Positions 1 to 32,423 of a DNA stretch of 32,423 nt are shown piece after piece; positions within the stretch are counted from its first letter, which is position 1, and each line of letters starts with the position of its first letter. A program made the translations under genes and the position numbers. This stretch comes from Nitrospira sp. (GTDB taxonomy: Bacteria > Nitrospirota > Nitrospiria > Nitrospirales > Nitrospiraceae): NCBI GenBank assembly GCA_021323395.1, contig JAJONL010000017.1, positions 1 through 32,423 of the forward strand, written 5' to 3'. The notes under the pieces are model-generated. The model had not been told where the DNA came from. It made no database searches and was given only the letters and a program-made list of their open reading frames with translations.

Positions 1-955
1 TACAGCTCTATCAGCGAACCGGTAATGCCGGCTTGGTCTGTCGACGAGGCGGGGTCTCTCGCCCCACACTCCGGAAGTGGATTCGCCGGTTTCATGAGGC
101 AGGAGAGGCCGGTCTCCTCAGTCACAGTCGCCGCCCCGTGCGGTCACCCAATCGGCGTGTGTTCGAGAAAGAACGACGGCTTATTCTCAGCTTGCGAGTA
201 GAGCGTAAAGTGGGAGCACGGCGAATTCAGAGCGAACTGCGGCGCCATCAGATCTCAAGCTCTCGTTAGACTCGATTCACAAAGTCCTGGCCATCAACCA
301 AGTTCCTCCGTTGGTGCGCCCCGCGCGGCAGAAGACGCGACACCGGTATGCTCGGCTCATTCCCGGGGACCGCGTGCAGCTCGACACCTGCAAGATTGCT
401 CCGGGGTGTTACCAGTACACGGCTGTTGACGATTGTACGCGTTACCGGGTGCTGGCCGTCTTTCGTCGACGCACGGCGGCAAGTACGCTGGCATTCTTAG
501 AGCGTCTCCTGGAGGAGATGCCGTTTCCGGTGCAGCGGGTTCAGACCGATCGAGGCCGAGAATTCTTTGCGGAGTCGGTCCAACAGTGGCTGATGGACCA
601 TTGCATCAAATTCCGTCCCATCAAGCCCGCCTCACCGCCTTTGAATGGCAAAGTGGAGCGCTCTCAGAAGACCGATCGTGAGGAATTCTGGGCGACCGCT
701 GACCTGAACAGCCCTGACCTGGAATTGCGGGTGGCCGAGTGGCAACACTATTACAACTGGGATCGGCCTCATGGATCGTTAAATGGCCAGACACCCATCG
801 AGATGTTGCACACGAAGAGCGAGAACACGCCGTTTTGGGATGACGTTGAAGCGAACTACGACCCTGGCAGGGAGCGATTCCAGGTGGCTCACTCCCAAAC
901 AGACTTGGCGCTCAGGCGGCACGTCCAAGCGCAGCACCAGGCTGGAACAAAGTGA
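1..955 (+). pseudogene. IS481-type transposase, 5'-truncated by window edge and frameshifted
   Basis: This is a DDE transposase of the IS481 style. The frame is open from base 3, so the gene begins before the window. The first part (to 269) is a helix-turn-helix region with the motif SRPTLRKWIRRF. The second part, open from about 263 to 955, is the rve integrase core. It shows the first catalytic Asp in QLDTCK, the second in TDRGREF and the Glu in KVERSQKTDREEF, followed by the usual YNWDRPHGSL tail. The two parts are in different frames. The switch lies around 255-268, where the first frame stops at TAG 267-269 while the second continues with SLDSIHKVL. No strong slippery heptamer is visible there, so I read this as an inactivating indel rather than programmed frameshifting. 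The DDE residues survive, so decay is probably recent. Confidence 0.85.
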
Positions 956-957
956 AA

Positions 958-977
958 GGATGTCTACGAATCACACA
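958..977. repeat. candidate right terminal inverted repeat of the IS481-type element
   Basis: Directly after the transposase stop, the sequence ends in ...CGAATCACACA. Read on the minus strand it begins TGTGTGATTCG, which fits the TGT-starting ends of IS481 elements. The left end is outside the window, so the repeat cannot be paired. Confidence 0.3.
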
Positions 978-1159
978 AATAAGGGGAATACGTGCCCATT
1001 CAATATTCGAGGTTGCCCTAAACATCTACGCTCCGAAGTTACAAGCAACACGCAGCCTCTCTGGTTAAGGTTCCCCCTGAAGTCTAGCCTTCCATCCCGT
1101 AGTGCCTCTCGAATCAACAGCGCCTAGCCAAATCTCAGAAGAGCGCTATACTTGAAAAC

Positions 1160-1324
1160 ATGCTTGCTCCGGATTTCATTCCGTTCCTGATGCTGGATGT
1201 CATGGTGCTCGTTTGGACCGTCTTGAAGATCCTAGTCAACTATGTAATCGATTCTGATCCTCATCCCCCTCGCGTCACCGCAGAACCCTTAGAGTCTTCT
1301 GATCATCTTCGACGCGCTGCCTAA
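1160..1324 (+). CDS. possible small single-pass membrane protein (54 aa)
   Basis: This short ORF starts at ATG 1160 and ends at TAA 1322-1324. Residues about 6-30 form one continuous hydrophobic segment (core VMVLVWTVLKILVNYVI), followed by a polar tail rich in Pro, Ser and Asp. No convincing Shine-Dalgarno sequence precedes the ATG. It sits alone between the transposase relic and a receiver-domain gene. The hydrophobic segment followed by a clean polar tail is the main argument that it is real. It may equally be a chance ORF in decayed DNA, and I assign no function. Confidence 0.3.
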   Translation: MLAPDFIPFLMLDVMVLVWTVLKILVNYVIDSDPHPPRVTAEPLESSDHLRRAA

Positions 1325-1561
1325 CCCTCGTCACCCCTTCAGCATCCCATCCCGCAGCGGCTCGAAAGCGTGTCCCACTATCCTTGTCAATAGATCCTCC
1401 TAGTACGCCGTCGTCCTCCCTGTGACAACTCTGCTCCCCGACCGTACTCCTTACCCACAATTGGTTCCCTAAGTTCGCTGTTGTGTTGCGTTACAGCGTG
1501 TTGCCACCACCTCGTAGCTCTCCGAGTAGGCGGCGAAGAGTACAGGGACTATGCTTGGCCC

Positions 1562-1936
1562 ATGGCTAGAAGCGTCGTAGTCATCGATAATGACGACCAG
1601 GTTCGACAGTTAGTGTGTGCCGCTTTAGAGCAGGACGACTTCGCCGCCGTGGGAGTCGCGAGTTATCCAGCGGCCATTGAGCAACTCTGTTGGTCCCCCG
1701 CCGACCTCGTGATCAGTGATGGATTTACGGCGGATGGCATCTCCGGCGTGTCGCATCTCCACCGCCTGTTCCCGCGACTTCGGCATGTCGTCTTGTCCGG
1801 CGGCATGACTCAGCAACTTCAGGTGCCTTTCTCGGGGACCCGCTGCGTCATGGTCCTGCCTAAACCGTGTGATCTAGAGGCCATACATCAAGCGGTACAT
1901 CAAGCGCTCACTTGCGAAACCGAGGCCTGTCTGTAG
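1562..1936 (+). CDS. single-domain response regulator (CheY-like receiver)
   Basis: This 124-residue protein consists of a receiver domain only. Visible landmarks are the acidic pocket in VVVIDNDDQ (residues 6-13), the probable phosphoacceptor Asp53 in LVISDG, a Ser at 79 in VVLSG in the position of the conserved Thr/Ser, and Lys101 in LPKPCD. All the usual phosphorylation residues are therefore present. No DNA-binding or enzymatic output domain follows, so it probably acts by protein contact or as a phosphate sink. I chose ATG 1562 because the receiver fold begins there. The upstream in-frame extension to 1481 has no homology-like features. No partner kinase is adjacent; the nearest is at 13.7-15.2 kb. 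Confidence 0.8.
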   Translation: MARSVVVIDNDDQVRQLVCAALEQDDFAAVGVASYPAAIEQLCWSPADLVISDGFTADGISGVSHLHRLFPRLRHVVLSGGMTQQLQVPFSGTRCVMVLPKPCDLEAIHQAVHQALTCETEACL

Positions 1937-2269
1937 GAAGTCTTGGAACGGGGTCGGCTCGGATTTTATATGGTCATGCTGAGAGAGTGACAAGCCATGG
2001 ATGCAGGCCACTCTCATGGGTACCCCCGCTTTGTATGAATCGCGGCCGACAGGAGGTTGGGCCGCCCTTTCCAGCTCTTGCCACTCGTCAAGTGCTACGC
2101 AAAAACCCTAGACATTTGTGAGCCACCCATTCATAATACGAGCCATGGTTTTCACCCCCTCACCCGGCCGTGACACGGCCATAACGGAGCCTGCTATGGA
2201 TGCGGTCGATGCCACACCCAGATAACACATCCAGCGCGGTCCCCACTTCTTTAGAAAGGTAGGTGTCTC
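1937..2269. other. intergenic stretch, no gene recognised; contains a short palindrome
   Basis: I see no credible coding sequence. A perfect 7-bp inverted repeat, GGCCGTG-A-CACGGCC, lies at 2166-2180, about 90 bases before the phage-type gene. It could be an operator or the base of a hairpin, but nothing else supports a role. Confidence 0.4.
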
Positions 2270-3309
2270 ATGTGTGCTCCGAGCCCACCCCCCCGCACCT
2301 GATTACGCCAAATCCGCCCAAGACCAATTTTCCGCCAACGTCGACGCGGCCCGCGCGCAGGGGCGGATCAACAACCCCAACGTCGTCTCGCCCTACGGCA
2401 ACCAAACCGTCACCTGGGGCGGGCCGGTCGCGGAGACGCAATCCAACTTTGACAGTGATGCCTATCTCAAGGCTAACCCCAACGTGGGCAAGGCCGGGAT
2501 GGACGCCTGGACCCACTACAGCAACTACGGCAAGAATGACGGGCGCGGCTTTACGGCCATCCAAGGCGCGGTCGGTGATCAGCCGACCCTGACCCAGACC
2601 CAGACCTTCTCTCCGCAGCAACAGGCCCTGTTCGACCAATCCAACGCGACGAAGCTGCAGCTCAGCAAACTGGGCGGCCAAGGCGCCGAAGCGCTCCAAG
2701 GCGTGGTAGGCAAGGCCGTCGATTTCTCCGGGGCGCCCTCAGCCCCCACGGATTACAACTCCCTTCGCAACAGCACCATCGACGCCATGATGGCGCGCCC
2801 GAAGGAGGACTACGCCCGCGCGCAGGACCAGAAGCATTCCAGTTTCATTGCCGCAGGCATTCGCCCCGGCACGCAAGCCTACGACTCGCAGATGCAGCTC
2901 CAGCAGCGCGGCTTGAACGACGCGAATACGCAGGCCCCGCCGTCAACGCCGGTACGCTCACCTCCTAGGCCTATCAGATCGATCAGGACCGCCGGAAGCA
3001 GGCGATCACGGAGCTGTTGGCGCAGCGGCAGATTCCGCTGAATGAGATCACGGCGCTCATGTCGGGCTCGCAAGTCAGTAACCCCTTTTCGACCCCTGGC
3101 TACGCGCAAAACGCGCAGATCGGGGCCGCGCCGGTCTTTGCCGCGCAGCAGGCGGATAGCCAGTGGGCGGGTGATATGTACACGCGAAGGCCGCGCAGGC
3201 CGGCAAGATGCAGGAAGGGCTGTTTCAGTTAGGCGCGGCGGGGATTAGCGCCTGGGGTGGAGGCGGAGGCGGCAAGGGCGGGACCACCAATAACTATTAT
3301 TCAGGCTAG
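2270..3309 (+). pseudogene. decayed phage virion-associated protein with an NPDV/HY/GR repeat unit
   Basis: The product resembles tail or ejection-type structural proteins of phages that begin with a short Pro-rich stretch, then PDYAKSAQDQF and INNPNVVSPYGNQTVTW, and end in a Gly-rich tail. ATG 2270, with an AGGT-type site upstream, opens MCAPSPPP and then loses frame in a run of seven C at 2288-2294. The main frame runs to about 2935. Frame 2 continues from about 2939 (AVNAGTLTS), hits an in-frame TAG at 2966-2968, then resumes with AYQIDQDRRKQAITELLAQ. A further shift near 3182 leads to AKAAQAGKMQEGLFQLGAAG and a Gly-rich end at TAG 3307. Roughly residues 60-95 match the repeat type with NPxV, HY and a Gly-Arg ending. 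Three frame lesions plus a stop make it a pseudogene. The family assignment is from recall of similar proteins. Confidence 0.6.
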
Positions 3310-3446
3310 GCGAATACCAGGAACCTCAGCATTCCACCCTCACACGTAGCTCCTGCTCTGCCTTCGGGCGTGGACGACACGATAACCGGATTCGCAACCA
3401 GTCGCGCCGGGCAGTGACCGCGGATCAATCCATAAGCCTCGCTTAC

Positions 3447-3697
3447 TCACCTCGCCGTTTCTTCCAAGTCCTTTAGTCGCCCATCGTGTGGCGCATACTT
3501 TCGATACCACCAGCACATGCTCTGACGTACAAGCTCCTCGATCAGCTCGATTCCATCAGGCAGGTTCATAGCTGCCCCTTTGCGTCCGTAACGGTCTTTT
3601 GTGATGGGGTGAACTATCACATCTTTACCGAATGCTTAGGCTGAAGTGGCTTGTTTGGCTTCGTAGCGAACGCTTGCCAACGTTCTAACTCTGGACA
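3447..3697 (-). pseudogene. staphylococcal nuclease-type (SNase) relic
   Basis: Read on the minus strand, the pieces join into the C-terminal half of a thermonuclease domain. CPELERWQAFATK (from 3697) shifts frame near 3660 into KQATSA, then meets an in-frame TAA (3636-3638). It continues AFGKDVIVHPITKDRYGR, then MNLPDGIELIEELVRQSMC and WWYRKYAPHDGRLKDLEE, ending at TGA 3447-3449. The blocks AKQAT, FGKDV, DRYGR, LPDG, LVRQ and WWYRKYAP are hallmarks of the SNase fold. The part from ATG 3569 (40 aa) could still be translated behind an AGGGG site, but it lacks the catalytic N-terminal half. The 5' end beyond 3697 is unclear. One stop plus one frameshift mark it as dead. Confidence 0.7.
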
Positions 3698-3754
3698 TGG
3701 AACTGATAAACCTGCCAATCTGCGATTCTTTCTGTTGGAAGGGACACCTTTACC

Positions 3755-4075
3755 ATGAACACCGAGAACACCGATGGTTTTTCCTCAATACCGAGCGTTC
3801 CCACAGGTCAACACCTCACATGGACCATCGATACACCGACAAAGCCAGGCTGGTACTGGTCACAGATGCGAGCCGGGCGGCCCCACGTAATCGAATTGCT
3901 TTCCGACTTTGATTCTGGTCGCCTGACTGTCGCCCAGACGGGAGCCTATGTCGTGGATTTGGAGGCTGAAAATCATCGATGGGCTGGACCATTATTGCAA
4001 CCGGAAGGAGGGATGATGTGGGCCAATTACCAGCCCCCGCAAGCTGCGAATGGCCGAGAACATTTAGAATATTGA
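3755..4075 (+). CDS. hypothetical protein with PGWYW motif (106 aa)
   Basis: I do not recognise a named family. The protein has a variable N-terminus, then TPTKPGWYWSQMR (about residues 27-40), a beta-rich middle (VIELLSDFDSGRLTVAQTG), and a closing block with HRWAGPLLQPEG. The pattern of P-G-W-Y-W followed later by W-x-G-P recurs in at least two fragments nearby (about 4145-4211 plus and 5620-5778 minus), so this is the intact copy of a local family. The start at ATG 3755 follows GGAAGGGA about 10 bases upstream. Placement between a nuclease relic and other small genes suggests cargo of a mobile or phage-derived region. No membrane segments or signal peptide are visible. Confidence 0.6.
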   Translation: MNTENTDGFSSIPSVPTGQHLTWTIDTPTKPGWYWSQMRAGRPHVIELLSDFDSGRLTVAQTGAYVVDLEAENHRWAGPLLQPEGGMMWANYQPPQAANGREHLEY

Positions 4076-4144
4076 TGAATTCTATCCAGGTGGGGCATGT
4101 CGAGGACACGTTGCACGAGGGCTACACTGCTCACTGAGAATTGG

Positions 4145-4211
4145 TTGCCGAACAGGGCAACCCAAAGACTTTCCCGGGGAATGGTGGGGGCCGGTGGAGA
4201 TGCCGGATTGA
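4145..4211 (+). pseudogene. C-terminal fragment of a PGWYW-family paralogue
   Basis: One frame reads GQPKDFPGEWWGPVEMPD and then TGA at 4209-4211. This resembles the end of the intact protein just upstream (HRWAGPLLQPEG) and lacks any start. It is probably the tail of a deleted duplicate. Confidence 0.3.
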
Positions 4212-4282
4212 GAGGCTGTCGAATGCAGGGTGCCGAATCAGACACGCCGCCAGTCTTTTTCCACATACCCTGAGCCAATAAG

Positions 4283-4465
4283 ATGGAATCACCGACCTAA
4301 TGCAAAGCCCGTTTTGCCGCCATCGCGGCTGAAGAGCTGCCCGAGGATACTGCCCGGTTGCACGAGCTCGACCACTACTGGGCGATGCAGAGTGAACTGA
4401 AGCATACAATGGGAACCTGCGCGCGCTGTGGAAAGGATGGAGAAGTGGTCTTTCATGAGGCCTGA
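4283..4465 (+). pseudogene. small CxxC protein interrupted by an early stop
   Basis: From ATG 4283 the frame reads MESPT, then TAA at 4298-4300, then continues without interruption for 55 codons. That stretch includes LHELDHYWAMQSELKH and TCARCGKDGEVVFHEA, ending at TGA 4463-4465. The charged middle and the terminal CxxC zinc-knuckle-like pair look like a genuine phage-style small protein. Either codon 6 is a nonsense mutation, or translation starts at an internal TTG and yields about 35 residues. It lies 32 bases upstream of the next gene and may share its transcript. Function unknown. Confidence 0.4.
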
Positions 4466-4497
4466 TGTCGGCGGCACCCGTGTGAGGAGACTCCACC

Positions 4498-4815
4498 ATG
4501 AACATAGAAGAAGAAAAAATGCGGGAGATCATCGACTATTTCTCTGAGCACTTCCCCGGCCCGTACACGATAGAAGCCGTTCCGATTAGACGGCTGCAAA
4601 GTACCATACACGACGATCGGAAATTGCACGTCTTACGGGACAGGAAGGTCGCATTCACGGTGATAGTCAGCTCCGCATTATTGTCTGATGTGAACCCCTC
4701 CGCAGAGAAGCTGGCTGAACTGCTCAAAGTAAAAACGATTGCCGATAAATTGAACCGCTCGGCTGAATTCCGTCTCAACCATTATGAATTGGGCACCGAC
4801 GCCTCAATCAGCTAA
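4498..4815 (+). CDS. hypothetical protein, paralogue of the protein at 8206-8547 (105 aa)
   Basis: This is a small soluble protein with no recognised domain. The start ATG 4498 follows GGAG with 8 bases between. The N-terminal part is a probable amphipathic helix (REIIDYFSEHF). The middle is a beta-rich segment ending in VIVSSALLSDVNPSAEKLA, and then comes a helix with LLKVKTIADKLNR. The segment VSSALLSD...LAELLKVKTIA aligns with VSPALLSD...LRWALKDRDIA of the minus-strand protein at 8206-8547, including spacing, so the two are paralogues. Nothing indicates an enzyme. It may be a small regulator or adaptor, but that is a guess. Confidence 0.7.
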   Translation: MNIEEEKMREIIDYFSEHFPGPYTIEAVPIRRLQSTIHDDRKLHVLRDRKVAFTVIVSSALLSDVNPSAEKLAELLKVKTIADKLNRSAEFRLNHYELGTDASIS

Positions 4816-5016
4816 GTTGGCCCAGGCGAAAGCTGACAGTGTAGGACGCCGCAAAAGCGATAACATCGGGGAGGAAATGTCTTGAGCGGACATCAAGAAA
4901 TGGGAACACGCCAGGAAAGAAGTTACTTAAATAAGGACTGCTCAAAGAAGATGCTCGCTGCTTGTCCTTGACGGTTGCACTGCGGCGCTGAAAAGAATCG
5001 TGTCGCAAGGAGATCC

Positions 5017-5616
5017 ATGAAGACCGTTGGTCTGTTCTTGTTGCTGTGTGCAATTGTTATGGCACCCGCCGGGTGTGGAAGCTACGCCCATGTAGGAACC
5101 CCAACGACGGATGGGTTTCATTCCAAACTCCCGGCACCACACACCAGAGCCGTGGTCTGGGGTGGACGCCTTGACACCATTCAGAGCGCCAGCACATGGC
5201 TCTCGAAAAAGGGGGTGCTCGTCGTTGATCAAACAATCGTGCTTCAGGCCGCAGCGGAGCAAAAAGTGACCCTCACGGAAAACAAGAGTCTTGAAACAGA
5301 CATATTGCGACTCGCCAGATTGGTGGGTGCTCGGCTCGTCGTCTTCAGCAGTGCCGAAGTGGGAACCTGGGAGATCGGTTTTCCTCGTCGGCGAGTGTAT
5401 TCGGCGACCCTAGCCGTCAGGGCCGTCGACGTGAACACGGGTGAAATTGAATGGATCGGCAAGGCCCAGTCGACTGAGAGATTCATTAAGCTGGAAGAAG
5501 GCATTACCGTCCTGACATGCCATGCCCTCGCGACGGCCTGGGACATGCGTAAGCCCGGGCCCGTTGCATCAGCAAAACTCTGTCCTCCAGGATCCGGCCT
5601 GTTAGAAACGGAGTAA
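5017..5616 (+). CDS. predicted lipoprotein with CsgG/LpoB-like core (199 aa)
   Basis: ATG 5017 follows a clear AAGGAG site 7 bases upstream. The N-terminus is a lipoprotein signal: a hydrophobic stretch MKTVGLFLLLCAIVMAP and a lipobox ending in Cys20 (APAGC). The mature part has alternating helices and strands. The block ARLVVFSSAEVGTWEIGF followed by VYSATLAVRAVDVNTGEIEW resembles the strand pattern seen in CsgG/LpoB/TolB-N-like lipoproteins, where a protein-chosen activity value is followed by a D-V-x-T-G-E-I-x-W block. The likely location is the periplasmic face of a membrane. It stands alone, with about 200 noncoding bases before it. The CsgG-like assignment is a fold-level inference; a generic lipoprotein of unknown role is the alternative. 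Confidence 0.7.
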   Translation: MKTVGLFLLLCAIVMAPAGCGSYAHVGTPTTDGFHSKLPAPHTRAVVWGGRLDTIQSASTWLSKKGVLVVDQTIVLQAAAEQKVTLTENKSLETDILRLARLVGARLVVFSSAEVGTWEIGFPRRRVYSATLAVRAVDVNTGEIEWIGKAQSTERFIKLEEGITVLTCHALATAWDMRKPGPVASAKLCPPGSGLLETE

Positions 5617-5619
5617 GGC

Positions 5620-5778
5620 TTAGCCTCTTACCGATCCCATGCCGCCAGCAACGTCTTTAGAAGTAGCGCATCCTCCACACGACCCCAGCCTTGCCAAGAC
5701 TTCCAACACCGCGGCGCGATGCTCATCCCAATACCAGGAGAAGCCGGGTTGGATGGGGTGCTTCCTGGTCCACTTCAT
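5620..5778 (-). CDS. short PGF-WYW protein, possible truncated paralogue (52 aa)
   Basis: The best start is ATG 5778, preceded by GGGAGG with about 7 bases between. The product begins MKWTRKHPIQPGFSWYWDE and continues RAAVLEVLARL. This matches the N-terminal half of the protein at 3755-4075 (LTWTIDTPTKPGWYWSQMR ... VIELL). The second half, with the W-x-G-P block, is missing and is replaced by an unrelated tail. It therefore looks like a truncated family member with an intact translation start. It lies downstream of the AP2-type gene on the same strand, 39 bases from its reconstructed end. Confidence 0.45.
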   Translation of the reverse strand: MKWTRKHPIQPGFSWYWDEHRAAVLEVLARLGSCGGCATSKDVAGGMGSVRG

Positions 5779-5817
5779 GCTGGGTCCTCCCATTGTTCCT
5801 GGGGCTGTGGGCACGGT

Positions 5818-6367
5818 TCACATGAGGCTTTCATCGTCAGACGGGTGACGACTGGCTGACCTGCGAGAGCACCTGGGCTCACCACGCTCGATAGTATCCG
5901 ACCTTCTGGCGTCCGAAGGACGCGCCTCAAAGGGCGAGAAGGTTCGGGCCGACAGAGCTTCTAAGGCCGTGTCTCGGGCGGTTAGGGCTCTCTGATACGC
6001 CCCCCTGCTCGCCATACTTCAGGATGGAGAACTTGCGGTGCCGGGACCGTCCGTTGCCGGTCGGCCACTGCGCTTCCCAGAACATCTTATGCTGGCATTT
6101 CCCCCTGCAGACCTCCACCCGTAGCAAGCCAGACACGCTTGAGCGATTGTTCTTCTTGAGGATCGCGCAATAGACGGGCATGGCCAGCGGCGGATAGCTG
6201 TGCATCAGCTGATCTCGATACACCTGGGCCACCTGGAGTGCCTGCGCTCGACCGCCATGCTGGCCGTCGCTAAAGCTCCGCCGGTGAATGCGGCATTGCC
6301 GCTTAACAGAGAGGCGCCAACAGTGCGTGTTCGAGGCATCATGATCGAGGCGGCGGATATTGAGCAT
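5818..6367 (-). pseudogene. double AP2-domain DNA-binding protein, frameshifted in a G-run
   Basis: The protein has two AP2/ERF-type units. The first (residues about 3-53) shows IRRLDHDASNTHCWRLSV and RRSFSDGQHGGRAQALQVA followed by YRDQL. The second (about 73-125) shows KKNNRSSVSGL, WEAQWPTGNGRSRHRKFSI and KYGEQG. These are the conserved AP2 landmarks (W-x-A/V, the F-S-x-x-x-x-G block, the A-rich helix). In bacteria such domains occur in mobile-element DNA-binding proteins and homing endonucleases; no HNH motif is visible here. After KYGEQG the frame goes wrong in a run of six G (plus strand 6001-6006). With one G fewer it reads AYQRALTARDTALEALSA and ends at 5818, whereas the actual frame ends at 5927. 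The start is placed at ATG 6367; a TTG at 6385 is possible. Confidence 0.65.
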
Positions 6368-6483
6368 CTCGCTCTTCTGGCTCAAGGCTCACGTGGCATC
6401 AATGGGCCTCCTCTGTTTCGACTTTTATGTGACAGGGTCGATGCATCTCGTTCGCATCACCACCACGCTGCTCACGGACACTG

Positions 6484-6954
6484 TCACCATCGGTGATCCA
6501 GCGGCCTCGGGAGGGACGGATCTGAAAGGGGGAGCGGGCCATGGAAGACCGTGCGGGGGATTTGGACTTTCAACCATCCTCCGTTAGCGGGGCTCCCATC
6601 CTGCCTGTTTGCGGTCCTGCCGTCTTCAGGTGCGTGCCAGCCGCATGCTGGCTCATGCGGCTGGCGGTTGGTTAGGCTCAGATCATAGCGTTCGCGCGTC
6701 TGGAGCAGCAGGGGTAGGTTTAGCTGAGAAAGCTGCCTTTCAACATCCTTGACCGAGCGAGCTCGTTCCCCATCCATGGCCTGCTCGGCCTGGACAGTCT
6801 TTTCCGGGCTGCCGTCATAGGGCACGATGACACACACGTGATACCGCGTGCCGACTGACCTGGACAGAATGGCGGCCTGTGGAAAGCTCAGCACGAGATG
6901 CCGAATCAGCGCCCTCAGGGTAGCATCGACTCGGGCCTCGCCAGCTGATTCCAT
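6484..6954 (-). CDS. hypothetical protein (156 aa) with an atypical C-terminal tail
   Basis: ATG 6954 is preceded by AAGGAGA, so the start is well supported. Residues 1 to about 95 look like a normal folded protein: a helix VDATLRALIRHLVLSF, then ILSRSVGTRYHVCVIVPYD with a strand-like pattern, then a charged helical stretch ending in RERYDLSLTN. The last 60 residues are rich in Pro, Gly, His and Arg and look like noncoding sequence read through. A perfect 12-bp inverted repeat lies in this part (6636-6665). The ancestral gene may have ended near 6670, with a small indel extending it. It is 35 bases downstream of a PilZ gene on the same strand and probably co-transcribed. No family recognised. 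Confidence 0.55.
   Translation of the reverse strand: MESAGEARVDATLRALIRHLVLSFPQAAILSRSVGTRYHVCVIVPYDGSPEKTVQAEQAMDGERARSVKDVERQLSQLNLPLLLQTRERYDLSLTNRQPHEPACGWHAPEDGRTANRQDGSPANGGWLKVQIPRTVFHGPLPLSDPSLPRPLDHRW
6636..6665. repeat. perfect 12-bp hairpin inside the tail of the preceding ORF
   Basis: Left arm GCCAGCCGCATG (6636-6647), 6-base loop, right arm CATGCGGCTGGC (6654-6665). No T-run follows on either strand, so it is not a classic terminator, but the stem is long and GC-rich. Confidence 0.7.
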
Positions 6955-6989
6955 CGTTTCTCCTTCTGCCGTCGGCATGGTCGCGCGCT

Positions 6990-7346
6990 CTAAAAACCCA
7001 CACACAGCGGCCTCTCGCCCCAACTCGTGCTCGGCCGCGGTCGCTTTTCAATATGGCCGACATAGAAGCGGAGCCGGTGTTGATCGTCCCCGGCCATGCG
7101 AATGAACTCAATGCCGGCATTGCCCTGTTTCGCCCACCGCACCACACCCAAATCAATGCGCATTGGTCGGTGGTTGTCGAGATGCACCCGGAGTTGGACG
7201 CTCTGACCCGGTTCTAAGAGAAATGCCGTCTCCAGCAGACAGCCCGGCACCGTGAGATCCATCACCATGCCTTCGCCCACTCGTGCGCCGCACGAGAGCG
7301 TCACCTTGCAGGTCGTCGCCTTCCGCGTACTGTAGCGTGTCTTCAC
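6990..7346 (-). CDS. PilZ-domain protein (near-canonical motif)
   Basis: PilZ domains bind cyclic di-GMP through an RxxxR motif and a downstream (D/N)xSxxG motif. Here RYSTR is at residues 4-8, and DLTVPGCLLET follows about 30 residues later, with Thr in place of Ser. The rest of the fold is visible: LRVHLDNHRPMRIDLGVVRW, then IEFIRM and a closing helix DQHRLRFYVGHI. The whole protein (118 aa) is one PilZ domain with a short tail. I chose GTG 7346 because GAGGAGG lies 5 bases upstream; the ATG at 7367 would overlap that site. It is 49 bases downstream of another PilZ-type gene. Ligand binding is probable but would need testing because of the Ser to Thr change. Confidence 0.8.
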   Translation of the reverse strand: MKTRYSTRKATTCKVTLSCGARVGEGMVMDLTVPGCLLETAFLLEPGQSVQLRVHLDNHRPMRIDLGVVRWAKQGNAGIEFIRMAGDDQHRLRFYVGHIEKRPRPSTSWGERPLCVGF

Positions 7347-7395
7347 ACCAACCTCCTCGTGATTCATGAATCGGATGGACAATAAAGGGATGATG

Positions 7396-7713
7396 CTACA
7401 TCCAGACAGGCGCTGGGGCTTCCAGAAGATAATCCTGGAGTCGCTGCCGGTCCTCGGCAGGCATGCTGAGGAATTCCACCGCAAAGGCATCCCAGTGGCC
7501 CCACGTCACCTTCGCAAGATCAATCCGCAGCGGCCATTCCCCATCCGGCAAGTAAATCCGTAACTCCAACACGTCGGTGTCTGGAAGCGCGCGGCTGTGG
7601 ATGGTACAGCCGGTGGTGGATAGGGAGTCCAGACGGCTGGTGAGCTCGCCGGAGTGTCCTCCCTTCACTGAGCGATAATCCACTCGGCACGGAGTCTTTA
7701 GTATCGGTGACAT
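7396..7713 (-). CDS. PilZ-like protein with altered second motif (105 aa)
   Basis: ATG 7713 follows AGGAGA. The protein has RVDYR at residues 10-14, which satisfies RxxxR. The second motif reads SLSTTGC, so the expected first Asp/Asn is Ser. The later part matches its neighbours: LRIYLPDGEWPLRIDLAKV, then WGHWDAFAVEFLSMP and a closing helix DRQRLQDYLL. This is a single-domain PilZ protein whose ligand affinity may be reduced. A 15-base element upstream (7749-7763) recurs in front of the gene at 8206-8547, which suggests a shared promoter or operator. The next gene downstream, 49 bases away, is also PilZ. Confidence 0.75.
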   Translation of the reverse strand: MSPILKTPCRVDYRSVKGGHSGELTSRLDSLSTTGCTIHSRALPDTDVLELRIYLPDGEWPLRIDLAKVTWGHWDAFAVEFLSMPAEDRQRLQDYLLEAPAPVWM

Positions 7714-7748
7714 GCCCGCGTCTCCTGGTGTTGTGATGGTGTGTCGCA

Positions 7749-7763
7749 TGTTTAAAGGATAGC
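7749..7763 (-). promoter_or_regulatory. shared upstream element, copy 1
   Basis: On the minus strand this reads GCTATCCTTTAAACA, ending 35 bases before ATG 7713. It matches 14 of 15 bases of the element at 8588-8602. TATCCT could serve as a -10 box, but no consistent -35 box is visible in both copies, so an operator is equally possible. Confidence 0.4.
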
Positions 7764-7890
7764 TGGAATTGGCTGGCTGCATATGCCACAGAGGCAGGAC
7801 CTAAGGGGCGTACGAAGGAAGGGGGCCTCATATGGATGGTCGGGAAGGAGGTTAAGGACGCCGAATGCAGTTCCTAAGGGATGAAGGCGC

Positions 7891-8142
7891 TCAGGGCCTA
7901 CTCCGATCCAGATCAATGTGCTTTAGCATCTTCAGCTGCATCGACAACTCGGCAATGCGCTTTTCCTGTAGTTTCATTTTTTGCTCCAGGGCGGCGCTAG
8001 AGGAAGATGAGGCCGGAAGAGGTTGCGAAACCGGCGCGGGCACGGGGTGTGATACAGCACATGGAGGGGCGGTCGCGCAGCCTCCGCTGAAGAGGATCCC
8101 GCCCATCAGAACCACGATCGAACTCCTTGGCCATCGGCACAT
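7891..8142 (-). CDS. short predicted lipoprotein with coiled-coil tail (83 aa)
   Basis: The N-terminus is a lipoprotein signal: MCRWPRSSIVVLMGG with a lipobox FSGGC, lipidated Cys22. A Pro/Ser-rich linker (residues about 25-50) follows, then a short coiled coil containing QEKRIAELSMQLKMLKHID. That tail closely resembles the end of the QseG-like lipoprotein at 12938-13705 (RDKKVEELTSQLEALKRID). I placed the start at ATG 8142, 6 bases after AAGGAG; ATG 8148 directly abuts that site. It may be a reduced relative of the QseG-type protein, or simply share a coiled-coil motif for docking to the same partner. It belongs to the minus-strand run of small genes. Confidence 0.7.
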   Translation of the reverse strand: MCRWPRSSIVVLMGGILFSGGCATAPPCAVSHPVPAPVSQPLPASSSSSAALEQKMKLQEKRIAELSMQLKMLKHIDLDRSRP

Positions 8143-8205
8143 ATGCATCTCCTTCTGGCTTTCGCTCACCAGCGCTCCCTTGGCACTCACGGTTTGCGAA
8201 CGACG

Positions 8206-8547
8206 TTAGGGAACCACAGCCCTTGAGTGACGGGGCCGGCGGGCCATCGCTCCCAGATCGCCGATCCTGAGCGTCTCGTGATCGAGTGAGATGGCGTCGT
8301 TTCCTCGCACGCGGGTGGCAATGTCTCGGTCCTTCAACGCCCATCGCAGTTCCATCGCATCCACGTGCGGATCTGACAAGAGGGCCGGGCTGACCTGCAC
8401 AGCACACCGGCTACTCGTCCCATGGACCACCGAGAGATGGACTGGCCCATCGCTGTGAAAGTGTTCCTGGACCACGCAGTGAGCGAGATGTTTTTCAAGA
8501 TAGCCCCGGATGAGGGTCAGTTTCGCGTCGAGGGCGGTCTGGTCCAT
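8206..8547 (-). CDS. hypothetical protein, paralogue of the protein at 4498-4815 (113 aa)
   Basis: ATG 8547 is preceded by AAGGA at good spacing. The N-terminal helix TLIRGYLEKHLAHC, a strand-rich middle ending in VQVSPALLSDPHVDAMELR, and a helix WALKDRDIATRVR follow the same order as the plus-strand protein at 4498. The ALLSD block and its distance to the following helix are conserved. An extended C-terminus (ISLDHETLRIGD plus a basic tail) is unique to this copy. No catalytic or metal motif is visible. It carries the shared upstream element (8588-8602), so it is probably regulated together with the PilZ-like gene at 7396-7713. Function unknown. Confidence 0.7.
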   Translation of the reverse strand: MDQTALDAKLTLIRGYLEKHLAHCVVQEHFHSDGPVHLSVVHGTSSRCAVQVSPALLSDPHVDAMELRWALKDRDIATRVRGNDAISLDHETLRIGDLGAMARRPRHSRAVVP

Positions 8548-8587
8548 GTCTGTCCTTCTTTCTGGTGTCTGGCCGTGTGTGCTGGTC

Positions 8588-8602
8588 TGTTTCAAGGATA
8601 GC
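8588..8602 (-). promoter_or_regulatory. shared upstream element, copy 2
   Basis: On the minus strand this reads GCTATCCTTGAAACA, 40 bases before ATG 8547. It is 14/15 identical to the copy at 7749-7763. A TAGGCA 17 bases further upstream would be a weak -35 box for TATCCT, but only in this copy. Confidence 0.4.
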
Positions 8603-8750
8603 CAGGAGGGTGATACCTGCCTAGACACCAAAGCAGGAGCGTCGGGAGCTACGAAGGGAGGGGAGCGCACAGATACGGGGATTGAGGCCGTCATGACTCG
8701 CTCTCCTACACGTTACCTCGACCTCAATCATCGATTCGATGCACAGGGAT

Positions 8751-8936
8751 TCACAATGAGGGCGTGCTTGTCTCGATCACCCTCCACAAGCTGGATAGTT
8801 CTGTTTGGTCAAACGTGACGAGGGGCTGTCCCTGCGTATCCACGACCGTGATGCAGCCGTCTGCCAGGTCGACACGCCGTCCCTCCACCACCACCGGCGC
8901 GTGATTCTTCCGGTTGAATTGAAATTGATGGGCCAT
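8751..8936 (-). CDS. small hypothetical protein (61 aa)
   Basis: The sequence is compact and protein-like: MAHQFQFNRKNHAPVVVEG, then RRVDLADGCITVVDTQGQP and LVTFDQTELSSLWRVIE. The middle reads as a run of short strands with polar turns, like a small beta-barrel or SH3-type fold, but I recognise no family. GAGGAG lies about 12 bases upstream of ATG 8936, longer than ideal. It sits 39 bases downstream of the small membrane protein gene and fits the minus-strand run of small genes. Confidence 0.55.
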   Translation of the reverse strand: MAHQFQFNRKNHAPVVVEGRRVDLADGCITVVDTQGQPLVTFDQTELSSLWRVIETSTPSL

Positions 8937-8975
8937 CGCGTCCGTTCACTCCTCGGCCACCTGTGCCCGCTAGGA

Positions 8976-9164
8976 CTAATTCCGGTCTGCTCCCGGGTCC
9001 GCCTTCAAAGAGGGCCTCCCAAGGAGATAGCCTTGGAAGGTATCCGCGGTGGTGATCCGCGCCGTTCGCATGTCATGACGGACTGGGACCCGAGACAGAA
9101 CGAGAACTGCGAACCCGAGTCCGATGAGCATTCCTCCAACAAGCGACCACACCAAGACTTTCAT
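8976..9164 (-). CDS. small single-pass membrane protein (62 aa)
   Basis: ATG 9164 follows AAGGAG at 8 bases. Residues 2-23 form one hydrophobic helix (VLVWSLVGGMLIGLGFAVLV). A 38-residue polar tail with TTADTFQGYLLGRPSL follows. The start overlaps the end of the PilZ-like gene at 9161-9460 by 4 bases (ATGA arrangement), which indicates translational coupling. It could anchor or sense for the coupled protein at the membrane, but no specific role can be named. Confidence 0.65.
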   Translation of the reverse strand: MKVLVWSLVGGMLIGLGFAVLVLSRVPVRHDMRTARITTADTFQGYLLGRPSLKADPGADRN

Positions 9165-9460
9165 GTGGGGCTCCTTTCGCCAGTGGGTGCAGACGAGGTA
9201 GGCATGAACGTCAGGCCAAATTCTGACGCTTGGGCCCATGTGATCAGACCCTGCTCCAGCTTGACTCGGACATTTCCTCGCAGATGAAGGGAGACACACA
9301 CGATCATGCCGGGACTGAGGGAGAGCTCACTTTCGACATGGCAGCAGTGAGGATAAAATCCCCAGATGGTGCCACTGCCGAGTCGGTCTTCGTCGTGTAC
9401 GACGAGAGTGCAGGGAACCGAGAGGGATTCAGGATCGTCCGAGGAGAAGCAGGTCTGCAT
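9161..9460 (-). CDS. degenerate PilZ-like protein lacking cyclic di-GMP motifs (99 aa)
   Basis: The fold resembles the protein at 11180-11512. DRLGSGTIWGFYPHCCHVES corresponds to DFLGRGTVWDFSSGGWRIQG, and a strand pair (VSLHLRGNVRVKLEQGLITW then FGLTFMP) corresponds to its second half. Unlike that protein, it has no RxxxR at the N-terminus, and the DFSSGG motif has become GFYPHC. It is therefore likely a PilZ-derived domain that no longer binds the nucleotide in the usual way. It is the first gene of the minus-strand run and is coupled to the membrane protein downstream. Start ATG 9460 has only a weak ribosome site; an in-frame stop lies just upstream, so no longer version exists. Confidence 0.6.
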   Translation of the reverse strand: MQTCFSSDDPESLSVPCTLVVHDEDRLGSGTIWGFYPHCCHVESELSLSPGMIVCVSLHLRGNVRVKLEQGLITWAQASEFGLTFMPTSSAPTGERSPT

Positions 9461-10280
9461 GAGGCCACTCTACACAGCGGACCTTATCTGAGACATTCCA
9501 CGGTGTGGTGGGCTACCGATACGAGTGAGCGAGCGGGACGACCGTGAGGAGAGCGACGGCCGCTGGCCACGGATCCGGACGGGAGAGGACATGGAGGGCG
9601 GGGGGAGGCGCGTTCTGTTTACGATGACCCTCTTTCCCCAGATCTTCTATTGCGAGGTGCTCTGTCGGCTTTGTCGGGGTGCTTGGGAGAGAGTATCGGC
9701 CGCCACGGAGCCGAACGAGGTGAGGGTCGTGGTAAAGATAAGGAAGAGAAGTGCAAGGACGCCCTGGTTATTTCGTTACATTCGTTTCTTTCGTAAGGAG
9801 AAGCGGGACAGGCGGCCGGGGGATCCGGACCGTCGAGGATGTCGAACCGCGAAGGGCCGGGGGGAATCTTACCATAGGTCGTTTATGTCGTTTCGGTCGA
9901 GTGCTCCTTGGCAGAATGTGAAGCAGAATACTCGGGCAAGCCGATAGCTGTAATCGGCTGGGGTTCTCCCAAGATCAGGGCCTTGACCTTCCGCCAAGGC
10001 CCCGAGACCCCGCAGGAGACGGCGCCAGAGATGTGTATAGCTAGTGCATGGGTTCCCTTTTGCCATGGGGGGTCCTGCCGAAACATGGCGGGGGGTCTTT
10101 TCCGGGCAGAGAGGCAGAAAACTTTGCGGCCTTTCTTTCCGGTTTCTGTCACGGTTGGGCATGCGAATTCCGGTTTTCGACACGGTCGCCCCCGTGTCGT
10201 GCTGTACTCTCCCCTGCCCTGCTCTTCCTGTAAGTGAAGGAAACCATTAGCCTCCCGTCGCTTGCTGTATTGTCATGTGT
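9461..10280. other. long stretch without a credible gene; contains two hairpins
   Basis: Several ORFs are open here in different frames, but all have Arg/Pro/Gly-rich translations typical of GC-rich noncoding DNA. Two clean hairpins are visible: GGGCCTTG / CAAGGCCC (9978-9985 with 9995-10002) and CGACACGG / CCGTGTCG (10178-10185 with 10192-10199). Neither is followed by a T-run. The stretch may be decayed island DNA next to the tRNA-like fragment. Confidence 0.5.
10178..10199. repeat. 8-bp perfect hairpin
   Basis: CGACACGG, loop TCGCCC, CCGTGTCG. GC-rich stem in noncoding DNA without a following T-run; role unknown. Confidence 0.6.
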
Positions 10281-10302
10281 CCCAGGGGTGCGATAGCTGA
10301 GA

Positions 10303-10350
10303 AGCTTTGTAAACCGCAGGTTGGAGGTTCGATTCCTCTCGCCAGCTCCA
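10303..10350 (+). tRNA. 3' half of a tRNA-Thr(TGT)-like sequence (pseudo-tRNA)
   Basis: The sequence keeps the anticodon loop TTTGTAA, the 3' side of its stem ACCGC, a variable region, a perfect T-arm (GGAGG, TTCGATT, CCTCT) and the acceptor end CGCCAGCTCCA. The 5' side that should supply GCTGGCG and the other half of the anticodon stem is absent. Upstream only a vague D-arm-like stretch is seen (GATAGCTGAGAAGC). The molecule cannot fold into a cloverleaf, so it is not a working tRNA. Such 3' halves commonly mark the att sites of islands and prophages. Confidence 0.6.
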
Positions 10351-10785
10351 ATTCATCCGCTGACGAATCAACCACGGTGACGTTTAGACGCCCCTGGGTC
10401 CCCTACAAGGGACATTCGACGCGCTTTATTCTGCACATAGATACAAGGCGCTCAGCATGAATCGACTGGCCTGTTTACACAGGTAAATAGTCTGTCGCGG
10501 CCAACTTTCAACCTAGTCGGTTTCCCTCCTCATGCGGTTCACTTCTTCATAAAGGTCGCCTCCCCAAAAGGCGGTCATATTGATTCAAATATCCAAGGCT
10601 AAGTGACCCGCATGCGTATCCCTGAACCGTCTTCTCGCCTAGAGCTCAGCATCTCACGGAAGAATAAACCCCTAAAGAATTACCAATTTTGAGGACTATG
10701 ACTATGGTAGCTGGTGGATTACAGTTGCCTTAGAGGTTAAGGACCTGCGTATGAATCATCTAAGCCTTGGCACCAAGGAGGAGTT
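10351..10785. other. intergenic stretch before the tandem PilZ genes
   Basis: No credible coding sequence is present. GC content drops compared with flanking DNA. A small imperfect hairpin with arms CGCCT and AGGCG lies near 10556-10575. The final part presumably carries the promoter of the gene starting at 10786, but no convincing -35/-10 pair can be picked. Confidence 0.4.
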
Positions 10786-11148
10786 ATGCAGCCTCGCTAC
10801 AGCCGACGAGTCATGGTGGAATGTTCGGCCATGTTTGCCGGAGAAAGTGTCGTGGCTGAAGGGCGAGTTCTCGACCTCTCGCTTCCAGGCTGTCTTTTGG
10901 AAAGTCGTGAAAAGATGTCCGCTGGAGAGTATGTGAAACTAAGGTTGTTCTTGCCTGATGATCAGGCGCCCTTGCAGGTACCACTCGCTGCGGTCCGGTG
11001 GGTTCAGGGGGTTCGAATAGGCCTCGAGTTCATTCGCACGTCTGAGAGGGAACAACGTCGACTCGATCGTTTTGTGCGTCGACGTCTCGAACTGATAGGC
11101 GAATCGAGTTGCAGGCAGAATGCCGTTATTAGAGCAATGCGGTCATGA
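10786..11148 (+). CDS. PilZ-domain protein, canonical cyclic di-GMP motifs (120 aa)
   Basis: Both ligand motifs are intact: RYSRR at residues 4-8, then DLSLPGCLLES about 25 residues later, matching RxxxR and DxSxxG. The rest follows the fold: LRLFLPDDQAPLQVPLAAV, RWVQGVRIGLEFIRT and a closing helix EREQRRLDRFVRRRLELI. ATG 10786 has an excellent AAGGAGGAG site. The protein is a lone PilZ domain, so it most likely acts as a cyclic di-GMP-controlled adaptor binding another protein. A second PilZ gene follows after 31 bases. Both converge on the glrR-like gene at 11516. Its GCLLES motif is nearly the same as in the minus-strand copy at 6990, which suggests local duplication. Confidence 0.88.
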   Translation: MQPRYSRRVMVECSAMFAGESVVAEGRVLDLSLPGCLLESREKMSAGEYVKLRLFLPDDQAPLQVPLAAVRWVQGVRIGLEFIRTSEREQRRLDRFVRRRLELIGESSCRQNAVIRAMRS

Positions 11149-11179
11149 GGAGATGTGAAATCGAACTGGAGCATTAACC

Positions 11180-11512
11180 ATGCCGAAGCACTTTAAGCTT
11201 AGGAGCTATCAACGGATACTCCTTTGTGGCACTTGTTACTATCTGTCTGATGATTTCTTGGGGAGGGGTACTGTCTGGGACTTCTCATCAGGAGGATGGC
11301 GAATTCAGGGAGATCATCAGGTGCAAGTTGGAATGCCACTCATATTACGGATGGATCTATCCGATGAAAAGTCCCCGCTGGAGATCGAACAAGCAGTTGT
11401 CCAATGGGTCAGCGGGAGGGATTTTGGTGTCCAGATCAGGAAGATGCGCCGCACATCAGCGAAGAAGCTGGAGCGTCTTTTGGGCCGCCATTGCATATTG
11501 CCCCAAGGTTGA
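11180..11512 (+). CDS. PilZ-domain protein, canonical motifs (110 aa)
   Basis: RSYQR (residues 8-12) fits RxxxR, and DFSSGGWRI (about 34-42) fits DxSxxG, so cyclic di-GMP binding is plausible. The second half has LRMDLSDEKSPLEIEQAVV, then QWVSGRDFGVQIRKM and a helix AKKLERLLGRH. The N-terminal half resembles the motif-less protein at 9161-9460, so these two form a subfamily distinct from the copies at 6990, 7396 and 10786. It lies 31 bases downstream of the first PilZ gene and is probably co-transcribed. It ends 3 bases from the convergent response regulator, with no terminator in between. Confidence 0.82.
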   Translation: MPKHFKLRSYQRILLCGTCYYLSDDFLGRGTVWDFSSGGWRIQGDHQVQVGMPLILRMDLSDEKSPLEIEQAVVQWVSGRDFGVQIRKMRRTSAKKLERLLGRHCILPQG

Positions 11513-11515
11513 GGG

Positions 11516-12928
11516 TTAGGTGTCCTTTAGTTCCTCGACTTCCTCCAGCTCTGTCTCACCGACATTGGCATTCCCTTTTACCATAGAAGGGTGGAGGCCA
11601 TATTTCTTCAGCATTTTGTAGAAATCAGCACGGTATCGGCCGGCGAATTGGGCAGCGCGAGAAATGTTTCCTCCTGTCATCTGAAGGACGTTTCGTAAAT
11701 AGGATCGCTCAAACTCTTCTTTTGCTTCCGTTAAAGGCTTTAATCCGACATCCGATGAGACACCGACTGTCGGGAGCAAATCCGGCATCACCATATCTTG
11801 CCTCGACATCACCACGGCTTTTTCAACGGCATTTTCCAGTTCCCGCACATTCCCCGGCCAAGAGTAAGCCATCAGTCGATGCATGGCTGCTGGGGTAAAT
11901 CCCCGAACATCTTTATTAGAGCGTTTCGCGCTTTGCTTCAAAAAGTGCTGTGCGAGAAGAGGAATATCGTCCTTGCGTTCTCGCAAGGAAGGAATGGTCA
12001 GGGGCACGACAGACACTCGGTAATATAGGTCGTGTCGGAATGTTCCATTCTTCACGCACTCGGTCAGATCCCTATTGGTGGCTGTGATAATCCGCACATC
12101 CACTTTTGTGGTATAGTCGGCTCCCACTTCCCGCACCTCTCGCTCCTGCACGGCACGAAGCAATTTCACCTGCATCGGTAAGGACATTTCGCCAATCTCG
12201 TCGAGGAAGAGCGTGCCTCCATTGGCGCTTTGGAAAAGTCCTCGTTTTGCCGATGCCGCACTCGTAAAGGCACCGCGGACATGGCCGAACAATTCGCTCT
12301 CAAACAGTGCTTCGTTGACTGCCGCACAATTTAGCGCCACGAAAGGCCCCTTTGCGCGACGGCTATTGGCATGCAGCACCCGCGCCAATACTTCCTTTCC
12401 CGTTCCCGTCTCTCCCATCAACAGGATGGTGGCATCTGAATCGGCAATCTGCGCTACCTGCTGGAATAGTCGCTGCATCGCCGGACTGCGAGCGATCACA
12501 TTTTCCAGGCCGTAGAGTTCCTTGACTAATGATTTTAATCGTTGGATCTCACGTGTCATGCGGAGCTGAATCAGTGCCTTGTCAAGGGTGGCCTTCAATT
12601 CCTTGTCCTCGAACGGTTTGGTCAGATAACCGAAAGCCCCACGCTGCATGGCCTCCACCGCATTAGGGATACTTCCATGAGCCGTAAGAATGATGACGGG
12701 TAGTCCAGGCTGAATGTGCAGAAGCTCCTCGGTCAACACCAGCCCGTCGTCGGCTCTCAATCGCAAATCGGTAATCACGATGTCAAACGTTTCCTGGCGG
12801 GCGGCCAGTAGGGCATCGTGGCTGCTGGTACAGGGTGTCACTGAAAACCCCATTGCCGACAACCGCATTTTCAAGAGATGCAACAGACCTTCGTCATCGT
12901 CTACTACGAGAATGCGTTCCTGGTCCAT
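11516..12928 (-). CDS. glrR: sigma-54-dependent response regulator, GlrR/QseF-like
   Basis: This is an NtrC-family activator of 470 residues with three domains. The receiver (1-120) has the acidic pocket VVDDD, phosphoacceptor Asp54 and Lys104. The AAA+ domain (about 140-375) has Walker A GETGTGKE (172-179), Walker B GGTLFLDE (237-244) and the arginine-finger region FRHDLYYR (297-304). The Fis-type helix-turn-helix (about 405-445) includes GGNISRAAQFAGRYRADFYK. The DNA-binding end AGRYRADFYKMLKKYGL is very close to that of E. coli GlrR. The sigma-54 contact loop reads GAFTSA (219-224) instead of GAFTGA. It is the last gene of a kinase-lipoprotein-regulator operon, 9 bases after the lipoprotein gene. 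ATG 12928 follows AAGGATCC. An acidic tail (ETELEEVEELKD) is added at the C-terminus. Confidence 0.93.
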   Translation of the reverse strand: MDQERILVVDDDEGLLHLLKMRLSAMGFSVTPCTSSHDALLAARQETFDIVITDLRLRADDGLVLTEELLHIQPGLPVIILTAHGSIPNAVEAMQRGAFGYLTKPFEDKELKATLDKALIQLRMTREIQRLKSLVKELYGLENVIARSPAMQRLFQQVAQIADSDATILLMGETGTGKEVLARVLHANSRRAKGPFVALNCAAVNEALFESELFGHVRGAFTSAASAKRGLFQSANGGTLFLDEIGEMSLPMQVKLLRAVQEREVREVGADYTTKVDVRIITATNRDLTECVKNGTFRHDLYYRVSVVPLTIPSLRERKDDIPLLAQHFLKQSAKRSNKDVRGFTPAAMHRLMAYSWPGNVRELENAVEKAVVMSRQDMVMPDLLPTVGVSSDVGLKPLTEAKEEFERSYLRNVLQMTGGNISRAAQFAGRYRADFYKMLKKYGLHPSMVKGNANVGETELEEVEELKDT

Positions 12929-12937
12929 GAAGGATCC

Positions 12938-13705
12938 TTAGGGTTTGGATGGTTCCGACAATTGCGGGGGGACAAGATTCGACGGAGGCTTAATCGGACG
13001 GGTTTTTCCACGCATTTCCTGATCGATACGTTTAAGCGCTTCCAACTGACTCGTGAGCTCTTCTACCTTTTTGTCGCGGTCACTGATTTGTCGCTGTAGG
13101 TTTTGAAGTGTGGCCGGCTCTACTGGCGTCCGTGGCCCCTCCCGCCTGGCATTGAATAGCTCCGTCTTCCTCTCCTGATCTTGAAGTTCTCGCTGCAGCG
13201 CTTCGAGGGATTGAGCCTCGCTGTCCTGTATCGCTCGCAATTGTTGAATCGTCAGTTCCCGATCGAGCAAGTCGTGGACAGTGCGTTCGACCGCTTGCGA
13301 CAAAAGCGTCTGTGTTCGAGCCGTTGCCGGTCCTGTCATAACGGATCGCAACCACGACTGATCGGCTGGTGCTTCCCCGGCGTGTAACAATTGCAACCAG
13401 AGCCGACTCGACTCAGCAAGCGGACTCTTTGGAGCGACGGCAATGACCTTTTCAAAATAGCGCATGGCCGACTCCCGACTCTCATACAACGCCGCCAGCG
13501 CGCGGGTGAAGAATACATGATCGCAGATAGGCTTGCCACCACATTTAGCAACAAGCTGGGCTTCCTTACGTATAACAGCTTGCAAAACCTTGCTATCGTT
13601 CAGTCCTGAAAAATATGGAGATTGGACCGGCGGGACAGGAATGGCGGTACACCCCACTGCGAGGCCGAAGGCAAGCCATAGGCCCATATTTCTCGAAGCT
13701 TGCAT
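12938..13705 (-). CDS. qseG: QseG-like lipoprotein of the glrK-glrR operon (255 aa)
   Basis: The N-terminus is a lipoprotein signal with hydrophobic MGLWLAFGLAVGC and lipidated Cys19. The mature part starts with a TPR-like helical segment (TRALAALYESRESAMRYFEK, then APKSPLAESSRLWLQLL) and ends in a long coiled coil (about 150-235) with RELQDQERKTELFNARR and RDKKVEELTSQLEALKRID. A Pro-rich tail closes it. Its place between the kinase and regulator genes matches QseG (YfhG) of enterobacteria, an outer-membrane lipoprotein that stimulates the kinase. The start codon overlaps the kinase stop (TAATG), which indicates translational coupling. Sequence identity to QseG cannot be judged here, so the symbol rests on synteny, the lipoprotein signal and architecture. 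Confidence 0.8.
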   Translation of the reverse strand: MQASRNMGLWLAFGLAVGCTAIPVPPVQSPYFSGLNDSKVLQAVIRKEAQLVAKCGGKPICDHVFFTRALAALYESRESAMRYFEKVIAVAPKSPLAESSRLWLQLLHAGEAPADQSWLRSVMTGPATARTQTLLSQAVERTVHDLLDRELTIQQLRAIQDSEAQSLEALQRELQDQERKTELFNARREGPRTPVEPATLQNLQRQISDRDKKVEELTSQLEALKRIDQEMRGKTRPIKPPSNLVPPQLSEPSKP

Positions 13706-15177
13706 TATGCCAACTCTCTAGGCCTCGTCAGACAGAGAATAAACCGCACCGTTGTTCCTTTTCCCGGTTCACTTTCGACCCAGATGCGCCCACCATGGGC
13801 TTCCACTACCTTTTTTGCAAGGGCGAGGCCCAGACCGCTCCCGACCGAGGCCTGGCGCGTTTTCGACCGGCCCTGATAAAAACGCTCGAAAATATGCGGC
13901 ACTTCTTCCGTCGGGATGCCGGGGCCTGCATCCATGACCCCAACGAACAGCAGGCCCGCATCGCGACTCGGCGACATGTGTAGCCGTACTACTGATCCCT
14001 CAGGGCTGTACTTCAACGCATTGGACAGCAGATTGTCCAGTACTTGCTCAATGCGCGCACTGTCCGCTCGCACCCAATATCGTTCAACCGGAGCATCGAT
14101 CAGTAGCTGGACATGTTTGGCATCCGCCAGTAATTGAATCTTGTTCACGGATACGTCCGCAATCCGCTTGAGATCGGTCGGCGCAAAACGGTATTCCATC
14201 ATGCCCGCCTCCATTTTCGACAAATCCAGAATGGTCGAAATGAGGTACATCAACCGACGACTGCTATCGGACATGATGCGCAAGGTCGTTCGTTGATCCT
14301 GCGTGAGAGGGCCCGGGATTTCATCGAGAAGAAGGTGGGTGCCTTCCTGAATCGAAGCCATCGGGGTGCGCAGCTCATGCGACACGTGAGCGAGAAACTC
14401 ACTTTTTATCTCGTCGAGCTGCTGCAGCTTGGTACCCATCCACTTCACGGTGTCGCCGAGCTCTCGAAGTTCTCGGGGGGCCTGACCATCCATTGACGCA
14501 TGAAAATTTCCCTGCCCCATCTGTTGAATCACTGCCTGCAAGCGACGCAGGGGACGCAGAATGTTGTAACTTGCGACCGCCGCCAAACCAAGACCGAAGA
14601 CCAAGGCCACGAATATCAATGCCCGCGTGACGGATTCCGCTTGAACAGAACTGGCCCGCGACTCGTCTACCCCGACAGCAATCCGAGATTCGTGCAACCC
14701 GATGTATTGACGCAAGGTGGAAGAGATCCGGCCGGCGAGAGCATTGCGTCGCTCGTCGTAATCGACGTTGGGTTCAGCCTGGTGGCCTGCCGGGGCTGCT
14801 GATTGCGCATGAAACAGCGCGAGATGCAGTTGCTGAAAGCGCTCGACTTCCTTGAGCAAGCGCGTTTCCGGCTCGGGCGCATTTCGCGTAAGCAACCCGT
14901 CTAAGATCTGCTGAAACTCCTTGCTTTCCTCGTCGAAGTGTTCAAGAAACGTGGCCGCCGGCACGGCCAGGTACTTCTTCTCGCTCTGAATTTGCACGTA
15001 GAACGATGTCAGTAGCCGCTTAGCCGAGTCAATCTCCGGGTGGTGATGCGATCCAACCTCCGCATTTAATCCGGCTAAGGCTCGGATCTGAAGCAAAGCA
15101 TACAGATTGACGGCCGTCATCACCCCGATGATGACCAGATACGTCAGAACCAATCGCCAAAAAATTGAGAGGCGCAC
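13705..15177 (-). CDS. glrK: membrane sensor histidine kinase, GlrK/QseE-like (490 aa)
   Basis: The layout is a transmembrane helix (about 7-29), a helical periplasmic sensor region (30-185), a second transmembrane helix (186-206), a HAMP linker (LRPLRRLQAVIQQMGQGNF), a dimerisation/phosphoacceptor domain with SHELRTP (His267), and an ATPase domain with N box DNLLSNALKYS (Asn386), G1 DAGPG (416-420) and G2 GSGLGLA (447-453). All catalytic elements are present. It heads a three-gene operon with the lipoprotein and the sigma-54 activator, as in glrK-qseG-glrR of enterobacteria. The start is GTG 15177, with GGGAGG 10 bases upstream. The periplasmic region is predicted all-helical without a recognisable ligand pocket, which would fit sensing through the lipoprotein. 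Confidence 0.9.
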   Translation of the reverse strand: MRLSIFWRLVLTYLVIIGVMTAVNLYALLQIRALAGLNAEVGSHHHPEIDSAKRLLTSFYVQIQSEKKYLAVPAATFLEHFDEESKEFQQILDGLLTRNAPEPETRLLKEVERFQQLHLALFHAQSAAPAGHQAEPNVDYDERRNALAGRISSTLRQYIGLHESRIAVGVDESRASSVQAESVTRALIFVALVFGLGLAAVASYNILRPLRRLQAVIQQMGQGNFHASMDGQAPRELRELGDTVKWMGTKLQQLDEIKSEFLAHVSHELRTPMASIQEGTHLLLDEIPGPLTQDQRTTLRIMSDSSRRLMYLISTILDLSKMEAGMMEYRFAPTDLKRIADVSVNKIQLLADAKHVQLLIDAPVERYWVRADSARIEQVLDNLLSNALKYSPEGSVVRLHMSPSRDAGLLFVGVMDAGPGIPTEEVPHIFERFYQGRSKTRQASVGSGLGLALAKKVVEAHGGRIWVESEPGKGTTVRFILCLTRPRELA

Positions 15178-15325
15178 GACGGCGCATCCTCCCTTCGGTG
15201 AAGCGGAGCGCTGCCCGTAGAGTCACAGTGCAGGTTAAGCCATACACCACTTCGCTTATGCCCTCAACAAGTTCCAGAGTTTTATGCGGATGACAAGAGT
15301 GAAGAATGAACGCGCAGGGACTGCG

Positions 15326-16141
15326 CTAGCGTGCCGAGTCGTGAAAGTTCGAGTGGTACGTCCGCTGTCGGCGTGACGTAGACGTCAAAGCGACGAACAG
15401 ATGGCCTCGAAATAGGAGCATGCCGACCGTGAGCGGCGGGGTGAGCAGAAGAGCCATGCCCCCCGACAACTCGGCCGATATACCGAGCTCTGCCAACCAG
15501 GCCGTCAGGACCGTGAAGGGCACCAGAAGTAACTGGATGAAATCGAGCCCCGCGCCTCTCCCCAAGCGGCTCGACAGTTTAAAGAAGAGCGAGAGGCCTA
15601 AGGGAGCCAGAACGAGCGCCATGGGCAGAAACCATTCGATCCAGTTTTCGAGCACAAAATCGTAACTGCGCTTCAAGACATCCAGTGGAGAATCATGCCG
15701 CGTGAGATAGATGACTTCAGGCGCGGGGTTGAGCAAAATGAAGACCAGCAATAGACAGGCAGTGACGAGAAACTGACTGTCTGGATTTGCGCGCAGGCTT
15801 GAATCCAGCAGCATGGTAGGGATCCACAGGACAAACCCGACGCTGATCACATCCCAAAAATAATGCCCCATGCTGTCGAGGGCATCACGGAAGGTAATTC
15901 CGCGCATGCCCTTGATAGCTTGCTCGATCAGGCTCAGGGTCGCCCCGATCAGGAGGGCATTGACGGCACCCATCACAAATCCGCCGACCATACCCAGTGG
16001 CCTGGCGACCGTGCCGGCAAACCACATGATCACCGTGAAAACGATCACGGCGAGAATGACCAGCCAGCCACGGACAAGGGAGCGACCGGTGGCACGCAAG
16101 GCGTCATGATACAACTGTATGGTCGTAAAAAATAGTGACAT
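15326..16141 (-). CDS. polytopic inner-membrane protein of unknown function (271 aa)
   Basis: Around six hydrophobic helices are visible, among them GWLVILAVIVFTVIMWFAG, GGFVMGAVNALLIGATLSLI, FLVTACLLLVFILL, EWFLPMALVLAPLGLSLFF and a C-terminal pair. A charged loop carries TRHDSPLDVLKRSYDFVLEN. No transport or enzyme motif is recognisable. The pattern resembles uncharacterised membrane proteins of the DUF975/YesL kind, but I cannot assign a family. It is 148 bases upstream of the kinase operon on the same strand and could share regulation. No clear ribosome site precedes ATG 16141. Confidence 0.75.
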   Translation of the reverse strand: MSLFFTTIQLYHDALRATGRSLVRGWLVILAVIVFTVIMWFAGTVARPLGMVGGFVMGAVNALLIGATLSLIEQAIKGMRGITFRDALDSMGHYFWDVISVGFVLWIPTMLLDSSLRANPDSQFLVTACLLLVFILLNPAPEVIYLTRHDSPLDVLKRSYDFVLENWIEWFLPMALVLAPLGLSLFFKLSSRLGRGAGLDFIQLLLVPFTVLTAWLAELGISAELSGGMALLLTPPLTVGMLLFRGHLFVALTSTSRRQRTYHSNFHDSAR

Positions 16142-16302
16142 AACAAAAGCATCTTGGCGCCAAAAGCCAAGGGAGCGGCGGCTCGCGTCGACACATCTGA
16201 CGTATTCGGAGGCGGACCATAGTCCGGATCACCCGGACAGGTCAAGTCCGGAGCCGGTCAGCCCGCCTCGAAGAGGATAACAAGATGTCATGCCCAGCTC
16301 TA

Positions 16303-16330
16303 TTGACTTGGAATTCAATGTGATTATGTT
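16303..16330 (+). promoter_or_regulatory. candidate sigma-70-type promoter of clpB
   Basis: TTGACT (16303-16308) and TATGTT (16325-16330) are separated by 16 bases and lie 36 bases before ATG 16367. No CIRCE element or sigma-32-like box is evident. Heat-shock control is therefore not supported by the sequence. Confidence 0.4.
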
Positions 16331-16366
16331 CATCTCGTAGAGAGACCTTCACCCGGAGTGAGCCAC

Positions 16367-18961
16367 ATGGATATGAATCGCATGACCGTCAAGCTTCAAG
16401 ATGCCCTGCAGGGCGCCTCAGCCATCGCCATGCGCCGTGGGCACCAAGGTATCGATGTCGAACATCTCCTCCTGGCGCTCTTGGAGCAAGAACAGGGTAT
16501 CGCGGGAGCCTTGTTTGAACAAGCCGGGCTGTCCCCTGCCGCCGTTCGTCAAGCGGCGGATCAAGTTCTCTCCAAAGTGGCTCAGGTTCAAGGACCGGGT
16601 GCGGCCCCGGGGCAGATTCATTTGACTCCCCGTTTGGGCACTCTTCTGACCAAAGCCGAAGACCAGATGAAGGAATTGCGTGATGAATTTCTCAGCGTAG
16701 AACACGTCGTCCTGGCCATGGCCGAAGAGGGCGGAGTGTTCCGACGGCTCAATCTGACGCGTGATCGCTTGCTCACGGCATTGCAACAGGTGCGAGGCAA
16801 TCAGCGAGTGACGAGCCAGGATCCCGAAGGAACGTACCAAGCTCTCGAAAAATACGGTCGCGATCTCACCAAGCTGGCCGGACAGGGCAAACTGGATCCG
16901 GTCATCGGCCGCGACGATGAAATCCGTCGGACCATTCAAATTCTGTCACGGCGAACCAAGAACAATCCGGTTCTGATCGGTGAACCTGGCGTCGGCAAGA
17001 CGGCCATCGTCGAAGGTCTGGCCCAACGCATCGTCAAAGGCGACGTACCGGAAGGCTTGAAGCAGAAACGCGTGGTGGTGCTGGACATGGGGGCGTTGGT
17101 AGCCGGGGCAAAGTTCCGGGGAGAATTCGAAGAGCGATTAAAAGCCGTCTTAAAAGAAATCCAGGCCGCCCAGGGACAGGTTTTGCTGTTCATCGATGAG
17201 CTTCACACGGTCGTCGGAGCGGGTGCTGCAGAAGGAGCGATGGACGCCGCCAACTTACTCAAGCCGATGTTGGCTAGAGGGGAAATGCATCTCATCGGCG
17301 CGACCACCCTCGATGAGTACCGAAAACATATCGAAAAAGATGCCGCACTCGAACGGCGCTTTCAAACGGTTCTAGTGGATCAGCCGAGCGTGGAAGATAC
17401 GATTTCAATCCTACGTGGACTGAAGGAACGCTATGAAGTGCACCATGGCGTGCGGATCAAAGACGCCGCCCTCGTGGCGGCGGCGAAATTGTCGAATCGC
17501 TATATCGGCGATCGATTTTTGCCGGATAAGGCGATCGATCTGGTGGACGAGGCGGCCGCGCGTCTCCGGACTGAAATCGACAGTCTGCCGGCTGAGCTCG
17601 ACGAAGTCTCACGCAAAGTCCTGCAACTCGAGATCGAGCGCGAAGCCCTCAAAAAGGAAACGGATGCCGGCAGCAAGGCGCGCCTGCAATCCATCGAAAA
17701 GGAATTGACCGAAAAGAATCGCGACCTCGGGGCGTTGAAGACGCGCTGGGAATCGGAAAAAAATTCTGTGAGCAAGCTCAGGAAGATTCGCCAGCACATC
17801 GAGGAAGTCAAACAGACCATCGAGCGTTCCGAACGAGCCTACGATTTGAATAAAGTCGCCGAGCTGCGGTACGGCGAGCTGCCGCGACTGGAACGAGAAC
17901 TCGAACTGGAACAGCAGTCTCTCGGCAAGAAACAGAATGAGACCCGTCTGTTGAAAGAAGAAGTGGATGAGGAGGATATCGCCGCCGTCGTCAGCCGCTG
18001 GACCGGCATACCCGTCACCCGCCTCGTCGAGGGCGAGATGGAGAAACTGCTCAAGTTAGACGAACTGCTCCATACCCGTGTCGTCGGCCAGGAGCAGGCC
18101 GTCACCGCCGTCGCCGACGCAGTCCTGCGCGCACGATCCGGCATCAAGGACCCCAATCGTCCGATCGGTTCTTTTCTCTTCCTGGGACCGACCGGCGTCG
18201 GCAAGACAGAACTGGCGCGGGCGCTTTCGGCCACCCTGTTCGACAACGAGTCCAATCTCATCCGTATCGACATGACGGAGTACATGGAAAAGCACACCGT
18301 GGCGCGATTGATCGGCGCCCCTCCCGGCTATGTCGGCTATGAAGAAGGCGGGCAGCTCACGGAAGCGGTGCGACGGCACCCGTTTTCTGTCATTCTCTTC
18401 GATGAAATCGAAAAAGCGCACCACGATGTTTTCAATATTCTTTTGCAGGTGCTCGACGACGGACGGCTGACCGATTCACAAGGTCGTACGGTGGATTTCA
18501 AGAACACCGTTCTCATCATGACGTCGAACATCGGCAGTCAGCACATCCTCGAAGCCCAACAGGCCGGCGCCTCCTATGAAACCATGAAGGCTCAGGTCAC
18601 GAGCGAATTACGCGCGCATTTCCGGCCGGAATTCCTGAACCGGGTGGATGAAATCGTGGTCTTCCACGCCTTGGGCAGCGAGCACCTGACGCGGATTGTG
18701 GAGATTCAGCTGGAGCGGTTGCGCACCCGGTTGCTGGAGCGACGGATCACGCTGACCGTCACACCGGCCGCGTTAAACAATCTCGGCCAACGAGGTTACG
18801 ATCCTGTCTATGGAGCGAGACCGTTGAAGCGGCTGATTCAGCAGGAAATCGAAACCCCGATGGCGCGGCAGTTGATCAAGGGTGAGCTGAGGGATGGCGA
18901 TACGGCAGTGGTGGATTTGAAAGACGGTCAAATCGTGATCGTCCCGACGGTAGCGCCTTAA
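16367..18961 (+). CDS. clpB: ClpB disaggregase (AAA+ chaperone)
   Basis: ClpB pulls polypeptides out of aggregates in the cytoplasm together with DnaK. The 864 residues match the family length. Parts in order: N-terminal double Clp repeat (about 3-145); first AAA+ domain with Walker A GEPGVGKT (205-212), pore loop [10 protein letters not shown] and Walker B LLFIDELH; the long ClpB-specific coiled-coil middle domain (about 400-525, [19 protein letters not shown] and following); second AAA+ domain with GPTGVGKT (607-614), pore loop GYVGYEEGG and Walker [12 protein letters not shown]; small C-terminal domain with [15 protein letters not shown] placed the start at ATG 16367, 8 bases after GGAG; a GTG at 16358 is in frame. 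The gene is monocistronic and intact. Confidence 0.97.
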
Positions 18962-19011
18962 GATGCCGCTGGTACCCGTTCGGCAGTGAGGTGCTTATGC
19001 GCGCCAGGAGC

Positions 19012-19437
19012 TTAACCCAGAAACACGGAACCTCCCTGCATGTCCGCGTCCTTGCCGCTGAAATGCTTCTTATCGATTCGCCATTCGGTCTGTGACACGT
19101 CCAGTCGATGACCCTTGATGGTGTGAAACGACCCGCGGCTAAACACGACTCGATTGCCCTCCCGCAGTTCCAATGCGAAGACCACTGTCCCTGACTCCTC
19201 ATGCTTTAACGAGACGCTCGTGGGACTCTTGGCGAGCTGATAGGCGCGTCGCTCATTAAAGGTCAGGTTACTGTCGACCACCTTGGCCATCATACGCCCC
19301 ACGTCATCGAAGAGGGCAAAATTGACGAGCAACGCCCGCACCGGTTCCTTGATCGCCACTTCAAACTGCGGCACCCCTTCAATATCGATGATGCCGTTGG
19401 AGTTTCGATAGAGGTTGGAACCCACTTCAATATCCAT
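19012..19437 (-). CDS. conserved-looking hypothetical protein (141 aa)
   Basis: ATG 19437 follows AAGGAG. The protein is beta-rich with no signal peptide: MDIEVGSNLYRNSNGIIDIEG, then EPVRALLVNFALFDDVGRMM, VVFALELREGNRVVFSRGSF and TEWRIDKKHFSGKD. The pattern resembles a self-contained beta-sandwich. No catalytic residues stand out and I recognise no family. It is on the opposite strand to clpB and converges with it, 50 bases apart. It is downstream of the yifB block on the same strand and may be the last gene of that transcript. Confidence 0.65.
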   Translation of the reverse strand: MDIEVGSNLYRNSNGIIDIEGVPQFEVAIKEPVRALLVNFALFDDVGRMMAKVVDSNLTFNERRAYQLAKSPTSVSLKHEESGTVVFALELREGNRVVFSRGSFHTIKGHRLDVSQTEWRIDKKHFSGKDADMQGGSVFLG

Positions 19438-19477
19438 GACGACTGCTCCTTATGCTGCGCAGCACCGAAGGTGCCTG

Positions 19478-19711
19478 CTATGCTTTTTTGATGCGATCCA
19501 GTATTAACGCAATGCATCCGCCCAATAGCCCGCCGCCCAACACCGTGGTTAAAAGTTCCACCAGTTTCAATTCCCACACCGATCCTTGGGCCTGCATTGC
19601 CTCGCGGATTCCCCCTTGCAAGAGAATCACCGCCAGAGCCATGGTGGCGCCGACAATGAACCACCATCCGAAGACACGCACCGTATGGATGACAGGAGAC
19701 TCTTTCACCAC
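19478..19711 (-). CDS. small two-helix membrane protein (77 aa)
   Basis: Two hydrophobic helices are evident: VFGWWFIVGATMALAVILLQ and LLTTVLGGGLLGGCIALILD, joined by a short polar loop with EAMQAQGSVWELK. A basic end (RIKKA) follows, so the C-terminus probably faces the cytoplasm. The start GTG 19711 overlaps the end of the yifB-type gene by 7 bases, so translation is coupled. No family recognised. Confidence 0.65.
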   Translation of the reverse strand: MVKESPVIHTVRVFGWWFIVGATMALAVILLQGGIREAMQAQGSVWELKLVELLTTVLGGGLLGGCIALILDRIKKA

Positions 19712-21234
19712 TCCATCCGTCGATCAAAACTTCGATATTGAATCGCCTCCGCCAGATGCGACGGGCCAATAGTATCTGCCCCGCCCAGGTCAGCAATAGT
19801 TCGCGCCACCCGAAGGATTCTTCCATGCGCACGGGCTGAGAATCCCAAACGTGTCATCGCCTGTTCCAACAATTCCCTGCCTGCGGGATCCAATGCACAA
19901 TACTGCTTCAGGTGCCGCGGTTTCAATTGGGCATTGGTGTAAATCCCCTCGCGACAGTACCGCACTGCCTGTCGTTGCCGTGCGTCCATCACCCGGGCCC
20001 TGATCGCGGCCGACGAATCGGTAGGCGGCAAGTCGTCGCCCAGGGCGCGAATCGGGACCGCGGGCACCTCGATCTGCAGATCCAGCCGATCCAAGAGTGG
20101 CCCGGACAACCGGCTGCGATAGCGTCTGACCTGAGCGGCGCTGCAGACGCATTCTTTGGCGCGGTCTCCATAATATCCGCAAGGGCAAGGATTCATGGCG
20201 GCGACCAGCATGAAACGAGCGGGAAACCGCAAGGACCCGCTGGCACGCGTGACCGTCACGTGGCCGTCCTCGAGGGGCTGGCGTAGGCCGTCGAGCGTGG
20301 CCCGCCCGAACTCTCCGGCCTCATCGAGAAATAAAACGCCGTTGTGCGCGAGGGAAACCTCACCGGGGCGTGGCGCCGACCCGCCGCCGATGAGCCCGGC
20401 TTCTGAAATGCTGTGATGGGGAGCCCGAAACGGGCGTCGATGCATCAAGGGGTGATCCTGCGAGAGTTGCCCGACCACGCTATGAATACGGCTGGTCTCT
20501 AATGCCTCTTCCTGAGCCAGCAAGGGCAGTATACCGGGAAGGCGCCGCGCCAGCATGGTCTTGCCTGCGCCGGGAGGTCCCATCATGAGGAGGTTGTGCC
20601 CGCCCGCTGCCGCCACCTCCAGCGCCCGCTTCGCATGAGCTTGCCCCCTGACGTCGGCAAAGTCGTCTTCCTCGGCGCCTCCGGCGGAAGTCTTGCCGTT
20701 CCGCATTGCCGCCATCGGTGCGATGCTCTGGGCCCCGCGTAGGAATTCGACTGCTTCGGGCAGGGTATGGATAGGAAAGACTTCAGTCCCATCCACGAGG
20801 GCGGCTTCCTCTGCATTGTCCGCAGAAATCAACATGCGATGACGATGGCGGCAGGCGACGCCGATGGAGAGGGCGCCGGGGATTGGCTTCAAGCGGCCAT
20901 CGAGAGACAGTTCCCCAACCAAGACGTGACCGTGAACCGCATCCAGGGGAACGATGTTTTCGGCAGCCAGGATACCGAGCGCGATGGCCAGATCGAGGCC
21001 GGCTCCTTCCTTCTTGATATTCGCGGGAGCCAAGTTCACGGTGATTTTCTTCACGGGAAAGTGAAAACCGCTATTCTTGAGCGCAGCGCGAACCCGGTCA
21101 CGGCTCTCGCGCACCGTGGCATCGGGAAGTCCAACGATCGAGAACTGGGGAAGACCGGACGATATATCCACTTCCACATCCACCAAGTGTGCTTCCACCC
21201 CGACAATGGCCGCACTCAATACATTTGCCAGCAC
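19705..21234 (-). CDS. YifB/ComM-type Mg chelatase-like AAA+ ATPase (509 aa)
   Basis: The family includes ComM, a helicase that helps integrate transformed DNA by branch migration. Order: N-terminal Lon-protease-like fold (1-170) with GLPDATVRESRDRVRAALKN and KKEGAGLDLAIALGIL; AAA+ core with Walker A GPPGAGKT (219-226) and Walker B GVLFLDEAGEF; a zinc-knuckle-like insert NPCPCGYYGDRAKECVCS; and the C-terminal lid with YTNAQLKPRHL and the arginine-rich LRVARTIADL. All ATPase motifs are intact. I prefer GTG 21234, since GGAGGTGAT lies directly upstream and the product then begins LANVLSAAIVGVEA as in relatives; the ORF is open further up to 21270. The gene is coupled to the small membrane protein downstream. 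Confidence 0.93.
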   Translation of the reverse strand: MLANVLSAAIVGVEAHLVDVEVDISSGLPQFSIVGLPDATVRESRDRVRAALKNSGFHFPVKKITVNLAPANIKKEGAGLDLAIALGILAAENIVPLDAVHGHVLVGELSLDGRLKPIPGALSIGVACRHRHRMLISADNAEEAALVDGTEVFPIHTLPEAVEFLRGAQSIAPMAAMRNGKTSAGGAEEDDFADVRGQAHAKRALEVAAAGGHNLLMMGPPGAGKTMLARRLPGILPLLAQEEALETSRIHSVVGQLSQDHPLMHRRPFRAPHHSISEAGLIGGGSAPRPGEVSLAHNGVLFLDEAGEFGRATLDGLRQPLEDGHVTVTRASGSLRFPARFMLVAAMNPCPCGYYGDRAKECVCSAAQVRRYRSRLSGPLLDRLDLQIEVPAVPIRALGDDLPPTDSSAAIRARVMDARQRQAVRYCREGIYTNAQLKPRHLKQYCALDPAGRELLEQAMTRLGFSARAHGRILRVARTIADLGGADTIGPSHLAEAIQYRSFDRRMEW

Positions 21235-21400
21235 AATCACCTCCGCAACTAGGGCAAGAGGAAGCATCACAACACATGGAATGTCTGAAACCTGCTCCAG
21301 TGGCCGAATTATAGGCAGCGGCCTCCGCTGAATTCAATCGTGGCCGCTCCGATCAAATAGGCGATGGTTTCACGCGGTAGCGGGCCCTGCCGCTGTTCTG

Positions 21401-21406
21401 TATAAT
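21401..21406 (+). promoter_or_regulatory. perfect -10 box overlapping the first possible start codon
   Basis: TATAAT at 21401-21406 overlaps the first ATG (21405) of the following gene. If used, transcription would begin near 21413, next to ATG 21414, giving a leaderless message. No good -35 box is visible. Confidence 0.35.
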
Positions 21407-21413
21407 GCCCGCC

Positions 21414-22088
21414 ATGCCATCACCACTTGCTACTCGCCGTGGCCCGGTACTGTTGGATGCGCCCGATCTATCGCGAACGAGGACGAAGGGAATCCGACCT
21501 GGGCTGTTGATCCACCCCTATAGCCTCGTGATCGCATTCTTTTTGTCTATGCTCCTTCCGGTCATGTTGTGGGCGCAGCCACGAACGGGGGTGACGCTCG
21601 CCGCCGCTCAACTGTCGCGGACGCCGTCACCTTATATCGGCTCGGTCATGGCGCTATTGGCTACGTTTGAAGATGCGGGTATCCTGCCGCCGGAAGGCAC
21701 GCCGCAAGCCAACGGCATCATCAAGGCCGTTATTCAATTTCAATCGGCCTTCCTGAAAAGTCACCAGCCGGAGGTACAACAATTTTTTACAGAGGCCCAT
21801 CGGATCAAATTCGGCCGCCGCGCAGAAGAGGTCGAAGCGTCATTTCGACAACGCGGTTGGTCCGCAGACAGCTTCGATGCGGTCATAGAGGCCGGGCAAA
21901 TCTCCAGCGCGTGGAGCGCCACCGGTCTTGAGGGCGCCCTCCGAGAGTTCAATATCGGAAAACCGGATTTTGACCTCCTCGCGCAGTTGTACCGACAGAG
22001 CACCACCGCCTTCGCCACACAGGGAAAGACGTTCCAGGAAGTCTATGCGCAGCGCCGCCGGGACATGCCCGGCGCCCCATCGGAGTGA
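21414..22088 (+). CDS. exported hypothetical protein (about 224 aa)
   Basis: A hydrophobic stretch, HPYSLVIAFFLSMLLPVMLW followed by AQPRTG, sits about 35 residues from the first start. That is either a long-leader signal peptide or a sign that the true start is internal. The mature part is helical: YIGSVMALLATFEDAGILP, NGIIKAVIQFQSAFLKSH, an alanine-rich region ending in GALREFNIGKPDFDLLAQLY, and a charged C-terminus. No enzyme motif or family is recognised. There is no ribosome site before ATG 21405 or 21414. The TATAAT overlapping the first ATG argues for 21414 or a later start. It is divergent from the yifB-type gene. Confidence 0.6.
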   Translation: MPSPLATRRGPVLLDAPDLSRTRTKGIRPGLLIHPYSLVIAFFLSMLLPVMLWAQPRTGVTLAAAQLSRTPSPYIGSVMALLATFEDAGILPPEGTPQANGIIKAVIQFQSAFLKSHQPEVQQFFTEAHRIKFGRRAEEVEASFRQRGWSADSFDAVIEAGQISSAWSATGLEGALREFNIGKPDFDLLAQLYRQSTTAFATQGKTFQEVYAQRRRDMPGAPSE

Positions 22089-22160
22089 CCACCGCGTGTT
22101 GATTGACCCCATCGGAACCTACCCCACTGTTTCTCACTTTTCACAGCCAGAGGAGGCATG

Positions 22161-22397
22161 ATGGCCACGAAAGCGTACATTCTCATCAAGGTCAAGGCAG
22201 GTAAGGGCAAGTCGGTTCTCACGGCACTCAAGAACATCGCCGGCGTTGAACAGATTCATGCTTGTTTCGGCCAGCCGGACATTTTTGTGTTTATCAATGT
22301 GGCAGATGAACGGGCGCTGTCGGATGTGGTGATTACCCGCATTCACGCGATCGAGGGTGTGGAAGAAACCGACACCCACATCGTCGCCGAAACGTAA
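22161..22397 (+). CDS. stand-alone Lrp/AsnC ligand-binding (RAM) domain protein (78 aa)
   Basis: The protein is one alpha-beta RAM domain without the DNA-binding half of Lrp/AsnC regulators. Visible strands and helices: AYILIKVKAGKGKSVLTALK, IAGVEQIHACFGQPDIFVFI, and VVITRIHAIEGVEETDTHIV. Such stand-alone RAM proteins can form rings that bind small ligands such as amino acids. Start ATG 22161 is chosen because GAGGAGG ends 4 bases upstream; ATG 22158 is too close to it. The stop is one base from the convergent oxidoreductase gene. Confidence 0.88.
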   Translation: MATKAYILIKVKAGKGKSVLTALKNIAGVEQIHACFGQPDIFVFINVADERALSDVVITRIHAIEGVEETDTHIVAET

Positions 22398-22398
22398 T

Positions 22399-23388
22399 TC
22401 AAGCGTATTCGACCAGAACGGTGCGCCCCTCCTGCTGTGCGGACGAGTAGCAGGCTTCCGCGATTTCAACCGCCCGCTGGCCGTCTTCGATGCTTATCGG
22501 AGGCGGCAGCGTTTCCCGCACCGCCCGCACAAATGCGCGCAGGGTCCTGAGCACCGTGGGGTCAGCGGCGGTCGACCATTCCCCGGCGCCATGCCGAGCG
22601 GACACCTGCACAACCTTCTGTGAGCACCAGTCTGCCGATAACTGTCCCTCCGCGCCGATCAGTTCGAGTCTTCCGATTCGCCCTGATGAAACTCGAGACA
22701 CGTCCAGCAGGCCCACCAATCCACGACTGGTTGTGAACCGGCCCACAACACGACCCTCCGCTCCATGCGGCGGCACTACGTCCATGGCGCACGAGACTGC
22801 CTCAACCTCATCTTTCGTGAAGACACGAATCAGATCCAGCAGGTGGATCCCTGTTTCGAGTAAACAGCCGCGGCCGCCGAACGCCCGGAGGTCTTCACTG
22901 AGCCCATGCGGTTCCATGCGACTGGCGAGACTGAGGTAGTGGAGCGCGCCGATCTGCGCCTGCCGTTCCTGCAGGGCGACGACGGCGGCATCGAACCTGA
23001 GGGTCTGCGCCGTCATCATGACCTGTCCGGCCTGGCGCGCCGCTTGGGCGATCGCATGCGCATCGGTTGCCGTGAGGGCCAGGGGTTTCTCGACCAACAA
23101 TGCCTTCTTGGCCTGGGCGACGGCCAAACAAATTTCGCGATTGAGGGCCGGCGGCGTGACGACGACGACGGCCTCCACATGAGGGTCGGCAATTAGGCGG
23201 CGATAGTCAGGATAACAAGGCACGGTCGTACCGACAGCCAGACCGTGGCCTTCGCCTGTCCGTCGACGACTGACAGCCACTAAGCGAGCCTCAGGGAGGT
23301 CGTTCACAAGGTGTTTGACGTATCGGCTGCCGTGACGGCCGAGTCCGATCAATCCGATCCCGAGAGGTGCGAGTGGTTTCTGCAACAT
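22399..23388 (-). CDS. Gfo/Idh/MocA-family NAD(P)-dependent oxidoreductase (329 aa)
   Basis: The N-terminal Rossmann fold shows IGLIGLGRHGSRYVKHL (GxGxxG), followed by VEAVVVVTPP and the family signature VEKPLALT (EKP 100-102). The C-terminal catalytic domain has RGCLLETGIHLLDLIRVF, where Gly180, His182 and Asp185 match the conserved GxHxxD pattern. Substrates in this family are sugars, inositols, biliverdin and related compounds; nothing here indicates which. No sugar-metabolism neighbours help. The length is usual and all key residues are present. It converges with the RAM-domain gene, separated by a single base. Confidence 0.92.
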   Translation of the reverse strand: MLQKPLAPLGIGLIGLGRHGSRYVKHLVNDLPEARLVAVSRRRTGEGHGLAVGTTVPCYPDYRRLIADPHVEAVVVVTPPALNREICLAVAQAKKALLVEKPLALTATDAHAIAQAARQAGQVMMTAQTLRFDAAVVALQERQAQIGALHYLSLASRMEPHGLSEDLRAFGGRGCLLETGIHLLDLIRVFTKDEVEAVSCAMDVVPPHGAEGRVVGRFTTSRGLVGLLDVSRVSSGRIGRLELIGAEGQLSADWCSQKVVQVSARHGAGEWSTAADPTVLRTLRAFVRAVRETLPPPISIEDGQRAVEIAEACYSSAQQEGRTVLVEYA

Positions 23389-23538
23389 CGGTGCTGACGC
23401 ACTCTAACGAGCCAGGATCAAGGGGTCAATAAGGGATGAGAAACCGGCAGACGCGTAGATTGACAATGCCCAAATGCGCTCCCTATAGTACCTTCGAATA
23501 GCCGCTGAATGGCCAATCGAGAAAGGATCTCTTCGCCC

Positions 23539-24330
23539 ATGACGACTCAGTCAACGCCATTTCCCCTGCAGCAGATCGGAACCGGGACCGCCCGCTTTCC
23601 CAGCGGGAGGGCCATTCCCACCGCGACAGATGCGATGGTCGATCCCTATGTCAAGACGCGTGTCACCAAAGACGTACAGGTCGAATGCATTCAATTTTGG
23701 CCGCAAGACAAGATCGCCTACCCCGGCATCGTGCTGTTGCATGACTGGTGGGGCATGAATTCACAGATCACGGATCTCGGTGCCCGGTTGGCCTGCGAAG
23801 GTTACGGCATTATCATTCCGAAGTTATATGGACGGCTCGGCGGCATGGTGACAGCCAATGCCGAGGTTGCTGAAGCGCTCCTGGCCAAGTGCAACGATCA
23901 GCTGTTACTCCAAGATATCAACAGTTGTTGCGAATATCTCAATACCCTGGAGCACATCAAGCGCAACATCCATGGCGTCGTCGGTTTCGGGATGGGTGGC
24001 TCCCTGGCCATCCGGTTCGCCTGCCAGCGCAAGCGATTACGCGCCGCGGTCGCATTTTATGGAAAGGTCACTGCCCCCGCCTTGCTGAATAATATGATCA
24101 GCCCCTTGCTCTACCATCAAGCCGACCAGGATACCTGGGCCACTCAACAGGATGTCGATCATCTCCGCCAAGCCGCGGCACAGGGCAAACGGATCGAGGT
24201 CAAGACCTATCCAGGCGCTTCACACGCGTTCTGTGATGAAACTCGTCCGGCAGGGTATGATGCTGCGGCCGCGGCCCAAGCCTGGGATGCTACCGTGTCG
24301 TTTCTGAAACATTCCTTTCAAGGAGCATAA
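23539..24330 (+). CDS. dienelactone hydrolase-like alpha/beta protein lacking the nucleophile (263 aa)
   Basis: The fold is that of the dienelactone hydrolase family: GIVLLHDWWGMNSQITDLG (63-81), IIIPKLYG, the nucleophile-elbow strand GVVGFGMGGSLAIRFA, LLYHQADQDTW and GASHAFCDE. In active members the elbow reads G-x-C-x-G-G; here Gly151 sits where Cys (or Ser) is expected. The acidic residue (Asp196/198) and His229 of the triad are kept. The enzyme is therefore probably inactive as a hydrolase or has another role. ATG 23539 is 14 bases after AAAGGA; ATG 23509 is an alternative without a ribosome site. The next gene is 87 bases downstream on the same strand. Confidence 0.82.
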   Translation: MTTQSTPFPLQQIGTGTARFPSGRAIPTATDAMVDPYVKTRVTKDVQVECIQFWPQDKIAYPGIVLLHDWWGMNSQITDLGARLACEGYGIIIPKLYGRLGGMVTANAEVAEALLAKCNDQLLLQDINSCCEYLNTLEHIKRNIHGVVGFGMGGSLAIRFACQRKRLRAAVAFYGKVTAPALLNNMISPLLYHQADQDTWATQQDVDHLRQAAAQGKRIEVKTYPGASHAFCDETRPAGYDAAAAAQAWDATVSFLKHSFQGA

Positions 24331-24417
24331 CCCACGAAGGTGGCCTGTACGGCCTGCCGCCGCCGCGGTCACCGGTCCGCCCTTTCTTTCTACATGGAGC
24401 GGGGAGCGTACTTACCC

Positions 24418-25431
24418 ATGTCGATGCGGTCAACTCAGACCCTATGCCTCGTCGGGTGCCTCTGTGTCCTGACGATCCCCTTTGGCGGGACCGTGGCCAT
24501 GGCCGACGAGCCGCCGCCCGTCGTGCAGCAGACCCTGGCCGATCGATGGCCGGACTTCTTCAACGTGATGCGTACCACGTCACTGGCCTCTCTCCCCTCG
24601 CAAGGAGAGCCGCTCGCCTTATTCCAGGAGGTGATCGGCCCTCGGCTGGGCTTGAACGATGCGGCTCTGGCGGTCGGAGCCAAGCGCCTGTCCCCTGCCA
24701 TGTCCAAAGAACTCATGATCGACGATCTCAAACAGTCGGCTAGTGAACTCATGCGGGGCCTGGCCGCTTGGCAACTGGCGCAGGAGGCGCTACAACTTCG
24801 TGTGATTGGGACGAGCGAACAACTGGAAGAATTTCATCGACGGGTCGAAGCCCAGACAGCTTGGTTGACGGAAGGTACGCCATTAAACACCTTTCTCCAT
24901 CACCTCTCGACGCGCTCCAAAGACCTGGCTTCGCAGGTGGCGACTCAAGATACGGCGGCCGGCATGGTTCGTACCGGCACCACGGCAAACGAGCTGGCGG
25001 AAGCCGCCTCCGCAGTGGAACCCTGGGCCAAGGAAATTGTGCATCGCGAGTGGTTCAGGCTTTTCACCTGGAAAGACCAGGTACGACGGCAACGAGGCCT
25101 CGTGCGATTGTGCGGGACCTGGCAATGGTCGATTCACAACCACCAGAACCATCGAGAAGAAAAGACTGCCGTCATTTTTGCGCCGCCGGGAGCCACCTCT
25201 CCGACGAACCCCGCTGAAATCAGCGTCCTTGGCGACAGCGTCTATTTGCGATGGGAAACTCAAGCCGGTGTTCAGGAAGACAGTCTTTTATTTTCGGCGG
25301 AAGGGCAACGTTTGGAAGGTACGTTCGTCAATAATGCGGGAGGCTGGGGCTCCATTACCGGTAAACACACGGCGTCCTGTTTTCCAAAGGGAGGAGAAAA
25401 ACCGGCTTCCGGCCAGCGGCGCCGTCACTGA
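24418..25431 (+). CDS. exported hypothetical protein with signal peptide (337 aa)
   Basis: A classical signal peptide is present (MSMRSTQTLCLVGCLCVLT then IPFGGTVAMADEP), with likely cleavage after AMA. The mature region is helical up to about 200 (LADRWPDFFNVMRTTSLASL, LIDDLKQSASEL-like segment, AEAASAVEPWAKEIVHREW). It then becomes beta-rich (LVRLCGTWQWSIHNHQNH, then VYLRWETQAGVQEDSLLFSA, RLEGTFVNNAGGWGSITGK). The C-terminal part looks like a small lipocalin-like or beta-sandwich module. I chose ATG 24418 because it gives the cleanest signal peptide, with GGGGAG 12 bases upstream; earlier in-frame starts exist at 24394 and 24340. The last codons overlap the convergent DUF423 gene by 7 bases. 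Confidence 0.7.
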   Translation: MSMRSTQTLCLVGCLCVLTIPFGGTVAMADEPPPVVQQTLADRWPDFFNVMRTTSLASLPSQGEPLALFQEVIGPRLGLNDAALAVGAKRLSPAMSKELMIDDLKQSASELMRGLAAWQLAQEALQLRVIGTSEQLEEFHRRVEAQTAWLTEGTPLNTFLHHLSTRSKDLASQVATQDTAAGMVRTGTTANELAEAASAVEPWAKEIVHREWFRLFTWKDQVRRQRGLVRLCGTWQWSIHNHQNHREEKTAVIFAPPGATSPTNPAEISVLGDSVYLRWETQAGVQEDSLLFSAEGQRLEGTFVNNAGGWGSITGKHTASCFPKGGEKPASGQRRRH

Positions 25432-25820
25432 TCAGGTCCTGCTCGCGAGACCGACCAGGCAATACCAATCCATCCTGCGATGAAGGACACCCCGCCCACT
25501 GGAGTCAGCGCACCCATCCACTTGATTCCGGCCAACGCAACGATATACAGGCTCCCGCTGAAGAATAGAATGCCGGCGCAAAACAGCCAACCGGCCTTCG
25601 CTGCCCAAGGACTTTTCGCCTCGCGGCACAACCAGGCTACGACAAAGAGCCCGAGGGCATGGTACATTTGGTACCGCGCGGCGGTTTCATAGACGGCGAG
25701 CATCGGTGGATCCAGGATGGATTTGAGCGCATGGGCACCGAAGGCGCCGGCCGCCACGGCTGTGGCGGCAAACAAGGCGCCCAGAAACGCAAAACGAGAT
25801 GAGTGATGCGGGTTCGTCAT
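25425..25820 (-). CDS. DUF423 (YgdD-type) membrane protein (131 aa)
   Basis: Four hydrophobic helices are typical of the DUF423 family of small inner-membrane proteins. They include FLGALFAATAVAAGAFGAHA, MYHALGLFVVAWLC, GWLFCAGILFFSGSLYIVAL and PVGGVSFIAGWIGIAWS. Family hallmarks GAFGAHAL, YQMYHALGL, G-x-FSGSLY and LTPVGG are all present. Function is unknown across the family. ATG 25820 follows GGAGAAGG; a longer ORF reaches 25874 without support. The gene is divergent from the zinc-ribbon membrane protein and convergent with the exported protein. Confidence 0.92.
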   Translation of the reverse strand: MTNPHHSSRFAFLGALFAATAVAAGAFGAHALKSILDPPMLAVYETAARYQMYHALGLFVVAWLCREAKSPWAAKAGWLFCAGILFFSGSLYIVALAGIKWMGALTPVGGVSFIAGWIGIAWSVSRAGPDQ

Positions 25821-25889
25821 GGCCTTCTCCGGAACAATCACCGTGTTTGGCATAAAACCTGGCGATTCTAACATGTGTATGGCATTGAA

Positions 25890-26456
25890 ATGAGCGAGCC
25901 GATGCCGCTTGAATGTCCCCGTTGTCTACTGACCAACCCTGATGCCGCTCAGTTCTGCGAGTGCGGCTACGATTTTACACCGCATTTTCAAGGGCTCCCG
26001 CTGAAGTCTGCCGCCAAGAGTTCCCCTCGCCGTCGCTTCTTTTCGGAAGAGATGGGACGTGGCAGTTTTCTCCTCGGTATTCTTCTCATCTGGCTGGCAC
26101 TCTCGGTGGGCGAGCTCTATCGCATTCGCATCGAACTGCCACGCCGGCCAAAAACCGAACTGGGATTGAGCAGTCTCATGGTGGGTCTGACGGATCTTGC
26201 CGCCGCGCTGGTTGTCGGAGCGATCGGTTGGGCCTGCGTATGGATCGCCCTGGCGTCGCAAAGCAAGCGCGACGGCAGCCTCTGCCCGAAGCGCACCACA
26301 TTCGTCGTGACGTTGGTCGCCGCGGCCGTCCTATTCGTAATCAGAACGATCGAACCGAGTGTGCTCGTCCAACATGTCATGCAGATCCTCTTCATTCTGG
26401 CCATTGCAATCGTATCGTATTATGCGGGCTCTCGGAACTGGCTGGGCAAGTGGTAG
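25890..26456 (+). CDS. zinc-ribbon membrane protein (188 aa)
   Basis: The N-terminus holds a zinc ribbon, CPRCLLTNPDAAQFCECGYD (C-x2-C-x10-C-x-C). Four hydrophobic helices follow: GSFLLGILLIWLALSVGEL, DLAAALVVGAIGWACVWIAL, FVVTLVAAAVLFVI and VMQILFILAIAIVSYYAG. Such ribbon-plus-membrane proteins are common and mostly uncharacterised. The ribbon may help fold or recruit a partner at the cytoplasmic face. ATG 25890 gives MSEPMPLECPRC; a GTG start at 25875 adds five residues. There is no strong ribosome site for either. Confidence 0.75.
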   Translation: MSEPMPLECPRCLLTNPDAAQFCECGYDFTPHFQGLPLKSAAKSSPRRRFFSEEMGRGSFLLGILLIWLALSVGELYRIRIELPRRPKTELGLSSLMVGLTDLAAALVVGAIGWACVWIALASQSKRDGSLCPKRTTFVVTLVAAAVLFVIRTIEPSVLVQHVMQILFILAIAIVSYYAGSRNWLGKW

Positions 26457-26550
26457 CCCCAGGGACTACGCTTAAATTGACAGGACACGGCCGGATGCCT
26501 GAAGTACATCGTCTGGAGCAAGCGGAGCAGGGAGTGGTCGGAGGTAGGTG

Positions 26551-27042
26551 TTAGTGTTTGCAGAAGTAGAGATAAAAGTCGGCAAATTCCTCGGCGGGAA
26601 TTCCTAGATGGACCTGCCTCTCCGTACGGCCACACAGCAACGCCCACTCTGCCGCGATCTTTGCGAGTTGATCGTCGTTCACATTATGGGTACTCCATAA
26701 GTTTACGGCAGCGGAGCTCAATACGATGGTGATGGTCCGGATTGAAGGGCCATAACTAAACTTGAATTCGTAGCCGCCTCGAAACAGCAGGATGACGCCA
26801 TCTCTGGATCGAAACCCTCGGTGTCCGCAGACCGGGCAGACCATTGGCTCCAATCCGGTCTGGGGATCGTAGGCTGGTTCCTTGCTTCCTAAAAAACCGG
26901 CGCATTTATTGATCGGACACCTGGGGGAGGTGGAGCTGTCCTTTGTAACGGAGTCAAGCACCTGAGGCGTTTCCTGATGCCGTAACACATCTCCTGAGGA
27001 TTCATTCGCTTGTGAGGTGACCTCTGCACTATGACGTGCCAT
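26551..27042 (-). CDS. hypothetical protein with zinc-binding cysteine pairs (163 aa)
   Basis: The start ATG 27042 is preceded by AGGAGA. A low-complexity Ser/Thr/Glu-rich N-terminus (about 1-45) leads to SPRCPINKCAGFLGSKEPAY (C-x4-C) and EPMVCPVCGHRGF (C-x2-C), which together could bind one zinc ion. The second half is beta-rich then helical: FKFSYGPSIRTITIVLSSAA, DQLAKIAAEWALLCGR and FADFYLYFCKH. I recognise no family. It is upstream of the MEDS pair region on the same strand as a separate transcription unit. It may bind nucleic acid or protein through the zinc motif. Confidence 0.65.
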   Translation of the reverse strand: MARHSAEVTSQANESSGDVLRHQETPQVLDSVTKDSSTSPRCPINKCAGFLGSKEPAYDPQTGLEPMVCPVCGHRGFRSRDGVILLFRGGYEFKFSYGPSIRTITIVLSSAAVNLWSTHNVNDDQLAKIAAEWALLCGRTERQVHLGIPAEEFADFYLYFCKH

Positions 27043-27202
27043 GCGTGAATCTCCTGGGAGACAGCTCTCGTGACATGCGAAACCGGAAAAAGTTCTCTCG
27101 ACCAGCCGCATCCGTGATCACAGTTGCAAGTATATCAGACGCCCCATCGTACTCATGGACGACAGAGACTTTGCGGGAGTTGAACCGCTAGCGAAACCTA
27201 AG

Positions 27203-27787
27203 TCAGGCATTGCACACGTCGATCGCCTTCCAGCCTCCGGATCCAGGAAGTAACACGGAGTTGTGCGACAGCATGACCTGGAGCATCTCTTCGGGAACCC
27301 ATGCCGCACTTGGGTAGGTGCATAACGCGAGGAGTCGCTGTTCGGACGCGGCCGCAGTCACCTGCTGCTCATACGAAATGAAATCTCGCCGCTGCTGTCT
27401 GGAACTCAGCCACGACGCATCCCCAGCCACGCGCAGTCCGGTGAATCCATGCCGGCTTGACCGTTGAAGTTTATCAAACCAAGCCCTGAGGACCGCTTCC
27501 GATCGGAAGACTCCATCGGTTTCATACCATTGGGTGTGAGGCACAATTTCCAGCTGCCCTGTCTTGAAATAGTCCGCGATGGCAGGCATCGAGCGTTGAA
27601 GGGATTCAAGCGCTTCTTCTCCGTTCAATGACGGACCGGTGATCCATATGCAACATTCTCCGTCTGTCAAACCTGCGTGAAAATAAGCGGTCAGCAACTG
27701 GCGCAGTTCGGCGATTGATTTGTAGAACAGACACAGGTGCGTACCCCATGCCACGGTCTCTATGCCTTTAATGCCTGAACGAGGCAT
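27203..27787 (-). CDS. MEDS (DcmR sensory) domain protein, downstream copy (194 aa)
   Basis: The protein is a single MEDS domain, a RecA-like sensory fold known from DcmR and methylotroph/methanogen sensors. Landmarks: HLCLFYKSIAELRQLLTAYF, LTDGECCIWITG, YFKTGQLEIVPHTQWY, FTGLRVAGDASWL, the segment FISYEQQVTAAASEQRLLAL, and CTYPSAAWVPEEMLQVMLSH. No kinase, HTH or PAS domain is attached. Start ATG 27787 lies 5 bases after the stop of the upstream MEDS gene, with no good ribosome site, so translation is probably coupled. The ORF extends upstream to 27901 but overlaps the first gene and adds no homology. Confidence 0.82.
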   Translation of the reverse strand: MPRSGIKGIETVAWGTHLCLFYKSIAELRQLLTAYFHAGLTDGECCIWITGPSLNGEEALESLQRSMPAIADYFKTGQLEIVPHTQWYETDGVFRSEAVLRAWFDKLQRSSRHGFTGLRVAGDASWLSSRQQRRDFISYEQQVTAAASEQRLLALCTYPSAAWVPEEMLQVMLSHNSVLLPGSGGWKAIDVCNA

Positions 27788-27792
27788 CGAGG

Positions 27793-28368
27793 TTAGACAG
27801 CGGCCCTGGGCGGGATGACGGATAGCTGGGAATGGGCGGCACAAGTTTCCAAAAAACGTTGGCCGTCTTGTTCGGCAAAAACGGTGAGAGGATACGCGCA
27901 TAGAAGAGAAAATGTATATTGGCGGGCAAGATCATTCCAGAGTTCTTCGAGTTCGATGGCCGCCCGAGGATTCCCCATTTGCCACAAGCGCGTCACCATC
28001 TCTCCAAACACACGGATCGGCCGGCCCTCTCTGGCTCGACCGGAAAATACCTGGTCCATCGATGCAAAAAACCGCGCTCGTTCCGGCCGATTTTCGACGA
28101 GAAACGTCGAAAGGACTTCATCTGCATCTAACGCATGGTAGGAAGACAAGAGGTCAATCGTGCCGACTATATCGGGGCAGGCGGCGCGCAACCGATGCGC
28201 AAACCCTTCGCGATGCTCTTTTGTGGCTATGGTGATTACCGTCTCGCCGGCTTGAATACCATTCTGTATAAAACTGCCGACGTGGGCTTCCATTCCTAGG
28301 CCGTCGGAATAGAAATGCACCCTGTGAAAATGGTCAGGAGTGCTTGGATGGCCGAGGTAATCGCTCAC
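27793..28368 (-). CDS. MEDS (DcmR sensory) domain protein, upstream copy (191 aa)
   Basis: Again a lone MEDS domain: HFHRVHFYSDGLGMEAHVGS, IQAGETVITIATKEHREGF, IDLLSSYHALDADEVLSTFL, RIRVFGEMVTRLWQMGNPR, AIELEELWNDLARQYTFSLL, and CAYPLTVFAEQDGQRFLETC. It is clearly related to the downstream copy in order of elements, but the two have diverged strongly, so this is an old duplication or two different inputs. Start GTG 28368 lacks an obvious ribosome site. MEDS domains normally sit in front of histidine kinases or regulators; here two sensory-only proteins occur as a two-gene operon. Ligand unknown. Confidence 0.85.
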   Translation of the reverse strand: MSDYLGHPSTPDHFHRVHFYSDGLGMEAHVGSFIQNGIQAGETVITIATKEHREGFAHRLRAACPDIVGTIDLLSSYHALDADEVLSTFLVENRPERARFFASMDQVFSGRAREGRPIRVFGEMVTRLWQMGNPRAAIELEELWNDLARQYTFSLLCAYPLTVFAEQDGQRFLETCAAHSQLSVIPPRAAV

Positions 28369-28478
28369 GCTCGTATTTTAGCTTAGTGAGCAAGGCTAGT
28401 CCACGGCTAATTCATGTTCGTTCCATGGACGCAATAGCCGGATTCATTCTTGTGAATTCCATTCGTCCATCAACATCA

Positions 28479-28706
28479 TTACCGCATCAGGAAACCAAAG
28501 CCAAGGGGCTGGAAGAGGGCGCGAATGTTGCGGTGGAATTGAACGAAACCGGCACCGTGATTGATCTTCATCGAGCTGACGAACGCGCCACAGGAAAGAA
28601 ATAGTTCGGCAATCGAACATGTGGCAGGTAAGCGCGACTCGGTCCCTCGCCATGCCCACGGCGGGGGACCGGACACCTCCTCCAATACAACCACGTCAAC
28701 ATTCAT
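28479..28706 (-). CDS. possible small protein (75 aa)
   Basis: ATG 28706 follows GAGGA by 4 bases, which is the best argument for a gene. The product MNVDVVVLEEVSGPPPWAWR continues with two cysteines and ends FQPLGFGFLMR. A competing plus-strand ORF (28425-28604) covers the same DNA without a ribosome site. No family recognised. It may be real or a chance reading. Confidence 0.3.
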   Translation of the reverse strand: MNVDVVVLEEVSGPPPWAWRGTESRLPATCSIAELFLSCGAFVSSMKINHGAGFVQFHRNIRALFQPLGFGFLMR

Positions 28707-28751
28707 AAGGTCCTCGTTTTTTACAAAAATGAACGTCCATTTGGGGTTCAC

Positions 28752-29461
28752 AAAATTAGGGGATAACTCTGTTGATAAGTCTTATCCAGGCCTCTGGGAA
28801 GAGCTAGGCACGCGCTGCCTACCATACTGCCTATTTTTTGTGCATTGATCGAGCCTTCCTGCATGACGCCACATCTTGTGGCTTGACTGTTCGGTCTTTC
28901 TATAGGAGTCCCCCTCCACCATGACGCCTGCGATCAGTATCCTATTATCGACTACGTAATAGGCTGTCACCAAAGCTGCGGTGTTGTGACGAAGTTATAC
29001 ACAGAAGGGCACTCAGGTGAGCGGATCCCGCTATTCCCGTCACCCTTGAGTCACGGCTAGGCTGAGCCAGTGGAGCCTTATGGGAGCCTGGGCAGAAATA
29101 CCGCTAAAGCACCGAGGTCGCTGCTCATCAAAGGAGGAAATGCCTATGCCTCAACGTCCTCCTGGTCACGAACGTTCCGAATGAGATGCTGGTTCTATTT
29201 GGAGGAGAAGGAGAAGCTCCAGACAGCGTGAGTAATGTGTTGAAAATGTGCGCTTGACCGGCCTCCATCCTGCTGAAGGAATCCCGAGGGATGGAAGAAT
29301 AGGACAAAAAACAGAAAATGGACAGCTTTACTTTTGTCTACGGGTTCTCTTTCTTATCAGTTAGACGCTGGCAAAAGGCATATCTAATCAGCCCGTTACG
29401 ACCTCATTCAGCGGCCCTCGAATGGGAGCTACGCGTGGCCTCAGATTTGCTGGTCCTGTGT
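28752..29461. other. intergenic stretch upstream of the IS element, no gene resolved
   Basis: A good AAAGGAGG site at about 29130 precedes ATG 29146, but the frame stops after 12 codons. A neighbouring frame is open through GGEGEAPDSVSNVLKMCA. This may be a tiny frameshifted gene, which I cannot confirm. Otherwise I see nothing. Confidence 0.35.
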
Positions 29462-29553
29462 GAGAGGTGGCCCCATTCGTTTGAACAGCAGCCCGAGGGT
29501 TTTAAGTGGACACTCTGCTCATTCTCACGCTGCCAGTTTACCCGTCGGCAGCA

Positions 29554-30353
29554 TCACGGCATAGGCCTCATCCGTGTCTGCTTGCCCAGACTCGAATGCG
29601 GTCTGGATTGGTTGTACCAGCCCAGATATTGCGTGATCGAGGCTCTGGCTTCCGTGACCGAGTCATAGGCGTACACATACACCTGCTCGTATTTCACCGA
29701 TTTCCACAGGCGCTCCACGAACACATTATCCCTCCAGGCGCCGTGTCCATCCATGCTGAGCTTACAACCCTGTTCTTTAACGGCATGCACAAACGCATGC
29801 GCGCTGAACTGACTGCCCTGGTCGGTGTTCACAATCTCCGGCTTGCCATGGCGGGCGAATGCCTCTTGCAGCACCTCGACCGCATGCAGGCCTCCAACGT
29901 AATCGCGACCGTCGAAGCTAAGACTTTGCGGCTGGCCCAATCCACCACGGCGGTCAGGTAGACAAACCCCTTGGCCATCGGGATGTAGGTCGTGTCCAGT
30001 GCCCACACCTGGTTGGCTTGGTTAATGGTGAGCCCGCGTAGCAGGTAGGGATAGATTTCATGCCCGGGGTGCTTCTTGCTGGTGCCCGGCTTTCGATAGA
30101 GCGCCTCCATGCCCATGCGCGCCATCAGTGTGCCCACATGTTTCCGCCCGACCGTGAATCCCGCCCGATTCAGCTGGTCGCGCAACATACGCGCGCCCAT
30201 GAATGGGTGCTCCAAGTGCAACGCGTCCAGGCAACGCATCAGCACCAAATCGGCCGCGCCGACAGACTTGGGGACATAGTAGACACTGCCCCGGCTGATC
30301 CCTGCCAGCTGCGCCTGGCGGCTGATCGGCAGGGCGTGAGTGGAGTCCATCAT
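29554..30353 (-). pseudogene. IS3-family orfB transposase, frameshifted
   Basis: The product carries the IS3-type HTH_21 region (SRQAQLAGISRGSVYYVPKS, FMGARMLRDQLNRAGFTVGR, MARMGMEALYRKPGTSKKHP) and the integrase core. First Asp is in WALDTTYIPM. The frame then fails near 29884-29889, where VAITLEAC should continue as HAVEVLQEAFARHG but one C is missing. The remainder, in a second frame, supplies NTDQGSQF (second Asp), DNVFVERLWKSVKYE (Glu) and YNQSRPHSSLGKQTR. All three catalytic residues exist but never in a single frame. Start ATG 30353 overlaps the end of the orfA frame, as normal for IS3 elements. Confidence 0.85.
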
Positions 30354-30531
30354 CGCTTTGCGCTCAGCAATCCCACCTTGGTGAGCGCCCCTTCTAAAAA
30401 ATCATTCTCTGGTTGGGATGCACGTCAAACCGCTGGGCCAGTTCGGCCAGCGTCTTGTCGCCGCCCAGCGCGGCCAGCGCCACTTGGGCTTTGAATACCG
30501 CTGAGTGCGTCCGTCTCGTTCGTGTTGCCAT
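30354..30531 (-). pseudogene. IS3-family orfA with internal deletion
   Basis: ATG 30531 (GGAG 6 bases upstream) starts [20 protein letters not shown], followed by [20 protein letters not shown], the standard helix-turn-helix of IS3 OrfA. The frame then ends at RMIF and a stop (30394). In another frame, the familiar end of OrfA appears immediately ([18 protein letters not shown]), running into the orfB start. The leucine-zipper middle, normally several tens of codons, is therefore deleted, and the frame was lost at the same point. Confidence 0.75.
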
Positions 30532-30620
30532 CGTCTGCTCCATTTCATCGCCCGGTAGGGCCATCAAAGGTAGCAGATCCTCCACTTATCGGCTTGTTCA
30601 AATTTCCGGGGCCACTTCTC

Positions 30621-31047
30621 TTTCGACAGGTCTTGCGATAGGGCCGCGCCATCAAGCCGGCTTCATCGGTCGAAACGATGGTTTGGTTGGGTGGAGAAAG
30701 TGTTTTGCTTGGAGATTCACATTGCTCGGCAAGCATGACTGGCACCTGGAGAGGGCAGGGCATGGTCTGTCGTAGGCCAGCTATCCTTATGCGCTGAGAT
30801 ATCCTTTCTCATTGAAGAGACGCATGAGAAAGTGGAATCCGCACTGACTTTATCCCCATTCGACCATTTTGTTGCTGGGCCGATGGCGTTCTGCGAATGA
30901 ATGGTGATGAATCGTGCGGCCTGCAGGACGGTTTAAGAAGATCGCGGAAGAAGCATGGTGCTGATCAGCGCCGCGCAGGTGAGGTTTCGTCAATCTCATC
31001 GTCGTAGTAGTGAAGGGAAATGATCGTTGTTCACTTGTGAGATTGAC
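30621..31047. other. intergenic stretch downstream of the IS element, no gene seen
   Basis: Some short ORFs are open on both strands (for instance minus 30545-30763), but none has a ribosome site plus protein-like composition. A GCTATCCTT word occurs at 30780 on the plus strand. It lacks the AAACA half of the element seen at 7749 and 8588. Confidence 0.35.
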
Positions 31048-31221
31048 ATGAGCAAGACCGGTCTGCCTGTCTCCGGAAAAGATGTTCGCTGCGTCTGTGG
31101 TCGAATGACGGCCCGGCTTGAAACCGTGGGACTCGTGATCAAATGCAACCGGTGTGGGAAATTGATCGTCATGTCCCTGTCAAAGATCAAAGGTCTGAAC
31201 AGGCTACTCGATTCCCCATAA
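31048..31221 (+). CDS. Com-like zinc-finger protein (57 aa)
   Basis: The core DVRCVCGRMTARLETVGLV continues with IKCNRCGKLIVMSLSKIKG. This matches the small zinc-finger fold of phage Mu Com, a translational activator of the Mom DNA-modification gene: a cysteine pair (Cys15, Cys17), a central hydrophobic strand, a second pair (Cys33, Cys36) and the ending K-x-I-V-M. The first pair is C-x-C rather than C-x2-C. No mom-like gene is near, so the Mu role cannot be assumed. I use ATG 31048; an alternative TTG at 31027, 8 bases after AAGGGA, has a better ribosome site. A strong hairpin follows downstream. Confidence 0.65.
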   Translation: MSKTGLPVSGKDVRCVCGRMTARLETVGLVIKCNRCGKLIVMSLSKIKGLNRLLDSP

Positions 31222-31307
31222 GTTTCCCATGTCTCACCGGCTACGGGTGATAGAGCCCTAAGCTTTCCTTCTACCATTCCGCGACCAGCGAATCGTCGAT
31301 AATAGGC

Positions 31308-31332
31308 CGACGGCCTCTATATGAGGCCGTCG
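31308..31332. terminator. 10-bp perfect hairpin, possible terminator
   Basis: CGACGGCCTC, loop TATAT, GAGGCCGTCG. It is the strongest inverted repeat near here, 87 bases after the Com-like gene. No T-run follows on the plus strand, so it may instead stabilise a transcript or be a repeat. Confidence 0.45.
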
Positions 31333-31389
31333 CTGCGCCATGTATGTTGTATCCGGGGCGCCTGCTCGCGGGAGTTCCGGTCGGCATCA

Positions 31390-31602
31390 ATGGAATTCGA
31401 ATTTAAGCGACCCGATCACTGTGAACGGGACTCCGGTATAGATGATCGTTTCTACGGACGGGGTGAAGAAACTTGTAATGAAAATTGGGTACGCGTGAAA
31501 AATTTGATCGCTGATGCAATGGTCGACGAAGTGCGTACGAACCGGCGAGCGGTGGGGGATCGGCTAGTGGCGGTCAGTGAAGAAGAACCATGTAGGGCGT
31601 GA
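31390..31602 (+). CDS. possible small hypothetical protein (70 aa)
   Basis: From ATG 31390 the ORF reads MEFEFKRPDHCERDSGIDDR and includes a helical stretch NWVRVKNLIADAMVDEVR. Its composition is balanced and charged, more protein-like than the shadows around it. GGGAG lies about 14 bases upstream. It overlaps the convergent FecR-type gene by 29 bases. No family recognised; chance remains possible. Confidence 0.35.
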   Translation: MEFEFKRPDHCERDSGIDDRFYGRGEETCNENWVRVKNLIADAMVDEVRTNRRAVGDRLVAVSEEEPCRA

Positions 31603-32423
31603 AGGTGGTTTCGTGGATTGAAAGCGTCCGATGAATTATTCTCAGCGCAACATCAGGAGTGGCTGTGTCGAACAGACCTGTCACACTGAGATGCCGGAGG
31701 GCCGGATTGAGGATCAGTATGTGTCCATGTCGATAGCGGCTGAGTTCTGCGACGACCTCCGCCAACGGTTTGTTTTGGAAGATCAGCTTGCCGCACTGCC
31801 AAGCGGTTTGCATTCCAAGATCGACTCGGCGCGCCCCCCTCAATCCCTGCGCGGGCGCAAACAGGGCTTGTTCGCCCTCATGCACGATTAGGGGAACGTT
31901 TTCGGCAGAAGGAGAGAGAGTCACTTGGACGCTGTGCTCCATGACTGTCACGGTCGTCGTGTCCTGATGATGGCGAACTGAAAACGCCGTGCCGAGCGCG
32001 CGGGCGTTCAGCTGTCTTCGGCCATCCGAAAAGGCAACGTTCACCGCAGTGTCGGTGTTCAATTGGATTGTATTGCCATCCTCAAGCGCTACCGTGCGTT
32101 GCTCACCCACACCAGTGTGATAGTCGGCAGTCGCCACGCTGATCCATTCCCTCACTGGTTCCATCAAAGAGGCGCCGATGAACAAAAGAAGACAGGCCGC
32201 AATGATCCAGGTGTTCCTGCCTGGTTCCTGTTGGAGACGATCGTCTGTATGGGAAGAAGAATGGGAGCGCACGTGGCCGACATCTTGCCAGAGCAGTTCC
32301 GCGTCTCGATAGGCACGTGCATGTGCGGGAGTTTGCGTGCGCCATGCGTCGCACTCTGCCCGCATGGCATCTGAGATGGCGCCGGAATGGATTCGTATCA
32401 TCCATTCCAGTGCTTCATCACGG
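31574..32423 (-). CDS. FecR-type anti-sigma/signal transducer, 5'-partial, with internal deletion
   Basis: FecR proteins sit in the inner membrane and pass signals from TonB-dependent receptors to FecI-type sigma factors. The frame is open to the window edge (RDEALEWM precedes the first internal ATG), so the start lies outside. Visible parts: the N-terminal cytoplasmic domain ending AHARAYRDAELLWQDVG, a transmembrane helix IIAACLLLFIGASLM, and the FecR domain with GEQRTVALEDGNTIQLNTDT, VAFSDGRRQLN and ALGTAFSVR. Between SDGRRQLN and ARALGTAF, the usual segment of about 25 residues (the G-E-A-x-F-x-V and D-P-x-R-P-F blocks) is absent, with the frame intact. The C-terminal secretin/TonB short-like domain follows (FQNKPLAEVVAELSRYRHG, LRHLSVTGLFD). 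The sigma factor is expected beyond the right edge. No receptor gene follows. Confidence 0.85.
   Translation of the reverse strand, partial: RDEALEWMIRIHSGAISDAMRAECDAWRTQTPAHARAYRDAELLWQDVGHVRSHSSSHTDDRLQQEPGRNTWIIAACLLLFIGASLMEPVREWISVATADYHTGVGEQRTVALEDGNTIQLNTDTAVNVAFSDGRRQLNARALGTAFSVRHHQDTTTVTVMEHSVQVTLSPSAENVPLIVHEGEQALFAPAQGLRGARRVDLGMQTAWQCGKLIFQNKPLAEVVAELSRYRHGHILILNPALRHLSVTGLFDTATPDVALRIIHRTLSIHETTFTPYMVLLH

Follow-up and report, generated by a model that had tools for sequence, protein, structure and literature searches.

PilZ proteins are the commonest receptors of cyclic di-GMP, and canonical ligand-binding members carry two motifs, RxxxR and D/NxSxxG. To our knowledge, the partners of most single-domain PilZ proteins are not known, and little is known about second-messenger control in nitrite oxidisers. 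In P. aeruginosa, the PilZ adaptor TssZ (PA0012) is summarized as binding the transcription regulator HinK and controlling HinK DNA binding (PMC10912698). As far as that summary goes, the arrangement proposed below is alike in placing a single-domain PilZ adaptor on a DNA-binding regulator; HinK is, however, described as LasR-type rather than AP2, and the abstract mentions neither a ligand-blind PilZ protein nor a membrane partner (PMC10912698). Klebsiella MrkH, a PilZ transcription regulator (5ejl and 5kgo among our structure matches), also couples PilZ to DNA binding as we propose here, but as one protein, whereas the nitrite-oxidising Nitrospira has separate PilZ and AP2 genes.

Motif-poor PilZ proteins have been described as well. 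Xanthomonas XCC6012 and XAC1133 have the PilZ fold, bind cyclic di-GMP weakly or not at all and act via partner proteins (PMC3131395). A similar role as structural partners is proposed below for ligand-blind members, although XCC6012 forms a tetramer and has inserted helices, XAC1133 serves type IV pili and such partners were not seen in the window, meaning the whole 32,423-nucleotide stretch of Nitrospira sp. DNA analyzed (PMC3131395). Motif state is an imperfect guide to binding: M. xanthus PlpA has the motifs yet does not bind, and PixB binds cyclic di-GMP with a second motif that lacks the Ser; AP2 linkage was not described for either, unlike for the Nitrospira set (PMC8316039). Our literature search found no paper pairing PilZ with AP2; literature on PilZ in Nitrospira was sparse, and none was found on PilZ gene groups of the kind seen here. 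The new element is the PilZ–AP2 linkage. We tentatively read the locus as two unrelated PilZ groups side by side, the minus-strand one being an accessory PilZ/AP2 regulatory module that is decaying in several genomes.

Five PilZ-type genes in 4.5 kb

A 4.5-kb segment of the window holds five single-domain PilZ-type genes (A–E), and the simulated probability of at least five of the 28 PilZ genes falling within 4.5 kb by chance is 2e-5. The genes of the segment and its flanks are as follows.

5933..6367 (ORF 5927-6385), minus strand: putative AP2-type DNA-binding protein gene (Pfam AP2), last gene of the minus-strand set
6990..7367, minus strand: PilZ gene A; Pfam PilZ 2.8e-8, 34.4 bits
7396..7782, minus strand: PilZ gene B; Pfam PilZ 26.0 bits, predicted PilZ barrel, both ligand motifs lost
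7891..8143, minus strand: small lipoprotein-like ORF; coiled-coil tail resembles that of a GlrR-linked lipoprotein, module membership uncertain
8206..8547, minus strand: small ORF; distant relatives (29-31%) occur in five Nitrospira genomes
8976..9164, minus strand: one-helix membrane protein, helix read from sequence; start overlaps the stop of gene C
9161..9460, minus strand: PilZ gene C; below Pfam PilZ detection, assigned by profile and predicted barrel, both motifs lost
10786..11148, plus strand: PilZ gene D; Pfam PilZ 49.9 bits, both motifs kept; forms with E the genus-core pair linked to GlrR
11180..11512, plus strand: PilZ gene E; Pfam PilZ 40.7 bits, both motifs kept; partner of D in the genus-core pair linked to GlrR
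11516..12928, minus strand: GlrR-type sigma-54 response regulator, convergent with gene E; landmark in all 29 genus genomes

All PilZ frames, coordinates and strands were as first reported; the start of A is more likely at 7367 than at 7490, because the longer version would overlap B. Genes A, B, D and E passed the Pfam PilZ cut-off, which C failed. Because E-values from the genus profile are circular for B and C, C was retested with an independent profile made only of ten motif-bearing paralogues, without B and C. Against this profile, C reached 36 bits (E about 1e-9, 4000 sequences), its five relatives scored 26-53 bits, and hhalign of the C family against it gave 99.4%. AlphaFold predicted six-stranded barrels for C (pLDDT 73) and B, whose best solved-structure matches were mostly PilZ domains; since the input alignment consisted of the window's own five PilZ paralogues, the models are supportive and not independent evidence. 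For C, the Foldseek matches had a probability of 1.00, but none had an E-value below 0.003, and the main evidence for its fold is therefore the sequence profile. A solved-structure sequence search with the PilZ alignment gave nothing significant. The first-pass annotation had called five PilZ-type genes here and suggested structure prediction of each, with models of B and C that are not PilZ barrels counting against it. The call holds: a PilZ beta-barrel is predicted for all five, by Pfam for four, by profile and model for C and also by model for B.

The stop of C and the start of the one-helix gene overlap as ATGA, and in the relatives G004 and G009 a one-helix ORF of 53-54 residues likewise overlaps the C orthologue, in agreement with the coupling that had been proposed for this pair. 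The one-helix protein is poorly conserved (26-43%), so the case for coupling comes more from gene arrangement than from sequence. In G004 and G012, the A orthologue is directly followed by another one-helix membrane ORF (L196:8745-8996 and L199:8878-9099); the window has none at that place.

Several smaller observations concern the surrounding DNA. The coiled-coil tails of the 7891-8143 ORF and of the GlrR-locus lipoprotein at 12938-13705 are weakly alike (30% over 44 residues, E 7e-5 in a single comparison), and the former ORF had no relatives in the loci examined. A visual resemblance between ORFs 8206 and 4498 was not borne out by phmmer, which found no match between them. Two overlapping genes for MEDS sensory domains lie on the minus strand at 27203-28368, and two transposase genes with integrase core domains lie toward the window ends (311-955 and 29554-30353). 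Rfam gave no RNA family for window positions 4000-13000, and positions 4400-13000 matched nothing in a plasmid collection.

Ligand motifs of the PilZ proteins

Both motifs are intact in D (RYSRR, DLSLPG) and E (RSYQR, DFSSGG). Protein A keeps RYSTR and has a Ser-to-Thr change in its second motif, DLTVPG, which is shared by the orthologues in G004, G009 (two) and G012; the G016 orthologue has NLSAPG. In C and its relatives, the first motif is absent and the second incomplete. These states agree with the first-pass reading of two proteins with both motifs, one with Ser to Thr and one with neither. For B, that reading had named the loss of the first Asp/Asn; this residue is indeed lost (SLSTTG), but it is not the only loss. 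The apparent RVDYR of B falls in strand 1, and neither Pfam nor the genus profile aligns before position 17-18; B lacks the true first-motif segment and is counted as missing both motifs. Its orthologues in G004, G009 and G016 have likewise lost both. The same gradation extends beyond the cluster: intact, Ser-to-Thr, first-motif-less and motif-less forms occur among the 26 PilZ-like domain entries of the genome (one a cut copy of D), scattered over other contigs. Motif loss is thus genome-wide across some 26 PilZ domains and not particular to the window cluster.

Linkage of PilZ and AP2 genes

The first-pass annotation had overlooked the gene of plant-type (AP2) kind that closes the minus-strand module. 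The window copy matches Pfam AP2 (PF00847) at 1.2e-6 and 29.1 bits, under the cut-off of 33.3, and its homologue in G018 passes at 37.9 bits, by which the family is assigned to AP2 on sequence. ORF 5927 had also been considered as conserved non-coding DNA, a candidate that was dropped as the alignment and Pfam show AP2. It is the sole AP2 gene detected in the source genome and is 61-62% identical to its orthologues, with an excess of third-codon-position change; purifying selection was found on AP2 and on A, D and E. No significant match was returned when solved structures were searched by sequence with the AP2 alignment. The frame shifts at a run of six G near 5996-6005, and the conserved C-terminal tail resumes in another frame, so that the window gene is apparently frameshifted, whether genuinely or by assembly error. 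The copies in G004, G009 and G023 are interrupted too, at other places. Overall, the gene is present in only nine of 29 Nitrospira genomes and is broken or truncated in several, the window genome included. In G009 (L198:5842-6351, minus strand), a deletion has created an in-frame fusion of an A-type PilZ domain with the second half of an AP2 protein, a single open frame of 169 residues.

Linkage was scored for the AP2 subtype KK.NRSG in Nitrospira and a sister genus, with a same-strand PilZ gene within 3 kb counted as linked. Thirteen of the 16 such genes in Nitrospiraceae were linked to PilZ, all on the same strand, with chance PilZ proximity at about 2% per locus; the 16 loci are not independent, several being orthologous. 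The three unlinked genes were G009:3845535, a broken copy in G023 and a G129 copy 0.3 kb from a contig end. A second subtype, RRNNTSG, from sister genera had PilZ within about 5 kb in none of seven cases, a control somewhat weakened as the subtype was defined after the data were seen. What can safely be claimed is linkage of one AP2 family to three PilZ lineages. Lineage 1 is the C/B/A set, found in the order C-B-A-AP2 on a single strand in G004 and G009, as B-A with AP2 in G016 and as C with AP2 in G018 and G021. Lineage 2, E-like with intact motifs, lies about 20 bp before AP2 in G001 and G021; in G009, AP2 is preceded by what remains of such a gene. Lineage 3 lies 0.4-0.8 kb after AP2 in G014, G129 and G179, across two genera.

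The main rival to a regulatory module is hitch-hiking, in which PilZ and AP2 genes share mobile, decaying accessory islets and AP2 is a mobile-element or homing leftover without a regulatory link. AP2 domains are also common in mobile nucleases, and the patchy presence, the loci that differ between genomes, the frameshifted AP2 genes (G004, G009, G023 and the source genome) and the transposase genes elsewhere in the window all fit such an origin, which we consider a serious possibility, if somewhat short of an even one. It accounts less well for same-strand, near-touching pairs with three PilZ lineages and for protein-level selection on AP2. Moreover, no nuclease (HNH or other) or integrase domain was found beside AP2, three family members holding AP2 only, and the AP2 protein had no match of usable significance among the PHROG families.

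Two gene groups with separate distributions

The GlrR-type regulator has at least 83% identity in 29 of 29 Nitrospira genomes. Downstream of it, orthologues of D and E were both present in 23 of the 27 relatives examined; three had only E, in one case at a contig end, and one had only D. The minus-strand genes were absent at the GlrR locus in all 27, as demonstrated only for the longer contigs, several ending soon after the pair. Orthologues of C, B and A occupy another locus in G004 and G009, with order and strand kept; G016 has the B-A pair, G012 has C and A, and G018 and G021 have C alone among the three. Those of B (42-47%) occur in just three of 28 relatives, and the matches that follow fall to the general PilZ level. 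The plus-strand pair D and E is therefore genus-wide and GlrR-linked, and the minus-strand C...B-A set is a patchy accessory module located elsewhere in relatives. A scan of a collection of genome contigs with D found no relative; with GlrR, the matches were for the most part other regulators, and none supplied a useful PilZ homologue.

In the PilZ tree, the five are not a clade. A is closest to a paralogue on contig C14 and next to the D group, and the two sequence subfamilies named in the first-pass annotation match a tree split that is present but weak (71/83). Recent local duplication is not supported, because each gene groups with its own orthologues and not with its neighbours; older duplications are of course likely. 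That annotation had further suggested that the five-gene set arose by duplication, after which ligand-binding and ligand-blind members diverged and possibly work together as heteromers. This is improbable for the set as a whole, as its halves lie apart in relatives, its members form no clade and equal motif loss runs throughout the genome. Part of the expected gene-order conservation did appear: motif-less B stays beside motif-bearing A in G004, G009 and G016, with B orthologues all motif-less and A orthologues all keeping RxxxR, as a heteromer would have it, but the five genes are not kept together. That the cluster merely belongs to the Nitrospira PilZ expansion, each protein with its own target, fits the 21-34 PilZ domains per genome and the further PilZ groups of the source genome (contigs C22 and C218), yet is very unlikely given the conserved order and recurrent AP2 linkage.

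Discussion

We return to the accessory PilZ/AP2 module as our tentative reading of the minus-strand genes. The recurrent linkage suggests a second-messenger-to-gene switch, and by analogy with the described adaptors, PilZ proteins acting on the AP2 protein would be the most economical reading. A motif-bearing PilZ protein, A in the window or the E-like protein in G001 and G021, would sense cyclic di-GMP and alter AP2 DNA binding, control thus running from PilZ to AP2. The ligand-blind PilZ proteins may serve as protein-protein adaptors or structural partners in a complex, which C, with its coupled one-helix protein, could tether to the membrane. On the plus strand, D and E are presumably receptors that bind cyclic di-GMP and are tied to the locus of the GlrR-type regulator. 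Because the AP2 gene looks frameshifted in the source genome, the module there may be partly non-functional. In its full form, the proposal is a previously undescribed accessory module of Nitrospiraceae in which ligand-binding and ligand-blind PilZ proteins control a dedicated AP2 transcription factor and a coupled one-helix protein anchors one of the PilZ proteins at the membrane; we put this forward as conceivable though rather unlikely. For several single-domain PilZ proteins, the recurrent pairing points to a partner that can be tested, and in nitrite oxidisers it would assign stand-alone bacterial AP2 proteins a possible part in regulation.
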